From NCBI GenBank assembly GCA_009701715.1, contig WLJO01000008.1:1-64000 (forward strand): 64,000 nucleotides of DNA, written 5' to 3'. The stretch is from Actinomycetota bacterium (GTDB taxonomy: Bacteria > Actinomycetota > Acidimicrobiia > Acidimicrobiales > Ilumatobacteraceae). The position numbers and the translations under genes were made by a program. Shown here piece after piece: positions 1-64,000 of this stretch. The notes under the pieces are model-generated. The model saw nothing but the letters and a program-made list of their open reading frames with translations. It ran no database searches and was not told where the DNA came from. The first letter of the stretch is position 1. Each line of letters starts with the position of its first letter.

Positions 1-1062
1 CGTGGCCCCACTCTTGGCGGTCGACGGCAGGGCGAGGATGGAGCGGCCTTGCTCGGCAAAGCACGCTGCGCGCGCAAAGCTCCCCTGCCCACCCACCAAA
101 CCAAGGTGACGGCCACCGACCACTTCGGCGCTGATCTGCCCGGTGAGGTCGATCTCAATTGCGGAGTTGATGGCGTGCAGCGATCCGAGCCGGCCGAGCA
201 CGCCTGCGTTGTGGGTGTACTCCACGTTGCGCATCACCACCGATGGGTTGCCCGTCACCCACTCGTGCAGGCGTTCGGTGCCGAGCAACGAACCGGCAAC
301 GGTGAGGCCGCGGTCGATCTCCTTGCGCGCATTAGTGATCACACCGCGTTCAACCAGATCCACCACCGCATCGCTGATGAGGCCGGAGTGCACGCCAAGA
401 TCCTTCTTGTCGCCAAGGTGCGACAGGATTGCGTCGGGCAGGGTGCCAATACCGAACTGGATAGTGGCGCCGTCGGGCACCACAGAGGCCACGAGCCGGC
501 CGATGATGTCCTCCTCAGACGACGGTGTACGGCGCTCAACCGGCACGAGCGGAACGTCGTTGTGCACGAACCCGGCGATCCGCGACGACGGTACGAGGAC
601 ATCGCCTATGGTGAACGGCACACGTGGGTTGATCTCGGCCAGCACGCACGGCGACATCTCCACGGCGTTGCTGAGGTAGTCGCACACGGCGCCGAGTGAG
701 TGAACGCCCTCAGCATTCGCAGGGGTCATCTGCGCAAACACCACGTCGGGCCGCAGCACACCACGACGCATCAGCATCGGGAGCGAGCCGAAGTGCGCCG
801 GGATGATAGTGAGCACACCGGCGTCGGCGAGCGCCGCCGTACGGCCCACCACTCCGATGCTGATGAATTCGATGGCATCCGCATGCTCGGGCCGAAAGGC
901 GCCGGTGTAACTCGCCCCGATGTACACACGGACGCCACCGAGCGAGTGACGCTGCTCGATAAGAGCCTGCACCAGCGCCTGGGGTTCACCCGCACCCTGA
1001 CCGATGATGATGGTGTCGCCCGGCTTGACGTACCGGGTGAGGTCAATCTGCGTGCCGGTCAT
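1..1062 (-). CDS. Acetyl-CoA hydrolase / 4-hydroxybutyrate CoA-transferase family protein (C-terminus off window)
   Basis: This is a class I CoA-transferase of the AcH_transf family; such enzymes move CoA between acetate or butyrate-type acids or hydrolyse acetyl-CoA. The 354 visible residues show the family signatures GIGTLPDAIL, a DLGVHSG-LISDAVVDLV block and NSAIEIDLTGQ. The C-terminal part lies beyond base 1. The ATG start overlaps the stop of the upstream cyclase gene by four bases (ATGA), so the two are probably translationally coupled in one leftward operon with the acyl-CoA ligase. In AbfT-like enzymes the catalytic Glu follows His-Ser/Thr in the block near residue 225; here the triplet reads His-Ser-Gly (Gly227), so classic CoA-transfer chemistry is doubtful. 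The family call is firm, the substrate unknown. Confidence 0.85.
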   Translation of the reverse strand, partial: MTGTQIDLTRYVKPGDTIIIGQGAGEPQALVQALIEQRHSLGGVRVYIGASYTGAFRPEHADAIEFISIGVVGRTAALADAGVLTIIPAHFGSLPMLMRRGVLRPDVVFAQMTPANAEGVHSLGAVCDYLSNAVEMSPCVLAEINPRVPFTIGDVLVPSSRIAGFVHNDVPLVPVERRTPSSEEDIIGRLVASVVPDGATIQFGIGTLPDAILSHLGDKKDLGVHSGLISDAVVDLVERGVITNARKEIDRGLTVAGSLLGTERLHEWVTGNPSVVMRNVEYTHNAGVLGRLGSLHAINSAIEIDLTGQISAEVVGGRHLGLVGGQGSFARAACFAEQGRSILALPSTAKSGAT

Positions 1063-1994
1063 CGGATCGCGACCGCGTTGCCAGGCGAACCGATGCCCTC
1101 CGGGAGGTGGAGTGGCTGGGCAACGAAGAAGAAGGTCCATCGCCCGTCCGCACGGCTTGCGGCCGCAAGGCGGTCGAAGTCGAAGAATTCGCCGAGTGCC
1201 ATACCGAGTGTCGGGATCATCCGGCGGTGCAGCGAACCGACCTTGGGGTCACCGGGCACCATCTCCACGGCCGGATTGTCTGCCAACAGAGCCGCCGGGT
1301 GTGCGTTCCAGAGGAGCCGGGCAACGTCGTGATCTCCAAGCAGGCCAGCACCGGTGGGGCTCGCTGCGAGGTCGGTGCGCTCCTGCGCGTCAAGCGCGCG
1401 GTACGCCTCCACCCAACCGGTGCGCAGGCACCAGATGTCGCCAGTCTGTGGCACCACACCCTGTTCCTCGAGCGTTGCGCGCACGTCGTCGGCGCTGATT
1501 CCTTGGGCCTCCAGCGGGTGGTATCCCGGCCGGTTGCGGCAGAGGAAGTCACCCACGTCGATGAGCAAGCCACGGCCGGCGATTCCGTGAGCGGCCCAGT
1601 GCTCGATACCCAGCACGTTCGGCACATCCATCGGGTCGTCGGTGATGCCGCCCCAGTAGCCGTGCTCGCGTGCCCGTACGTGCCCGAGTGCGTCCCACTG
1701 GGTGCTCCCTTGCGGGTGGAATCCGTCAAGTCGGTCGTCCATCTCGTGGCGATTGATGGCGAAGATGTGGTGGCTGAATGGCTGACGCCCGAACATCGGC
1801 GGATCGGGCAAGTTCATGGGCAGGTCGAGCGGGAACAGCGCACCGCTGCGGACCTCCGATGCGGCAGCAGCGACCCGCTCGGGTGTCACGAGATTGATGG
1901 AGCCGAGCACGTCGTTGTCACCGAATACACCCCAGGCGTGGTGGATATCGAGACCCGGCAGGAACGGGAGGTCGTCGTAGTCGGGAAGGTTCAC
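1059..1994 (-). CDS. Cyclase-family (kynurenine formamidase-like) metal hydrolase
   Basis: A 311-residue protein of the cyclase/kynurenine formamidase-like superfamily, whose members hydrolyse amides, lactones or cyclic substrates with a divalent metal. Visible signs are the early LGSINLVTPERV block, a central THWDALGH-like stretch (STQWDALGHV, the usual His replaced by Gln) and the GRGLLIDVGDF segment. The start chosen is the GTG at 1994, which leaves a 10-base gap to the ligase stop; the open frame runs further up but would overlap that gene. It lies between an acyl-CoA ligase and a CoA-transferase gene, suggesting ring or lactone opening before CoA activation. The substrate cannot be read from the sequence. 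Confidence 0.8.
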   Translation of the reverse strand: MNLPDYDDLPFLPGLDIHHAWGVFGDNDVLGSINLVTPERVAAAASEVRSGALFPLDLPMNLPDPPMFGRQPFSHHIFAINRHEMDDRLDGFHPQGSTQWDALGHVRAREHGYWGGITDDPMDVPNVLGIEHWAAHGIAGRGLLIDVGDFLCRNRPGYHPLEAQGISADDVRATLEEQGVVPQTGDIWCLRTGWVEAYRALDAQERTDLAASPTGAGLLGDHDVARLLWNAHPAALLADNPAVEMVPGDPKVGSLHRRMIPTLGMALGEFFDFDRLAAASRADGRWTFFFVAQPLHLPEGIGSPGNAVAIR

Positions 1995-2004
1995 TGCGAT
2001 GTCC

Positions 2005-3546
<1,542 letters not shown>

Positions 3547-3660
3547 GTCCGGCACTCCCAATGCGCTACCGGGGCCCCACCGGTCGCAGGTCCCACCGTT
3601 GCGTAAGGTAACAGAGCACCCCGCCGCCCCAGAAGGGCAGCCGACTACCGAGGAGCACAC

Positions 3661-4533
3661 ATGAACCAGCCACGCTTTGCCGGGCGCACCGTTGTCGTCA
3701 CGGGCGGCGCCAGTGGCATCGGGAAGGCAACGGTTCGCCGTTTCCTCGACGAAGGGGCCAACGTGGTTGCGGGTGACCTCAACGAGGCGAACGGTCTGGC
3801 GATGCTGGAGGCATGGCATGCGGATGCCGACAGGCTGCGCTTCCTCGCCGGCAACGTGGCGCTGGAGGACGACATCGTTGCGCTCGTGAACCTCGCCACC
3901 AGCACGTTCGGCACCCTCGACGTGATGTTCAATAATGCCGGTATCGGCGGTGCGTTCGGACCGATCACCGAGGTGGACGTGGATGCATGGGACCGCACCT
4001 TCGAGGTACTGGTACGCGGCGTGTTCCTCGGCACCAAGCACGCCGCCCGCGTGATGATCCCCCAGGGCGGAGGTGTCATTATCAACACCGCCTCGGTGGC
4101 CGGACTGGCGGGTGGCTCCGGACACACCGGCTACTCGGCCGCGAAGACCGCCGTGGTGAGCATCACGCGCAACACGGCAGAGGAACTGGCGCCGCACCGC
4201 ATCCGCGTGAATGCTGTCTGCCCAGGAGTGATCTTCACGCCCCTCGCGGTGGGAAGGGACGAAGAGGCCCTCGGCCGGATAGTCAGCGACTTGCAGCCGT
4301 GGCCCGACCGCGGCACAGCCGAGGACGTCGCCGCCGCCGTCGCCTTCCTCGCGTCTGACGACGCGCGATTCATCGTGGGCGAATCCCTCCTCGTCGACGG
4401 CGGCCTCCTCGCAACTGGGACCCGGATCCACAAGAACATGGATCCGCACGGCGCTACCAAGCGCTACACGGGTTTCGGGGCCGGGAGCACTGGCGAGATC
4501 ACCACCTCCCGACGCATCGCCCCGAAGGAGTAG
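3661..4533 (+). CDS. Short-chain dehydrogenase/reductase
   Basis: A 290-residue classical SDR that should oxidise or reduce an alcohol/ketone with NAD(P). It has the cofactor motif TGGASGIG near residue 15, the NNAG motif, the catalytic Ser followed by YSAAK, and the C-terminal GESLLVDGG segment. A tail of roughly 35 residues after the usual SDR end (from about residue 255) is longer than in most members. The acidic residue after the second strand (GDLNEANG) favours NAD. The gene is divergent from the acyl-CoA ligase, which suggests a shared control region and a role in the same acyl-CoA pathway. Confidence 0.88.
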   Translation: MNQPRFAGRTVVVTGGASGIGKATVRRFLDEGANVVAGDLNEANGLAMLEAWHADADRLRFLAGNVALEDDIVALVNLATSTFGTLDVMFNNAGIGGAFGPITEVDVDAWDRTFEVLVRGVFLGTKHAARVMIPQGGGVIINTASVAGLAGGSGHTGYSAAKTAVVSITRNTAEELAPHRIRVNAVCPGVIFTPLAVGRDEEALGRIVSDLQPWPDRGTAEDVAAAVAFLASDDARFIVGESLLVDGGLLATGTRIHKNMDPHGATKRYTGFGAGSTGEITTSRRIAPKE

Positions 4534-4640
4534 TCGACCACCTTCGACCCCGGCCACGACAGCCGGTGAGGACTACCATCTGGGGGGCCGGAACTATCCG
4601 GTCCCGACCGTGGGGGTCGGCTGTTTGGGGAGGGTGCACG

Positions 4641-7049
4641 TTGGTCGAGCCGTACCGCGTACTGGATCTCACGGATCACCGAGGGCAATTGGCGTCCCAA
4701 ATGCTCAACACGCTCGGCGCTGACGTCCTGCTCGTGGAACCGATCGGCGGCAGCAGTGTCCGGACACTGGCGCCATTTGCCGGCGATACACCCCATCCCG
4801 AGCGCTCACTCCCGTTCGTCGCCTGGAACCGGGGCAAGCGCAGCATCGAACTTGACCTCGGCACCGAAAGCGGAGCCTCCCAGCTGATGGAACTCGCCCG
4901 CACCGCTGACGTCCTCATTGAGTCCGGCGTGGTTGACGTCGACCTTGCGGCACTGCGGGAGGCCAACCCTGCGTTGGTCACCATCTCCATCAGTGCCTTC
5001 GGCACCACCGGCCCGAAGGCACAGTGGCCCGCAACCGACCTCACCGCCCATGCCGCAGCCGGACAGCTCCTGATGACCGGCGACGAGGATCGGCCGCCCG
5101 TACGAACCACGGAGCCGCAGGTGTTCCAGCACGCCGCCGCCGACGCAGCGTGCGCCGCACTCGTCGCCCTGGCCGAGCGGGACTCGAGCGGACTCGGCCA
5201 ACACATCGACATCTCGGCCCAGCGATCCATGCTCATGGCCACCCAGAGCAACGTGCTCGCCGCCCCGTACCGGGCGCCGCTGTTCCAGCGGACCGCAACC
5301 GGGCACTTGCTCAACGGTGTCCACGTCCAGCTAATCTGGCCGTGCAAAGACGGTCACGTCCTGGTGAACGCCTTGTTCGGCGCACCGTTCGCACCGTTCA
5401 TCAAACGGCTCGTTGAGTGGGCACGGGAGGACGGCTTCTGTGGCGACGACCTCGTCAACGAGGACTGGCCCTCCTTCGGTGCGCGCGTCTTCGGTGGCGA
5501 GACCCCGATCGCACGCCATACCTATCTCAAGGAGGTCATCGGCAAGGTCTGCGAGCACCGGACCAAAGCCGAATTGCTCCAGGCGGCGCTCGACCGCAAG
5601 TTGCTCATCGGACCGATCGCGACGATGGAGGAGGTGGTCGAGAACCCCCAATTCGCGTTCCGAAACTTCTTTGAGTTGGTGACCGATCCCGAGATCTCTC
5701 CGGTCCCCTTCCGCGCTCCCGGTTCACCGGTACACGCCGACACGAAGTACGTACCGCTCGGACGCAGTCCGCGGCTCGGCGAGCACAGCGCAACGGCGCT
5801 CCGGCACTGGGCCCCACGTACGGAAACTCCCAGCCGGGAACCCGGCAACCGCCAGGCGCCGTTCGCCGGCCTCAAGGTGCTCGACCTCACGTGGGCCGTG
5901 TCGGGCCCCTATACCGCCCGTCACTTTGCCGACTACGGCGCAACCGTCATCCACGTTGAGTCCACGAAGGGACCGGACTCCGCTCGGGCGGTGCAGCCGT
6001 TCCTCGACAACCTTGCGCTGCCCGAGAACGCAGCGATTTACCACAACATGAATGCGGGCAAGCTCAGCCTGTCGCTCAACATGGCTTCACCGGGTGGGCG
6101 CGAGGTCCTCGACGACCTCGTTGCATGGGCCGACGTGCTCATCGAGTCGTTCTCACCGAGAGGCCGGCTCGCACTCGGTCTCGACTACGAGCGGTTGCGG
6201 GTCATCAACCCGCAACTCGTGATGATGTCAACCTGCCTCTTCGGCCAGCAGGGCCCCATGGCCGGCTACGCAGGGTTCGGCAACATGGCGGCCTGCCTCG
6301 TCGGCTTCTTCGACCTTACGGGTTGGCCCGACCGAGGTCCTGCCGGACCGTTCGGCGCGTACACCGACTACATCTCCCCCCGTTACGCCTTTGCCACGCT
6401 GCTCGCCGGCCTCCGGGAGAGCAGAGCCACGGGTCGCGGCCAGTACCTCGACTTCGCGCAGGCGGAGTCGGCAGTGAACTTCCTGTCGGTTGCGATGCTC
6501 GACTACTCGGTAAACGGCCGGGTGGCTGCCCGCATCGGTAACGACGACCCGGCAATGTCGCCGCACGGTGTCTACCCGTGCACGGGAACCGATCGATGGG
6601 TCGCAGTTGCGTGTCGCGATGACAGCGATTGGCACTCCTTGGCATGGCTGATCGGACGAAGCGATCTCGCGTCCCTCAACAACGCCGAACGGCTCGAACG
6701 ACGCGGGGAGCTCAACGACGCTGTCGCTGCATGGACGGGGCTCCGCTCGCCGTCCGAGGCCGAGGCCGAACTGATCGCGCACCGCGTCCCTGCGCATGCA
6801 GTCATCCACTCCCCCGACATCTATTCCGATCCACAGCTTGCGCACCTCGGACACTTCGCCGAGATCCCGCACCCACACCATGGATCCGTCACCGTCGAGG
6901 CTTCCCGCTTCGGCCTCACGGGCACACCCAGCACGATCTCCAACGGTGCACCCAGCTTCGGCCTGCACACGGTTGACCTGCTCACCGAGACGCTCGGGTA
7001 CGACCTCGACCGGATCGGTGAACTCTTCTCGTCTGGCGCCCTCGACTGA
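4641..7049 (+). CDS. Tandem-fused class III (CaiB/BaiF) CoA-transferase
   Basis: An 802-residue protein made of two complete CaiB/BaiF (family III) CoA-transferase domains, about residues 1-395 and 410-802, each beginning with a (V/L)LDLT segment and containing a G-x-GQ-x-x-D block. Usual members are about 400 residues and work as interlocked dimers, so this is a built-in pseudodimer. At the position of the catalytic Asp of formyl-CoA transferase the second half has Glu609, while the first half has Arg195, so only one half looks catalytic. The TTG start at 4641 is preceded by GGGGAGGG at ideal spacing; 25 further in-frame codons upstream look non-coding. Downstream of the SDR and probably in the same operon. 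Confidence 0.88.
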   Translation: MVEPYRVLDLTDHRGQLASQMLNTLGADVLLVEPIGGSSVRTLAPFAGDTPHPERSLPFVAWNRGKRSIELDLGTESGASQLMELARTADVLIESGVVDVDLAALREANPALVTISISAFGTTGPKAQWPATDLTAHAAAGQLLMTGDEDRPPVRTTEPQVFQHAAADAACAALVALAERDSSGLGQHIDISAQRSMLMATQSNVLAAPYRAPLFQRTATGHLLNGVHVQLIWPCKDGHVLVNALFGAPFAPFIKRLVEWAREDGFCGDDLVNEDWPSFGARVFGGETPIARHTYLKEVIGKVCEHRTKAELLQAALDRKLLIGPIATMEEVVENPQFAFRNFFELVTDPEISPVPFRAPGSPVHADTKYVPLGRSPRLGEHSATALRHWAPRTETPSREPGNRQAPFAGLKVLDLTWAVSGPYTARHFADYGATVIHVESTKGPDSARAVQPFLDNLALPENAAIYHNMNAGKLSLSLNMASPGGREVLDDLVAWADVLIESFSPRGRLALGLDYERLRVINPQLVMMSTCLFGQQGPMAGYAGFGNMAACLVGFFDLTGWPDRGPAGPFGAYTDYISPRYAFATLLAGLRESRATGRGQYLDFAQAESAVNFLSVAMLDYSVNGRVAARIGNDDPAMSPHGVYPCTGTDRWVAVACRDDSDWHSLAWLIGRSDLASLNNAERLERRGELNDAVAAWTGLRSPSEAEAELIAHRVPAHAVIHSPDIYSDPQLAHLGHFAEIPHPHHGSVTVEASRFGLTGTPSTISNGAPSFGLHTVDLLTETLGYDLDRIGELFSSGALD

Positions 7050-7068
7050 TCGGCCGGGGCACCGCGTC

Positions 7069-8118
7069 TCAGTAGCCGAGCTCGCGTGCCGCCCTGTCGA
7101 GCACCACGGGGATTGACCATGCGGTGCGAGCAAGGCGAAGATCGCCGCTCGAGCCGTCTGCATAGAGACCCGATGCGCTCACCCAGAACGCCACGGACCG
7201 CATGCAGTACAGCATGTTGTAGTACCGGCACTTCTCCTCGTCGATCTCGAGGCCGGTCTCGCGCTCGTACTGACGGAAGAACTCGTCTCTCGGCACGAGG
7301 TTCGAGAGCAGGTCGGTGCCCTCTCGGTTGAGGTCCGACAGCATGTAGGCCACGTCGTACATCGGGTCGCCGATGCACTGTGTCTCCCAGTCGAGCACGG
7401 CGCTCACCCGGTCGTCGTGGATCAACAGGTTGCCGGTGCGGTACGCGCCGTGGATGAGCGACAGGCGATCGGTGGTGGGTGCGTTCTCCTCCAACCAGCA
7501 GATGAGGTCCTCGAGGATCGGCTCGTGCACGACGCCGGCGAGACTCATCAACTCTTTCCACTTGGCCACCTCGCCGAGGGCGAAGTCCTTGCCCGGGCCG
7601 GGAACCCCGAGGAAGTCAAGCCCGGCGGCGCGCCAGTCGAGATTGTGGAGATCAGCGAGTGCCTGCGTGAAACTGCCAGGCAGCACACCGCGCCCGGAGG
7701 CCTCTTGGTAGTAGCGCCGGCCGTCGCTCCCCCACGGGTTCGGGCACGCGCCAGGTACACGGTCCATCACGATGAACGGCTTGCCAATGATGGCCAGGTC
7801 GCTCTCGTACCAGTACGCCTCGGGCGCCGGTACCGCGGTGTTCTCGAGACACTTCAGCACCCGGAACTGCGTCTCGAGACTCGACATATGCCGCAGCAGG
7901 GTGTTGCCCGGGTCGAGGCGGACGCAGAACGGTCGGCCTACTTCCCTACCGGACTCGCTCCACACGGCATCGAACAGCCAGATCTCGTGCGACCAGCCAA
8001 CCGTCGGTCGCTCGATGTTGATCATGTGGAGGCCGTCAGCGCCCGGAATCCTCGACGTGAGGTAGGCCTCGATGCGCTGTTGGCGGTCGCTGCCGCTGTC
8101 CCCCTGCTTCGTGCTCAT
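7069..8118 (-). CDS. Aminoglycoside-phosphotransferase-fold (APH/ACAD10-like) protein, altered catalytic loop
   Basis: A 349-residue protein of the APH/choline-kinase fold as found in actinobacterial acyl-CoA regions (relatives of the kinase part of ACAD10). The C-terminal lobe shows the loop IHGAYRTGNLL (about residues 222-232) and the metal-binding DWE. In active APH kinases the loop reads HGD, with Asp as catalytic base; here Ala225 takes its place, so it may be a pseudokinase or use another base. The ATG at 8118 overlaps the stop of the unknown upstream gene by four bases, making an operon with that gene and the AttH-like gene. Family firm, activity uncertain. Confidence 0.85.
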   Translation of the reverse strand: MSTKQGDSGSDRQQRIEAYLTSRIPGADGLHMINIERPTVGWSHEIWLFDAVWSESGREVGRPFCVRLDPGNTLLRHMSSLETQFRVLKCLENTAVPAPEAYWYESDLAIIGKPFIVMDRVPGACPNPWGSDGRRYYQEASGRGVLPGSFTQALADLHNLDWRAAGLDFLGVPGPGKDFALGEVAKWKELMSLAGVVHEPILEDLICWLEENAPTTDRLSLIHGAYRTGNLLIHDDRVSAVLDWETQCIGDPMYDVAYMLSDLNREGTDLLSNLVPRDEFFRQYERETGLEIDEEKCRYYNMLYCMRSVAFWVSASGLYADGSSGDLRLARTAWSIPVVLDRAARELGY

Positions 8119-8555
8119 GCCGAGAACTCCATGCGGCGATTGATGTCGGCGCGGAGCGCAACGCGCACGCGGCTGAGCAATGCAGCGAAGAGGTCGTCGC
8201 CGAGCAAGGTCCTGTCTGCGTACAGCGCCTGCACCAGCGTGCAGATGCTCACGGCATTGCACGCTGCGGACACCCCGGAAACCGCAGCCGTGGTGCCGTC
8301 GGGAAGCGACAACGACGCTGTGAGCCGAGTCAGATCCGCGATCAGTGACTCTGCATCGCTCGCCTGCTGGGCGGCGTGTGCCGGGGCGAGCTCAAGTTGC
8401 TTGGCCAATTTCTCCAAGACCACTGCCGCCATGTACGCCTGGGGCTTGGCTGTACCCGTGGTGTTCGGCGCAATTGCCGTCTTCATCGTGACGCTCATGC
8501 GGGCGAGCAGTTCCGCCGGAGGGGTAACAACCGCACGATCTCGGTGGGTGGCCAT
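8115..8555 (-). CDS. Hypothetical protein in APH/AttH-like operon
   Basis: I do not recognise this 146-residue protein. It is Ala/Leu-rich and probably mostly helical, with no signal peptide, no obvious metal or nucleotide motif and two Cys near the C-terminal third. The start at ATG 8555 overlaps the upstream stop by one base (TGATG) and the gene overlaps the downstream APH-fold gene by four bases, so all three are almost certainly translated from one message. Tight coupling on both sides and normal high-GC codon use make it a real gene. A small accessory or partner of the APH-fold protein is possible but unproven. Confidence 0.7.
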   Translation of the reverse strand: MATHRDRAVVTPPAELLARMSVTMKTAIAPNTTGTAKPQAYMAAVVLEKLAKQLELAPAHAAQQASDAESLIADLTRLTASLSLPDGTTAAVSGVSAACNAVSICTLVQALYADRTLLGDDLFAALLSRVRVALRADINRRMEFSA

Positions 8556-9514
8556 CAGCGGGCATCTCCCCGCGCTGCGCGACGGAAGTCGGCCCAGTCG
8601 TGGACCGGCCACATGTCCTGATCCTCACCCCACGCCTCGATGCCCCCCATGTCCCACCGCACCAGGCTGTTCACGTCGATGAAGGTGTGGCGGTTGAGGA
8701 TGATGCGGTTCACCGGTGTGCCAGTGACCGTGAGTGAACGCCCCGACTCGTCTTCGAAGTCCATCTCGATGCGCTCGATCCACCCGTGCTCGGTGCTGCG
8801 CTCCACCCGACGCTCTCCACCGACGAGGGGAACGGTGATGCCGTTGCGGCGGAGGAAGCCGTAATTCGCCGCTTCCCTCCCACCGTGCTCGCTCGTTACC
8901 GCGAGGAACGCCTCATCCGGCGACGCACACCCGGTGACGTACGCCGCCTTGTGCGGCCGGTCCTCGCGCCGACGGCCCCATGTGCGGTCGCGTGCGGCGA
9001 GGCAGTCAATGGCGACACGCTCCCCGTTCACCACGATGTGGCCGGCGACGCGTCCGAACTGGTCGAAATGGCGCGCCTTGCCGAACGTCGACTTCACCGA
9101 ACGCATCGGCTCGGGCGGCATGATTCCCTCGAACACGAGGTCCACCAGCAGGCGGCCCGGATCGTCGTAGGTGAGTGCGTACTTGTTCGTGGGCTCAAGC
9201 ACCTTGATGCCCACGCCCGTGGGGAGTGTCGCGTTGCGGAGATCGGTGTCGAGCGGAATCTGCAGGGTGGAGTAGTTGGTGGAGTAGAGCGCCTCCCAGG
9301 GGAGCACGGTGGTGTCGTCCCACACCCACACGCCACCCTGTACCGAGCCGACGTTGGGGCGGGCGAGTGTGTAGAACCAGCCGCCGAGCCGGCGGGCCGG
9401 GTCATGGAACGAGAACCAACTCGTCTCGGTGGCCCACCAGTCGTCACCGAGCTCTGCGAAGTGGAACGCATCATCCCGAGGTCCAAACGTCGGCGGCCCT
9501 GCATCGCTTGTCAT
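8555..9514 (-). CDS. Lipocalin-like CrtC/AttH-type (DUF7064/7065-like) protein
   Basis: A 319-residue soluble protein with many Trp and beta-rich sequence (WWATETSWFSFHDP near residue 29; RDRTWGRR near residue 200). The RD-x-(S/T)WG motif is typical of the CrtC/AttH hydroxyneurosporene-synthase-like lipocalin folds and of actinobacterial DUF7064/7065 proteins found beside lipid and steroid catabolism genes. Function is unknown; a hydrophobic-ligand binder or hydratase/isomerase is plausible. The ATG at 9514 has an AAAGGA-type ribosome site 8 bases upstream. It is the first gene of a three-gene leftward operon, divergent from an acyl-CoA ligase across about 174 bases. Confidence 0.7.
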   Translation of the reverse strand: MTSDAGPPTFGPRDDAFHFAELGDDWWATETSWFSFHDPARRLGGWFYTLARPNVGSVQGGVWVWDDTTVLPWEALYSTNYSTLQIPLDTDLRNATLPTGVGIKVLEPTNKYALTYDDPGRLLVDLVFEGIMPPEPMRSVKSTFGKARHFDQFGRVAGHIVVNGERVAIDCLAARDRTWGRRREDRPHKAAYVTGCASPDEAFLAVTSEHGGREAANYGFLRRNGITVPLVGGERRVERSTEHGWIERIEMDFEDESGRSLTVTGTPVNRIILNRHTFIDVNSLVRWDMGGIEAWGEDQDMWPVHDWADFRRAARGDAR

Positions 9515-9688
9515 CGACGGTGTCCTTTCCCGGCACGAATGCGGCCCTGCCCCTACGGCTGACCGATATGAATCGTAGACCACGTTCCCGCAGCGAACGA
9601 AGTGCCCGAACGAACCGTGCAGGCAGCCGGTTTGACCGTGTCTGCCTTGCCACTTACTCTTCAACGCACTTCGAGCAGGGGGAGCCCG

Positions 9689-11212
9689 ATGACCACAATG
9701 AACAGCACAGACTGGCTCGCGCACCATGCGCGAACACGGCCGACCAAGCTCGCAATCCGCGATCTGATGGACGGCCGCGACCTGACCTACGCCGAGATCA
9801 ACGAGCGGACGAACAGACTGGCATCGGCGCTTGCCCGTGACTTTGGGGTGAAGCCGGGCGACCGCGTGGGCGTGGTGAGCAAGAACGTCTCGAACATCTT
9901 TGAGGTGCAGTTCGCCTGCTGGAAACTCGGCGCCACCTTCGTGCCCCTCAACTGGCGCCTCGCCGTGCCGGAACTCGCCTACATCGTCGGCGACTGTGCA
10001 CCGGTCGTCGTCTTCCACGGGGTGGAGTTCGCCGATGCCATGGCTCAGTTGGGTGTCAACCAGCGGGTCGCGTGGGACGCTGACGCAAGCGGTAGGGATG
10101 CCTACGAGGAACTGCTGCGTTCGTCAGACACCGAGTATCCGGCCAACGACAACACCCTCGACACCGTGCTCACCATCATGTACACCTCGGGCACGACCGG
10201 TCACCCCAAGGGCGTCATCATCACGCACGGCATGACGTTGTGGAACGTGGTGAACCAAACCGAACCGTTCCGCACCGGGCCGACCATGGTGAACATTGTG
10301 GTACTCCCGCTGTTCCACACCGGCGGACTGAACTGCTTCGCGAACCCTGCATTCCACTACGGCGGAACGAACGTGATGACGGGCGCCTCGTTCGACCCGG
10401 CGTTCTGTCTGAAGGTGCTCAGCGACCCAGCTGTCGGTGTCACCCATATCCAGATGGTGCCGGCGAACTACCTGTTCATGAGTCAGCAGCCTGCGTTCGA
10501 CACCTCTACCTTCCCGCACATCGTGGCGGCCGGTGTCGGCGGCGCCTCGCCATCAAACACGCTGCTCGACGCGTGGATCTCCAAGGGAGTCCGGCTCCAG
10601 CAGGCCTTCGGCATGACCGAGACCGGCTCGATGGTGATGGCACTGCCACCCGAGGACTGCAGCCGCAAGATCGGGTCGTGTGGGCTGTCGTTCATTCACA
10701 ACCAGTTGCGCATCGTGGATCCAGACGGCAACGACGTTGCGCGCGGAGAAGCTGGCGAACTGTGGGCCAAGGGCCCGAACATGACACCGGGCTACTGGAA
10801 CCTGCCGGAGGTATCGGCATCGTCAATCACCGACGGGTGGCTGCACACCGGTGATGCGCTTCGCCAGGACGAGGACGGCTACTTCTATGTCGTGGACCGC
10901 ATCAAGGACATCTACATCTCGGGTGGCGAGAACGTGTCCCCGGCCGAGATTGAGAACGTGCTCTACCAACTGCCGAGCATCGCCGAGTGCGCCGTAATTG
11001 GCGTGCCCGACGAGCGCTGGCAGGAGGTTGGTCACGCGTTCATTGCGCTGAAACCCGGGGCTGCCCTCGACGAGCAGACCGTGGCAGCGCACTGTGTGAA
11101 GAACCTCGCCAAGTTCAAGGTGCCCAAGTACGTGACGTTCGTGGACGCGCTCCCCCACAACGCCACCGGCAAGATCCTGAAGCGCGAACTGAAGGCACTC
11201 CTCGATCACTGA
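9689..11212 (+). CDS. AMP-forming acyl-CoA ligase
   Basis: A 507-residue ANL-family enzyme making an acyl-CoA from an acid, ATP and CoA. Motifs in order are YTSGTTGHPKGVI, AFGMTETGS, the GYWN-LPEV-GWLHTGD block, a DRIKDIYISGGENVSP hinge and the C-terminal GKILKRELK catalytic Lys. All key residues are present. ATG 9689 follows GGGGGAG at 5-base spacing; an in-frame extension to 9602 is unlikely. It differs from the ligase at 2005-3546, so the segment carries two substrate-specific activators. It is convergent with the tRNA-Leu gene, which begins two bases after the stop on the other strand. Confidence 0.9.
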   Translation: MTTMNSTDWLAHHARTRPTKLAIRDLMDGRDLTYAEINERTNRLASALARDFGVKPGDRVGVVSKNVSNIFEVQFACWKLGATFVPLNWRLAVPELAYIVGDCAPVVVFHGVEFADAMAQLGVNQRVAWDADASGRDAYEELLRSSDTEYPANDNTLDTVLTIMYTSGTTGHPKGVIITHGMTLWNVVNQTEPFRTGPTMVNIVVLPLFHTGGLNCFANPAFHYGGTNVMTGASFDPAFCLKVLSDPAVGVTHIQMVPANYLFMSQQPAFDTSTFPHIVAAGVGGASPSNTLLDAWISKGVRLQQAFGMTETGSMVMALPPEDCSRKIGSCGLSFIHNQLRIVDPDGNDVARGEAGELWAKGPNMTPGYWNLPEVSASSITDGWLHTGDALRQDEDGYFYVVDRIKDIYISGGENVSPAEIENVLYQLPSIAECAVIGVPDERWQEVGHAFIALKPGAALDEQTVAAHCVKNLAKFKVPKYVTFVDALPHNATGKILKRELKALLDH

Positions 11213-11213
11213 G

Positions 11214-11297
11214 TGCCCGGGGCGGGCTTCGATCCCGCACCCCCTTGCGGGGAGGGGGGTTTAAGCCCCCCGCGTCTGCCAATTCCGCCACCCGGGC
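11214..11297 (-). tRNA. tRNA-Leu (anticodon TAA)
   Basis: An 84-base class II tRNA read on the minus strand. The acceptor stem GCCCGGG pairs with CCCGGGC, the D arm reads GGCGGAATTGGCAGACG, the anticodon stem of G/C pairs encloses the loop CTTAAAC (anticodon TAA, reads UUA), a long variable arm with CCCCGCAAGGGG follows, and the T stem GCGGG/CCCGC closes an ATCGAAG loop. The discriminator is A and no CCA is encoded. Its 3' end abuts the stop of the convergent acyl-CoA ligase. Confidence 0.95.
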
Positions 11298-11321
11298 TCG
11301 GGCCTTCGGACCGAGTTCAGG

Positions 11322-11752
11322 CTAGACGTTTGCCGCAACCACGGGTGAGTGAAGCGCGTAGAGACGCCTGCGGCGGAACACCATCGTCGCGCCACCGATA
11401 CCGAGCGTGAACGCCCCTTCGATGAATGGCCCGGGGCCTGTCGGTCCGACGTTCGAAGGCCGGACCCCTGAGTCTCCCTGTACCAATCTGTTCCATGAAC
11501 CGCCGTTCAACCGGGCGAACACCACGGCCAGATCCCAATCGCCTCCGAATTCAGCCGAGAAGGTGCCCCGGGGTATTGATCACCGCCAAGGAGGAAGGTG
11601 TAGTCATCGCGGTCAACATTCAGACTGCAGGTAGGCGGGGCAGAGCTTTCGCCAGCGTGAGCAGCGCCGGTGCCCATCGTCAGCATGGGCACGGCAGCCA
11701 ATCCCGCCACCACCGCACAGGCTCTGAGACGGCGGATCATTGTTGAGGGCAT
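11322..11752 (-). pseudogene. Frameshifted small secreted protein
   Basis: The first frame, from ATG 11752, codes a clean signal peptide (RRLRACAVVAGLAAVPMLTM to AHA) and about 50 mature residues, then stops at 11507. A second frame, offset by -1, is open from near CCCCGGGG (about 11570) to the stop at 11322 and ends in a Gly-rich hydrophobic stretch followed by an Arg cluster (FRRRR), like a C-terminal membrane anchor. Joined at the CCCCGGGG run they would give one exported, C-terminally anchored protein of about 140 residues. Either a single-base indel inactivated the gene, the assembly has an error, or frameshifting occurs. No family recognised. Confidence 0.55.
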
Positions 11753-11810
11753 GGTGCATCCATCGAGGTTGACATCTTGATGAGCCGGAAAAAATACCCC
11801 ACCGCGGGCT

Positions 11811-14624
11811 TCAGAGCAGGTGACCGGTGACTGCGAGGAAGCCGAGCGCCACCATCAGCACGCCGCCAGCACGGCGCCACCACGTGATCGGACCGCGCTC
11901 GCCCTCGCGACCGAGCGCAATGAAGGTCTCCACCGCGGTCATCGGGATGTTCAGCACCACGAAGGCAACCCGCACGAGCTGTACGCCACCTGTCCAGTTC
12001 TCGAGCACTCGCCCGACGAGCGTGCACACGAGCAGTGCCGTGATGAACTTGTAGACACGCTTCGGCACGATCGGTACGAATACCTTGATAATCGGGATTC
12101 GATCTTCGATCACGTCGAGCAACTGCTCCGCGCAGTACGACGCACAACCGAGCCACAGATACCAGTTCCAGCCGACGAACGGCTTGGCGGCAAGCATCAA
12201 CGCACCTGTCCGGGCGAACACCATTACCCAGCGCCGTGCAAGCCCGTACTCGGGCACGTCGTCGTCCACAGGGCGAACGGCACGCAGCCGTGACGGGTAC
12301 ACGTTGGTAGCGAGCGACTCGAGCGACACACGGAGCACGATTCCGGCCATCGCGATCATCGCGAGCAGGTCCGCGTCGGTGGTGATGTCGAGGGTGTATC
12401 CGCGCAACCCCTCGAGCGACCCGACAGCAGCGCGGATCAGCCAACCCACGAACAGCGCGCCCACCGCCGCGTCTGCCGTCCGGTTCCACCGACCCTCCCA
12501 ACCCCGTCCCGGCGGACGTGTCAGCGGACGCACCATCTCGGCCATCAGCGACACGCCCGTCATTGCCACTACCGAACCAGCGACGACGAGCACGGAGTTG
12601 AGCGAGTTGATCGAGCCGGTGACGAGCAGCACGGTGAAGTACCCGATGCCGGCAGCAAAGCCGGCTATACCGTCGAGCGCGCTGAGCACGAGGATCGCGC
12701 CGAGCAGTGCAGCGGAGGGGGGCAGGGCCTCGAGACCGGTACCGGTTGCGGCAAGAACGCCGAGCACGAGGCCGGCGAGCGGGAACAGCACCGAGAGCGA
12801 GCCGAGCATGGCGCGCAGGTAAGAGCCGCCGACCATTGCCCGCGTCACGCCAGGAAGCGCCGCGCCGTATCGGTGCTCGAACGCAAGCGCTATCCGCTCG
12901 ACGCGCTCCCGACCCGGCGTCCGCCAAGTGGCTGAGCGGTCGCCCCAAGCCTCCCCATCGAGGTCAACCTCGAGCGCGTCCTCCACGTCGATCTCGCCGA
13001 CCTGGCCTGCACTGTCGGCACCGCCACCCCCACCGCCCGCACCGGCCGCACCAGCAACCGCGAGGCCCGCAATAGTCGCAGCAACCACCGCGGTCGCGTG
13101 TGCACCCGGGTCGTAGGAACCGAACCCAAGCCGCTGTTCACCGGCGGCGAGCGCGCCCGTGGCACTTACCTCGAACGTTGCAGAGTCGAGCACTGCAGGC
13201 TCGCCGGCGTAATGGAGTTCGATGGCGTGTGAACCTGCCTCGAGGTCTGCCGGCAGACGACCGGAGAGCTCGAACGAGCCGTCTGCAGCGACGACCCCCG
13301 TGCTGATCACGCGGTAGGTGGAATGCACACCGATCTCAATGTCGCGTCCCGGGCGGAGTCCCTTGCCGCGCACGGTCACCTCGGCACCCGGTGACGGCTG
13401 GCCGAGCCGTGCCTCCACCTTGATCTCTGCAGACCAATCGGCAGGCACAGCAGTGGTCGTGGTGGTCGGCACAGCCGTGGTTGTCGGGCGCGTCGCTCGC
13501 GTGGTCGGGGGTTCGGTTACCGGCACCGTGTCAGGGATCGACGTATCAGGGATCGACGTGTCAGGCACGGTGTCGATGACCGTGGTCGGCGGTGTTCTCG
13601 GCGGTCGCGTACTGGCAACCGTTGTGGTGGTGGTCGGCGGGCTCTCGCCAACCCATACCGTCACCGCAGCGTTCGGGACCGGTGGCGTGGAGTCGCCGAA
13701 CTCGACGATGTATCCGCAGCATGCTGAGTCATCAATCGAGACATCCCAACCGGTCTTTCCGCCAGCTGTCCGTTGGCGGACCCGCCCATAGTCATCTGCA
13801 CCCTGTTTGGGTGTGCGCGGCTCGCGCGGCAGCCAGTTGAAATACGTCGGGGTGATGCCGGCATCCGGTCCGGCGACGTAGGTCCAAGTCCATCCATTTC
13901 GGCCACGGGCGGACTTACCGGTGAGGCCGAGGTGGAGCGGATTCGGACCGGCAAGGTTGGAGATGTACGCCTCCTCGTTCGCCGAGGTCACTGTTGTGAG
14001 GTAGCCGGTCTTGCCGTACAGCGTGAGCGACGCCGCCGCGGCCCGTGCCGCGGTGAAGCCGAGGCGGTTCGGGTAGTACCGGTACTGGTGGCCAGTCGGA
14101 CCAGCAGGTGGGGCAACACGGTCGTCCACCGTGGCGAACACGCTCACTTCGCCGGCCGTCGGCGCAACGAGTGTGACCGATGACAGCGCAGCAGTGACGT
14201 TTGAGGCCGTGCCGGACAGAGTGATCGTTGCGTCGGTGTCGCCGTCTCCGGCCTCGTAGGTGACGCTGGAGCACGCCCCGCCGCAGCCCAGCGTCAGCGT
14301 TCCTGCACCGACGGGGGCCACGGCGAGGGTGAGTGAGAGGTCCTCCGAGCCGGCCACGGTGAACGCACCGAGTGCAACATCGACCCCGGGTGTCGTCGTA
14401 GCCGACGGGGGTGCTGTGAGCGTCACGGTGTCGAGAGCGGTCTGGCTGGCGGCCTCCGCCCTCGACCCGTTTCCTGCTGGGGAGAGCAGACCGAGAACGA
14501 GTAATCCGCCCATCGCCCCCACGAGGGCACCACGAATGCGGCGTTGCCGACGGAGGCGGGCAATGCGGGACGCGCCCTGCGGCGACCTGAACGGCCCGGT
14601 CGGACCGGTTCCCCCTCGATGCAT
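11811..14624 (-). CDS. Secreted C-type-lectin-like domain fused to polytopic membrane domain
   Basis: A 937-residue envelope protein of unusual design. After a basic N-terminus comes a signal segment (about residues 31-59), then a beta-rich repeat-like region (60-170), a C-type-lectin-like domain (about 178-312, with YLTTVTSANEEAYI, a WTWTYVAGPDAG core, and a terminal CCGYIVEF), a Thr/Pro-rich linker with IPDTS repeats (330-400), an Ig-like domain (400-500), a Gly-rich run and, from about residue 600, a large polytopic membrane region. The lectin domain would face outside. I chose ATG 14624; a TTG 45 bases upstream is less likely. No known family covers the full length. It might sense or bind glycans at the surface; that is inference. 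Confidence 0.75.
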   Translation of the reverse strand: MHRGGTGPTGPFRSPQGASRIARLRRQRRIRGALVGAMGGLLVLGLLSPAGNGSRAEAASQTALDTVTLTAPPSATTTPGVDVALGAFTVAGSEDLSLTLAVAPVGAGTLTLGCGGACSSVTYEAGDGDTDATITLSGTASNVTAALSSVTLVAPTAGEVSVFATVDDRVAPPAGPTGHQYRYYPNRLGFTAARAAAASLTLYGKTGYLTTVTSANEEAYISNLAGPNPLHLGLTGKSARGRNGWTWTYVAGPDAGITPTYFNWLPREPRTPKQGADDYGRVRQRTAGGKTGWDVSIDDSACCGYIVEFGDSTPPVPNAAVTVWVGESPPTTTTTVASTRPPRTPPTTVIDTVPDTSIPDTSIPDTVPVTEPPTTRATRPTTTAVPTTTTTAVPADWSAEIKVEARLGQPSPGAEVTVRGKGLRPGRDIEIGVHSTYRVISTGVVAADGSFELSGRLPADLEAGSHAIELHYAGEPAVLDSATFEVSATGALAAGEQRLGFGSYDPGAHATAVVAATIAGLAVAGAAGAGGGGGGADSAGQVGEIDVEDALEVDLDGEAWGDRSATWRTPGRERVERIALAFEHRYGAALPGVTRAMVGGSYLRAMLGSLSVLFPLAGLVLGVLAATGTGLEALPPSAALLGAILVLSALDGIAGFAAGIGYFTVLLVTGSINSLNSVLVVAGSVVAMTGVSLMAEMVRPLTRPPGRGWEGRWNRTADAAVGALFVGWLIRAAVGSLEGLRGYTLDITTDADLLAMIAMAGIVLRVSLESLATNVYPSRLRAVRPVDDDVPEYGLARRWVMVFARTGALMLAAKPFVGWNWYLWLGCASYCAEQLLDVIEDRIPIIKVFVPIVPKRVYKFITALLVCTLVGRVLENWTGGVQLVRVAFVVLNIPMTAVETFIALGREGERGPITWWRRAGGVLMVALGFLAVTGHLL
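13531..13560 (-). repeat. 15-base direct repeat in the Thr/Pro linker
   Basis: Two near-identical 15-base units (TCAGGGATCGACGT plus A or G) lie back to back and code the IPDTS repeats of the lectin protein's linker. Such a short in-frame repeat could change copy number by slippage and so alter linker length. Confidence 0.6.
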
Positions 14625-14771
14625 TGCTGACCCACTTTGTTCCCGGCAACCCGCCGACCGACCGAACAATTCTAGGGTGCCCTACTACATCCCGTGAAAG
14701 CGAAACACCGTCTGTGACCGAATTGCAGGCACGCCGAGTGGAGCGCTCAACACGGGCAACCGTTGTGTCGT

Positions 14772-15413
14772 TCAGCCGAGGTCGAGGAGAGCTCGAGCCT
14801 CGGCAATGGCCTGATCGTGATCGAGCACGTGCACAGCCTGCATCCCGACATCCCGGGCGCCCTCCACCATCGCCTCGAAGTCGTCGAGGTAGAGCGCTTC
14901 GCCCGGCTCCACCCCGAGCCTGACGAGCGCGTGGTAGTAGATGGCGGCATTCGGTTTGCGCAGCCCAACCTTGCAGGAATGGACCGTCTCGTGGAACTGC
15001 ACGTCGGCAGGAAGCAACCGGTCCCACCACGGCACCCACTCCACGACGCTGTTGGTGATGAGCGCCGTGCGCAGGCCGGCGTCGCGCACCTCGCGCACGA
15101 AGGCGTGCATGCCTTCGTGCGGCTCGAACACCCCTGGCACGAAGTACCGAGAGGCGGGGTCCATAAGCGGTCGGGATGCCCGGTCACTCGGGCTGAGCAG
15201 CGCGAAGAACTCCTCGAGGGTCAGTTCGCCACGCTCCAGCCGGTGAGCCGGCACGTCGCCGTCACCGGCAGCGGAGAACGACATGAGAGAGCTGTTCGCC
15301 AGATCGGTGATCTGTAAGCCGGCAGCGTTGATCTGCTGCATGAACGCCGCCCCGATCGGGTGGGTCATCACCCCAGCCACGTCGAAACACACCGCCTTGA
15401 TCACGTGGAGCAC
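14772..15413 (-). CDS. HAD-superfamily hydrolase (subfamily IA)
   Basis: A 213-residue HAD protein. Motif I reads FDVAGVM (nucleophile Asp11; the second Asp of true phosphatases is Ala, as in many ACAD10- or dehalogenase-like members), motif II is ITNS, the motif III Lys is in GLRKPNAAIY, and motif IV is LYLDDFEAM. It may hydrolyse a phosphate ester or an organic halide; the missing second Asp makes this uncertain. The GTG at 15413 is used, but GTG 15404 is equally possible; neither has a clear ribosome site, so translation may be leaderless. It is divergent from the DinB-like gene. Confidence 0.8.
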   Translation of the reverse strand: MLHVIKAVCFDVAGVMTHPIGAAFMQQINAAGLQITDLANSSLMSFSAAGDGDVPAHRLERGELTLEEFFALLSPSDRASRPLMDPASRYFVPGVFEPHEGMHAFVREVRDAGLRTALITNSVVEWVPWWDRLLPADVQFHETVHSCKVGLRKPNAAIYYHALVRLGVEPGEALYLDDFEAMVEGARDVGMQAVHVLDHDQAIAEARALLDLG

Positions 15414-15457
15414 GCTACTGAGTGGACTCTCGGCCGGGAGGGGCTACGTTGCGGTCC

Positions 15458-16003
15458 ATGTCCGAAGGAACCGACCGTCTCATCACCATGCTTACCGCGT
15501 TCGATTCGCGGGTTCAGGCCGCAAAGAGCGGCGACTGGGGCCGGCCGGCGCCGTGCGAGGGATGGACCGCCCGCGACGTCGTTACTCACGTGGCCAACAA
15601 CGTCTTCAACCTCACCGCCGGGTTGACCGGTTCGGAGCCCACGCCCGTGGCAGACGACGAGGACACCGTGGCCGGCTGGGACCGCGCACTCGCTGCGGCC
15701 AACGCCGTGCTGCCGACCGCCGACATGACCCAGAACGTGCCCGGACCGATGGGTGCGATGCCGGCCGAGATGGTTATCGGTCGACTCATGTCGATGGACA
15801 CGCTCGTGCACATCTGGGACCTTGCCCGGGCAGTGGGTGGTGACGAGCGTCTCGACGCCGAAGCAGTTGCCCGCGCCTACGACGGCGTGAAGCCGATGGA
15901 CGCGATGATCCGCCGTCCGGGTGTGTTCGGGCCCAAGGTGGAGTGCGCCCCCGGCTCAGACCTGCAGACCGAGTTCCTCAGCTTCCTCGGCCGCACCGTC
16001 TAG
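15458..16003 (+). CDS. TIGR03086-type DinB/maleylpyruvate-isomerase-like protein
   Basis: A 181-residue four-helix-bundle protein of the mycothiol-dependent maleylpyruvate isomerase-like group. It shows the CEGWTARDVVTHVANN segment (first metal His) and DTLVHIWDLARAVG (second His and Asp), which match the DinB-fold metal triad. Such proteins in actinobacteria are often linked to mycothiol chemistry, but most have no assayed activity. ATG 15458 is preceded by an upstream GGAGGGG that is a little distant. Monocistronic by context. Confidence 0.8.
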   Translation: MSEGTDRLITMLTAFDSRVQAAKSGDWGRPAPCEGWTARDVVTHVANNVFNLTAGLTGSEPTPVADDEDTVAGWDRALAAANAVLPTADMTQNVPGPMGAMPAEMVIGRLMSMDTLVHIWDLARAVGGDERLDAEAVARAYDGVKPMDAMIRRPGVFGPKVECAPGSDLQTEFLSFLGRTV

Positions 16004-16043
16004 GACGGCTGTACCGCTGCGGCGGGAACTGCGCCACTGCGGT

Positions 16044-16379
16044 TCAGGCCACCCGACGCACCGTGGTGGCCGGCGCCTCGCTGGCAGCCACCGCGAACCC
16101 GAGCGCCGCCCAGAGTGCCCCACGAACGCGGAGCGCATCGGGGCCGGAGAGCTGGTTGGTGACGATGATGCCCTCGATCATGTCGGCGGCAACCGCCACG
16201 AACGGCCTGCCCTTCACCCGAACCGCCACTACTGCGCCGTTTCGGGTGCGCCGGATGCTGCGATCAACCGGAAGCGTGGGTGGGCAGCGAAAGGTTGGCA
16301 CCGCATGCTCTCGCTGACGTGCTGCTCTGGCCAGCGTGCGGGCGGCCTGGGCAAAGTCGGCAAGCGTGGTGGTCTCCAT
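16044..16379 (-). CDS. Hypothetical protein
   Basis: A 111-residue protein with no family I recognise. It has an N-terminal amphipathic helix rich in Ala and Arg (about 1-25), a central beta-like segment (NGAVVAVRVKGRPFVAVAADM, about 48-68) and a C-terminal Ala-rich helix (GALWAALGFAVAA), which is probably buried rather than membrane-spanning. Codon use matches the neighbours. It is convergent with the DinB-like gene and divergent from the L,D-transpeptidase-like gene, with which it may share a control region. Confidence 0.55.
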   Translation of the reverse strand: METTTLADFAQAARTLARAARQREHAVPTFRCPPTLPVDRSIRRTRNGAVVAVRVKGRPFVAVAADMIEGIIVTNQLSGPDALRVRGALWAALGFAVAASEAPATTVRRVA

Positions 16380-16452
16380 GCCCCGAAGTGTGCACGTGGG
16401 GTGTCACAGAGATCCACGGGGTGACCCGTGCGGCCAAAACGACATCGGTAGC

Positions 16453-17538
16453 ATGTCTGCAGTTCGAACCCCGCCCTCAAGGATCCGAGTGAGACGACGC
16501 AAAGAAGCACGAGCACTGGCGATCTCCGTGATCGTCTGCGCGCTCGGGGTGGTGCTCGTCGTACCGTTCTCGAACAGCGCTGCCTCGTCGGGCGCGTTGA
16601 CCAGTGACACCACTGAGGTCCCCACGTCAGACGGAGAGTCCTCCCCAGACGACACCTCGCCGGCCAACATGTCGCCGGCCAGTACCAACAGTGCGAACAC
16701 CGAATCCAGCGTGACGACATCGAAGGGTGCCGTTGGAGGTTCCACCTCCACGCTGCCCGACGAACCAATTGTTGACGACAGCGGCGACGTGGTCGGCAAC
16801 GAGAGCGGATGCGTCCTCACTGTCCGGGCCATCCGCAGGGGCAACGCCGGTGCAAACGTCACGTGCCTCCAGCAGGCGCTCAAGGCTGCCGGCTACCTCG
16901 ACGGTCCGGTCACCGGCAAGTACACGCAGGCAACCGTGAATGCGGTCCGCAAGTTGCAGACAGAAAAAGAGCTGTTCGTCGACGGCATCGCCGGCCGCGA
17001 GACAGCGATCGAACTGGGTATCTGGCCAGACGAAGCCTCCGCGGTCGTGCGTACCCCGAAGCCCGCGAAGGGTGCGAAGGACCTGCTCGGCTACGAACTG
17101 TCCTCGGTTGCCTCTGCCGGCGCGGACGCGCCGCCGGTGCCCGAGGATTCCGGCACCGGGAGGCGCATCGTGTACTCCCGTCTCGGTCAGCGCGTGTGGG
17201 CCATCGACGCCGACGGCCGCACGGTGCGTTCGTGGCTCGTGTCCGGGGCCAAGTTCGCCAACGAAACCCCCGGCACGCACCGCGTGTACAGCAAGTCCAA
17301 GATCACCACGGCCTGGAACGGCAAGGCAACGCTGCGGCTCATGGTGCGCTGGCTGAAGACCAAGATCGGCGCGATCGGCTTCCATCAGATCCCGATCCAC
17401 CGCAACAACAACAAGCCGTACCAGACCGAGGACCAGCTCGGTTCCCGTCTCTCCGGTGGTTGCCAGCGGCAGGCGCCGCTCGACGCGAAGTTCCTCTGGG
17501 ACTTTGCCGATATCGGCACCAAAGTCGTCGTTCTCTGA
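16453..17538 (+). CDS. Peptidoglycan-binding / L,D-transpeptidase-like cell-wall enzyme
   Basis: A 361-residue exported or membrane-anchored protein. An Arg-rich N-terminus and one hydrophobic segment (about 23-45) precede a Ser/Thr-rich linker, a PG_binding_1 domain (about 120-185, with CLQQALKAAGYLDGPVTG and AVRKLQ) and a C-terminal YkuD-like catalytic domain. The active-site core reads LSGGCQR with Cys337, and a His lies about 28 residues before it (GFHQIPIH). The usual SHGC is here SGGC, a variant. The expected role is 3-3 cross-linking of peptidoglycan or attachment of proteins to it. The beta-lactamase-like gene starts 14 bases downstream, so both form an envelope operon. Confidence 0.82.
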   Translation: MSAVRTPPSRIRVRRRKEARALAISVIVCALGVVLVVPFSNSAASSGALTSDTTEVPTSDGESSPDDTSPANMSPASTNSANTESSVTTSKGAVGGSTSTLPDEPIVDDSGDVVGNESGCVLTVRAIRRGNAGANVTCLQQALKAAGYLDGPVTGKYTQATVNAVRKLQTEKELFVDGIAGRETAIELGIWPDEASAVVRTPKPAKGAKDLLGYELSSVASAGADAPPVPEDSGTGRRIVYSRLGQRVWAIDADGRTVRSWLVSGAKFANETPGTHRVYSKSKITTAWNGKATLRLMVRWLKTKIGAIGFHQIPIHRNNNKPYQTEDQLGSRLSGGCQRQAPLDAKFLWDFADIGTKVVVL

Positions 17539-17552
17539 CCCGCTCTCCGCTC

Positions 17553-18857
17553 ATGGCGCGGTTCCCAAGGTCCCTTGCGGTGCTCGTGCCCCTCGCAGCG
17601 CTGGTTGCCGGTTGCGGCCCGGTCAGCCGTTCTGCCCCGGTAGCCACCGAGTCCTCGAGCACGAGTAGCACCGCCCCGGTTGTGCCCTCCACCGTTTCGC
17701 CCTCCACGGTTGCCTCCACCGTCGCCTCCACCGTCCGGGCACCCGCCTCGACGGCGGAACCGACCACCACTGCCCCAGCCGCCGCGCCGACCGCCAACCC
17801 GGAGGTGTTGCGCACGGCCGAGGAGCGAGTGCTCGCCCGGTTCCGGGAGCACGCCGCCTCGCTCCTCCGCAACGGCTACCAAGCGGTGGGTATCGCCATC
17901 GAGCGCGAGGGCAAGGTGCTGGGCACGGTGACCGCTGGGAAGGACCCGCGCGGCCGTCCCCTCGCCAACACCGCACGCTTCCGCCTGGCCAGCGTCTCCA
18001 AGGTGCTGCTCGCCACCTTGGTGATGCAACTCGTCGAGGAGGGCAAGCTGCGGCTCGACACGCCGGTCGCCGACCAGTGGGGTGGGCGATTCCCGGTGGG
18101 CGACCGCCGCGCCCGCTCCGTCACGGTACGGCAACTGCTTCAGCACACGTCCGGCCTCGACCGCATGTGGAACACGTTCTTCAAGGACCCTGCCACGGAC
18201 TGGCGCAACTCCGCAGGTCTCGCGCTCGCATCCCGTCTGTACGCCGAACCGGGCACGCGCTACCGATACAGCAACGCGAACTTCGTGGTGCTCGGCGCCC
18301 TCGTCGAGCGTGTGACCGGTGGCCGGCTCGCCACCCTGATCAACAATCGGGTGCTCGCCCCGCTCGGCATCGCGCCCTCGTCGATGATTCGCACAAAGGT
18401 CACCGACTCGACCGGTCCTTCCTACGTGGTTACGCCGGGTCGCACGTACCTCGAGGCGCTCGGCCCGGCCGGTTCGTGGACCCTCTCACCCAGCGAGGTT
18501 GCACTCGTGCTCGAGGCACTCAACCCGAATGCACCCTCGTCGTTGCTCTCACGTTCATCCCGACTTGCGATGCAGCCCCCATGCGTGGGCAACCCGCGGC
18601 CGGCCGGGCAGACCGACAAGGAGCGTTACGGGCTCGGACTGCTGTCGAACGGTGACCTCTGGGGGCACACCGGCACCATTGAGGGCGCTCGCGCCGCGGC
18701 GTTCGTGCTGCCCAACGGGTACGTCATCGTGCTGCTGGCGGCCACCGAGGCGGTGCCCTTAGGCGAGCGACTGCTGCACGTCTTCGAGTCCGAGATCTCC
18801 GACCTGCGGGCGCTACCCGGCGGCACCGAGGACGTTCCGGTCTGTCTCGCTGCCTGA
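17553..18857 (+). CDS. Beta-lactamase-family serine hydrolase, lipoprotein
   Basis: A 434-residue lipoprotein of the class C beta-lactamase/DD-peptidase superfamily. The signal peptide ends in a lipobox (LVAGC, about residues 17-21), followed by a low-complexity Ser/Thr/Val/Ala linker to about residue 90. The catalytic motifs are SVSK (147-150), YSN (239-241) and HTG (372-374), all intact. It may act on peptidoglycan peptides or D-amino-acid esters; antibiotic hydrolysis is only one possibility. It lies in an operon with the L,D-transpeptidase-like gene, which favours a wall-remodelling role. Confidence 0.88.
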   Translation: MARFPRSLAVLVPLAALVAGCGPVSRSAPVATESSSTSSTAPVVPSTVSPSTVASTVASTVRAPASTAEPTTTAPAAAPTANPEVLRTAEERVLARFREHAASLLRNGYQAVGIAIEREGKVLGTVTAGKDPRGRPLANTARFRLASVSKVLLATLVMQLVEEGKLRLDTPVADQWGGRFPVGDRRARSVTVRQLLQHTSGLDRMWNTFFKDPATDWRNSAGLALASRLYAEPGTRYRYSNANFVVLGALVERVTGGRLATLINNRVLAPLGIAPSSMIRTKVTDSTGPSYVVTPGRTYLEALGPAGSWTLSPSEVALVLEALNPNAPSSLLSRSSRLAMQPPCVGNPRPAGQTDKERYGLGLLSNGDLWGHTGTIEGARAAAFVLPNGYVIVLLAATEAVPLGERLLHVFESEISDLRALPGGTEDVPVCLAA

Positions 18858-18870
18858 GCGGGGCTCAGGC
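18852..18870. terminator. Hairpin between convergent genes
   Basis: A perfect 8-base stem (GCCTGAGC/GCTCAGGC) with a GGG loop spans the stop codons of the two convergent genes. There is no T-run, so it may be a bidirectional, Rho-assisted or RNA-stabilising hairpin. Confidence 0.45.
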
Positions 18871-19509
18871 GCTCATCAGGGCAACGGGGACCCCGAGACC
18901 GAGTTCGTCCCGCACCGTGGCGATGAACCGTCCGGGCTGCACGGCGGCCTTTGGTGGGCCCATCACCTCGGGCCCCAGCGAGGCGCACACCGTGTCGAGA
19001 TTCCCGACCGTGATCACGAGACCCCACCACTTGGCGGCAGGGTGCTGCACCTGGGGTGACTGCACGACCTCGAGAATCACCTCGCCGAGCCGGAAGAACC
19101 CCTGGCGCACGGGCGGGGCCTCACGAATCCGCTTGAGGGGTGCGCCGGTCACTGCAGTGACGGCTTCGCAGGTGTGCTCCAGATCGGGGGTCATGAGTAC
19201 CACGTGGTCGATGACGCGAGCGTCGAGCGTGTTCGACACGACAAGATCTGTCGGTTCGCAGTGGTGGATCGGCGCGCCGTGCACCATCGAGGGCCGGGGG
19301 CCGTGATCGTGGTCGCAGGCCCCCTCGCTGTGATCGTGGTCGTCCAGACCGGCGATGCCGACGGACTGGATGCCCGGGTTCAGGAACGGGACGACGCGCA
19401 GCCGAACGGTTCCGATGAGTGCGGAGTTGTCGACGAACTCAAGACCCAAACGATGCCACGGTTCGGTCGTGCCACCGACAACCAGTTCCGCAATGCGGGC
19501 GTTGGGCAT
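18865..19509 (-). CDS. VOC/glyoxalase-like domain protein
   Basis: A 214-residue protein resembling a glyoxalase_3/VOC-like fold: two related halves with IDHVVLMTPDLEHTCEAV (about residues 97-114) starting the second module and a later GEVILEVV strand. A His/Asp-rich insert (DDHDHSEGACDHDHG, about 56-70) could bind metal. The reaction is unknown; relatives are dioxygenases, isomerases or resistance proteins. The bL37-like gene lies 24 bases upstream on the same strand, so the two might be co-transcribed. Confidence 0.7.
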   Translation of the reverse strand: MPNARIAELVVGGTTEPWHRLGLEFVDNSALIGTVRLRVVPFLNPGIQSVGIAGLDDHDHSEGACDHDHGPRPSMVHGAPIHHCEPTDLVVSNTLDARVIDHVVLMTPDLEHTCEAVTAVTGAPLKRIREAPPVRQGFFRLGEVILEVVQSPQVQHPAAKWWGLVITVGNLDTVCASLGPEVMGPPKAAVQPGRFIATVRDELGLGVPVALMSA

Positions 19510-19533
19510 TGCCTATTGCTGGGTTGGTACGGC

Positions 19534-19620
19534 TCAGCCGCGACCCATGTTGGGGCGCTTGCCGTGGTTCGCCTTCGAGCGACGCAACTTGGCCTTGCGC
19601 TTCTTGGTCTTCTTCGACAT
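19534..19620 (-). CDS. Mini ribosomal protein bL37-like (28 aa)
   Basis: A 28-residue, extremely basic protein, from ATG 19620 to TGA 19534. The C-terminal block SKANHGKRPN matches what I recall of bL37, the tiny 50S protein first seen in mycobacterial ribosome structures and conserved in actinobacteria. The Lys/Arg-rich N-terminus (SKKTKKRKAKLRR) fits rRNA binding. It is too short for normal gene finders. It sits between the VOC protein and ychF, whose product also works on ribosomes. The identity rests on motif memory, not on a search. Confidence 0.8.
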   Translation of the reverse strand: MSKKTKKRKAKLRRSKANHGKRPNMGRG

Positions 19621-19748
19621 AGGTCTGAGAGCCTACTCGCCGGGTGGCGGGGTTCCACCCGCCTCCCCCAGCGCATCCGGCCCGCACCGCTGGGGGGTGC
19701 GCGGCCAGACCACCCGGTGCGGCCAGCAGTTAGCCTCAAGACTTCGCT

Positions 19749-20837
19749 ATGGAACGCTTCGGACTCGTCGGACTGCCTAATGCAGGCAAGTCATCGCTCT
19801 ACAACGCCCTCACGGGTGGCGGGGCCCTCGCTGCTCCCTACGCGTTCGCCACCAAGGACCCCAACATCGGGGTTGCCAAGGTGCCCGACGAGCGGCTCGA
19901 CCGTCTCGCTGTCATGTCAAAGAGCAAGAACGTCGTGCACGCCTCGGTGCAGGTGGTGGACATCGGCGGACTCGTGGAGGGCGCCAGCAAGGGTGAAGGC
20001 CTCGGCAACAAGTTCCTCGCGAACATCCGCGAGGTTGAGGCCATCGTGTTCGTGCTGCGCGCGTTCGAAGACGACGACGTTCCCGGTCCGTCGGATCCGC
20101 TTGAACACCTCCGTGTCGTGGAGCTTGAGCTCGCACTCGCGGATCTCGAGACCGTCGAGACTCGCCTCCCCCGCCTGCAGAAGGCAATGAAGAACGACAA
20201 GACACTCGTCGAGGAGGTGGAGGCGCTCACCATTGCGCTCGCCGCACTCTCCGACGGACGCCCGCTCTACCGCGCAGGCCTGAAGCGCGACGTGCGTGAC
20301 GCGCTCGCTCCGCACTTCCTGCTCACCAACCGTCCGGTTCTGGCTGTGGTGAACGTGGGCGAGGGCGAGCTCGACACGATCCCCGAGAAGGAAGCGCTAG
20401 TTCGTGCCGAGTTCTCCGATGCTGGCGAGCACGTCGAGGTGATCGGCATGTGCGTGCAGCTAGAGGCCGAGGCCGCGTCCATCACGGACCCGACCGAGCG
20501 GGCCGAGATGCTCGACGGTTTCGGGCTCGGCGAGGGTGCGTTGTTCCGCATGGTGCGCAGCGCGTATCACCTGCTCGGTCTTCGCACGTACTTCACCACG
20601 GGCGAGAAGGAAAGCCGCGCCTGGACATTCCACGCCGGTTCCAGCGCACCGGAATGCGCCGGCCGCATTCACACCGATTTCCAGCGCGGCTTCATCAAAG
20701 CCGAGGTCATCCACTGGGACGAGTTGCTCGACATCGGCTCGTGGACCAAGGCCAAAGACGTCGGCAAGATCCGTATCGAGGGCAAGGAGTACCACCCGCT
20801 CGACGGGGACGTGATGGAGTTCCGCTTCAACGTGTAG
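19749..20837 (+). CDS. ychF: Ribosome-binding ATPase YchF (Obg family)
   Basis: A 362-residue OLA1/YchF ATPase, full length. It has G1 GLPNAGKSSLYNAL (from residue 6), the YchF-typical G3 block VDIGGLVEGASKGEGLGN, a position for G4 replaced as in ATP-using YchF, a central coiled-coil region (about 125-195) and the C-terminal TGS-like domain beginning GLRTYFTTGEKESRAW. YchF binds ribosomes and links translation to stress responses. ATG 19749 is divergent from the bL37-like gene about 128 bases away. Monocistronic. Confidence 0.97.
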   Translation: MERFGLVGLPNAGKSSLYNALTGGGALAAPYAFATKDPNIGVAKVPDERLDRLAVMSKSKNVVHASVQVVDIGGLVEGASKGEGLGNKFLANIREVEAIVFVLRAFEDDDVPGPSDPLEHLRVVELELALADLETVETRLPRLQKAMKNDKTLVEEVEALTIALAALSDGRPLYRAGLKRDVRDALAPHFLLTNRPVLAVVNVGEGELDTIPEKEALVRAEFSDAGEHVEVIGMCVQLEAEAASITDPTERAEMLDGFGLGEGALFRMVRSAYHLLGLRTYFTTGEKESRAWTFHAGSSAPECAGRIHTDFQRGFIKAEVIHWDELLDIGSWTKAKDVGKIRIEGKEYHPLDGDVMEFRFNV

Positions 20838-21107
20838 CAGGGCTTTCGCGATCTGCGCAGTCGCGTCGATCGTGCACTGACCAGGTCGTTATCGTCCGTT
20901 GCTGGCCCGCCGAGTAGTCCCGAGTCCGCAGAAGCCATCGGTCGTCTCTTTCGCGCCGACGAGTTGTGCGGAGCCCACGGCTGAGAAAGGTCACGCCGAA
21001 TGCACGGGTTCTTTCAGCGACGGTCCTACTGGACAGGCGATCCGTGCGCGACAAGTCTTTGGCTGTAACCGATACCTAGGGCCTCCTCGTTGGAGGAACG
21101 GCTGACC
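20838..21107. other. Intergenic region between ychF and vapBC
   Basis: This is the only gene-free stretch of about 300 bases. I see no convincing ORF or RNA. A small CCTCC-TCGTT-GGAGG hairpin lies at 21082-21096, just before the vapBC promoter. Base composition is slightly less GC-rich than the neighbouring genes, in keeping with an inserted toxin-antitoxin module. Confidence 0.4.
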
Positions 21108-21138
21108 TTGCTTTCTCGCGGTGATATCGTCTGATATC
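21108..21138 (+). promoter_or_regulatory. vapBC promoter with GATATC operator
   Basis: A TTGCTT (-35, 21108-21113) lies 18 bases before TGATAT (-10, 21132-21137). Two GATATC palindromes, 21123-21128 and 21133-21138, separated by GTCT, overlap the -10. Such spaced palindromes are typical sites for ribbon-helix-helix antitoxins, so autoregulation by VapB is likely. A strong AAGGAGG follows at 21141-21147. Confidence 0.6.
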
Positions 21139-21151
21139 TGAAGGAGGTGCC

Positions 21152-21373
21152 GTGACTGACATCCTGATTCGCGACGTCCCCGAGGACGTCATCGCTGCGA
21201 TCGACATCAAGGCCCAGCGACTCGGTCTCTCGCGTACCGAATATCTGCGGAGGACCCTCACTCGTGAGCGCGACGCAGCACCCTCCGAGGTCTCGGTGGC
21301 CGACCTCGCCGCCTTCGCCGACACGTTCGCTGACCTCGCTGACCCCGAAGTCATGCACCGTGCCTGGCGATGA
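21152..21373 (+). CDS. vapB: VapB/FitA-like ribbon-helix-helix antitoxin
   Basis: A 73-residue antitoxin. The N-terminal strand-helix-helix ([25 protein letters not shown], split at about residues 4-28) followed by TEYLRRTL is a FitA/VapB-type RHH DNA-binding fold; the acidic, Phe-rich C-terminus (about 45-73) would wrap the toxin. It starts at GTG 21152 behind AAGGAGG and overlaps the toxin by four bases. It should both neutralise VapC and repress its own promoter through the GATATC sites. Confidence 0.88.
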
Positions 21374-21777
21374 CCGACTGGCTCATCGACAAGTCTGCGC
21401 TGCTCCGTCTGGGGGCCAGTCCTGATGCAACCGTGTGGGCCAACCGCGTCGAACGCGGACTCGTCCGCGTCACGAGCGTGACGTTGCTCGAAGTCGGTTT
21501 CTCCGCTCGCTCGGCTGGCGACCTTCGTCACGCCCTCGGCTCTGCCCCGCTGCGGTCGATGCCCGTGGAGTACTTCACGCCGGCGATCGAAGATCGCGCC
21601 ATCGAGGTCCAAGCAATCCTCGCCGAACGAGGCCAGCACCGGGCACCCTCGATTCCCGATGTGCTCATCGCCGCCGTGGCAGAACTGGCACAGCTCATCG
21701 TGTTGCACGTGGACAAAGACTTCGAGCTCATCGCCGAAATCACCGGACAACCCGTCGAGCGTCTCAGCCAACCGTGA
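21370..21777 (+). CDS. vapC: VapC-type PIN-domain toxin RNase
   Basis: A 135-residue PIN-domain ribonuclease. Acidic active-site residues are seen at Asp7 (LIDKSAL), a Glu near residue 41 ([10 protein letters not shown]), an Asp near 96 (IPDVLIAA) and an Asp near 115 (HVDKDFELI), matching the VapC pattern. Such toxins cleave tRNA or rRNA when freed from the antitoxin. The ATG overlaps the vapB stop (ATGA), ensuring coupled synthesis. No mobile element is visible beside the pair. Confidence 0.9.
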
Positions 21778-21892
21778 CCGACACGAGGAGTGCCGCGATG
21801 ACCCAGAGGGGGAGATTCAAGGCCTCCTCGTGAACGTCTGAGTGCGCCGATGGGGCCGTGTTACGGTCAGCACAGACAACAAGGAGCGAGCG

Positions 21893-22675
21893 ATGTCGAC
21901 AGCGCCCGGCTGGTATCCCGATCCGAGTTCCCCTACCCAGTTGCGATGGTGGGACGGTTCAGCGTGGTCTGAGCAGACATCGCCACGGCCCGAGACCGCG
22001 CCGACGGGATCGCCGTGGCCGCAGCCGGGTGCACCGTCGGGCACACCGCCTGTTCCCAGTTCCGGTACCGGTGTCGGTGCCGGTGTCGGTGCCGGCACCC
22101 GCACGGTTCCGCCGCCACCCCCACCTGTTCCGTCGCTGTACCCGGCAGCGCAGACGTCTCGCAGCAGCTCGTTGGCGGTCGACTGGTCGAACAAGCCGTC
22201 CTACTTCAAGCGCTTCCTCGCGTCGTTCCTCGACTCGCTGTTCTCTGGTTGGCCCGCCCTTGTTGGCCTCATCATCACGCTCACGGTCGTGGCGGCAAAC
22301 GACGTGAGCACCGACCCCAACGTCATCGACGTGCAACTGAGCGGCGGGGCAACACTCGCCATCGTGCTCTCGCTGTTCATCGGCTGCACCCTGTCGTTCG
22401 TGCTGTTCGTGTGGAACCAGTTCATCCGCCAGGGCCGCACCGGTCAGACCGTCGGCAAGAAGTCGCTCGGGCTCGCGCTCGTCAACACCAGTGACGGCAC
22501 ACCCTGCAGCGGATGGCGTTCCCTCGCCCGGATTGTCATCGTCTCCGCGATTGGCAGCGCCACCCTTGGCATCTTCCGGCTCGTGGACGCGTTGTGGCCA
22601 CTCTGGGATGCCCGTGGTCAGCGCGTCGTGGACAAGATGCTCGACACGGTCGTTGTCCGCGTCGCCCAGCAGTAG
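21893..22675 (+). CDS. DUF2510 plus RDD-family membrane protein
   Basis: A 260-residue protein. The N-terminus holds a DUF2510-type motif (GWYPDPSSPTQLRWWDGSAW), then a Pro/Gly/Val linker, then an RDD domain (about 105-255) with three to four membrane segments; the R-F-L-A-S-F-L-D start and a GQTVGKKSLGL loop are typical. RDD proteins are poorly known, some linked to ion transport; DUF2510 is actinobacterial and of unknown role. ATG 21893 follows AAGGAG. Monocistronic, 54 bases before an MFS gene. Confidence 0.85.
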   Translation: MSTAPGWYPDPSSPTQLRWWDGSAWSEQTSPRPETAPTGSPWPQPGAPSGTPPVPSSGTGVGAGVGAGTRTVPPPPPPVPSLYPAAQTSRSSSLAVDWSNKPSYFKRFLASFLDSLFSGWPALVGLIITLTVVAANDVSTDPNVIDVQLSGGATLAIVLSLFIGCTLSFVLFVWNQFIRQGRTGQTVGKKSLGLALVNTSDGTPCSGWRSLARIVIVSAIGSATLGIFRLVDALWPLWDARGQRVVDKMLDTVVVRVAQQ

Positions 22676-22729
22676 CAACGTCGAACACTGACCACCGGCG
22701 CGAAGGACCCGGCGCAGTACGGTGGATGC

Positions 22730-24097
22730 GTGGCGATGACGCGAGGGAACAAGGTGCTCATGTGCACCTCGATCGGGGTCGCGCTCTCCGCCGTTGACAC
22801 CACGATCGTCAACGTCGCCCGCGACACGATCGCGAAGGAATTGAACGGAAGCGACGGCACGGTGTCGTGGGTGCTGTCGGGATACAGCATCGTGTTCGCC
22901 GCAGTGCTGCTCACCTCCGGACGCCTCGCAGACCGCTACGGCCGCAAGCGCATGTACATGACCGGGCTGACGATCTTCATCCTGTCGTCGGCGGCCTGCG
23001 GGTTCGCGTGGAACCTCAACATCCTCATCGCCGGCCGCGCTACGCAAGCGGTGGGCGCAGCGCTGCTCACGCCCGCAGCCCTCGCCCTCGTGCTCCCCGA
23101 GTTTCCTATGGAGAAGCGGTCGTCCGCTCTCGCCGTCTGGGGGATGGTCGCCTCGAGCTCGGCCGCACTCGGCCCACCACTCGGGAGCGTGATGATCGAC
23201 GCGTGGGGCTGGCGCTACGCGTTCTTCATCAACATCCCTATGGGCGTGGCCGGCTGGATCATGGGCAAGAAACTGCTGCACGAGCACCGTGACGAGAACG
23301 CTCAGGGGCTTCCCGACATCGTGAGCATCGTGTGCGGGGTGGGGGCGGTGGGCGTGATCGCCCTCGCGTTCACCGAGAGCAACAAGTGGGGGTTCATCGG
23401 CCCGAAGGCGCTGGCTGCGTACGCCATCGCCGCCGTTCTCATCCCCGTGTTCGTCTGGCGCTGCAACAAGGCGCGCCTGCCGGTGCTCGACCTCAGGCTC
23501 CTGCGGTCGCGCTCGTTCAGCTCCGCGAATGTCGCCGGCGTGCTGTTCTCCATCCCGTTCTACGGATCCCTGGTCGCGGACCTGTCGTTCCTCCAGAGGC
23601 AGTGGAACTACTCGGTACTCGGTGCCGGCGTTGCAGCGACGATCTCGCCGATCTTTTCGTTCATTGTCAGCAGGCCCACCGGACGGCTCTGCGACCAGTT
23701 CGGCCATCGCAAAGTGGTGGTTCCCGGGGCACTCATCCTTGCGCTGTCAGTGTTCCTGCGCGCGGCGTTCATGACCTCCGAAGCTGCGTACTGGACCCGG
23801 ATGGCACTCCCGATCGCACTCACGGGGGCTGGCCTCGGCATCCTCATCCCGAGCATCCAGTCCGGGGCTGTGAAGTACTTGGAAATGGACCGAATGGCGA
23901 TGGGCTCTGCGTTCTACACGACGGTCCGCCAGCTCGGCGCGGCGCTCGGCGTTGCGCTCACCGTCGCGATGTTGCAGCGGGCCGGCCACTCCACCATGAC
24001 GAACTTCCGTGCGGCCTGGACGCTCCAGGGCGTCGTTGCGGTGTGCGTTGCCGTCGTGATGGTCATCGGCTTCCGCCCGCCAGCCCCCACCCGGTAG
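22730..24097 (+). CDS. MFS drug-type exporter (DHA2-like, 14 TM)
   Basis: A 455-residue major facilitator of the DHA2 type, with about 14 membrane segments. The motif A region reads [13 protein letters not shown] after TM2, motif C-like [23 protein letters not shown] sits in TM5-6, and TM1 carries the D1-like motif [12 protein letters not shown]. It should export small hydrophobic or cationic compounds by proton antiport. GTG 22730 is annotated; ATG 22736 is an equal alternative. No adjacent regulator gene. Confidence 0.9.
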
Positions 24098-24165
24098 CTG
24101 CCGGTCGGCCGACGGATCAGCCATGGTTGGCCCCGGGCCGCCGGCGTTCGGGGCATACTGGCGAC

Positions 24166-25242
24166 ATGCACGCAACCCACGGGAATGGCCTCGAGCGCAA
24201 CGGCACTGTGGCGCTGTCCGCGCTCGATCTCTGCCCGGTATCGGAGGGCTCCAACCCCGCCGAGGCCCTCGCGAACTCGCTCGATCTCGCCCCACGCCTC
24301 GAACAACTCGGGTACCGCCGGCACTGGGTTGCCGAGCACCACAACATGCCAGGCATCGCAAGTTCCGCGCCCGCAGTACTGCTCGCTCACCTCGCGCAGG
24401 TCACGACCACCATCAGGGTCGGTTCGGGCGGCGTGATGCTGCCGAACCATGCCCCGCTCGCCATCGCCGAGCAGTTCGGCATGCTCGAGGCCCTGCACCC
24501 CGGCCGGGTGGACCTCGGCCTCGGCCGCGCGCCGGGCACTGACGGCGTCACTGCTGCTGCGCTGCGGCGCGGGCACCGACCGACGGCCGAGGACGACTTT
24601 CCCGACCAACTCGCGCAGTTGCTCGGTTTCTTCGGGCGGGGCTTCCCCGACAACCACCCGTTCCGCGCCATCACCGCCGTCCCCGCCCTCGGGTACCAAC
24701 CAATGATGTGGATGCTCGGCTCGAGCGACTACGGCGCGCAGGTGGCGGGCATGCTCGGCTGGCCGTACTCGTTCGCCCATCACTTCGCGGCCGAGGGAAC
24801 CGATCATGCGCTTGCTGCATACCGCTCGGCGTTCCGGCCCTCCGAGACGCTCGAGCAGCCGTACTCGATGATCGGTGTGTCCGTGGTGTGTGCAGACACT
24901 GACGATCGGGCGATGTACCTCGCTGGCTCCGGTCTGCTCGCCTTCGTGCGCCTGCGCACGGGCCGCCCCGGCCTGTATCCCACACCGGAGGAAGCAGCCG
25001 ATTACGACTACGCCCCGGGCGATCAGCGCATCATCGAGCACAGGCTCCAGAGCACGGTGATCGGCAGCCCGGGAAGCGTGCGGCGCCAGCTTCAAGAACT
25101 CGTGGACCGCACCGGCGTGGACGAACTGATGGTCATGACGATGATGCACTCGCACGCAGATCGCGTGCGCTCGTACGAACTGATGATGAGCGAACTGCGC
25201 GCTCACCCGCTCGAGCGCGCTGCCACCGTCGGCGCCCGCTAG
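24166..25242 (+). CDS. LLM-class flavin-dependent oxidoreductase
   Basis: A 358-residue bacterial luciferase-like protein (alkanal monooxygenase-like group). Signs are [16 protein letters not shown] near the N-terminus, [20 protein letters not shown] (about 52-71), [19 protein letters not shown] and [16 protein letters not shown], all typical of the FMN/F420-using LLM family. It should oxidise an organic substrate with reduced flavin and oxygen, or use F420. The true start is the ATG at 24166; a longer open frame upstream overlaps the MFS gene and is spurious. Confidence 0.9.
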
Positions 25243-25306
25243 ACCGCGTCCACCCCGCTGCGGCACGGCCCTCTGCGCCGAGCGACCGCCTGTTACCCTC
25301 GGCCGC

Positions 25307-26179
25307 GTGAGTGGATCGAGTCTCCGTAGTCGTCTTGCCTCAGGCGAGTCCGTCGTGATGCCTGGTGTGTGGGACGCGCTGAGCGCCCGCCTCGTGCACC
25401 GTGCTGGCTTCGGCACGGCCTTCGTCAGTGGCTACGCGGTGAGTGGCACGCTGCTCGGGGTGCCCGACATCGGTTACCTCACCCAGACCGAGATGGCCGA
25501 GGTGGCACGCCGTACGTGCGGCGCAAACCCTGACCTCGACCTCGTGGTGGATGCGGACACCGGCTACGGCAACCCGCTCAACACCGTGCGCACCGTCGAG
25601 ATGTGGCTGCAGGCGGGCGCATCCGGCATCTTCCTCGAGGATCAGGTGTGGCCGAAGCGCTGCGGGCACATGGCCGGCAAGCAGGTGATCGAGCGCGCCG
25701 ACTGGCTGGCGAAACTGCAGGCCGCAGTCCAGACCGCCGAGCGCCACGCCGGAGGGTTGCACGTCACGGCGCGCACCGATGCGCGAGCGGCCGTGTCGCT
25801 CGACGAGGCAATCGAGCGTGCGCGGATGGCGCGCGACACCGGCGTGGATGCCCTCTTCGTCGAGGCGCCCGAGAGCATCGCCGAACTCGAGCAGATCGCC
25901 ACAGCGCTTCCGGGCATCACGCTCGTCGCAAACATGGTGGAGACGGGCAAAACCCCGTTGCTGAACCCGGCCGAGCTCGCGGAACTCGGCTTCCGGCTCA
26001 TCGTGTCACCGCTGTCGCTGCTGTTCTCCGTGGTGAAGGCCGCCCAGGACTCCCTCGACATCCTGCACACCGAGGGAACGATGCGCGGGCACCTCGATCG
26101 CATGGTGGAGTTCACCGGATTCACCGACATCGTCGGGCTCGACAGGCACCTCGCCATCGAGCAGCAGTACCGCAACTGA
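25307..26179 (+). CDS. Isocitrate lyase/PEP mutase superfamily lyase
   Basis: A 290-residue TIM-barrel enzyme of the ICL/PEPM family. It has DADTGYG (82-88, metal site), EDQ (111-113) and the flexible-loop KRCGH (117-121) with the catalytic Cys of C-C lyases such as methylisocitrate or oxaloacetate-type lyases. It is therefore more likely a lyase than a PEP mutase, but the substrate is unclear; no prpC/prpD genes are near. GTG 25307 start. The ABC-F gene follows after 43 bases. Confidence 0.85.
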   Translation: MSGSSLRSRLASGESVVMPGVWDALSARLVHRAGFGTAFVSGYAVSGTLLGVPDIGYLTQTEMAEVARRTCGANPDLDLVVDADTGYGNPLNTVRTVEMWLQAGASGIFLEDQVWPKRCGHMAGKQVIERADWLAKLQAAVQTAERHAGGLHVTARTDARAAVSLDEAIERARMARDTGVDALFVEAPESIAELEQIATALPGITLVANMVETGKTPLLNPAELAELGFRLIVSPLSLLFSVVKAAQDSLDILHTEGTMRGHLDRMVEFTGFTDIVGLDRHLAIEQQYRN

Positions 26180-26222
26180 TCCCCGGAGCGATCCGCCTGC
26201 CGCCGGGCGATACTCGACAGCC

Positions 26223-27869
26223 GTGAGCAGCATTGTGGTGTCCGACCTGGCCTATGCCCCTCCGGGTGCGGACCAGTTGTTCTTCGACGTGGGGTTCGGC
26301 GTGGCGCCGGGCGAGCACGCTGCGCTCGTCGGCGCGAACGGGGTCGGCAAGAGCACGGTCCTGCGCATCCTGTCCGGTGTACTCGAGGCCGATGAGGGCG
26401 AGTTCTCGCTCGGTGGGTCGGTGCTCTCGATGACGCAGGACGTCGGCATGGCACGCCCCGGGGACACGCTGCGCGAGATGCTCGTCGAGGTGGCACCCGC
26501 AACGCTGCGCACGGCGGGTCGGGCGCTCATCGCCGCCGAGCGAGCGCTCATCGATGGCACCGACGACGGCATGCAGTACGCCACGGCCCTCGCGGACTGG
26601 GGTGACCTCGGCGGCTACGACCTCGAGGCACGCTGGCAGGCGGCTGCACAGCGCAGTGTGAAGACACCGGTGGACGACTTCTCCACCCGGCTGGTGTCCG
26701 AGCTTTCCGGCGGCGAGCGCAAGCGAATGGTGCTCGACCTGCTGCTCACGTCCGGTGCGGACATCCTGCTGCTCGACGAGCCCGATAACTATCTCGACAT
26801 CCCCACGAGGGCCTGGCTCGAGGACCAGATCCGCGCTTGCCGCTCGACGATCCTGATGGTGAGCCACGACCGAACGCTGCTCGAACGGGTCGCCACCAAG
26901 ATCGTGGTGATCGAGGGAGCAGGTTGCTGGGTGCACGGCGGTTCGTACACCACGTTCCCCGAGGCGAGGGCGAAGCGCCAGGAACAGCTTGGCGACGAGC
27001 TGAAGCGCTGGAACGACGAGGAACGTCGTCTGTTCCACCACATGAAGATGATGAAGCAGCGCGCTGCACAAAACTTCAAGAACGCCACGAAGGCGAACGC
27101 CGCGGAGACGCGCTGGGAGAAGTTTGTCGCCGCCGGTCCGCCTCCCCCTCCGGTTGCGGACCAGCAGATCCACGTGCGCCTGCGCGGCGCGGACGCGGCA
27201 CGGCGCGTTGCCCGGCTCGAGGGTGTCGCGATCGGCAACCTGTTCCGGCCGTTCTCCGACGAGATCCATCACGGTGAGCGCCTCGGCCTCATCGGGCCGA
27301 ACGGCACCGGCAAGAGCCACCTGCTGCGAGCACTGGCCGGAACCGTCCCACCGGACCACGGTGCCATCTCCTACGGGCCGCGCACCTCAATCGGCACCTT
27401 CACACAGATCAACGACCGGCCCGACTTCATCGGCCGCACGTGCCTCGACATCGTCGGCGAGCGGTCGTTCGACGACGAGAAGTCGATGAAGGCCCTCGCC
27501 CGCTACGGGCTGCGCACCAATGCCCGCCAAGGGTTTGACACCCTCTCAGGCGGCCAGAAGGCGCGCCTCGAAATTCTCTGCCTCGAACTCGAGGGGCACA
27601 ACGTGCTGCTGCTCGACGAGCCCACAGACAACCTCGACATCGAGTCCTCGGAATCGCTCGAGCAGGCCCTCGACGGATTCGAGGGGACAGTGGTGGCGGT
27701 GAGCCACGACCGCACGTTCCTCGCGAAGTTCGATCGTTACCTCATGATCACCGATGACGGCGGCGTGTACGAACTACCGGATTACGACGTGGCGATGCAG
27801 GCGCTCGCTGCACCGGGTGCTGTGGACGGCCTGCGCCTCGCGAAGAGCCTTACCAGTCCGTCGGCCTGA
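26223..27869 (+). CDS. ABC-F ribosome-associated ATPase
   Basis: A 548-residue soluble protein with two ABC ATPase domains and no membrane part. Domain 1 has GANGVGKST, LSGGERKRM and LLDEPDNYLD; domain 2 has GPNGTGKSH, LSGGQKARLEI and LLDEPTDNLD. Between them is the charged interdomain linker (about 235-300; RQEQLGDELKRWNDEERRLF). ABC-F proteins bind the ribosomal E site and rescue or tune translation; some give antibiotic resistance. The short linker without a long insertion does not show which subfamily. GTG 26223 start. Confidence 0.93.
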   Translation: MSSIVVSDLAYAPPGADQLFFDVGFGVAPGEHAALVGANGVGKSTVLRILSGVLEADEGEFSLGGSVLSMTQDVGMARPGDTLREMLVEVAPATLRTAGRALIAAERALIDGTDDGMQYATALADWGDLGGYDLEARWQAAAQRSVKTPVDDFSTRLVSELSGGERKRMVLDLLLTSGADILLLDEPDNYLDIPTRAWLEDQIRACRSTILMVSHDRTLLERVATKIVVIEGAGCWVHGGSYTTFPEARAKRQEQLGDELKRWNDEERRLFHHMKMMKQRAAQNFKNATKANAAETRWEKFVAAGPPPPPVADQQIHVRLRGADAARRVARLEGVAIGNLFRPFSDEIHHGERLGLIGPNGTGKSHLLRALAGTVPPDHGAISYGPRTSIGTFTQINDRPDFIGRTCLDIVGERSFDDEKSMKALARYGLRTNARQGFDTLSGGQKARLEILCLELEGHNVLLLDEPTDNLDIESSESLEQALDGFEGTVVAVSHDRTFLAKFDRYLMITDDGGVYELPDYDVAMQALAAPGAVDGLRLAKSLTSPSA

Positions 27870-27882
27870 CGGTTCGGTCAGG
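27865..27882. terminator. Hairpin at convergent gene ends
   Basis: A 6-base stem (CCTGAC/GTCAGG) with a GGTTCG loop lies across the stop codons of the convergent ABC-F and hydrolase genes. It lacks a T-run; moderate support. Confidence 0.4.
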
Positions 27883-28753
27883 ACGCGCGGCCGGCGCCGA
27901 ATGTGTCTCGTACGTCGACTGCGATGGTGAACGGGTCCTGCAGCGGGCCGAAGTGGCCGAGGTGCGCGTATTCCTTGAGCCTGCCGTAAGGCAGTGTTGC
28001 CGCAGCGGGCCCGGCCATCTGCACCGTGTTCGACATGCCGTCCGCACCGCCCACGGCGACCACGACGGGGATCTTCACCCCCGCACAGCCCCCGCTCGTC
28101 AGCAGGCCGGCGGCCTCAAACGTGCGTGCCTCGTGCTCGGCCCGGCAGGCAAGGCGAACGGTGCCGTCGGGCAGATCCGTGAAGCCGTGCTCGACGTACG
28201 CGGCGAGGCAGTCGCTCTGCAGATCGCCGAGCGGTCGACGGCTCGCGTACCGCCACATCGCCTCGGCACGCGAGGGGAACACCTCGCGCCTCTTGCGTGC
28301 CGGGCCAGACATTGCGTTGTTCTCCTCGACCGTGCGCTCCCAATCAGCGAGGAACACAATCGGTTCGTAGAGATACGCCTGCTCGAAGGTGTTCGGCCGC
28401 GCGAGCTCGGCGATCAGGATCGCTGCACCACCCATCGAGTGGCCGATGGCCAGGAGCGGCTGGCCCCGGGTGCCCTCCTGAGCGTTGACGGCATCCACCG
28501 CAGCCCGGACGTCGTCGGCCATTCCTGCCCAGGTGAAGTGTTCGTCGGCGGGCGGGGTGGACGAGCCGTGGCCCCGGAAGTCGAAGCCCCACACGTGATA
28601 GGCGCTGGCAAGGTGGCGAACGAATGGCTGGTAGGCGCGGGCGTGGAAGCCGGTGGCGTGGCAGAGCAACACCGGCGGGCCCACGCCGCCGAGGTCATGG
28701 AGGGCCAGATCCACCCCGTCGGTGGACGGAATGCGCAGTTCTGCAGAGGTCAC
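27878..28753 (-). CDS. Alpha/beta-hydrolase
   Basis: A 291-residue alpha/beta-hydrolase-fold enzyme. The nucleophile elbow is GHSMGG (about residue 107), an oxyanion-type HATGFHA lies near residue 33, FDFRGHGSS near 56, a catalytic Asp lies in GGADGMS and the His in AHLGHFGP (about 268). All three catalytic residues are present. Esterase, lactonase or C-C hydrolase activity is possible. GTG 28753 is chosen because homologous sequence starts there; the longer frame overlaps the divergent FmdB-like gene. Confidence 0.87.
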   Translation of the reverse strand: MTSAELRIPSTDGVDLALHDLGGVGPPVLLCHATGFHARAYQPFVRHLASAYHVWGFDFRGHGSSTPPADEHFTWAGMADDVRAAVDAVNAQEGTRGQPLLAIGHSMGGAAILIAELARPNTFEQAYLYEPIVFLADWERTVEENNAMSGPARKRREVFPSRAEAMWRYASRRPLGDLQSDCLAAYVEHGFTDLPDGTVRLACRAEHEARTFEAAGLLTSGGCAGVKIPVVVAVGGADGMSNTVQMAGPAAATLPYGRLKEYAHLGHFGPLQDPFTIAVDVRDTFGAGRAS

Positions 28754-28883
28754 GGCCGCGACTCTTGCCGGGTCGGGGCGCGGGAATCCAGTTTTCCGGG
28801 CGGCGTTGTAAACTGGCAGTCGACCCTTTCGAGTGCTAACCGCACTTGAGCGTGCGGTCCGGAAGTCCATCACCGGAGAACCC

Positions 28884-29234
28884 ATGCCTACTTACGTCTA
28901 CAAGTTCATCGAGAGCGGCGAGACCATCGAGGTCCAGCAGGCGTTCACCGACGCCACCCTCACCGAGCTAGCACACCCCAACGACGGCGTCGTACGCGCC
29001 GTGAAGAAGGTCTTCCAGCCTGTCGGCGTCACCTTCAAGGGCACCGGCTTCTACAAAACCGATAGCCGCGGTAAGTCAACCTCAACGGCAGCGACCACCA
29101 AGTCCGAGACCGCGTCCGGATCTGATTCAACCGGCTCCTCGCCATCGTCGGGGTCCTCGGGCAGCGAGTCGGCGAGTCCCGCTCCCGCCGCCGCGCCGGC
29201 AACGACTCCCGCCAGTACTCCTGCGGCGGGCTGA
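28884..29234 (+). CDS. FmdB-family-like protein lacking the zinc-ribbon cysteines
   Basis: A 116-residue protein. It starts MPTYVYKFIESGETIEV and continues GVTFKGTGFYKTD (about 49-61), which matches the FmdB regulatory family almost residue by residue at both ends, but the four zinc-binding Cys found in FmdB (RCxxCG and CPxCG) are absent; there is no Cys at all. After residue 65 the tail is Ser/Thr/Pro/Ala-rich and disordered. FmdB-type proteins may regulate amidase or chaperone functions. ATG 28884 follows GGAGAA. Confidence 0.75.
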   Translation: MPTYVYKFIESGETIEVQQAFTDATLTELAHPNDGVVRAVKKVFQPVGVTFKGTGFYKTDSRGKSTSTAATTKSETASGSDSTGSSPSSGSSGSESASPAPAAAPATTPASTPAAG

Positions 29235-29299
29235 TTGCGCGGTCGGCGGCTGCGAAGCGCGCCGGCGAGGGGAAACCCGTCCGCTACATTCGCTTCACC

Positions 29300-30310
29300 A
29301 TGACACTGCCGGCCTCTCCGACCTCCCGCCGGCTTCACCCCCGCTTCGTGCTGCTCTCGTTCGTGGCGCTCGTGCTGCTCCTGGCTGTGGGCGCGTTCGC
29401 CCGCCATACGCGCGCAGACGCCGTTCAGGCATCCGTCGGGCCGCTCGTCCGGGCCTCGGACACCACCCGGGTGGACTCGCTCGGCTGGGCAGACGGCCTT
29501 GCACTCGGTGTGGTGGAGGGGATCACCGAATACCTGCCGATCAGCTCCACCGGTCACCTCATCGTCACCGAGCGGTTCCTCGACCTCAATCCACCCGATG
29601 GCGACGCGAAGGACGCGCTCGACTCGTACACCGTCGTGATCCAGGTGGGCGCAATCCTTGCGGTACTCCTGCTCTACCGCAGGCGTGTCGGCCAGATCCT
29701 CTCGGGTGTCGCCGGCCGCAGCGACACGGGTCGCAGGTTGCTCATCAGCATCGTGATCGCATTCGTGCCCGTAGGCCTCCTCGCCAAGGCCCTCGAGGGG
29801 CCGATCAGCGATCACCTCCTCAGCCCTGCGCCGGTGGCGATCGCGTGGATCGTCGGTGGCGTTGCGCTGCTCGGCGGGTCGCAGTGGCTGCGCCGAAAGG
29901 GACGCACCGGGAGTCCGCTCGAGGAGATCACACTCCGTCAGGCCGCGATCATCGGTGCGGTGCAGGCGTTCTCGCTGTGGCCGGGTGTGAGCCGGAGCCT
30001 TGTCACGATCGTCGGCGGCGTGGCTGCCGGACTCACTATTGGCGCTGCCGTGGAGTTCAGCTTCCTGCTCGGCCTCGCCACACTGTCGGCGGCAACCGCC
30101 TACGAGATCGTGAAGAACGGCTCCACCATCGTCGACCGATTCGGTATCGGTGCACCGCTCGTCGGCATCATCGCGGCCTTTGTCGCTGCTGCGGCTGCAG
30201 TCAACCTGTTCGTCGAGTACCTCAACCGCAGAGACCTGCGCATCTTCGGGGCGTACCGGATCGTTGCGGGCCTGCTCGTGTTCGTACTGCTCACCGCCAA
30301 TGTCATCTAG
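29300..30310 (+). CDS. uppP: Undecaprenyl-diphosphatase (BacA/UppP)
   Basis: A 336-residue integral membrane phosphatase that recycles undecaprenyl diphosphate to the monophosphate carrier for cell-wall synthesis. Both catalytic motifs are intact: EGITEYLPISSTGHL (about 73-87) and PGVSRS (about 228-233). The usual length is 260-280; here an extra N-terminal membrane segment (about 16-34) and a 25-residue linker come first. About eight further membrane spans follow. Mutational and structural work on BacA supports the motifs' role. Monocistronic. Confidence 0.95.
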   Translation: MTLPASPTSRRLHPRFVLLSFVALVLLLAVGAFARHTRADAVQASVGPLVRASDTTRVDSLGWADGLALGVVEGITEYLPISSTGHLIVTERFLDLNPPDGDAKDALDSYTVVIQVGAILAVLLLYRRRVGQILSGVAGRSDTGRRLLISIVIAFVPVGLLAKALEGPISDHLLSPAPVAIAWIVGGVALLGGSQWLRRKGRTGSPLEEITLRQAAIIGAVQAFSLWPGVSRSLVTIVGGVAAGLTIGAAVEFSFLLGLATLSAATAYEIVKNGSTIVDRFGIGAPLVGIIAAFVAAAAAVNLFVEYLNRRDLRIFGAYRIVAGLLVFVLLTANVI

Positions 30311-30326
30311 TGGCAGTCTCTCCCAG

Positions 30327-31031
30327 CTAGGTGGAGGGGATGATGCGAGGCCGCCACGGACGGGCCGCGTCCCAGTGGTGCCCCACAGGCCGCGCCTGAC
30401 GTAAGGACTCGAGGAACCCAGCGGGGCCGTCGAAATCCGGCATCTCCACGTACGCCGCCCCAATGGCATCGGGCACATGTGCATCGCTACCTGCGCCAGC
30501 GAGCAATGAGTGCTCGATCGCATAGCGCGCCGCCTGCGCATTCAGGCTCCGCAGCGACGTCTTCGCGTTGATCACCTCGATCGCATCGACGAGGCCCGCC
30601 CCGACGAGGTCGTCGAGCGCTGCCTCGGAGAGGTTCTTGCGCATCGGGTCGAACGGGTGCGGGATGTACACAACCCCGCCCTGCGCACGAATCGCCGCCG
30701 CCGCCTCCCGCGGCGCCAGGCCAAACGGCAGGTGCTCGCTGAGGAACAGCCCAATGATCTCGCCGGCGTGCGTCTTCAGTTCCTCCCCCACCACCACACG
30801 ACACGGCAGCGACTCGGTGAGCTGCACAGCACCCTTGATCGCGTTGTGGTCCGTGATGCACAGCACGTCGATCCCGCTCGCCGCGACCGCCTCGATGATC
30901 TCGTCGGGCGTCGTGGTGGAGTCTCCGCTCCACATCGTGTGGCTGTGCATGTCCACACGCACCCATCCCGCTGGGAGCGGGCTCGCGAGATGCGGGTGGA
31001 GTGCAACGGCCGCCGGGCTCGGCACGGCCAT
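30327..31031 (-). CDS. PHP-domain phosphoesterase
   Basis: A 234-residue PHP-domain protein. Metal motifs appear in order: DMHSHTMWSGDS (about 28-39), ITDHN (about 60), a Glu in GEELKTH (about 82-88), HPFDP (about 127) and GSDAH (about 187-191). This trinuclear-metal set fits nucleoside-phosphate or 3',5'-phosphoesterases. ATG 31031 starts two bases after the TldE stop, so it is the last gene of the tldD-tldE operon. Its substrate is unknown. Confidence 0.87.
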   Translation of the reverse strand: MAVPSPAAVALHPHLASPLPAGWVRVDMHSHTMWSGDSTTTPDEIIEAVAASGIDVLCITDHNAIKGAVQLTESLPCRVVVGEELKTHAGEIIGLFLSEHLPFGLAPREAAAAIRAQGGVVYIPHPFDPMRKNLSEAALDDLVGAGLVDAIEVINAKTSLRSLNAQAARYAIEHSLLAGAGSDAHVPDAIGAAYVEMPDFDGPAGFLESLRQARPVGHHWDAARPWRPRIIPST

Positions 31032-31033
31032 GC

Positions 31034-32374
31034 TCAGGTACCGCTCACCGTGACGTCGTGGATCACCATCGATAGCCCGGTTGCGCGCATCGGCAGCCAC
31101 TCGAGGTCGTTGCCGAGTGCCGCAACGTCCATGAGCATGCGCTGCAGCGTGGACGCGATTGTGAACTCCCGGACGGGCTCGGCCAGCGAACCGTTGCGGA
31201 TGGTGAGCCCCGATGCGCCGGTGGAGAAGTCCCCACTCACCGGGTTCACCCCGGAGTGCAGCCCCTGCACCATCTGGATGAGCACCCCGTCGTCCACACT
31301 CGCGATGAGCTCCTCCGGCGAGCGGTTACCGGGGACCAGTTGCATCGCCATGCATCCACAGCCCGGGGAGCCGCGGAAACCGCCGCGCACCGCGTTGCCG
31401 GTGGACACCGTGCCTACGCGCCGCGCTGAGTACGACGAGTGCACGAACTGATTCAGCCTGCCACCCTCGACGATCAGGTTGCGGCGGGCGGCGAGGCCCT
31501 CGCCATCTACCTCGGTGGCGGTGTACGCACGTGAGTCCGTGGGGTCGTCGACAAGGGTGATGAGCGGCGACGCCACCAGGTCCCCGAGACGATCCTTGAA
31601 CAGCGAGCGCCCCTTCGCCACTGCCTCGCCGTTCACCGTCGACGAGATGACGCCGAGGAACTGGGCGGTGACGTATGGGTCCAGCACCACCGTTGTCCGC
31701 CTGCTCGCAGGCTTCCCGGCCCCCAGCAACCGTGTGGCTCGCTCCACCGCTTCCTTCGCAGCCTTGGCAGAGTCGAGCGCGAACGGATCCCGGCCCACAG
31801 CGAACCCGAACCCCGTCATCGTCTCGCCGTTCTCGTCGGCCAGCGTGCTGACCGACACGTAGCACCCGTTCTCCCTGCCGGACGAACGGATACCGGTGGA
31901 CGTGACCACGGCCGCCTCACCGGCACCGTCTGCATAGTCCGCGCTGTCCACCCGGATCCTCGGGTCGCCCGCGAGCGTCATCCGCTCCAGATCGAGGGCG
32001 AGGCGCACCTTGTCCTCGGTGCTGCACTGTTCGAGTCGCTCGTCCCACAGCGACTGCGGACGCACAGCGACGCCATCCGGAGACGCGAGCGCCGCGTACT
32101 CGTCGGGTGTCCCGAACGTGACGTTGTCCCGCGCGTCGGCAAGCACCTCGTTCAGCACGCCCGAGTCCAGCGTTCCCGCGTACGCGAAACCGGTGCGGCC
32201 GTCACGGATGATCCGCACACCGACGCCCTCGGACTGGGCGGACGTGAACTGCTCCACCTCGCCCCGGTACACGCGCACCGACGTCTCGGTGCCACGGGAC
32301 ACGTACGCCTCCACCTGCTCGCCCGGACGGGCCTGGGCCGCAATGCGGTCCGCTATCTCCAACAGTTCGCTCAT
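31034..32374 (-). CDS. pmbA: TldE/PmbA metalloprotease partner subunit
   Basis: A 446-residue TldE (PmbA) protein, the partner that forms the substrate channel with the TldD protease; it lacks a zinc-binding HExxxH. Family marks are SEGVGVRIIRDGRTGFAYAG (about 48-67) and the C-terminal GASGLTIRNG region. The TldD/TldE complex degrades unfolded peptides and matures some modified peptides and antitoxins. The ATG overlaps the tldD stop by four bases. Confidence 0.93.
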   Translation of the reverse strand: MSELLEIADRIAAQARPGEQVEAYVSRGTETSVRVYRGEVEQFTSAQSEGVGVRIIRDGRTGFAYAGTLDSGVLNEVLADARDNVTFGTPDEYAALASPDGVAVRPQSLWDERLEQCSTEDKVRLALDLERMTLAGDPRIRVDSADYADGAGEAAVVTSTGIRSSGRENGCYVSVSTLADENGETMTGFGFAVGRDPFALDSAKAAKEAVERATRLLGAGKPASRRTTVVLDPYVTAQFLGVISSTVNGEAVAKGRSLFKDRLGDLVASPLITLVDDPTDSRAYTATEVDGEGLAARRNLIVEGGRLNQFVHSSYSARRVGTVSTGNAVRGGFRGSPGCGCMAMQLVPGNRSPEELIASVDDGVLIQMVQGLHSGVNPVSGDFSTGASGLTIRNGSLAEPVREFTIASTLQRMLMDVAALGNDLEWLPMRATGLSMVIHDVTVSGT

Positions 32375-33774
32375 GCGGCGGTGCCACCGACCGTGAGCGC
32401 CCGCACCCGCAGTGTCGGCTGTCCGTCACCCACAGGGACCCCCTGGCCGTCCTTGCCACACGTACCCGGGGAACCCATTGCGAAGTCGTTGCCGAGCAGA
32501 TCGATGTCCTGCAGCACCTGCGGACCGTTGCCGATGAGGTTGCCCTCACGGAGCGGCTCGGTGATCTGGCCATTCTCGATGAGGTACGCCTCCACCATGC
32601 CGAACACGAAGTCTCCCGACGCGGTGTCCACCGAGCCGCCACCCAACTGAGCGACGTACACGCCCTGATCCGTGGCGCGGATGATCTCGTCCGGCTCCTC
32701 GGTGCCGTTGAGCACGAACGTGTTGGTCATGCGCACCATCGGGAGGTGCATGTAGCTCTGGCGACGCCCGTTGCCGGACTGCGGGCGGCCCTCCTTGCGC
32801 GCACGAAGGAAGTCCCACATGTATTCGGTGAGCACCCCGTTCTCGATCAGCACATTGCGCTGGCTGGGGTGCCCCTCGTCGTCGATGCCGATCGCCCCCC
32901 ACTCGCCGCTCATCGTGCCGTCGTCCACGAGCGTGATGAGTGGCGAAGCGACAAGCTCACCGCGCCTTCCGGCGTACACCGACGCACCCTTGGAGACGAG
33001 GTCCGCCTCGAGGCCGTGGCCGCACGCTTCGTGGAACAGCACGCCACCGGTGCCGCACTTGATGACCACCGGCATGCTGCCGCTGGGCGCCGGCCGTGCA
33101 CGCAGCTTCGTGAGCGCCTGTTCCGCAGCACCACGTGCGAGGTCGCTCACGTCGTGCTGATCGAACAGCTCGAAGCCGATCGTGCCGCCGATCGAGCGCA
33201 CACCGGTCTGCATGCCGGTGTCGCCACTCGCCACCGCCGACACGCGGAAGTTCACACGCACCTGCTCGTCGCCGGCCAGCAAGCCGTCGGTGTTGGCCAC
33301 CATGATCCGCCGACGGCTGTCGCCGATGCCGGCCGACACCTGCACGATCGCCGGATTACCCGAGCGTGCCGCGTCGTTTGCCCGCAGCAGCATCTCCACC
33401 TTGGTCGCCTTCGCGATGGTGTCCGGATACACCGAAATGGGGCTCACGATGTGTGCCGGGGACTGCACGAGCCCCACGTTGCGTACACCGCCCTGTCCAC
33501 CTGCCGCAGCGCTCGCCGCCGCCCTCGCCGCAGCCAGCAGGCCGGCCTCGCTGAGGTCTGCTGTGTACGCAAAGCCTGTCGTCTCGCCGTTCACCACCCG
33601 GATGCCTGCGCCACGGTCCCGGCCGCTCGACACCTGCTCCACCTTGCCGTCGTCGAGGCTGAGCCCGGTTACGCGCCGGTCCTCGGCGTACACCTCGGCA
33701 AACTCGGCCCCGGTACCCACGGCACCGGCGAGCACTCTGGACACCACGTCTGGATCGATGAAGGGATCAGCCAT
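32371..33774 (-). CDS. tldD: TldD metalloprotease subunit
   Basis: A 467-residue TldD protease. The zinc motif HEACGHGLEADL (about 248-259, HExxxH type) is present, with ERRVTG-like N-terminal strand and the C-terminal GTCGKDGQGVPVGDGQPTLR block of the active-site cover. It forms a heterodimer with the TldE product encoded directly downstream. ATG 33774. A peptide precursor for maturation is not obvious in the window, which leaves a general peptide-degradation role. Confidence 0.95.
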   Translation of the reverse strand: MADPFIDPDVVSRVLAGAVGTGAEFAEVYAEDRRVTGLSLDDGKVEQVSSGRDRGAGIRVVNGETTGFAYTADLSEAGLLAAARAAASAAAGGQGGVRNVGLVQSPAHIVSPISVYPDTIAKATKVEMLLRANDAARSGNPAIVQVSAGIGDSRRRIMVANTDGLLAGDEQVRVNFRVSAVASGDTGMQTGVRSIGGTIGFELFDQHDVSDLARGAAEQALTKLRARPAPSGSMPVVIKCGTGGVLFHEACGHGLEADLVSKGASVYAGRRGELVASPLITLVDDGTMSGEWGAIGIDDEGHPSQRNVLIENGVLTEYMWDFLRARKEGRPQSGNGRRQSYMHLPMVRMTNTFVLNGTEEPDEIIRATDQGVYVAQLGGGSVDTASGDFVFGMVEAYLIENGQITEPLREGNLIGNGPQVLQDIDLLGNDFAMGSPGTCGKDGQGVPVGDGQPTLRVRALTVGGTAA

Positions 33775-33834
33775 GGCCCAAGGTTACGGGCGGGGGAAGC
33801 ACGGCAGAGCGCGCTGCTGACGTAGCGTGTTGGC

Positions 33835-34212
33835 ATGGCAGCGGAACCGGGTGCTCGGGGCGTGGTTCGCCACGTGGTCACCGACGCAGACACCGCCGCT
33901 TCGCTCCGCTCGGGGACCGTGGCCGTGCTCGGGTCGCCCAAAGTGGTGGCGCTGTGCGAGGAGGCCTCGGTGCTCGCTCTCGAGGGTCTCCTGCCCGCCG
34001 GTCACACCTCGGTCGGCATGCGGGTGCAACTGGATCACCTCCAGCCAACAGCCGTCGGTATCGAGGTTCTCGTGGAGTCCGTACTCGAGAAGGTGGAGGG
34101 CAGACGCCTCACGTTCCACGTGAACGTGAACGACCCCCGCGGGCTGGTCGCTACCGGTCGCGTGACGCGTGTGATCGTGGAGACCGAACGGTTCCTCGAG
34201 CGATCGCGCTGA
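33835..34212 (+). CDS. Hot-dog thioesterase-family protein (FlK-like)
   Basis: A 125-residue single hot-dog-fold protein like fluoroacetyl-CoA thioesterase FlK. The features are a VVALCEEASVLALEGLLPAG helix with Glu as catalytic candidate (about 44), the strand GMRVQLDHLQPT (about 62-73) with His, and a final RVTRVIVETERF strand. Family members hydrolyse short acyl-CoAs or are orphan. The gene is divergent from tldD with about 60 bases between. The exact substrate is unknown. Confidence 0.8.
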   Translation: MAAEPGARGVVRHVVTDADTAASLRSGTVAVLGSPKVVALCEEASVLALEGLLPAGHTSVGMRVQLDHLQPTAVGIEVLVESVLEKVEGRRLTFHVNVNDPRGLVATGRVTRVIVETERFLERSR

Positions 34213-34218
34213 GCCGAG

Positions 34219-34731
34219 TCAGTGAGTGGCCTTGGGCGTCCGTGACGGCACCTCGATCAGTGCACGGCGTGCCGCCTCACGGTCCACGGGGAGGCCGGGG
34301 GTGTCCCGACACAACTCCACCATGATCCCATTGGGGTCGAGGAAGTACACCGAGTGACACCACCCGTGGTCGATCTCCATGAGCGGCTTCACGCCACCAG
34401 CTGACATGCGCGCCTTGGTGGTTTCCTGCTGGTCGGCATTCGCCCAGAACGCGCAGTGGTTCACCCACACGGGAAGTCCGTTGCCCGTGGAGATCTCGCT
34501 CTTCCAGTCCTCGCTCTCGCCAACGTTGTGCACGTCGAAGAACGCGATCGACTCCCCACCACCGCAGTCGAAGAACAGGTGCCGCATGAACCCCGAGCCG
34601 CGCCCAGAGTCATCGAAGGCGGCGCCCTCGGTGTGTATGAGCGGGAAGCCCATGAGGTCCTCGTAGAAGTGCCGGGTGGCCTCGGCGTCCCGGCAGGCGT
34701 AGGCAACGTGGTGGAATCCCTTGTCCCTCAT
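34219..34731 (-). CDS. VOC-family (glyoxalase/dioxygenase) protein
   Basis: A 170-residue single-chain VOC protein. FHHVAYACRDAEATRHFYEDLMGF (two parts, about 6-29), a WVNHCAFWANAD segment (second half start, His about 90) and VYFLDPNGIMVELCRDT (terminal Glu) are the metal-site positions His-His-Glu. It may be a dioxygenase or isomerase of acyl or aromatic metabolism. ATG 34731, followed by a membrane protein gene upstream on the same strand with an 8-base gap. Confidence 0.85.
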   Translation of the reverse strand: MRDKGFHHVAYACRDAEATRHFYEDLMGFPLIHTEGAAFDDSGRGSGFMRHLFFDCGGGESIAFFDVHNVGESEDWKSEISTGNGLPVWVNHCAFWANADQQETTKARMSAGGVKPLMEIDHGWCHSVYFLDPNGIMVELCRDTPGLPVDREAARRALIEVPSRTPKATH

Positions 34732-34740
34732 GGGAACAGA

Positions 34741-35322
34741 CTAATCGGCAACGAAACGACGTCTCGCCGTTGCCAGGATCGCACCGGCGAGCGTCGCCGC
34801 CGCACCCACGATCGCGATCGGCACACCGACGGCGATCGAGCCGCCACCAACCACCGCCCGGGTGTCTTGGACGATGCCCAGGCATGCAAGGCTGTAGAAG
34901 AACGCGACGCCGGCAGCGATCACCGCAACGATCGCGCCGGACAGCACCCGCCCAATCACGAGCATGAGAATGCCGACCGCCGCGGTCAGGGCCGCAAGCC
35001 CGATCATGACCTGTCCGGGCCCGTTGATCTGCCGGTACCCGTTCCCCGACCGGCCGAACAGGACATCGGTGCCGGTGCGCGAGAAACCCACGCCGTCATC
35101 CCACCACGGAAGGAAGGCGCCGAGCAGGCTGAGGGCGGACCCGACAAGCATCAGGGTCACGGCCGCAAGCACCCTCGGCCGCGGCGGTAGCCCAGCCGGG
35201 GGCATACCGTCGGCGGCGTCGGTTTCGGCTGCACCTGGTTCCCCAGCAGCGCCGGGCGAGAAGGTCCGTTCATCGGGCGAGGGGGGCGGCAGGGGGGAAC
35301 CTGCATTGTCGTCGCCAGCCAT
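34741..35322 (-). CDS. Four-TM hypothetical membrane protein
   Basis: A 193-residue protein with a disordered Pro/Ala-rich cytosolic N-terminus (about 1-48) and four membrane segments (about 50-72, 100-122, 125-147, 155-182). Between TM1 and TM2 is a loop with WWDDGVGFSRTGTD, like small actinobacterial proteins of unknown role. ATG 35322 is preferred to the in-frame GTG-type start 33 bases upstream. It is co-directional with the VOC gene. I cannot give a function. Confidence 0.65.
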   Translation of the reverse strand: MAGDDNAGSPLPPPSPDERTFSPGAAGEPGAAETDAADGMPPAGLPPRPRVLAAVTLMLVGSALSLLGAFLPWWDDGVGFSRTGTDVLFGRSGNGYRQINGPGQVMIGLAALTAAVGILMLVIGRVLSGAIVAVIAAGVAFFYSLACLGIVQDTRAVVGGGSIAVGVPIAIVGAAATLAGAILATARRRFVAD

Positions 35323-35409
35323 TCCCAGACCGTAGTGCGGGCGCTGCGACCGCACCCGGAACCTCCATGCTCCGCCCGCGGGCCCCTCGAGCGCGTACTG
35401 TGGTCACTC

Positions 35410-36243
35410 GTGGTAGCCGAGGTCGAGCAACTCTCCCCCACCAAGGCCGCACCGCGCCTGTTCTGGTGGAAAGAAGTGCTGCTGATCGGCGCCTTCTACA
35501 TGATCTACACGTTCTCGAGGAACCGCTTCGGCAGCGCCCGGCTCGGTGACAGCAAGCCCACCCAGGCCTTCGACAACGCCCGCCACCTCATCCGCATCGA
35601 GCAGGCGCTCGGGCTCTACCACGAGCACGCGATCCAGCACTTCTTCCTGTCCTCGCGATGGTTCATCTGGCTCTGGAACGTGTTCTACGGCACCTTCCAC
35701 TTCATTGTCACGATCGGCCTCTTCGTGTGGATGTACCTGCGGGCCCGCCCTATGTTCACCAAGTGGCGCAACGCCATCCTCGCCACCACGGCGCTCGCAC
35801 TCGTCGGCTTCTCGCTGTTCCCGGTGATGCCGCCCCGGCTGCTCGACAACACCTCCCGGTACGGCGGTGCGGCGATCGAGGCCGAGCGCAACATCGATCC
35901 GTTCGGCTTCCACGACACCCTCGTTGAGGTTGGCGGGTTGTGGTCGTTCAGCTCGGGCACCATGAGCAAGCTGTCGAACCAGTACGCAGCCATGCCCAGC
36001 CTGCACTGCGGGTGGGCCACGTGGTGCGCGCTTGTCGGTTGGCGCCTCACCCGTCGCCGCTGGGCACGCGCACTGCTGGTGACCTACCCGTTCCTCACGC
36101 TGTTCTGCATCGTGGTCACCGGGAACCACTACTGGATCGACGGCTTGGGCGGCCTCGCAACGCTCGGGATCGGCTTTGCCATCGGGCACTACTTCGACGT
36201 CTGGAACGACGCCCGCCTCGCCCGCCGGGCAGCGATCGCCTAG
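35410..36243 (+). CDS. PAP2-superfamily (Aur1-like) membrane phosphatase/transferase
   Basis: A 277-residue integral membrane protein of the PAP2 (Aur1/inositol-phosphorylceramide-synthase-like) group. The conserved sites are PSLHCGWATW (about 197-206) and GNHYWIDGLGG (about 238-248), giving the catalytic His-His-Asp triad. About six membrane spans. In actinobacteria such proteins may transfer or remove phosphate head groups of lipids or the inositol of lipids. GTG 35410 start follows an antisense overlap-free gap from the divergent membrane gene. It is tail-to-tail with the SDR (4-base overlap). Confidence 0.83.
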   Translation: MVAEVEQLSPTKAAPRLFWWKEVLLIGAFYMIYTFSRNRFGSARLGDSKPTQAFDNARHLIRIEQALGLYHEHAIQHFFLSSRWFIWLWNVFYGTFHFIVTIGLFVWMYLRARPMFTKWRNAILATTALALVGFSLFPVMPPRLLDNTSRYGGAAIEAERNIDPFGFHDTLVEVGGLWSFSSGTMSKLSNQYAAMPSLHCGWATWCALVGWRLTRRRWARALLVTYPFLTLFCIVVTGNHYWIDGLGGLATLGIGFAIGHYFDVWNDARLARRAAIA

Positions 36244-37019
36244 AAGATGCTGTAGCCACCATCAAGGGTGATGATGTCGCCCGTGTGCCACGAACTGGCA
36301 TCGCTGGTGAGGTAGACCGCAATGCCACCCAGGTCCGACGGCTGACCCCATCGACGCATCGGGATCCGCGGGATGACGTTGTCGGCAAACTTCTTGAGCG
36401 CGAACGACGGAGCCGTCATCTCGCTCTCGGTCCAGCCGATTACCAGCGAGGTGGCCCGGATGGCGTGTCGCGCATGCTCCACAGCGATCGCCCTCATCAT
36501 CGCGTTCAGTCCTGCCTTGGACGCGCCGTAGTGCTGGCCCTTCTGCTGGCCCTGGAACGCCGACCCGGAGGAGGAGAACACGATGGAGCCGCCGACCCCC
36601 TCGCGCTCGAACTGTGCCTTCATCACCCGGCAGGCCGCCTGCGCGGTGGAGAACGCCCCGTCGAGGTTCACCCGCATCACCCGGTGCCACTCCTCCATGG
36701 TGAAATCCACGAACGGCACGCCAGCACCTGGCACGCCCGCGTTCACGAAACAGGCGTCCAGACGGCCGAGTGCCCCCACGGTCTCGGTCATGGCCTCGCC
36801 CACCGCCTCGTGATCGCCCACGTCGCAGCGCAGCGTGAACACCCGCCGGCCCGTCTGCTCCAACTGGGCCTTCGCTACGGCGTTCTTCGTTTCGTTGGTA
36901 CCCCAGATCGCAATGTCAGCCCCGTGATCGGCAAGGGCCTGGGCGAAACCGAGGCCAACACCCCCGTTACCACCTGTGATCAGGGCAACCTTGCCGGTGA
37001 GGTCGAAAAGATTGGTCAT
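36240..37019 (-). CDS. Short-chain dehydrogenase/reductase
   Basis: A 259-residue classical SDR. Cofactor motif TGGNGGVG (about 15-22), NAGV, SSSGSAF with catalytic Ser, YGASK with Tyr/Lys (about 160), and GDIITLDGG at the end are all present. A Gly-x-Trp-x-Thr-Asn run after the second strand (IWGTNETK) suggests NADPH or either cofactor. ATG 37019 is used; a longer start at 37049 would run into the dxs promoter region. The gene is divergent from dxs by 48 bases, which is very short. Confidence 0.88.
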   Translation of the reverse strand: MTNLFDLTGKVALITGGNGGVGLGFAQALADHGADIAIWGTNETKNAVAKAQLEQTGRRVFTLRCDVGDHEAVGEAMTETVGALGRLDACFVNAGVPGAGVPFVDFTMEEWHRVMRVNLDGAFSTAQAACRVMKAQFEREGVGGSIVFSSSGSAFQGQQKGQHYGASKAGLNAMMRAIAVEHARHAIRATSLVIGWTESEMTAPSFALKKFADNVIPRIPMRRWGQPSDLGGIAVYLTSDASSWHTGDIITLDGGYSIF

Positions 37020-37067
37020 GGAGGTCGACCCTAGTTCGCGAACGGTCATTCGCTCCCGAGCGATAGC

Positions 37068-39032
37068 GTGACCCTCGCTGTGCAGCTGTCGTCAATCCGT
37101 TCGCCCGAAGACCTGAAGACGCTCTCCTACCCGGAACTCGCCGATCTGGCCGGGGAGATTCGTGACTTCGTGGTGCAGGCCGTCAGTGAGACCGGCGGCC
37201 ACCTCGGATCCAACCTCGGCGCCGTGGAGCTCACGCTCGCTCTGCACCGTGTGTTCGAGTCGCCCAAGGACGCCATCCTCTGGGATACCGGCCATCAGGC
37301 GTACGTGCACAAGATCGTCACCGGGCGCCAGGACGACTTCGCCCGTCTCCGTCAGGGAGGCGGCCTCTCGGGCTACCCGAACCGGAACGAGAGCGAGCAC
37401 GACTGGATCGAAAACAGTCACGCCTCCACGGTGCTCAGCTACGCGTACGGTCTCGCCGTGGCGCGTGACGCCGGGCAGGACCCGCGCCGGCACATCGTTG
37501 CGGTGATCGGCGATGGCTCGATGACCGGCGGCATGGCGTACGAGGCGCTCAACAACCTCGGCCACTCCAAGCGGCGCGTCATCATCGTGCTGAACGACAA
37601 CGGCCGCTCGTACGCGCCCACCATCTCCAACCTCACCGAGGCGCGGCCTGCGGACCTCGACCGACCGGAACAGGCCACCCTGCCCGACCGGCTCACCGAA
37701 CGACTCGCCCAGGCGTACACGGCCATCCGCATGAACCCGGTGTACGTGCGACGTCAGCGCCGGTTCGAGCAACTCGTCCGCGACATCCCGGTGGTCGGTG
37801 GACAGGCCGAGCGCGGCGTTGAGGCGTTCAAGGCTGCCGTGCGGGAGTTCCTCCAGCCGCCGTCGTTCTTCGAGGCACTCGGCGTGCGCTACATCGGGCC
37901 GATCGACGGTCACAACATGGCAGAACTGGAGTCCGCGCTCCGCAACGCAGAGGCGCTCTCCGCCGAAGGCCCGATCGTGGTGCACGTGCTCACCCAGAAG
38001 GGCCGTGGCTACTCGCCGGCGGAGCACGACGACGAGAAGCACCTGCACGACGCGCCGGTGTTCGACCCGTACGTGGGGCCGCCCAAGGCCGTGCCCACGG
38101 GCTACACGCAGGCGTTCGCCGAGTCGATCGTGAAGGAGGCAGACGCGGACCCGCGCATTGTCACCATCACGGCTGCCATGCCGGGCCCCACCGGCCTTTT
38201 GCCCTTCGAGGCTCGCTTCCCGGATCGCTTCTTTGACGTCGGCATCGCCGAACAGCACGCTGTTACGGCGGCAGCAGGGATGGCGATGGGTGGCCTGCGG
38301 CCGTTCGTCGCCGTGTACTCCACGTTCCTCTCTCGCGCTTGGGACCAAGTGGTGTACGACGTGGCGCTGCACCGCCTGCCGGTGGTGTTCTGCCTGGACC
38401 GCGCCGGCATCACGGGCGACGACGGCCCGAGCCACCACGGCATCTACGACATGGCGCTGCTCTGCAAGGTGCCCGGGATGCGAGTACTCGCACCATCGTC
38501 CGCGCAGGACCTGCAGCAAATGCTCCACGACGCCATCGAACTGGCCGACGATGGCCCGGTGATGATCCGCTACCCGAAGGGTGCTGCCCGTCAGGTGTCC
38601 GAGCACGAAGTCGGCATGGGTCTCCACGCTCGGCGCTCGCGAGAGGGTGGCCCCGAGTTGTGCATCCTCGCGGTCGGCAAGGTGCTCGCCGCCGCGGAGC
38701 GTGCCGCTGACGCACTCGCCGCCGAGGGGGTCCGCGCAACCGTGTGGGACGTGCGCAGTTGCGCACCGCTCGACGAGGACATGCTGGACGACGCGTTCCT
38801 GCACCGTGTCGTGATCACCGCAGAGGACGGCATCCGCGAGGGTGGTGTCGGCATGTCCATCGCCGACTTGCTGTCCGCCCGCGGCACCCCGGACGCGGCG
38901 AGGCCGTACGTTGAGGTACTCGGCGTGCCGACGGAGTTCGTCCCGCAGGCCAAGCCCGATGTCATCCTCCGACAGGTCGGGCTCGACGCCGAGGGCATCG
39001 CCTCCACCGCGCGCCGGCTCCTCGTACGCTGA
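37068..39032 (+). CDS. dxs: 1-deoxy-D-xylulose-5-phosphate synthase
   Basis: A 654-residue thiamine-diphosphate enzyme that joins pyruvate and glyceraldehyde 3-phosphate, first step of the MEP isoprenoid pathway. It is full length. Seen are GGHLGSNLGAVELTLALH (about 43-60), the TPP/Mg block GDGSMTGGMAYEALNN (about 148), and the transketolase-type DRAGITGDDGPSHHG (about 443-457), with the catalytic Glu in the DVGIAEQHAVTAAAG block. Uses TPP, whose salvage operon is in this same window. GTG 37068 start; an IMPase-family gene follows after 5 bases. Confidence 0.97.
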   Translation: MTLAVQLSSIRSPEDLKTLSYPELADLAGEIRDFVVQAVSETGGHLGSNLGAVELTLALHRVFESPKDAILWDTGHQAYVHKIVTGRQDDFARLRQGGGLSGYPNRNESEHDWIENSHASTVLSYAYGLAVARDAGQDPRRHIVAVIGDGSMTGGMAYEALNNLGHSKRRVIIVLNDNGRSYAPTISNLTEARPADLDRPEQATLPDRLTERLAQAYTAIRMNPVYVRRQRRFEQLVRDIPVVGGQAERGVEAFKAAVREFLQPPSFFEALGVRYIGPIDGHNMAELESALRNAEALSAEGPIVVHVLTQKGRGYSPAEHDDEKHLHDAPVFDPYVGPPKAVPTGYTQAFAESIVKEADADPRIVTITAAMPGPTGLLPFEARFPDRFFDVGIAEQHAVTAAAGMAMGGLRPFVAVYSTFLSRAWDQVVYDVALHRLPVVFCLDRAGITGDDGPSHHGIYDMALLCKVPGMRVLAPSSAQDLQQMLHDAIELADDGPVMIRYPKGAARQVSEHEVGMGLHARRSREGGPELCILAVGKVLAAAERAADALAAEGVRATVWDVRSCAPLDEDMLDDAFLHRVVITAEDGIREGGVGMSIADLLSARGTPDAARPYVEVLGVPTEFVPQAKPDVILRQVGLDAEGIASTARRLLVR

Positions 39033-39037
39033 GTCCC

Positions 39038-39832
39038 GTGCCCGTCGAACCGCTCCCCGACCTGCAGCCGGAGCTGGAACTGGCCCTCGAACTCGCAGAC
39101 GTGGCCGACGTCCTCACGCTGCCGATCTACGAATCACGTGCGTTCTCTGTCGACTGGAAGTCGAATCGCACCGAGGTCACCGAGGCCGACCGCAACGCAG
39201 AGTCCGCTATCTCCGGATGCCTCGCCGTCGCCCGCCCGCACCACGCCGTGTTCGGCGAGGAGCATGGGCTTCGTGGCGATGCAGAGAACGAGTGGCGTTG
39301 GGTGGTTGACCCCATTGATGGCACGTCGAACTTCGTGCGCGGCATCCCGGTGTGGGCCTCGCTCATCTCGCTGGTGCACCGAGACTTCGGCCCCGTAGTC
39401 GGCGTGGTGTCGGCACCTGCGCTTGGCCGCCGATGGCACGGAGCCGTGGGCATCGGCGCCTTCGTGGGAAGCCACCGCCTACAGGTCTCGGCCACCGACA
39501 CCCTCGCCGATGCTCAGGTGAGCGTGACGTTCAACAAGGGCTGGGACGAAGTCGGCCTTACCCCAAACCTCGTGTCGCTCCAGCAGGCCTCGTACCGTCC
39601 GCGTGGGTTCGGCGATTTCTGGCAGCACATGCTCGTTGCCGAAGGTGCGCTCGACGTGGCCGTCGACGCAATCGGGCTACAGCCGTACGACATTGCGGCG
39701 GTCAAGGTGATCGTGGAGCAGGCCGGCGGCGTACTCACCGATCGCCTAGGGGTGAACACCTACCTGAGCAACAGTGCGGTGTCGAGCAACGGCCGGCTCC
39801 ACCACACCGTGATCGAGCACCTCAACCGCTGA
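39038..39832 (+). CDS. Inositol-monophosphatase-family phosphatase (HisN/IMPase-like)
   Basis: A 264-residue Mg-dependent phosphatase. Metal-site motifs are GEEHG (about 72-76), DPIDGTSNF (about 90-98) and an LQPYDIAA near residue 216 in place of the usual WD-x-A. Family members dephosphorylate inositol phosphate, histidinol phosphate or 3'-phosphoadenylate. In actinobacteria close relatives include HisN. It begins five bases after the dxs stop, so it is probably co-expressed, but this does not prove a shared pathway. GTG 39038 start. Confidence 0.85.
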   Translation: MPVEPLPDLQPELELALELADVADVLTLPIYESRAFSVDWKSNRTEVTEADRNAESAISGCLAVARPHHAVFGEEHGLRGDAENEWRWVVDPIDGTSNFVRGIPVWASLISLVHRDFGPVVGVVSAPALGRRWHGAVGIGAFVGSHRLQVSATDTLADAQVSVTFNKGWDEVGLTPNLVSLQQASYRPRGFGDFWQHMLVAEGALDVAVDAIGLQPYDIAAVKVIVEQAGGVLTDRLGVNTYLSNSAVSSNGRLHHTVIEHLNR

Positions 39833-39838
39833 CGCTTG

Positions 39839-40552
39839 TTACTCGGTGAGGTCGACCGTGGCGAGACCGAAACGCGAAAGCAGCGGTGCGTACAGCGCCA
39901 CCACGGCTGAGTCCACCACCGGCACACCGTTCACCGCCCACTGCAGCGCCGTCACCTGCGCCACGCTGCGCCGACCGAACGCCACACGGGTGTATTCCCA
40001 TTCGTCCACGGTGAGCGTGACCGGCGCGTCGTCCGCACCGAACCGGCCGATTGGTGTCACCAGAGCCATCGGCGCGAGCCCCGCCTTGGCGACGCGGTCG
40101 GGGATGCGCCCGGCAAGGATGTCGATCGCCCACGCGTAGAACGAACCAGTTCGCTCCCCCGACATACCGAGTGCTCCACGCAGGTCCTGTTCGTGCGCAT
40201 GAGCGTCCATCACGAGTGGAACGCTGAACGGTCCGGCCGTGCCCGCGCGCAGCAGTACCTCCACCTCGCGCGACTCCGCAGCCCACTGCTCGAACAGTTC
40301 CGGGAGCGGCACGTCGCCCCAGCGCTTGATCTGCGCGGCCGTCCACGCCTCGCCGGGCGAACCCTCGAGGTTCCCGGCGGCAACATCGGCCAGCACGCCG
40401 CGCAGGTGCGCGATCAGCAGGGGCACGGTCCACGCCGGCGTCGCGGGGACGATGCAGTTCGCAACCTCGTCCATACCCGCGGTGGAGACCAGTCCGGAAA
40501 TGCGTGATCTCGCCGAGGCATACGCCCCGGCGAGGTCGAAGTCTTCGCTCAA
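39839..40552 (-). CDS. Maleylpyruvate-isomerase-family (DinB-fold) protein
   Basis: A 237-residue protein of the mycothiol maleylpyruvate isomerase/DinB-like superfamily. The metal-binding-type segment is TVPLLIAHLRGVLADV (His about 55), the HEQDLRG(A) helix (about 127-133) carries the other His and Asp, and a C-terminal sterol-carrier-like segment ends the protein. The start is the TTG at 40552, seven bases past the thiolase stop; the longer frame would overlap the thiolase gene. Probably last in the thiolase/HMGS-like operon. Activity unknown. Confidence 0.72.
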   Translation of the reverse strand: MSEDFDLAGAYASARSRISGLVSTAGMDEVANCIVPATPAWTVPLLIAHLRGVLADVAAGNLEGSPGEAWTAAQIKRWGDVPLPELFEQWAAESREVEVLLRAGTAGPFSVPLVMDAHAHEQDLRGALGMSGERTGSFYAWAIDILAGRIPDRVAKAGLAPMALVTPIGRFGADDAPVTLTVDEWEYTRVAFGRRSVAQVTALQWAVNGVPVVDSAVVALYAPLLSRFGLATVDLTE

Positions 40553-40559
40553 GTCCGGC

Positions 40560-41756
40560 TCAGTCGAGTTCGGAGCCGACGACGCTGACGAACGACACGC
40601 AGGCACCCGGTGCACCACCGAGGTTGTGCGTGAGGGCCTTGGTCTTGCCCTGCCCGATCGATGCGATCTGCCGGGGGCCGGCCTCGCCGCGCAACTGCGT
40701 CCAGCACTCGAAGAGCATCCGCAGACCGCTGGCGCCGATCGGGTGACCGAATGACTTCAGGCCGCCGTCGGGGTTCACCGGCAGCTCACCATCGAGGTCG
40801 AACGTGCCGTCAAGCACGTCCTTCCAGCCGTAGCCACGCTCGGAGAACCCGAGGTCCTCCATGAGCACGAGCTCGGTGGGCGTGAAGCAGTCGTGCACCT
40901 CGGCCATTGCAAGCTCCGCACGCGGGTTGGTGATGCCGGCCTGCTTGTACGCGTCCACGGCGCTGTGCACCACCTCGTCGAAGGAGGTGTAGTCGTACGA
41001 CGGGTCAATGGGGCCGTCTGCCGGGCCGGCAACGAACGAGAGCGCCTTCACGTACAGCGGCTTGGACGTGTACTTGTGGGCATCCTCGACACGCACGATG
41101 ATCGCGGCGGCCGAGCCGTCGGACACGCCAGAGCAGTCGAAGATGCCGAGCTGTCCGGCGATGATTGGGCTGCAGGCGATGGTCTCCTTGGAGACCTCCT
41201 TCTTGAACTGTGCACGCGAGTTGAGCGCACCGTTGCGGTGGTTCTTCCAGGCGATACGCGTGAGCACATCTTTCAGCTCCGCCGGGTCCACGCCGTACTT
41301 GTTGGCGTACGCCGGGGCGAGAAACGAGAAACTCGCCGGTGCGGTGACCGTGAGCGCGGAGCCATCGTCTGCGGGGGAAGCCACCACGAGCCCGGAGTAG
41401 CCGGAGTCCTTCAGCTTCTCCACGCCGATCGCCATCACGACGTCGTACGCGCCGGAGGCGACGGCGTAGCAGGCGTTGCGGAATGCCTCGCTGCCCGTGG
41501 CGCAGTAGTTCTCCACGTGGGTCACCGGCTTGTGCTGGATCTTCAGCGGACGCGAGAGCGTGAGGCCCGACAGGCCCGAGCCCATCGTGCCGAGCCAGAA
41601 CGCGTCGATGTCGTCGAGCTTTACGCCTGCGTTCTGCAGCGCGGCGGACGAGGACTCAACGAGCAGGTCGTCGGTGGACTTGTCCCAGTGCTCGCCGAAG
41701 TTGGTGCAGCCCATCCCGATGATGGCCACTTTGTCTCGGATTCCGTGTGATGCCAT
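40560..41756 (-). CDS. SCP-x-type thiolase (acetyl-CoA acetyltransferase)
   Basis: A 398-residue thiolase of the SCP-x/archaeal type. Nucleophile Cys85 lies in ENYCATGSE, the His motif is EVHDCF (about 300), and a GHPIGASG stretch (about 348-355) is near the end. Such enzymes cleave or form 3-ketoacyl-CoA. In archaea, thiolases of this type form a complex with a DUF35 protein and HMG-CoA synthase, and here the next gene upstream is an HMGS-like/DUF35 fusion. AAGGAG precedes the ATG, inside a small ORF. Confidence 0.9.
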   Translation of the reverse strand: MASHGIRDKVAIIGMGCTNFGEHWDKSTDDLLVESSSAALQNAGVKLDDIDAFWLGTMGSGLSGLTLSRPLKIQHKPVTHVENYCATGSEAFRNACYAVASGAYDVVMAIGVEKLKDSGYSGLVVASPADDGSALTVTAPASFSFLAPAYANKYGVDPAELKDVLTRIAWKNHRNGALNSRAQFKKEVSKETIACSPIIAGQLGIFDCSGVSDGSAAAIIVRVEDAHKYTSKPLYVKALSFVAGPADGPIDPSYDYTSFDEVVHSAVDAYKQAGITNPRAELAMAEVHDCFTPTELVLMEDLGFSERGYGWKDVLDGTFDLDGELPVNPDGGLKSFGHPIGASGLRMLFECWTQLRGEAGPRQIASIGQGKTKALTHNLGGAPGACVSFVSVVGSELD

Positions 41757-41757
41757 G

Positions 41758-41844
41758 TCAGATCTCCTTGCTGGTTTCGGTGGCCGGGGCGACGCCCTGG
41801 GTCGAGGTGTTCGTGCGGGTGTTCTTGGTGCTCGTGTTGCTCAT
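41758..41844 (-). CDS. Possible 28-aa small ORF between HMGS-like and thiolase genes
   Basis: The frame from ATG 41844 to TGA 41758 codes 28 residues, mostly Asn, Ser, Thr, Ala and Lys, of no known family. It starts at the stop of the HMGS-like gene (an ATG at 41847 is an alternative) and ends one base before the thiolase ATG. It may only carry ribosomes across the gap to the thiolase, whose AAGGAG lies in its last codons, or it may be a short unstructured peptide. Weak as a protein-coding call. Confidence 0.35.
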   Translation of the reverse strand: MSNTSTKNTRTNTSTQGVAPATETSKEI

Positions 41845-43253
41845 CATGCCCCACCGCGGATGGGTCGGGCTTTCCAGAAGTAGTTGTGTACGCCGTCTTG
41901 GGTGAACAAGCGCCGGAAGGACATCTCCACCCGGTCGCCGATCTTCACCTTGTCCGGGTCCACGTCGGTCAGTTCGCACTGGAAGCGACCGCCCCCGTCG
42001 AAGTCGATGACAGCGGCAACGACCGGCGGGCTGAGGCTGAAGGCCAAGCGGTCCACGGTGTAGGTGGCGATGGTGGCCCGCACATCCGCCATGCGGATCG
42101 GCTCCATATGGTCGATCTCGCCCGTGCCGAAACTGACCCGTGAGGGCGGCAGGTGCACGAAACCGGTTTCGTCCTTGCTGCCGAAGAAGCCGAACTTCCA
42201 TTTGTTGCGGCGCAGGCTGGGCGGGCCGGCGGGGCGGTCCGGCTCGGGGCGGCGCGGCGGCTCACGGTGGAGGAAGCCGCGCCACGTGAGGAACGAGGCA
42301 TAGGTGAGGTCGTCGCGGGTGTTGGCGATCTGCTGGGCAACCGTGTTCGTCTGGCGCGCACGGAAGGCGAGCAGTTCGTCGGTGGTGCGCAGCAGCCACA
42401 CGTTGCACCCGTCGGCGAGCAGCACCACCGCGATGGTCTGGCCGGGCTGAGCACGGTCGAGCACGTCGCACAGGTTCACCATCGCCTGGGCGGTGCCGGC
42501 GTTCCCGATCACGGTGGAGAGATCGTCGGCGACTGCCTCGGGCCGCACGCCGATCGCCTTGGCAACCGCCTTGGCCGCACGACCGTGGAGACCGCTCACG
42601 ATCACGTGGTCGAACTGGTCCGGGGTCATCCCCGCCCCGGCGCACGCACGCTTGAATGCCTCCTGGGCGAGCGGCACGTAGGCGAACTCACCGAAGCGTT
42701 CCTCCCACAGCTGCGACGAGTCGTCGCCCGGCTCGCGCCAGCGGTCGAGGAACTCGGCGGTTACACCGGCGCCGCCGAAGTCTTCGCAGATCACGTTGCC
42801 CTCGCCGAAGCAGATCGCTGCAGCGGCATCGCCGCCGTTCGCCTCGTCGCCACCGCCGGGCAGACCGACACGCACGTCGGACACGAACGCCATCTGCGAG
42901 CCACGGGCGCTCGCACCCATGAGCGCTGCCACCTGCGAGCGCACCGAGCCGTTCACGTCGTAGGCGCCGACGCCGTCAGGCAGCGCAAGCGCCGCGTGGA
43001 TGGCGGTGGCGTTGGTCTTGTCGAGGTATGCGGGCGTTGCGGTGGCGAACCAAACGTTCTCGGGCGAGTACCCCTGCGGTGCGTTGGCGAGGGCTACACG
43101 CCCAGCCTCCACGGCGAGCGACGTGGTGTCCTCGTCGTAACTGGCTACCGACCGCGTGCCCCTACCGCCGCCGCTGCCGAGCGCCGAGGTGATGGCGCTG
43201 CGCTGCAGGCGCCAGTACGGGATGTAGGCGCCATAACTCACGATTCCGGACAT
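41844..43253 (-). CDS. HMG-CoA-synthase-like protein fused to DUF35 OB-fold domain
   Basis: A 469-residue protein. Residues 1-340 are a thiolase-fold HMG-CoA-synthase/FabH-like domain (GIVSYGAYIPYWRL; DEDTTSLAVEAGR; GNAGTAQAMVNL about 268); residues about 350-469 are a DUF35 OB-fold domain (MADVRATIATYTVDRLAFS, FQCELTDVDPDKVKIGDRV). Where HMGS has its nucleophile Cys in a CxxG-type block, this protein has NGSVRSQVAAL with Ser103, so normal condensation is doubtful. In archaea separate HMGS, DUF35 and thiolase proteins form a channelling complex; here two are fused and the thiolase is adjacent. Start ATG 43253. Confidence 0.85.
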   Translation of the reverse strand: MSGIVSYGAYIPYWRLQRSAITSALGSGGGRGTRSVASYDEDTTSLAVEAGRVALANAPQGYSPENVWFATATPAYLDKTNATAIHAALALPDGVGAYDVNGSVRSQVAALMGASARGSQMAFVSDVRVGLPGGGDEANGGDAAAAICFGEGNVICEDFGGAGVTAEFLDRWREPGDDSSQLWEERFGEFAYVPLAQEAFKRACAGAGMTPDQFDHVIVSGLHGRAAKAVAKAIGVRPEAVADDLSTVIGNAGTAQAMVNLCDVLDRAQPGQTIAVVLLADGCNVWLLRTTDELLAFRARQTNTVAQQIANTRDDLTYASFLTWRGFLHREPPRRPEPDRPAGPPSLRRNKWKFGFFGSKDETGFVHLPPSRVSFGTGEIDHMEPIRMADVRATIATYTVDRLAFSLSPPVVAAVIDFDGGGRFQCELTDVDPDKVKIGDRVEMSFRRLFTQDGVHNYFWKARPIRGGA

Positions 43254-43333
43254 CTCAAACCTCTTCCACGACGAGCTCTGTACGAGCCCGACCGTAGTTC
43301 CCTGACCCCCGTCAGGAAGAGCCGAGCCCCCGG

Positions 43334-44002
43334 TCAGGAATAGTACGGGTTCTCGCCGGTGGCGTGGTCCGTCACGTCGACCACCTTGGTGATGCTGGCC
43401 AACTGCTCCACGAGGCTGCGCTGGACGCCTTCCATCATGGTGGTGCGGCTCATCGAGCACCCGTGGCAGCCGCCACCCATGCGCATGTATGCCGCACCGT
43501 CGCCGTCGTGGCCGACGAACTCCACGAACCCGCCGTGGGCGGACAGGGCCGGGTTGATCTCGGTGGCCACGAGGGCCTCGATCTCTGCCGACAGGGCGTC
43601 GCCGTGGGTGAGCCCCTCGATCCGCACGGCCGCGGGCTTGTTCGGGTTCCGGATGATCAGCCCGGTGGACTCTGCGTAGTCAAGAACGGCGCCCTGCAGT
43701 TTGTCCACGTCCCGACCCGGCACGATGACCTTCAGGCCGTTGTGGGTGCGCACCTCGTCGGTGAACGCCGCCTTGGTGAACTCGTCGAACGACAGGTCGT
43801 ACTGGAACGTGTCGCCGCCCTCGCCCGCGATCTCGAGGCGCAGACCGAGACGCTCGGCGTCGTCCTCGTCGGAGCGCAACGACATCAACTTGTCGTGGGC
43901 GACCTCGGTGATCTCGATAATCGGCAGGGAGGCAGGCACAGACGGGGCCAGAGGGGACTGGATGCCGGCGGCGAGCGGGGAGATGGAACCGGGTGTGGTC
44001 AC
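43334..44002 (-). CDS. nfuA: NfuA-type Fe-S cluster carrier
   Basis: A 222-residue protein with a degenerate HesB/IscA-like N-terminal domain (about 28-115) and a NifU C-terminal domain (about 130-205). The cluster-binding motif GGGCHGCSM (Cys179 and Cys182) is intact; such proteins form a [4Fe-4S] dimer and pass clusters to target enzymes. The IscA-type Cys residues of the first domain are absent, as in other NfuA proteins. GTG 44002 start. It lies between the thiolase cluster and an SDR and may be transcribed alone. Confidence 0.9.
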   Translation of the reverse strand: MTTPGSISPLAAGIQSPLAPSVPASLPIIEITEVAHDKLMSLRSDEDDAERLGLRLEIAGEGGDTFQYDLSFDEFTKAAFTDEVRTHNGLKVIVPGRDVDKLQGAVLDYAESTGLIIRNPNKPAAVRIEGLTHGDALSAEIEALVATEINPALSAHGGFVEFVGHDGDGAAYMRMGGGCHGCSMSRTTMMEGVQRSLVEQLASITKVVDVTDHATGENPYYS

Positions 44003-44088
44003 GGGGCTCAGACTACCGACCGGGTTGTCCGCCTCTGCCGTTTCCGGCCGAGTTTACCCGGGGACGGACGAAGAAATCCGTCAGCGGA

Positions 44089-44865
44089 TCAGTCGAGGGG
44101 CCCGCCACCGTCCACCACGATGCGCTGACCCGTCACGTACCCGGCGAGGCCGCTGCAGAGGAAGAGCACCACGTTTGCGATGTCCTCGGGCTGACAAACG
44201 TGGCCGAACGGCATCGTTGCATCGAGAGACCGAAGGTCGGTGAGGTCCAGGTTCCCCGACCGGGCCCGCGTGAGCCGCACCCCCATATCGGTCTCGACGA
44301 GACCGGGGCAGACGATGTTCACGTGGATCCCATGCGGGCGCTCCTCCTTGGCGAGCGTGAACGCGAGCGCTTCCATCGCCGCCTTGCCCATGTTGTACGG
44401 GGCGCCGTTGGGGCCCATATTGCTCGTGGCGACCGAGGAGATCATCACGATGTCGCCGCGCGGACGGGTGCGCATCGACGGAATGACCAACCTGCTGAGG
44501 TGATGCGGGCCGACTGCATGCGTTGCGAGCAGGCGCGCGGCCTCGTCCGGCCTCGAGTCCGCCACGGCCTGGCCCCGCGAGGCGATCCCTGCGTTGCAGA
44601 CGAGGATGTCGATGTGGCCGAAGTCCGCGAGCACCTCGCTCACCATGGCCGCGTCCTCGTCGGCATCGTCAACCGATGCGGCGTACGCCTTGGCGACACC
44701 GCCCGCCCCCTCGATTGCGGCGACCGTCGCGCGGGCCGCATCGGCGTCCTTGCGGTAGTTGACCGCCACGGAGGCGCCTTCGCGCGCCAGTAGTTCGGAG
44801 ATGGCACGCCCAATGCCGCGCCCTCCTCCTGTGACAAGCGCCACACGCCCAGATAGCTGGCCCAT
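44089..44865 (-). CDS. FabG-like short-chain dehydrogenase/reductase
   Basis: A 258-residue SDR like 3-oxoacyl-ACP reductase. TGGGRGIGR (about 13-21), an NYRKDADAA stretch that fits NADPH, CNAGI, the catalytic block SSVATSNMGPNGAPYNMGK (Ser about 143, Tyr about 156, Lys about 160) and VVDGGG at the end are seen. ATG 44865 has a GGGGGTG at suitable distance. Divergent from the CDF gene across 42 bases that hold a 17-base dyad, so both may be controlled together. Confidence 0.87.
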   Translation of the reverse strand: MGQLSGRVALVTGGGRGIGRAISELLAREGASVAVNYRKDADAARATVAAIEGAGGVAKAYAASVDDADEDAAMVSEVLADFGHIDILVCNAGIASRGQAVADSRPDEAARLLATHAVGPHHLSRLVIPSMRTRPRGDIVMISSVATSNMGPNGAPYNMGKAAMEALAFTLAKEERPHGIHVNIVCPGLVETDMGVRLTRARSGNLDLTDLRSLDATMPFGHVCQPEDIANVVLFLCSGLAGYVTGQRIVVDGGGPLD

Positions 44866-44881
44866 CAATCACCCCCGCGTT

Positions 44882-44898
44882 GGTTGTATATGACAACC
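44882..44898. promoter_or_regulatory. 17-base dyad between divergent SDR and CDF genes
   Basis: GGTTGT-ATATG-ACAACC is a perfect 6-base inverted repeat in the 42-base divergent intergenic space, a suitable size for a regulator half-site pair. The regulator is unknown and not encoded next to it. Confidence 0.5.
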
Positions 44899-44907
44899 TA
44901 GTCATTC

Positions 44908-45828
44908 GTGCATGAGGGGTCTAAGAAAGCGATCTTTGCGGCCTTCTTGGCCAATCTGGGGATCGCCATCGCAAAAGTCATCGGCTTTGCGTTCACCCGT
45001 TCGAGCGGCATGCTCGCCGAAGCTGCTCACTCCCTCGCCGACACCGGCAACCAGGCCCTGCTGCTGTTCGGTTCGCGCCGCGCCCGCCGCAAAGCAGACC
45101 GCAACAACCCGTTCGGCTACGGACGCGAGCGCTACTTCTGGTCATTCATCGTGGCGCTCGTGCTATTCAGCATGGGTGGCCTGTTCGCGCTCTACGAGGG
45201 CATACAGAAACTTGCCCACCCCCACGAGACGCACAGACTCGGCGTGGCCATCGCAATCCTTGGCATTGCCGTCGCCCTCGAGAGTTACTCGCTGATGACC
45301 GCAATGAAAGAGGTTCGACACGTCAAGCCCGCAGGTATGTCGCTCTGGGGCTTCATCCGTCACACCCGCTCACCAGAACTCCCTGTGGTGGTACTCGAGG
45401 ACATCGGCGCCGAGATCGGACTCGTGCTCGCTCTCGCCGGTGTGCTGCTCTCGCACTTCACGCATAATCCGCGGTGGGACTCCATCGCCTCGGTGCTCAT
45501 CGGAGTGCTGCTCACCGTGATCGCGCTCATCCTCGCTACGGAGATGAAGTCCTCGCTCATGGGCGAGACCGCAACCGACGAGTCCGAGGAGCGCATTCGC
45601 AGCGCCGCAGCCGCTCACCCCCTCGTTCGCAAGGTCATCCACCTGAAGACCCAGCACATCGGACCCGATGAGCTGATCGTTGGGCTGAAAGTGGAGTTCG
45701 ACCACTCGCTCACCATGTCGCAACTCGCCGAGGCCATCGATGCCGTCGAGGTTGTGGTGCGCGCCGCCGAACCAACCGCTGTCACCATCTACCTTGAGCC
45801 GGACATCGACCGGTCCGGAAACGACTGA
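44908..45828 (+). CDS. Cation diffusion facilitator (CDF) transporter, SLC30A9-like
   Basis: A 306-residue CDF metal/proton antiporter with six membrane spans and a cytosolic C-terminal domain (about 210-306). TM2 carries the HSLADTGNQ metal motif (HxxxD, about 41-49); TM5 has EDIGAE (about 164-169), resembling the SLC30A9-type site rather than the normal DxxxD. It probably exports Zn, Co or Mn. GTG 44908 has no ribosome site, so it may be leaderless. The DMT transporter gene follows after 5 bases. Confidence 0.88.
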   Translation: MHEGSKKAIFAAFLANLGIAIAKVIGFAFTRSSGMLAEAAHSLADTGNQALLLFGSRRARRKADRNNPFGYGRERYFWSFIVALVLFSMGGLFALYEGIQKLAHPHETHRLGVAIAILGIAVALESYSLMTAMKEVRHVKPAGMSLWGFIRHTRSPELPVVVLEDIGAEIGLVLALAGVLLSHFTHNPRWDSIASVLIGVLLTVIALILATEMKSSLMGETATDESEERIRSAAAAHPLVRKVIHLKTQHIGPDELIVGLKVEFDHSLTMSQLAEAIDAVEVVVRAAEPTAVTIYLEPDIDRSGND

Positions 45829-45833
45829 CGTAC

Positions 45834-46757
45834 ATGTCCAACATCACCATTGCGGCAAGGACCCGTTTCAAGAAGCTCGACGCCGGTCTCCCGGTACTCG
45901 TCGTCTCCATCCTCATCTTCTGCGCCGGGTCGACGATTGCGAAGAAGGCACACACCCCAGGGCTCACCCTTGCGTGTATGCGCTCGATGATCGCCGGCAC
46001 GGTCTGGATGACGATCATCCTCGTGCGCAAGCGTCGCATCGGGTGGCAGAGCATCAAGCGGGCACTGCTGCCGGGTATCACCTTCGGCGTCAACATCGCC
46101 TGCTTCTTCACGGCAGTCAGCCACATCCCCGTAGCGAAGGCCGAATTCATCGGCGCGCTCGGCCCATTGGTGGTGGTGCCGGCTGGCGCCCTTATTTACC
46201 GGGAGCGCATCCCGTGGAAGGCGCTCGTGTGGGGGATCCCCGCAATCAGCGGCGTGGCGATCGTTGCGCTGCTCAGCGCCAAGAGCAAGGGCGAGGCGAA
46301 TGGCTTCGGCATCTTCATGGCGGTCGCGTCGGTCTTCACCTGGGCGACCTACCTCATGCTCACGAAGAAGTTCCGGCCCGGTGTGGATATCGGCGTGTTC
46401 ATGGCCTGCACGTCCGTAGCTGCGGCACTCGTGCTGCTGCCGTTCTCCATCGCACGTGACGGCTTCGTCACAGCGATCCCGGCGAGAGGTTGGCCGTGGA
46501 TCGTTCTGCTCGCCATCGCCAACGGCGTGGTTGCGCACACGATGATCTTGGTGGCACAGAAGCACCTGCCGCTCGGCACGATCTCCACGATGCAGACGGC
46601 GCAACCCGGCCTTGCCGCCGGAGCAGCGTGGCTGGTTCTGGGCGAAACGGTGCGGCCAGTTCAGTTCATCGGCATGGCGATGGTGATCGTGTCGCTCATC
46701 TGTTACACGCTCACCGTGCAGCGTGCGGCGTTCCCCTGGCAGCAGCGCCGCAACTAG
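45834..46757 (+). CDS. EamA/DMT-family transporter
   Basis: A 307-residue drug/metabolite transporter with ten predicted spans in two EamA repeats (about 18-145 and 160-300). The ends of the repeats show the typical AKAEFIGALGPLVVVPAGALIYRE (about 100-123) and QTAQPGLAAGAAWLVLGE (about 260-277) segments. It likely exports metabolites such as amino acids; substrate unknown. Just behind the CDF gene, and so perhaps co-transcribed with it. Confidence 0.88.
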   Translation: MSNITIAARTRFKKLDAGLPVLVVSILIFCAGSTIAKKAHTPGLTLACMRSMIAGTVWMTIILVRKRRIGWQSIKRALLPGITFGVNIACFFTAVSHIPVAKAEFIGALGPLVVVPAGALIYRERIPWKALVWGIPAISGVAIVALLSAKSKGEANGFGIFMAVASVFTWATYLMLTKKFRPGVDIGVFMACTSVAAALVLLPFSIARDGFVTAIPARGWPWIVLLAIANGVVAHTMILVAQKHLPLGTISTMQTAQPGLAAGAAWLVLGETVRPVQFIGMAMVIVSLICYTLTVQRAAFPWQQRRN

Positions 46758-46794
46758 CGGCGGTCCCGGGAATTCGTCCCCTGCCCCGGTTGCA

Positions 46795-47181
46795 TCAACC
46801 GTGGAGACGTGATTCGGCAGCAGACACGATCTGACGGGCCCACCTCACGCAAGCAGCGGCATCCGACTTGCTGATGTCTGCAGTCTCGTAGGCCGCCTGG
46901 GTCTTGCGGTCGAGCGCCCGTTTCAACGTGGACGCAAGCCCGGCATCAACCCGCTTCAGGAGATCCACAGCCGCTGCGTGATTTCCGTCGCCCGAGCGCT
47001 CACCGAGCGAGTAGCAGGCAATCGCATCGGCAGCGGCTATTGCAGCGTGAATGGCGTTTGTCGCGACAACGTCAGGTGCCTCCAACAACTCTGCTGCCTC
47101 GAGAAACTCGCGGGCGTCAACCAGACGCCGCCGGGCTTGTTGTGCATCACAGGGCTTTCGCGTTCCCTTGGGCCGGCTCAA
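46795..47181 (-). CDS. HEPN-domain RNase (HepT-like toxin)
   Basis: A 128-residue helical protein of the HEPN superfamily. It pairs with the MNT-type gene that precedes it. A helix-start REFLEAAELL segment (about 24-33), an AIHAAIAAADAIACY helix (about 43-57) and the R-x5-H motif RSGDGNH (about 62-68) match the HEPN RNase pattern. The TTG start at 47181 overlaps the MNT stop (TTGA). Such pairs are toxin (HEPN RNase) and antidote (MNT, which modifies it by AMPylation). The longer upstream frame is spurious. Confidence 0.78.
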   Translation of the reverse strand: MSRPKGTRKPCDAQQARRRLVDAREFLEAAELLEAPDVVATNAIHAAIAAADAIACYSLGERSGDGNHAAAVDLLKRVDAGLASTLKRALDRKTQAAYETADISKSDAAACVRWARQIVSAAESRLHG

Positions 47182-47783
47182 CGTGACCTCGCCAGCAACG
47201 GCTTCGGGTCGCCTGCGAGCGCGATGCCATCGCGCCTCACCTCGTCCACCAAGCCGTTGCCCGAACGGAGGAGCCTGCGCCATGAAGTAGGTGTGTGCTC
47301 GACCACCTGCAGCGCGTTGCCCGTCCAGTCGAGTACGTCGCCGGCAAGGAGCGTGAGTCCGTTCCGCAGGTCTGGTGCTTCGAGGTCGTCTACGACCACC
47401 AGGAGGTCCACATCGGAGCTGCTCCCAGCATCGCCGCGAGCGACTGAACCGAACAGCCAGGCGGCGCGAATTCCTCGGAGGGAACCCAGACGATCACGCA
47501 GGCGGTCGATGAGTTCGCTGCGAAGTCCAGCAAGCGCAAGCACCGGACCGGCCGCGAGGTGCTTCCGATTCAGCGCCACCAACGAGGCGCGGCCGACGAT
47601 CGTCTCGTGCACCAGACCCGAGCTGACGAGTCCTTCGATAACCGAGCTGGCGTGCCCCGGCGACACACCCGCGAGCGTGGCGAGCTGCCGACGAGTGACC
47701 GGCTGTTCGAGACGCGCCAGCTCACGAAGTAACGCTCCCCGCACGGCGGGGGCCACGTCCATCACCGGCGAGCCGAGGTCCAT
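47178..47783 (-). CDS. HTH-MNT nucleotidyltransferase (antitoxin of HEPN pair)
   Basis: A 201-residue two-part protein. The N-terminus is a winged-helix DNA-binding domain (about 15-70; PVTRRQLATLAGVSPGHASSVIEGL), and the C-terminal part is a minimal nucleotidyltransferase (GSVARGDAGSSSDVDLLVV, the GS-x10-DxD motif about 112-130). MNT antitoxins AMPylate HEPN toxins; the added HTH suggests self-repression of its promoter. ATG 47783 fits a leaderless start some 7 bases after a TATGCT -10; starts at 47795 and 47822 are possible. Confidence 0.8.
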   Translation of the reverse strand: MDLGSPVMDVAPAVRGALLRELARLEQPVTRRQLATLAGVSPGHASSVIEGLVSSGLVHETIVGRASLVALNRKHLAAGPVLALAGLRSELIDRLRDRLGSLRGIRAAWLFGSVARGDAGSSSDVDLLVVVDDLEAPDLRNGLTLLAGDVLDWTGNALQVVEHTPTSWRRLLRSGNGLVDEVRRDGIALAGDPKPLLARSR

Positions 47784-47790
47784 GTCCCCG

Positions 47791-47822
47791 AGCATAGTCT
47801 GTATGATCGTTTTTCCAATCAT
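47791..47822 (-). promoter_or_regulatory. Promoter and ATGATYG dyad upstream of MNT/HEPN
   Basis: Read on the minus strand, TTGGAA (47813-47818) and TATGCT (47791-47796) are 16 bases apart, and the inverted repeat ATGATTG-N6-CGATCAT (47803-47822; 6 of 7 matches) overlaps the -35. This would be a natural operator for the HTH part of the MNT protein. Confidence 0.5.
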
Positions 47823-47914
47823 TTGATTTGTTTTCCGATTAACGTCACCGGCGCCTCAGTCTCCACGTCGACCCGTATCGCTCAGCTCCGGGGTAGGGTC
47901 AGAAAACACAACCA

Positions 47915-48000
47915 AACGGGGAGCTCGGGGGAACGCCGGGCTGAGAGGGTGGCCGCCGGCTACCGACCCGAGAACCTGATCTGGGTAATGCCAGCGGAGG
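47915..48000 (+). ncRNA. TPP (THI-box) riboswitch
   Basis: The aptamer core is clear: GGGCTGAGAGGG, then ACCCGAGAACCTGATCTGGGTAATGCCAGCGGAGG. These are the conserved J/P pieces of the thiamine pyrophosphate riboswitch. The 3' end of the aptamer contains the Shine-Dalgarno GGAGG (47996-48000), 5 bases before the ATG of the next gene, so ligand binding should hide it and block translation of the thiamine genes. Confidence 0.93.
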
Positions 48001-48005
48001 AATTG

Positions 48006-48692
48006 ATGTCCACAGCCGTGGTCTTCATCGGAGGTCATCCACCACACCCGGGCGTGCTCGCGCATCTGCCGCAGGACCGCTGGGTGGTGGCCGCGGACTC
48101 GGGTTACGACCATGCGACCGCGCTCGGGGTGGAGGTGGATCTCCTCGTGGGGGACATGGACTCGGTGTCGCTCGACGGCCTGCTCGATGCTGCGGGGCAC
48201 GGTGTGACGATCGAGCGCTTCCCCACCGACAAGGACTTCACCGACACCGAACTGGCGCTGCGCGCCGCGCTGCGGCACGGGCCGTCGGCCATGGTGGTGG
48301 TGAGCTGCGTTGGCGACCGGCTCGACCACTCGATCTCTGCTCTCATGGCGCTTGCAGACCCGTCCCTCGCCGCCATCCCGGTGGAGGCCTGGTGGGGAGA
48401 AGCGCACGTAACCGTGCTGCGGGGACCCGCCGCCCGCGTGATCGGCGGCAGCGTTGGCGAGACCGTGTCGCTGCTGCCGGTGGACGGCCCCGCCGAGGGC
48501 GTTACCACTACCGGCTTGCTGTACGCGCTGCACAACGAGGTGCTGCACGCCACGGCGAGCCGCGGCGTGAGCAACGTGTTCACCGAACCGAGCCTGACGA
48601 TCGAGGTGCGCCACGGCGCCCTCCTCGTCATCCGTCCGCATGCGCTGCGGAGCGCTACTGCTGCCGCAACCCCCGAGGAACCCCGGACATGA
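48006..48692 (+). CDS. Thiamine pyrophosphokinase (TPK-like)
   Basis: A 228-residue enzyme that makes thiamine diphosphate from thiamine and ATP. ADSGYDHATALGVEVDLLVGDMDSV (two parts, about 30-56) is the conserved nucleotide/substrate region, followed by FPTDKDFTDTELAL (about 74-87) and the second domain with the GRxEQ-like region altered (VSCVGDRLDHSISAL, about 98-112). ATG 48006 lies directly behind the riboswitch. Overlaps thiB by four bases; thus salvage kinase and uptake system are one operon under TPP control. Confidence 0.88.
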   Translation: MSTAVVFIGGHPPHPGVLAHLPQDRWVVAADSGYDHATALGVEVDLLVGDMDSVSLDGLLDAAGHGVTIERFPTDKDFTDTELALRAALRHGPSAMVVVSCVGDRLDHSISALMALADPSLAAIPVEAWWGEAHVTVLRGPAARVIGGSVGETVSLLPVDGPAEGVTTTGLLYALHNEVLHATASRGVSNVFTEPSLTIEVRHGALLVIRPHALRSATAAATPEEPRT

Positions 48693-49816
48693 CACCCACG
48701 TCCCGCACCAACCGCCTGCTCGTCGCGATGCTCGCCGCCGTACCGTTCGCGCTCGTCGCATGCGGCGGGTCCTCGAGCACCAGCGCTTCCAGCACGTCCA
48801 GCACAGCCGGGGCCGCCACCACCGCGGCGGCCACTGGCGCTGCCGGTGAGACCATCACGATGCTCGTGTACGACGCCTTCACCGAGCCCGAGGTGCTGAA
48901 GTCGTTCACGCAGCAGACCGGCATCACCGTGCGCATCGCAAAGGGTGGCGACACCGGCACGCTCGTGAACAAGGCAATCCTCACCGCGGGAAACCCCGAG
49001 GGCGATGTGCTCTGGGGCCTCGACAACACGCTGTTGTCCCGTGCCCTCGACACGAACGGGCTCTTCGTGCCCTACGCATCGGGTGAACTGGCGTCGCTGG
49101 ACCCGGCAGCCACCGCCCTCGTGCCGAACCACGAGGTGACGCCCGTGGACACCGGAGACGTGTGCCTCAACTACGACAAGGCATGGTTTGCCACCAACAA
49201 GATCGCTCCGCCCACCTCGCTCGACGACCTCATCAAACCCGACTATAAGGGACTGCTCGTGCTGGAGAACCCGGCTACGTCGTCACCAGGCCTCGCGTTC
49301 CTGCTGGCCACTGTTGCTAAGTACTCGCCCACCGGTTTCACCGCGTGGTGGGCATCGCTGCGGGCGAACGGCGTGACCGTGGTGGATTCATGGGACGCCG
49401 CCTACTACAACGAGTTCACGCAGGGCGGCGGGGGTGGCAAGCACCCGATCGTGGTCTCGTATGCCTCCAGCCCGCCGGCCACGGTGATCTACGCAGCAGA
49501 CCCGAAGCCGACCGAGCCGACCACGGCCAACGTGAGCGCCTCCTGCTTCCGCCAGGTGGAGTTCGCCGGCATCCTCGGGGGCAGCAAGCACGTCGAGGCG
49601 GCACAGAAACTCATCGACTTCCTCGTGTCCGAGCAGTTCCAGGCGGCGCTACCCGAAAGCAACTTCGTGTACCCGGTGCGCACCGGTGTGGCGCTACCCG
49701 ACCTGTTCGAGCGCTTCGCCAAGCCCATCGCTGCGCCGCTCACCGTGAGCCCGGCCGACATTGCCGCCAACCGTGACCAGTGGATCGCCGCGTGGACCAA
49801 GGCCGTGCTGCAGTAG
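48689..49816 (+). CDS. thiB: Thiamine-type ABC transporter substrate-binding lipoprotein
   Basis: A 375-residue periplasmic-type binding protein anchored as a lipoprotein (lipobox LVAC about 21-24) with a Ser/Thr/Ala linker. The body resembles the ThiB/iron-binding family (GETITMLVYDAFTEPEVLK; GDVLWGLDNTLL; TSLDDLIKPDYKGLL). It should capture thiamine or a thiamine phosphate outside and deliver it to the ThiP permease. ATG 48689 overlaps the kinase stop. Operon placement under the TPP riboswitch supports thiamine rather than iron. Confidence 0.9.
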   Translation: MTPTSRTNRLLVAMLAAVPFALVACGGSSSTSASSTSSTAGAATTAAATGAAGETITMLVYDAFTEPEVLKSFTQQTGITVRIAKGGDTGTLVNKAILTAGNPEGDVLWGLDNTLLSRALDTNGLFVPYASGELASLDPAATALVPNHEVTPVDTGDVCLNYDKAWFATNKIAPPTSLDDLIKPDYKGLLVLENPATSSPGLAFLLATVAKYSPTGFTAWWASLRANGVTVVDSWDAAYYNEFTQGGGGGKHPIVVSYASSPPATVIYAADPKPTEPTTANVSASCFRQVEFAGILGGSKHVEAAQKLIDFLVSEQFQAALPESNFVYPVRTGVALPDLFERFAKPIAAPLTVSPADIAANRDQWIAAWTKAVLQ

Positions 49817-51420
49817 CGCCCGCAAGGGCGCGCTGGGCACTGGCCGTTGTGCCGGTGCTGTTCACCGCGCTCTTCTTCCTGTGGCCACTCGGCGCCATCG
49901 CGGCGCGCGGCCTGTCGCTCGGCGCGATCGGCGACGTGCTCGGTGACGGGTACACGCGCTCGGTCCTGTGGTTCACGTTCTGGCAGGCCGCTGTGTGCTC
50001 CGCAGGCGCCGTGGTGGTCGGTGTGCTGCCGGCGTACGTGCTCGCCCGCTACCGCGTGCCCGGGCGACGCCTGCTGCTTGCGCTGGTCACCGTGCCGTTC
50101 ATGCTGCCGACCGTGGTGGTGGGCAGCGCGTTCCTCGCGCTGCTGCCGGCGTCGATGCACCGCACGGTGCCCGCAGTGCTGCTCGCTCACGTGTGGGTGA
50201 ACCTCGCCGTGGTGGTGCGCACCGTGGGTACGTCGGTTGCGCAGATGGACCCGCGGCTGGGCGATGCCGCAGCGACGCTCGGCGCCTCGCCGTGGCAGGT
50301 GATGCGGCACGTCACACTCCCGCTGTTGCGCCCGGCGCTGTGGGCGTCGTCCGCTGTGGTCTTCCTGTTCTGCTTCACCTCATTCGGCATCGTGCGCCTC
50401 GTTGGCGGCCCCTCGCACCCAACGCTCGAGGTGGAGATCTGGCGGCGCACCACACAGTCGCTGGACCTTCGCACCGCGGCGGCCCTTGCGGTGGTGCAAC
50501 TGGTGATCGTGGTGGGGATGACGGTGGTGTGGTCCACCGCGCAGGCGCGCACGGCCACCGCAACGGCGATGCGCACGCTGCTGCGGCCCCGCAGAGCGCG
50601 CACGGCGGGACAGCGCGCGCTCGTGTGGATCACCGTGCCCGCCACCACCGCTGTCGTGCTCGCACCGCTCGCCGTGATGGTGGAGCGCTCAATGTGCACG
50701 GCTGCGGGCCGCCACTCGCTCGACGCGTGGCGCGCCGTAACCGGCGTCGGCCGGGCGCTGGGCACTGGCGGCACACAGCCGGTGGTGGCGGACCCGTGGG
50801 CAACCGTGCTCGCATCGCTGCGCATCGCGCTCGTGGCCACCTGCATCGCGCTGGTCGTCGGCACGCTCGCCGCGTGTGCAATCGCCTACGCCCGACGGGG
50901 CGGGCGCCTGCTCGATGCCGGCCTCATGCTGCCCCTCGGCACCTCCGCGGTCACCATCGGGTTCGGGCTCATCATCACCTACAACCGCGGCTGGTACGAC
51001 CTGCGCGGCTCGTGGGTGATGCTGCCCATCGGCCAGGCGCTCGTGGCCGTGCCATTCGTGGTGCGCGTGATCCTGCCCACCATGCGGGCGATCCAACCGG
51101 GCCTGCGGGAGGCGGCCGCAACGCTCGGCGCGTCGCCATGGCACGTATGGCGCGAGGTGGACCTGCCGGTGCTGCGCCGCTCGATGGGCGCCGGGGCAGG
51201 GTTCGCGTTCGCGATCTCGGTCGGCGAGTTCGGCGCATCCAGCTTCCTCACGCGTGTCGGCAACGAGACAGCACCCATCGCGATCGGCCGGCTCATCGCG
51301 CGGCCCAGCCTGCTCAACCTCGCACAGGCGTACGCGCTGGCTACCGTGCTGGCCGTGGTCACGCTGGTCGTCATTGTGGTGGTCGACAGGCTCCGCGGGG
51401 AGCGGGGGGCGTCGTTCTAG
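49792..51420 (+). CDS. thiP: Thiamine-type ABC transporter permease
   Basis: A 542-residue fused double permease with about 12 membrane spans. Two EAA-type loops are seen (EAA-like DAAATLGASPWQVMRHVTLPLL about 160-181 and EAAATLGASPWHVWREVDLPVL about 440-461), which dock to the ATPase ThiQ. The start is uncertain: GTG 49792 is chosen, GTG 49780 is possible; both overlap the end of thiB. It transports the ligand of ThiB across the membrane with ThiQ. Confidence 0.9.
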   Translation: MDQGRAAVAPARARWALAVVPVLFTALFFLWPLGAIAARGLSLGAIGDVLGDGYTRSVLWFTFWQAAVCSAGAVVVGVLPAYVLARYRVPGRRLLLALVTVPFMLPTVVVGSAFLALLPASMHRTVPAVLLAHVWVNLAVVVRTVGTSVAQMDPRLGDAAATLGASPWQVMRHVTLPLLRPALWASSAVVFLFCFTSFGIVRLVGGPSHPTLEVEIWRRTTQSLDLRTAAALAVVQLVIVVGMTVVWSTAQARTATATAMRTLLRPRRARTAGQRALVWITVPATTAVVLAPLAVMVERSMCTAAGRHSLDAWRAVTGVGRALGTGGTQPVVADPWATVLASLRIALVATCIALVVGTLAACAIAYARRGGRLLDAGLMLPLGTSAVTIGFGLIITYNRGWYDLRGSWVMLPIGQALVAVPFVVRVILPTMRAIQPGLREAAATLGASPWHVWREVDLPVLRRSMGAGAGFAFAISVGEFGASSFLTRVGNETAPIAIGRLIARPSLLNLAQAYALATVLAVVTLVVIVVVDRLRGERGASF

Positions 51421-52061
51421 TGCTCCACGTCGTGGATGTCTGTGTGTCGTTCGACGGCCGCACCGTGCTGGACCACGTGTCGCTGCATGTTGGCGGTAAC
51501 GAGGTGGTGGCGCTGCTCGGGCCGAGCGGCAGCGGCAAGAGCACGCTGTTGCGCGTGGTGGCCGGGCTGCAGGACGTGTCCTCTGGCGTTGTGCGCTGGG
51601 ACGGCACCGACATCACTCAGGAGCCCACACACCGGCGCCGGTTCGGGTTCGTGTTCCAGGACGAGCAACTGTTCCCGCACCGCGATGTGGCGGCGAACAT
51701 CGGCTTCGGACTGCGCATGGCGGGCACGGATCGCGCGTCGGTCGCTTCCCGGGTGAGCGAACTGCTGGCGCTCGTGGGCCTTCCCGGCTTCGGCGAGCGG
51801 GACGTGACCACGCTGTCGGGCGGCGAAGCCAAGCGTGTGGCGCTCGCCCGTGCGCTCGCCCCGAAGCCACGCCTGATGCTGCTCGACGAACCGCTCACCG
51901 GGCTCGATGCTGCGCTGCACGACCGCCTTGCCGACGACCTGCGCAACCTGTTGAGGCAGGCGGGTCTGCCGGCGATCCTCGTCACCCACGACCCGGCCGA
52001 GGCGGCGCGCATCGCCGACCGGGTGGTGCACCTCGGCGACCTCGGCAGTGGCTCCCGGTAG
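51420..52061 (+). CDS. thiQ: Thiamine-type ABC transporter ATPase
   Basis: A 213-residue ATPase. Walker A GPSGSGKST (about 35-43), Q-loop FVFQDEQLFPH (about 78-88), signature LSGGEAKRVALARAL (about 123-137), Walker B LMLLDEPLTGLD (about 143-154) and switch His (VTHD, about 177) are all present. GTG 51420 overlaps the permease stop (TAGTG). It powers import by ThiP, closing the operon TPK-thiB-thiP-thiQ. Confidence 0.93.
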   Translation: MLHVVDVCVSFDGRTVLDHVSLHVGGNEVVALLGPSGSGKSTLLRVVAGLQDVSSGVVRWDGTDITQEPTHRRRFGFVFQDEQLFPHRDVAANIGFGLRMAGTDRASVASRVSELLALVGLPGFGERDVTTLSGGEAKRVALARALAPKPRLMLLDEPLTGLDAALHDRLADDLRNLLRQAGLPAILVTHDPAEAARIADRVVHLGDLGSGSR

Positions 52062-52102
52062 GCGAGAACTACACTGGTGTCGGTTTGCATCGGAGGTTTC
52101 AC

Positions 52103-52342
52103 ATGACCAAGGGAACGTCTAGCCCCGCCGAGGCGGCCGCTGCCGGTGGGTCGCAATTCGCCAATCTGACCGCCGACGAACGAACCGCCGCACACGCCCT
52201 CATCGACGCAGCCATCGCCGAGCGTGTCGCCGATCTCCGCTTCGGCACAACCACCCTCAGCAGCGGCCAGATCACGGTGTCGGTCGACGGCAGCGGTCAT
52301 CTCGTCGAGATCGCGCCGGACGGCACCTCACGCCGACTGTGA
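52103..52342 (+). CDS. Small hypothetical protein (79 aa)
   Basis: I do not recognise this 79-residue protein. An N-terminal Ala-rich region is followed by a helix (LTADERTAAHALIDAAIAER) and a two-strand end (GQITVSVDGSGHLVEIAPDG). No signal or membrane segment. It starts at ATG 52103 with GGAGG upstream and overlaps the next small gene by 4 bases (GTGA), which suggests the two are translated together. Confidence 0.65.
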   Translation: MTKGTSSPAEAAAAGGSQFANLTADERTAAHALIDAAIAERVADLRFGTTTLSSGQITVSVDGSGHLVEIAPDGTSRRL

Positions 52343-52524
52343 GTCGTCTCGAACGCATCTGGCCGAACATCACTGCGGCCGTACCGCAGTGCTACCGAGC
52401 TGCGTTCTACGACAACTCCACCGACGATGGACCCGTTGAGGTTGCTGCGTTCCGTTTCGGTCTCGCTGATTACCCCGCCCGCTGGCCCGCGTGGGCGCCG
52501 GAGGCGCTGTTTCAGCTTCCGTGA
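52339..52524 (+). CDS. Small hypothetical protein (61 aa)
   Basis: A 61-residue protein rich in aromatic residues and Pro (YPARWPAWAPEALF near the end), with no family that I know. The GTG start overlaps the stop of the 79-aa gene. Translational coupling and codon use support it, but it is short, so confidence is moderate. The lipoprotein gene follows 27 bases later. Confidence 0.5.
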   Translation: MSRLERIWPNITAAVPQCYRAAFYDNSTDDGPVEVAAFRFGLADYPARWPAWAPEALFQLP

Positions 52525-52551
52525 ATCGGACGCAATCGGGCGATAATCTCC

Positions 52552-53121
52552 ATGCCCATGTCTCGAAACAGCGTGTCCTCCCCCGCCCGCCTCACTGCCG
52601 CACTCGCCCTCACCGGGTTGGTGGGCGTCGGTGCACTCACCGCCTGCTCCGGCAACTCGTCGGATGCCAAGAGCGCCAACAAGACCGTCGTGCTCGACCT
52701 GGTGTCCGGTGTGCCCAAAACGGTCAAGAGCGACCTGGGCGAGCCTGGCCCGAGCATCGGCGACCTCGCCACCTTCAATGCTGGCGTCACCAAGGACGGC
52801 AAGGCGTTCGGCACCCTGGTGGGCACGAAGATCCTCGTGGTGCTGCCCGGCGATGACGGCGTGGGCACCTTCCAGAACCAACTGACCTTCGTGCTCCCCG
52901 ACGGCACCATCACGGTGACCGGCGTGCAGCCGTACCCCGTCGACCCGAACAACGCTGCTGCCGTGGCCAAGGTGCGCCAGGGCACCACGCAGCGCTCCAT
53001 CGTCGGCGGCACCGGCGCCTACGCCGGTGCACGCGGCGTGCTCACCACGTCTGAGGAGAAGGACGGCGCGCGCACGCAGCACTTCGAGTACACAGTCGAG
53101 TCCGGCACCGCAAAGGCGTAG
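52552..53121 (+). CDS. Lipoprotein with allene-oxide-cyclase/dirigent-like barrel
   Basis: A 189-residue lipoprotein: signal peptide and lipobox LTAC (about 29-32), then a beta-rich domain ending in VGGTGAYAGARGVLTTSEEKD (about 152-172), the strand pattern shared by allene oxide cyclase-like and dirigent proteins. Members in actinobacteria are unassigned and may bind small hydrophobic ligands. It probably sits on the outer side of the membrane. ATG 52552 or 52558. Confidence 0.75.
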   Translation: MPMSRNSVSSPARLTAALALTGLVGVGALTACSGNSSDAKSANKTVVLDLVSGVPKTVKSDLGEPGPSIGDLATFNAGVTKDGKAFGTLVGTKILVVLPGDDGVGTFQNQLTFVLPDGTITVTGVQPYPVDPNNAAAVAKVRQGTTQRSIVGGTGAYAGARGVLTTSEEKDGARTQHFEYTVESGTAKA

Positions 53122-53134
53122 TCCGAGGACGTTC

Positions 53135-53163
53135 CGGGCACTCGGCGAACTGCCGAGTGCCCG
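53135..53163. terminator. Perfect 12-bp hairpin between convergent genes
   Basis: CGGGCACTCGGC and GCCGAGTGCCCG form a perfect 12-base stem with a GAACT loop between the lipoprotein gene and the convergent methyltransferase-like gene. No T-run, but the stem is very stable; it can end transcription from both sides. Confidence 0.65.
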
Positions 53164-53191
53164 TTCACCGAGTGTTCGCGTGGGCGCCGGA

Positions 53192-54049
53192 CTACCTGAG
53201 CCGAAGCCGTCGGTAGATACGCCACGCGAAACGGCGCCGCTTTCCCCAGTCCATGGGGGCACGGAACGGTCGGGGCACCCGGTACAGCTCGGTGCTGGGC
53301 AGGGTCGTGCCGTGCCAGTTGAGCGTTACCCGTCTGCTCGTGCACACCGTGCCGTCGTAGAGAGCGAACGCGTACACCGGGTCGTGTGCACGCAGGGAGT
53401 CGAGCACGGCAACCGCGTCGGCGCCCGCCGACGCGGCAACGGTCTCTGCGTCCAGCACAGAATCGGCGTGCTCCTCGTGCACGAGCAGCAGGTTCGTGGT
53501 GGTGGTGGCCGCCAGGCGGTAGCCGCGCTCCATGGCGAGTTCGAGGATTGCCCGCGCGCTCGAGCCGCGCTGGACTGCCGTGGACCGCTCCTGCACGAAA
53601 TGAACCGCATTGGGGATCGACGGGTTGTACTCGATCACGATGATCAGTGGTCGGTAGCGCTGCAGCGATTCGAGGATCCAGTAGTCCGCTCCATCGATGT
53701 CGATGGAGAGCAGGTCGAAGCGTTCGGGGATCGGGGTGCCGGCGAGGAGGTTGTCCAGCGTGTCCGGCCCCTCGCACTGCACCATCGCGATCCGGGTCAG
53801 CACCGACGGGGTCGGGTGGTTCTGCGCGATCGCTGCCGCCTTCGCGGGGTCCCCCTCGATGAGCACCGCCCGGTAGCCCCTCGACCGGATGAGGTTGCAG
53901 GTGTTCGACAGGTGCACGCCGTCCCACGCGCCGAACTCCACGCACCACTTTGTAAGGTGCTCGTCGCCGATGCGGTTCAGCATCTCGTCGATCATGCCGT
54001 CCTCGCCAAACTGCGAATACACATTGCGTGCGTGAGACGCGAGGTTCAT
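53192..54049 (-). CDS. FkbM-like SAM-dependent methyltransferase-type protein
   Basis: A 285-residue protein. YSQFGEDGMIDEML (about 11-24), CVEFGAWDGVHLSNT (about 36-50, a motif I-like SAM site), LLSIDIDGADYWIL (about 113-126) and IVIEYNP resemble the FkbM-type methyltransferase family seen in surface-polysaccharide clusters. The C-terminus is very basic (KRRRFAWRIYRRLRLR) and may bind membrane or nucleic acid. It may methylate a glycan; substrate unknown. Start ATG 54049. Confidence 0.75.
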   Translation of the reverse strand: MNLASHARNVYSQFGEDGMIDEMLNRIGDEHLTKWCVEFGAWDGVHLSNTCNLIRSRGYRAVLIEGDPAKAAAIAQNHPTPSVLTRIAMVQCEGPDTLDNLLAGTPIPERFDLLSIDIDGADYWILESLQRYRPLIIVIEYNPSIPNAVHFVQERSTAVQRGSSARAILELAMERGYRLAATTTTNLLLVHEEHADSVLDAETVAASAGADAVAVLDSLRAHDPVYAFALYDGTVCTSRRVTLNWHGTTLPSTELYRVPRPFRAPMDWGKRRRFAWRIYRRLRLR

Positions 54050-54172
54050 CGGAACACCATAGCGAAGCGTTCACGGGTGGAATACCGAACGTTCACCGTG
54101 CAGGGAGCGTCGTGCCCCACGGTGAGCAGCCCAGTAGGCCATGCTTGATCGCATCCGGGAAAGGGAGCAACA

Positions 54173-54568
54173 GTGACCCGAGCAACACACCGCAACATCG
54201 CCCTCGTGGCCCACGACAACAAGAAGGACGACCTCATCGAGTGGGCGCAGTTCAACCGCGGCACGCTCTCTCGCCACAACCTCGTTGCCACCGGCACCAC
54301 CGGTCGCCTCCTGCAGGAACAGGTGGGTCTGGACGTGAAGCGCCTGCACAGCGGCCCGCTCGGCGGTGACATGCAGCTGGGGGCGATGATCTCCGAGGGC
54401 AAGGTGGATTTCCTCGTGTTCTTCTGGGACCCGCTCGAGCCCCAGCCCCACGACCCCGACGTACGTGCGCTCCTGCGCATTGCGGTCGTCTACAACACAC
54501 CCACGGCGAGCAACCGGGCGACGGCGGACTTCCTCATCTCGTCACCGCTCTTCGGCGCAGACGAGTAG
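54173..54568 (+). CDS. mgsA: Methylglyoxal synthase
   Basis: A 131-residue enzyme converting dihydroxyacetone phosphate to methylglyoxal and phosphate. Key marks are [10 protein letters not shown] (phosphate-binding, about 12-21), [20 protein letters not shown] with catalytic Asp (about 66), and the catalytic His in [10 protein letters not shown]. It works as a glycolytic bypass under phosphate starvation. GTG 54173. A 26-base direct repeat spans its stop codon. Confidence 0.93.
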
Positions 54569-54606
54569 TGCCGACCGGTAGCGCAGACGAGTAGCGCCGT
54601 CGGGTA
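54555..54606. repeat. 26-base tandem repeat at the mgsA stop
   Basis: Two 26-base copies (54555-54580 and 54581-54606) differ at three positions and share GCGCAGACGAGTAG. The first copy holds the final codons and stop of mgsA. A third partial copy begins just after. Confidence 0.65.
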
Positions 54607-54610
54607 GCGC

Positions 54611-55867
54611 CTAGCGGATCTCGGCAGCGCGGGCTCGTGCGGTGGCGAAGAAGATGAACGCCGCGCCAACCACGAAGTAGCCGAGGACGAAGATGGAGAA
54701 CGGCCGCACCGTGCCGTTGAACGCCCCGGTGACCACGCTGCCGAGCAGCGCGCCGCCGGCGAACGTGATGGTGCCGATGATCGACGATGCCGTGCCGGCC
54801 ACGTGCGGCAACGGTGACAGGGCGAGCGTGTTGCTGATCGGCACCACGGCCTGGGCCATCGGGATGGACAGGCACAGCGCCACGGAAAGCAGCCAGAAGT
54901 TCGGGCGTCCGCCGTTCATCTGGCCCACCAGCATGAGCACTGCCATGGTGACCACGCCGATCGCCGCCTCCGTGCGGATGAGACGGAGCGCGCCGAGGCG
55001 GCCCACGAGCCGCGCGTTGGCAAGCGACATCGCGGCGAACAGCACGGCGATGCAGCCGAAGAACAGCGGGAACCACTTGGCGTACCCGTACACGTCCGAC
55101 AGGATCACCTCGGAGCCCGCGAGATACGCGTTCATGATCCCGAAGATGAAGGTCATCGACACGATGAACCCAACCGTCTGGCGGTGGGTGAACACTTCCC
55201 TGCTGGCCGTGCCGACAGCGCTCCACGTGAACGGGCGGCGGCGCTCCAGCGTGAGCGTCTCGGGGAGACGGCGGCACCAGAGCATCAGGCCCCCGGCGAT
55301 GGCCGCGGGCAGCCAGAACACAACCCTCCACGGGAGGATGGCGATGAGCGCGGCGCCGAGCGACGGGGCGAGAATCGGCACGATGAGGAACACGGCCATG
55401 GAGATCGACATCACACGCGCCATCGCGTTGCCGTCGAAGCGGTCCCGCACCATCGCCATGCTGAGCACACGCGGGCCCGACGCGCCGAGGCCCCACACGA
55501 ACCGGGAGATCACGATGAGCGGCCAGGTGGGGGCGAGTGCGCCGATGATCGCCGCAACGGCGTACAGCGCGAGGCCGGCATAGAGCGGACGGCGGCGTCC
55601 GTAGCGGTCCGAGGCGGGCCCGTACAGCCACGGGCCCACGGCGAGGCCGAGGAAGTACGCCGTGATCATCCACGCGACGGCCGAGGAGTCCGACGCCATG
55701 CCGAACTGCTGGCGGATGTTCGGGAACGCGGGCAGCACGAGGTCAATGCCGATGGCCGTGGTGGCCGAGAGCACGCTGACGAGAAGGAGGAACTCCCGGG
55801 GGCCGAGGTCACGCCGGGGGCCCTTCACGGCGGGAATCGTGGGGTCTGCTTGAACCGTGGGCTGCAC
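54611..55867 (-). CDS. Bcr/CflA-type MFS exporter
   Basis: A 418-residue MFS transporter with 12 spans. It has the loop GPASDRYGRRRPLY (about 81-94), the AFPNIRQQFG TM1 region, and GLGASGPRVLSMAMVRD (about 125-141). The Bcr/CflA family exports bicyclomycin- or chloramphenicol-like compounds. GTG 55867 has AGGAC upstream; more upstream codons are open but overlap the divergent promoter area. A Cys-free transporter, with no regulator in the area. Confidence 0.88.
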   Translation of the reverse strand: MQPTVQADPTIPAVKGPRRDLGPREFLLLVSVLSATTAIGIDLVLPAFPNIRQQFGMASDSSAVAWMITAYFLGLAVGPWLYGPASDRYGRRRPLYAGLALYAVAAIIGALAPTWPLIVISRFVWGLGASGPRVLSMAMVRDRFDGNAMARVMSISMAVFLIVPILAPSLGAALIAILPWRVVFWLPAAIAGGLMLWCRRLPETLTLERRRPFTWSAVGTASREVFTHRQTVGFIVSMTFIFGIMNAYLAGSEVILSDVYGYAKWFPLFFGCIAVLFAAMSLANARLVGRLGALRLIRTEAAIGVVTMAVLMLVGQMNGGRPNFWLLSVALCLSIPMAQAVVPISNTLALSPLPHVAGTASSIIGTITFAGGALLGSVVTGAFNGTVRPFSIFVLGYFVVGAAFIFFATARARAAEIR

Positions 55868-56033
55868 GCTGCGTCCTGTCTCGACCCGTCTGCTCGGGCA
55901 TCCGGGGAACCCCCGAGACTCTAGGCGGCGGGGCACGGTCGGCGGGGCACGGTCGGCCGGGCACCCCACAACCCCAGCGCCAGTAGGGGTTTTCACCACA
56001 AACACCGCCACACCCCCTTGTCATCATCACACC

Positions 56034-57197
56034 ATGGACATCACCACCGTTCCTTCGGAATACCTCGAGGCAGAACTTGTTGCGCACGCGGCGTGGGAGG
56101 CCACCGGCATGGCGCGCATGCTCGACGTGCTGGCCGAGTTCGACCGGCGTCGTGTGTGGGAGCACTGGGGTTGTGCCTCACCGCAGCAGTGGTTGGGCTG
56201 GAAGTGCGCGCTCGGGTACGTGGCCGCCTCCGAGCGTCTGCGCGTGGCACGGGTGCTCGGCTCGCTGCCGGCCATCCGTGACGGTCTTTCCCGCGGGAAA
56301 CTCTCGTTCTCCAAGGTTCGAGAGCTCACCCGTGTGGCTACCCCCGAAACCGACGAGTGCCTGGCTGGGATTGCCGAGTGCGCCACCGCTGCGCAGGTGG
56401 CCAAGATGGCCAGCGCGCTCCGCAAGCGCACGCCAAAAGACGTGGTGTGCCAACTCGACTCGCGGGGTCTTCGCTGGGAGACCGACGAGGTCGACGGTTC
56501 GATGGTCATCACGCTGCGGCTTCCCACCGACACGGGTCAGGCCGTGATCGCTGCCGTCAACGCCGCCTCGCAGGTGGAGGCGGGAGTGCCGAGGCGTCAG
56601 GCGATGGCCGATGCGTGCGCACGGCTGATCACCGGCAGCGACGAGGTGCGAGCGCGGCCCGAGGTGATCGTGCACCTCCACGCCGATGCGGCTGCGTTCG
56701 AGGACGGCACGGCAGTCGCCCCCGAGATTGTCGAGTGTCTCGCCTGCGACGGGCCGGTAACCACGGTGGCCGACACCGAGGTGGGGCCGGTTGTCATCAA
56801 GAAGGATCCGCCGCCCACGCGTGCGCAGCGCCGCTGGCTGCGGATGCGTCACCGCACGTGCCAGTTCCCGGGCTGTCACCACGATGGGTCGTTCGACGCA
56901 CATCATGTGGTGCCGCGCCACCTCGGTGGAAAGACCCACCTGCGCAACATGGTGCGCTTCTGCCAGTTCCACCATCGGTTGGTGCACGTGCTTGGGCTGC
57001 GGCTCACCCTCCACCCCGACCGTTCGCTCGACGTCACATTTCCAGCGGGAAATCCGGTGGACCGCACCATCGAGTTCGCACCGTTCGTTGCGCCCGCCCC
57101 GGCAGACCCGAATTTGATCACCGGAACGTGGACCGGCGAGCGGCTGCAGATGGACTACCTGCAGATTGCGGTGAGCAGCGTGAGCAAGGCGGCGTAA
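56034..57197 (+). CDS. DUF222 plus HNH endonuclease-like protein
   Basis: A 387-residue protein with an N-terminal DUF222 region (about 1-250, helical) and a C-terminal HNH domain: CQFPGCHHDG (about 280-289), DAHHVVPRHLGG and NMVRFCQFHHRLVH (about 305-320), with Zn-like Cys pairs and the catalytic His. These proteins occur in many copies in actinobacteria (13E12-repeat-like) and may be mobile; nuclease activity is probable, role unknown. It stands just before the restriction locus. ATG 56034. Confidence 0.87.
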   Translation: MDITTVPSEYLEAELVAHAAWEATGMARMLDVLAEFDRRRVWEHWGCASPQQWLGWKCALGYVAASERLRVARVLGSLPAIRDGLSRGKLSFSKVRELTRVATPETDECLAGIAECATAAQVAKMASALRKRTPKDVVCQLDSRGLRWETDEVDGSMVITLRLPTDTGQAVIAAVNAASQVEAGVPRRQAMADACARLITGSDEVRARPEVIVHLHADAAAFEDGTAVAPEIVECLACDGPVTTVADTEVGPVVIKKDPPPTRAQRRWLRMRHRTCQFPGCHHDGSFDAHHVVPRHLGGKTHLRNMVRFCQFHHRLVHVLGLRLTLHPDRSLDVTFPAGNPVDRTIEFAPFVAPAPADPNLITGTWTGERLQMDYLQIAVSSVSKAA

Positions 57198-57460
57198 CTG
57201 ATTGTGACAGCACGCGGTCGGCGCCGGCAGCTCTACGACATCCACAGGCCGAACGGCATCACGATGGCCGGGCGGCGCGGGCGATTCTCGTCATTGCCGA
57301 CACTGGAATGACCGGCCGAGAAGAACGACCTTGGCGAAACACTCCGGCATTAAAGACAACGTCCCTTCGAAACTTCCCGGAAAGAAGCCACATCGCCATT
57401 CCCAATTATGTCCGGGGTCTACGATGCGCTCGTGGGGACTACGAGCGTTGAGGACGGCCA

Positions 57461-58123
57461 GTGACCTCGATGAACCAACCGACACCTACCGGAGGGTCGG
57501 TTGACCCCCTCATCAAGTCCAAGAAGCGCGTTGCGGACCACGGCGAGGTGTTCACGCCCGACTGGCTCGTGGACGACATGCTCGATCTGGTCAAGGACGA
57601 ATCCGAACGGATTGACTCACGGTTTTTGGAGCCCGCTTGTGGCTCGGGCAACTTCCTAGTACCGGTGCTCCAACGGAAGTTGGCAACGGTGGAGGCCAAG
57701 TTCGCGAAGAGCGAGTTCGAGCGTCGCCACCACGCCCTCCTAGCGCTCATGTGTATCTACGGGATTGAGCTACTCCCCGACAATGTTGCCGAGTGCAGAC
57801 AGATCCTGCTCAACGTCATGTCCGCGTATCTCGGGAGTGGCGTCGACCCGGAGTGGCAGGCGGCCGCGCAGGTGGTTGTCGAGGCAAATATCGTTCACGG
57901 CGACGCCCTCAAATTGACAACCGCTGAAGGCAGGCACATCGTGTTCGCAGAGTGGGCCTACCTCGGAAAGGGAAAGTTCCAACGGCGGGACTTCCGATAC
58001 GACACCTTGACCCAACTGTCCTCGTTCGGAGAAGACAGCCTCTTCGGTGATATCGGCAAGCACGAGATCTTTACCCCGACCCGCACGTACCCGCCGATGA
58101 CTGCAGCGGAGATCGCGCAATGA
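57461..58123 (+). CDS. N6-adenine methylase-like protein with SAM motif but no NPPY
   Basis: A 220-residue protein of the N6-adenine methylase fold. It has VADHGEVFTPDWLVDDMLD (about 24-42), motif I FLEPACGSGNFLV (about 55-67), motif II IYGIELLPDNVAECR (about 99-113) and motif III HGDAL (about 146-150), but ends without a motif IV NPPY. A normal methylase has NPPY shortly after motif III. The overlapping next gene has NPPY but a weak motif I. GTG 57461 with GAGGA upstream. So it could be a SAM-binding subunit of a split enzyme. Confidence 0.82.
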   Translation: MTSMNQPTPTGGSVDPLIKSKKRVADHGEVFTPDWLVDDMLDLVKDESERIDSRFLEPACGSGNFLVPVLQRKLATVEAKFAKSEFERRHHALLALMCIYGIELLPDNVAECRQILLNVMSAYLGSGVDPEWQAAAQVVVEANIVHGDALKLTTAEGRHIVFAEWAYLGKGKFQRRDFRYDTLTQLSSFGEDSLFGDIGKHEIFTPTRTYPPMTAAEIAQ

Positions 58124-59700
58124 CCCAGGCTGGCTTCTCTCTCAAGGGCCGAAACCCAGACGTACTTACCTGCATCGCCAACCTATCAAACGACGAAGTG
58201 TTCACGCCGCCGGAGTTCGCCAACCAGATGCTCGACGAGCTTGGTCAAGCATGGGCGCGGGGCAACGACGGTGCGAACATCTGGGCGGACAAGACCGTTC
58301 GATTCCTCGACCCGTTCACGAAGTCGGGAGTATTCCTCCGCGAGATCACGAAGCGGCTCGTCGAAGGGCTTGCAGACGAGATCCCGGACCTGGATGCCCG
58401 AGTGGATCACATCCTCACGAAGCAGGTCTACGGCATCGCGATCACTGAACTCACCAGCCTGCTTGCGCGCCGAAGCCTGTACTGCTCGAAGTGGGCGAAC
58501 GGCACGCATTCGATAGCTGCGTCGTTCGACAACCCGGCGGGAAACATCTGGTTCGAGCGCATCGAGCACACGTGGCAGGACGGACGATGCACGTTCTGTG
58601 GGGCCGGTCGGGCAGCGCTGGACCGGGGCGAGGAACGAGAGACCCACGCGTACGCGTTCATTCATACTGAGGACATCAATGCTCGCGTCGCCGAGCTGTT
58701 CGGAGACACCATGCGGTTCGACGTCATCATCGGCAACCCGCCGTATCAGCTCCAGTCCGACGGCGGAACTCGCGACATCCCGATCTACCAGCACTTCGTG
58801 GAGCAGGCGAAACGGCTTGGACCGCGATACCTCGCGATGGTCATTCCTTCCCGTTGGATGGCGGGCGGGTTGGGACTCTCGGACTTCCGCCAGGCGATGC
58901 TGAGCGACAGGCGGATCAGCGCGCTTGTCGATTACCCAAACGCGGCCGAGATCTTCCCGTCCGTCGGTATCAACGGCGGAGCTTGCTACTTCCTCTGGGA
59001 CGAAGGGCATAACAGTTCGTGCGCCGTCGTCACCATCCGGGCGGGCGAGATCACCGGGCCCACGCTTCGCGCGCTCGATGAATATGACGTTCTGGTGCGG
59101 GACGCGCGCGCTCTGGGCATCCTGCGAAAGGTTCTCGCATACGACGAAGAGTCGGTCAACAGCATCCTCGCTCGCGACAAGGAGTTCGGCTGGACCTCCA
59201 ACTTCGATGGCTTTCACGCTGTCGAGAGTCCTGGCGATGTACCGATCTTCTACATACGGAACATGACCCGGCAGACCGGCTACATCGCCCGCTCTGAGGT
59301 CACAAAGAGCAGTCATCTTGTTGACACCTGGAAATTGCTCGTACCTGCGGTCGGCTCCGGCCGCGAGCGCGAGCGGAGCGGCGTAGACCTAGTGCTGGGG
59401 CCCCCGCTGATCGCGCCTTCGCCTTCCGTGTGTACTCAATCGTTTCTTTTCTTCCACGTCGCGTCGCGTTCGGAGGCAGAAAGCCTCAGGACCTACTACT
59501 CGACGCGGTTCTTCCGGTTCCTAGTATCGCTGCGAAAAATCACCCAGCACGCCACCCACTCGACGTATCGCTGGGTGCCAAAGCAGCAGTGGGATCGCGT
59601 CTGGTCCGACAACGCCTTGTACGCCAAGTACGGATTGAACGACGACGAGGTCGTCTATATCGAGTCGGTGATCCGGCCGATGGAGGTTCGTGATGAGTAG
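58120..59700 (+). CDS. Eco57I-like N6-adenine methylase with NPPY, unusual motif I
   Basis: A 526-residue Eco57I-type DNA methylase. VFTPPEFANQMLDEL (about 27-41), a motif I-like DPFTKSGVFLRE (about 64-75; usual DP-x-x-G-x-G altered), YGIAITEL (about 104-111), a Cys cluster CTFCGAG (158-164) and FDVIIGNPPYQ (about 200-210) are followed by a long target-recognition-like C-terminus. NPPY is intact, so adenine methylation is plausible. The start overlaps the previous gene by four bases. Base composition is visibly less GC-rich than the neighbouring genes. Confidence 0.85.
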   Translation: MTQAGFSLKGRNPDVLTCIANLSNDEVFTPPEFANQMLDELGQAWARGNDGANIWADKTVRFLDPFTKSGVFLREITKRLVEGLADEIPDLDARVDHILTKQVYGIAITELTSLLARRSLYCSKWANGTHSIAASFDNPAGNIWFERIEHTWQDGRCTFCGAGRAALDRGEERETHAYAFIHTEDINARVAELFGDTMRFDVIIGNPPYQLQSDGGTRDIPIYQHFVEQAKRLGPRYLAMVIPSRWMAGGLGLSDFRQAMLSDRRISALVDYPNAAEIFPSVGINGGACYFLWDEGHNSSCAVVTIRAGEITGPTLRALDEYDVLVRDARALGILRKVLAYDEESVNSILARDKEFGWTSNFDGFHAVESPGDVPIFYIRNMTRQTGYIARSEVTKSSHLVDTWKLLVPAVGSGRERERSGVDLVLGPPLIAPSPSVCTQSFLFFHVASRSEAESLRTYYSTRFFRFLVSLRKITQHATHSTYRWVPKQQWDRVWSDNALYAKYGLNDDEVVYIESVIRPMEVRDE

Positions 59701-62239
59701 ACAGATCGAGGATCTCCTTCCGGAGCGCCCCGAGGCCCGTCTGCAGATCTACGCCTGGTCCACGCCAGACATCCCGAAGTATGCAGGGTGCTTGAAGGTC
59801 GGGCAGACGACCCAGGACGTGAACGCGCGCATCAAACAGTCACATGGCCAAGCCAAGTTCAAGTACAAACTCGAAGTCCATGAGCCTGCCGACCGTCCGG
59901 ATGGCTCCTACTTCCGGGACAGCGCTGTCCGCGATCGCCTCAAGGCGAAGGGTTTGGAGAATGTCGAGCTTGAGTGGATGCGCTGCACGGCTGACGATGT
60001 GCGCACCGCCATCCACGAGCTGCGTACCGGCAAGAACGCCGCTGGAAACCATCATGAGACGTTTCAGATGCGCGCCGAGCAGGCCGACGCCGTAGCAAAG
60101 ACCGCTGCCTACTACGAGTCGATCTGGGCCGAGGACAAGGACGCAGTCCCGCGCTTCCTGTGGAACGCCAAGATGCGGTTCGGCAAGACCTTCGCCGCCT
60201 ACCAGTTGGCCAAGCGGTTGGGGGCGAAGCGTGTCCTCGTCGTCACGTTCAAGCCCGCAGTTGAGGACGCATGGGAAACCGACCTCAACTCTCACGTGGA
60301 CTTTGAGGGTTGGCAATACCTCTCGAAGTCGAGCGGCGGAGACCCCATGAAGGCCAACAAGAAGCGGCCGCTGGTGTACTTCGGCTCCTTCCAGGATCTG
60401 CTCGGCAAGAAGGACGGGCGCATCAAGGCGAAGAACGAGTGGTTGCACTGGGTCAACTGGGATTTGGTGATCTTCGACGAGTACCACTTCGGCGCGTGGC
60501 GGGACAACGCGAAGGAACTCTTCGAAGGCGAAGAGGCCGAAGTCGCCAAGAAGGAACTCGAGGGTGAGTACGCAAACGTGCTTGATGATTTCAGGGAGAG
60601 CCTTGATGCGCTGTCAGGGGCGGAGTCCGACTTCCTGCCCATCAGCACCCGGGCATACCTTTACCTCTCTGGGACACCGTTCAAGGCGCTCGCCACCGGC
60701 GAGTTCATTGAGGAACAGATCTTCAACTGGACGTACACCGACGAACAGCGCGCCAAGCAGGAGTTCACCGAAGAGCACCCGGACGCGTGGAACCCTTACG
60801 CGGCGCTTCCCGAGATGCGTTTGCTCACGTACCAGATGCCCGATGAGCTCATCGCGATCGCGAACCAGGGTGAGTTCGACGAGTTCGACCTGAATGCGTT
60901 CTTCGAGGCGACCGGCCGGGGGAAGTCGGCCGAGTTCAAGCACAAGGGTGATGTACAGAAGTGGCTGGACATTATCCGGGGTGCCCACCTGCCCAGCCAG
61001 ATCGATGCCCTGAAGGTTGGCAGCCGGCCGCCGTTCCCCTACTCGGACGTGCGAGTGCTCCCGTACCTGCAGCACTCGTTCTGGTTCCTACCCAACGTTG
61101 CGGCCTGCCATGCAATGGCGAACCTGCTTCGGGAGAAGCAGAACGTCTACTGGCACGGCTACACGGTGCTCAGCGTGGCTGGCACCGATGCAGGACTCGG
61201 ACTTGCTGCACTGCCTCCGGTGCGGGTCGCGATTGGCTCGGGCTTCGAGTCGAAGACGATCACGCTCTCGTGCGGCAAGCTGACGACTGGCGTGACCGTT
61301 CCGCAGTGGTCGGCAATCCTCATGCTCCGGAACCTGAACTCCCCCGAGACCTACTTCCAAGCGGCGTTCCGAGTGCAGTCCCCGTGGTCGATCAAGAACC
61401 CAAACGGCGACAACCCTCACGAGGAGGCGGTGCTGAAACCCGCGTGCTTCGTGTTCGACTTCGCCCCCACTCGTGCGCTCCGCCAGATCGCCGAGTACGG
61501 CGCTGGCCTCTCCCCCGAGACCCAGAACCCCGAGCACGCTGTCGAGGAACTCGTGAAGTTCCTCCCGGTCCTTGCCTACGACGGGTCGAACATGACCCAG
61601 GTCGACGCCGGGGGCATCCTCGACATTGCCATGGCAGGCACCTCCGCGACGCTGCTTGCCCGCAAGTGGGAATCCGCCATCCTCGTCAATGTCGACAACG
61701 ACACCCTCAAGCGAATCATGACGAGCGAGGCGGCAATGAACGCCATCATGAACATCGAAGGGTTCCGCGCTCTCGGCAGCGCGATCTTCGAGACCGTGGT
61801 GAACAAGAGCGAGGCCGTCAAGGACACGAAGAAGACGAAGGGCGAGGCTCTCACGCCCAAGGAGAAGAAGGAACTCTCCGACGAGGAGCGGGAGTACAAG
61901 TCGAAGCGCAAGCAGATCCAGGAGAAGCTGATCAAGTTCGCCACCCGGATCCCGGCCTTCATGTACCTCACCGACTATCGGGAGAACACGCTCCAGGACG
62001 TCATCACCAAACTGGAGCCGGACCTCTTCAAGGCCGTTACCGGGCTGTCGGTGGCCGACTTCAATCTGCTGGTGTCACTTGGGGTCTTCAATCCAACCCA
62101 CATGAACCAAGCCGTGTTTGCGTTCCGGCGGTACGAGGACGCTTCGCTCCGTTACACGGGTGTCGAGTCCCACAAGGGACTTCGGCGCTACGGCCTCTAC
62201 GACACCGTCATTGCCGTCGAGGACGGGTTGGTTCCGTAG
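59693..62239 (+). CDS. GIY-YIG-like (T5orf172) nuclease plus SF2 helicase fusion
   Basis: An 848-residue protein. Residues about 17-90 resemble a GIY-YIG/T5orf172 nuclease (IYAWSTP, GCLKVGQTTQDVNARIKQ with Arg47; a later Asp in YFRDSAVRDRL where a Glu is usual). Next comes an SF2 helicase: Walker A-like MRFGKT (161-166), VIFDEYH (about 259-265), a LSGTP motif near 328 and AAFRVQSPW-like motif VI near 560. The end is charged and helical. ATG 59693 follows GGAGG and the gene overlaps the methylase by 8 bases. It is the candidate restriction subunit of the system. Confidence 0.83.
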   Translation: MSRQIEDLLPERPEARLQIYAWSTPDIPKYAGCLKVGQTTQDVNARIKQSHGQAKFKYKLEVHEPADRPDGSYFRDSAVRDRLKAKGLENVELEWMRCTADDVRTAIHELRTGKNAAGNHHETFQMRAEQADAVAKTAAYYESIWAEDKDAVPRFLWNAKMRFGKTFAAYQLAKRLGAKRVLVVTFKPAVEDAWETDLNSHVDFEGWQYLSKSSGGDPMKANKKRPLVYFGSFQDLLGKKDGRIKAKNEWLHWVNWDLVIFDEYHFGAWRDNAKELFEGEEAEVAKKELEGEYANVLDDFRESLDALSGAESDFLPISTRAYLYLSGTPFKALATGEFIEEQIFNWTYTDEQRAKQEFTEEHPDAWNPYAALPEMRLLTYQMPDELIAIANQGEFDEFDLNAFFEATGRGKSAEFKHKGDVQKWLDIIRGAHLPSQIDALKVGSRPPFPYSDVRVLPYLQHSFWFLPNVAACHAMANLLREKQNVYWHGYTVLSVAGTDAGLGLAALPPVRVAIGSGFESKTITLSCGKLTTGVTVPQWSAILMLRNLNSPETYFQAAFRVQSPWSIKNPNGDNPHEEAVLKPACFVFDFAPTRALRQIAEYGAGLSPETQNPEHAVEELVKFLPVLAYDGSNMTQVDAGGILDIAMAGTSATLLARKWESAILVNVDNDTLKRIMTSEAAMNAIMNIEGFRALGSAIFETVVNKSEAVKDTKKTKGEALTPKEKKELSDEEREYKSKRKQIQEKLIKFATRIPAFMYLTDYRENTLQDVITKLEPDLFKAVTGLSVADFNLLVSLGVFNPTHMNQAVFAFRRYEDASLRYTGVESHKGLRRYGLYDTVIAVEDGLVP

Positions 62240-62244
62240 GCGAC

Positions 62245-62266
62245 AGCGGAAGGGGGCCGCTTTCTT
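62245..62266 (+). terminator. Hairpin with TTTCTT after the helicase gene
   Basis: AGCGG-AAGGGGG-CCGCT is followed by TTTCTT, about five bases after the helicase stop. The stem is only five base pairs, so it is a weak intrinsic terminator. It separates the convergent DUF262 gene. Confidence 0.5.
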
Positions 62267-62319
62267 GCTGTCACCTCGGGATGTTGATCAGTACTCCTGG
62301 CCGGCCGTGACGGGGGCCG

Positions 62320-64000
62320 CTACAGGCTCTCGTAGTGCGCCTGCATGGAGATCGCCATTAACTTTCGGCGCTGCTGAAGGAACTCGGGGTACGACCCCGC
62401 TGTCACAGTGAAGATGGTCGGTGGTATCGCGTTCTCGACAAGGTTCTTCTTGAGGTCGGCAGCGTCGGTGATTTCCCCGAGCACGAGCTTGCCCGTCTCG
62501 GTCTGGGTTCGGATGAGCCCCATGTACTCCACCGGCGAGCGAGCGCCAATGCTGATGTTGATCGCAGTCTCGGTCAGTGCGTAGTTGGCCACCTGGTTGT
62601 AGTCGCCACGATCGGGGAAGCCGTTATCGCAGAGGTACGCCTTCGGAACCACGTGATGAATGTCGCCCGACTGTTGATGCATGGCCGCCACGGTGATGCT
62701 CTTCGAGAGGAATCCTCGCGAGTTACTGGCCACTTGGGACGCGAGGAAGGTCTGGAAAAAGGGGCTGACAGTGCTTGTTGTCTCGAGGCTGTTGGGCAGA
62801 GTGACAGTCCAGAAGGCATCCGAAAGGTCGGACTCCTCGATCTGCTTGAGGTACGCAGCAGCACCGAGAGAATCGATTCGGCGAATGTCTTGCTCCCATG
62901 TCGACTCGAAGCTTCCCGAGTGACGGCCCGTAAGGAGGGACATCACGAACCAGCGCCGCACGATCCGCTTTCGCTCGCCCTCAGACATCGTGGAGTCGCT
63001 GCGAAGCCTCAGGTAAAGGGCGTAGGCGAAGTTCACGACGTTGGTGGAGCCGATCATTCCCGCCGTAATGAAACCCGCTGACTTCACGATCATCAAGAAG
63101 TTCTCGAAGTGGTACTTCTTTACGATCTGCAGGAGGGCAGCCTCCAGCTTGTCGAATGCCTCGGGAATCCGGCCCTCGTCAACCTTGCGAGTTTCTGGAT
63201 CGCGGCCCGAAAGTTCACTCACGATCGATGCCGCCTTGCCGCGGCTAAATCCGACGAGCCCGGCAACGCGGATCAGATCGCCGTACTCCGGGTCGTACAG
63301 GTCATCGCTGTCGTCCTTTAACCAAGCGATCGCGGCGAGGAACGGTGACTTCGCGAAGTCGGTGTCGTTCTCCTTGATGTCGGAGTACGCATGGGGCGCT
63401 ACGGCGAGGTGACAGAAGTAGTCGATGAGTTTGCGAATGTTCCGCCCCCGGTCGCCGTAGCTGGCAATCTTGCTCATCGCAAAGTCAGCGCTGCTCAGTG
63501 GAACACCCTTTGAGTTGATCCGGATGAAGATCTCGGAGACCGTCTCAACGTCCAGGTCGCTTTCGAGCTCGATCACTCCAACCTGAGCGTTCTTAAGGCC
63601 GTCGAGCCTGGCGAGAGCGACCTCGATGGCGTCCGGTGCGAGGCTCGGATTGCGCTCCAGGTAGTTCCTGGCGAATGTCAGAGGTGACGAGTTGAAGTAC
63701 TCGCTGATATCAGCGATCCACTCGCTGTTCTTTCTGATCGCAGGATTGGCTGTTTCGAATTTCTCCGTGACCGGGTTGAACGCAATCGCGATTCGGACTG
63801 TCTTATATCGCTTGTTAATCACCGGAAGGCCCGCGACAGCTGCGCGCAGCGCGGTTACCCGCTGCTGCCCATCAATCAGGATCTGCTGGTGTCCGGCCAA
63901 CTGACCGCCTTTGAGGGCAGCGCCCACAGAGTGCCACGTGATCAGATATCCGACCGGGTAGCCGTTATACAACGAATCGATCAGATCACGCACCTTCACG
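62320..64000 (-). CDS. GmrSD-like DUF262 plus HNH (DUF1524-like) protein, N-terminus off window
   Basis: At least 560 residues; the first residues are beyond the right edge. The DUF262 part shows LIDSLYNGYPVGYLI at its visible start and the nucleotide-site motif ILIDGQQRVTAL (about 41-52). A helical middle is followed by an HNH-like region GDIHHVVPKAYL with Asn-rich NYALTETAINISIGARSP (about 440-490). GmrSD-type enzymes cut DNA with modified cytosines using NTP. The gene faces the helicase gene and could add a second defence layer. Composition is also lower in GC. Confidence 0.85.
   Translation of the reverse strand, partial: VKVRDLIDSLYNGYPVGYLITWHSVGAALKGGQLAGHQQILIDGQQRVTALRAAVAGLPVINKRYKTVRIAIAFNPVTEKFETANPAIRKNSEWIADISEYFNSSPLTFARNYLERNPSLAPDAIEVALARLDGLKNAQVGVIELESDLDVETVSEIFIRINSKGVPLSSADFAMSKIASYGDRGRNIRKLIDYFCHLAVAPHAYSDIKENDTDFAKSPFLAAIAWLKDDSDDLYDPEYGDLIRVAGLVGFSRGKAASIVSELSGRDPETRKVDEGRIPEAFDKLEAALLQIVKKYHFENFLMIVKSAGFITAGMIGSTNVVNFAYALYLRLRSDSTMSEGERKRIVRRWFVMSLLTGRHSGSFESTWEQDIRRIDSLGAAAYLKQIEESDLSDAFWTVTLPNSLETTSTVSPFFQTFLASQVASNSRGFLSKSITVAAMHQQSGDIHHVVPKAYLCDNGFPDRGDYNQVANYALTETAINISIGARSPVEYMGLIRTQTETGKLVLGEITDAADLKKNLVENAIPPTIFTVTAGSYPEFLQQRRKLMAISMQAHYESL

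Follow-up and report, generated by a model that had tools for sequence, protein, structure and literature searches.

Acetoacetyl-CoA thiolase, a DUF35 protein and HMG-CoA synthase (HMGS) form a complex in archaea, solved from M. thermolithotrophicus (6ESQ/6ET9), in which HMGS is active, the modules are three separate polypeptides and the pathway served is that of mevalonate. The same modules are encoded together in the DNA analysed here, a stretch of 64,000 nucleotides from an Actinomycetota bacterium (hereafter the window), but in this case the HMGS-like and DUF35 parts are fused, the HMGS-like part appears to be catalytically dead, and no mevalonate pathway was found.

A second set of solved relatives comes from natural-product pathways. 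The Friedel-Crafts acylase PhlACB of P. protegens (5M3K/5MG5; C. sphagni homologue, 9SKH) and MucABC of S. macacae (9VBO) combine a dead HMGS-like subunit, a DUF35 subunit and an active thiolase-type subunit, as in the window pair, although their subunits are separate whereas the window protein is fused and falls on another branch of the tree. It has been shown that PhlA lacks both the Cys and the Glu of HMGS and that only residues of PhlC are catalytic (PMC6392133); in alignment, the catalytic Cys is replaced by Gly in PhlA and by Glu in MucA, and the catalytic Glu by Cys (PMC6392133). By their dead HMGS-like subunit, PhlACB and MucABC would be a better analogue of the window pair than the archaeal complex. 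A similar trio, consisting of a dead HMGS-like protein, a thiolase and a zinc-ribbon protein, was also observed beside NRPS genes on a Priestia megaterium plasmid (L198:3992-6770), where it is probably the acyltransferase of a natural-product cluster.

In catabolism, BbsAB, IpfDE and Ltp2-ChsH2/Sal-Shy unite an SCP-x-type thiolase fold with a DUF35 partner, as here, but have no HMGS-like module. DUF35 aldolases of the Ltp2/Sal type are defined by the loss of thiolase Cys/His residues. Identity with the ibuprofen proteins IpfDE, suggested by the dioxygenase operons described below, was considered and rejected, as IpfE is a lone DUF35 protein of 132 aa and IpfD has lost the thiolase Cys/His/His, all of which the window thiolase retains. 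The published annotation of UBA5794 includes a bbsA gene. Furthermore, in the edc estrogen cluster of Novosphingobium tardaugens, the thiolase EGO55_13550 lies beside an "HMG-CoA synthase", EGO55_13555, which the authors were unable to place in the pathway, their guess being that it carries out no condensation (PMC7793797). This gene order is shared with a plasmid cluster of Novosphingobium sp. ES2-1, whose fusion protein is homologous to the window fusion (~32% identical). Gene order and the ES2-1 homologue together offer an explanation for EGO55_13555, namely that it may be the dead HMGS/DUF35 subunit of the adjacent thiolase.

An obligate gene pair

The fusion gene encodes 469 aa on the minus strand (43253-41844), most likely starting at the ATG at 43253, which is preceded by GAAGAGG. 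Its HMGS-like domain, delimited by alignments to the M. thermolithotrophicus HMGS (Mt HMGS), covers residues 1 to ~330 (42264..43253), and a DUF35 domain (PF01796, OB fold), located by profile match and alignments, covers residues ~345-465 (41859..42221). After a gap of 87 bp (41757..41843) the gene for an SCP-x-type thiolase of 398 aa follows on the same strand and in the same reading frame (41756-40560), and the two genes are probably co-transcribed. The sequence-only reading had placed a thiolase next to an HMGS-like/DUF35 fusion, and both open reading frames are indeed present and match these families.

The pairing extends well beyond this genome. Of 396 genomes of the phylum, 57 contain the fusion, 57 a thiolase over cut-off and 56 both (Fisher p = 4.6e-66); the thiolase lies directly downstream of the fusion in 66 of 69 cases, at a spacing of -4 to +219 bp, at least one of the three exceptions being at a contig end. 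The fetched loci contain a same-strand pair in 39 of 40, the other locus stopping at a contig edge, and of 80 named loci in another set, 74 have fusion and thiolase directly adjacent, the rest comprising two with a split thiolase match beside the fusion, two with an insert of ~0.9 kb and two contig edges. Given that 39/40 loci are paired and 56/57 genomes have both genes, adjacency is not a matter of chance, and the pairing is obligate.

In the window itself the pair is surrounded by nfuA, an SDR gene, dxs and an inositol-phosphatase-like gene, with no degradation operon. The NfuA-like Fe-S protein gene (43334-44002, minus strand) is directly upstream of the fusion, and the order nfuA-fusion-thiolase is conserved in the family, with dxs close by in several loci. 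The pair gave no PADLOC match that would indicate a defence function. Elsewhere in the window, an 827-aa single ORF (4566-7049, plus strand) is a tandem of two family III CoA-transferase domains, and a 125-aa protein (33835-34212, plus strand) resembles the fluoroacetyl-CoA-specific thioesterase FlK (PF22636).

Catalytic residues, domains and predicted structure

Residues 1 to ~330 of the fusion resemble archaeal HMG-CoA synthase models (PRK04262, E 2.9e-40; TIGR00748, 8.4e-25), but at scores far under the curated cut-offs of TIGR00748/PRK04262 (138.3 vs 244 and 87.7 vs 353 bits). In alignment with Mt HMGS, the window fusion has Ala, Val and Ser in place of the catalytic Glu82, Cys114 and His238. 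This loss is general: in an alignment of 139 fusions from Actinomycetota, Proteobacteria, other bacterial phyla and haloarchaeal plasmids, Glu82 and Cys114 are retained in none and His238 is missing in 137, and the position of the nucleophile is occupied by Val, Leu, Ala, Pro and others with no consistent replacement. As judged from these residues, the HMGS-like domain is catalytically dead, the HMG-CoA synthase reaction is very probably beyond the fusion protein, and members labelled "HMG-CoA synthase" would be mis-described. The archaeal complex that had been offered as a parallel for the window pair thus holds for the three modules, two of them fused here, but not for channelling, since archaeal-style transfer of acetoacetyl-CoA to HMG synthase is impossible with a fusion lacking the HMGS catalytic residues. 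Fusions without the catalytic Glu and Cys are also found on three haloarchaeal plasmids (L186, L193, L194), where the thiolase gene is upstream, not downstream.

The C-terminal ~120 residues match DUF35 (PF01796, 56.2 bits against a cut-off of 27.1), and residues ~345-465 also match the solved DUF35 chain 6esq_E. Searching the C-terminal part of the window fusion for a four-Cys zinc ribbon revealed no CxxC. Across the family, 46 of 122 genome rows and 13 of 18 plasmid rows retain the zinc-ribbon cysteines, the latter including one unfused Priestia protein. Since the ribbon has been lost in the window fusion, docking may differ from that in the solved complexes.

The partner, on the contrary, scores 603.6 bits against the SCP-x-type thiolase model NF004810/PRK06157 (cut-off 403). 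Profile and alignment identify Cys85, His288 (in HDCF) and His338 (in GHPIG); together with Asp289 and Cys290 these are kept in 91 of 91 aligned partner thiolases, so that the Cys/His loss of Ltp2/Sal-type DUF35 aldolases is not seen in the window thiolase, whose catalytic residues are by alignment intact. The thiolase is also the more conserved member of the pair, with 45-61% identity where the fusions share 31-38% (bacteria). In the same genome, two more SCP-x-type thiolase genes adjoin stand-alone DUF35 genes (C64:7812-9322; C2:48102-48904).

The fusion as modelled by AlphaFold2 (mean pLDDT 78, pTM 0.83) finds its best solved match in the archaeal HMGS of 6esq (Z 37.7, rmsd 2.7 over 324 residues), followed by PhlA (Z ~37) and MucA (Z ~33), and these best fold matches are HMGS-like chains from solved thiolase/DUF35/HMGS-like complexes. 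Because fusion and thiolase are in the same frame in this and other loci, the two could be modelled in tandem from 23 naturally paired in-frame rows, with intergenic stops read as residues. The tandem model of 897 residues reached a pTM of 0.74 with a disordered linker, a value which, we infer, exceeds the expectation for two halves placed independently. Judged by pTM, the model supports, though it does not prove, a defined arrangement of fusion and thiolase in a putative complex.

Gene neighbourhoods and phylogeny of the relatives

Within 2.5 kb of the pair, acyl-CoA dehydrogenases make up 7.5% and family III CoA-transferases 4.2% of genes, declining with distance; this enrichment is descriptive, as the loci are interrelated and drawn from several genomes. 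The whole genome to which the window belongs carries 28 acyl-CoA dehydrogenase and 21 family III CoA-transferase genes. Streptomyces loci show the order FabG-like SDR, conventional thiolase, fusion, thiolase, SDR. The most telling context comes from annotated plasmids: on those of Rhodococcus, Variovorax, Mycobacterium, Sphingomonas and Novosphingobium, the neighbours include dehydrogenases, hydratases, CoA ligases and ring-hydroxylating dioxygenases, and on the Novosphingobium sp. ES2-1 plasmid the pair is part of a cluster that matches the edc estradiol cluster in gene content and order. Ring-hydroxylating dioxygenases and CoA ligases accompany the pair in Rhodococcus opacus PD630, R. qingshengii, Variovorax sp. 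SRS16, Niveispirillum and Mycobacterium avium, with enoyl-CoA hydratases in most of these loci too; in Rhodococcus DK17 an HMG-CoA-lyase-like gene, acyl-CoA dehydrogenases and MaoC genes are nearby, and comparable catabolic operons contain the pair in Sphingomonas, Azoarcus, Sphingobium and Sphingopyxis. The pair is thus common in bacterial degradation operons. Since in the window it lies between nfuA and dxs and not in such an operon, a catabolic role here rests on the relatives.

Relatives of clade B, one of two fusion clades, have instead a B12-radical SAM gene, a ferritin gene and EtfAB as neighbours. Directly upstream of the fusion in eight of eight clade-B loci examined is a protein of ~110 aa (motif like SCCGxGGxGFIxVPGF; for example L085:6707-7036, plus strand), which has no match in Pfam or NCBIfam.

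A tree of the HMGS-like domain places all bacterial fusions on one side of a branch (support 100/97), whereas PhlA and MucA cluster with the active archaeal HMGS (MtHMGS), leaving the fused clade outside (99/96); the fusions of haloarchaea are a separate group. HMGS catalysis therefore seems to have been lost at least twice, in the fused clade and in PhlA/MucA, unless activity was regained; such a double loss is something we infer, because the tree is unrooted and the MucA and Sphingopyxis rows are long. Apparent loss on at least two occasions would suggest that the structural role of the HMGS-like module outlives its catalytic one.

A putative heteromeric thiolase and its alternatives

Sequence comparison demonstrates that the two genes are paired, that the HMGS residues are lost and those of the thiolase intact, and that relatives lie in a catabolic context. 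Beyond this, we propose that the pair is a heteromeric 3-oxoacyl-CoA thiolase with a dead-HMGS/DUF35 scaffold, acting on bulky or branched substrates, and consider this reading probable (roughly 0.7). The sequence-only reading had likewise anticipated another acyl condensation or cleavage, and another acyl-CoA reaction is what is indicated. In the proposed mechanism, the thiolase and its scaffold subunit, a dead HMGS domain fused to DUF35/OB, would make up one heteromeric enzyme. The thiolase would cleave a 3-oxoacyl-CoA with CoA by means of Cys85 and His288/His338, presumably in this direction, the substrate probably being a bulky, cyclic or alpha-branched 3-oxoacyl-CoA. DUF35 may dock on the thiolase and help to form the pocket for CoA and the acyl group, and the dead HMGS domain would dimerise and wall or shape the cavity with no chemistry of its own, like PhlA in PhlACB.

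A more daring version, which we regard as doubtful, is that the dead HMGS domain does more than serve as a scaffold and, together with DUF35, acts as a mobile cradle for CoA and the acyl group, or as a new active site independent of Cys, that enables or directs thiolysis of large ring-fission 3-oxoacyl-CoAs, making the pair a catabolic machine of bacteria and haloarchaea in which HMGS catalysis was lost independently of PhlA.

Among the alternatives, an acyltransferase of the PhlACB/MucABC type would hand an acyl group from the thiolase Cys to a carbon acceptor (a phenol, a tetramic acid or another enol), with the fusion standing for PhlA plus PhlB. The modules are the same, the HMGS-like subunit is dead and the thiolase Cys active in both, and the A1 profile scores PhlA slightly over archaeal HMGS (9.6e-52 vs 1.9e-46). 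However, the relatives sit in acyl-CoA catabolism and in no natural-product cluster, PhlA and MucA are set apart from the fused clade by the two branches described above, and the nearest solved relative of the window thiolase is the archaeal acetoacetyl-CoA thiolase 6esq_A (5.6e-55), well ahead of PhlC (6e-26). C-acyl transfer is thus unlikely, and the pair is PhlACB-like in architecture yet outside PhlACB by tree and context, a new variant among multicomponent thiolase/DUF35 enzymes.

Slightly less likely still is that the HMGS-like domain has gained a new activity through other residues, such as hydrolysis or a lyase reaction on the thiolase product, and that the pair performs true two-step channelling. 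Numerous charged residues are invariant across both fusion clades (D40, D42, D126, R128, E137, D142, D170, R173, R186), as such an activity would have it, but interfaces and CoA sites would likewise be expected to be invariant, and the variable nucleophile position argues against it.

That the pair could be a genuine HMG-CoA synthase and acetoacetyl-CoA thiolase, for mevalonate or for leucine/ketone-body metabolism, is highly improbable in spite of its sub-threshold likeness to HMGS models and the label hydroxymethylglutaryl-CoA synthase given to a relative in some records, the synthase function of the fusion being rejected in view of the catalytic-residue loss and the missing mevalonate genes. 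Mevalonate synthesis had not been expected from the presence of dxs in the window; the gene is there (37068-39032, plus strand; 602.8 bits), and a search of the 97% complete genome found ispH as well but no HMG-CoA reductase (no PF00368 match), and a mevalonate kinase match (TIGR00549) only under cut-off.

With the heteromeric thiolase as the preferred reading, an HMGS-similar family found in organisms that degrade aromatics, steroids and estrogens appears to partner a thiolase without catalysis of its own, which would correct both its annotation and the pathway models that include it. The fusion family also provides a natural test of what an HMGS-like module contributes once its chemistry has been lost.
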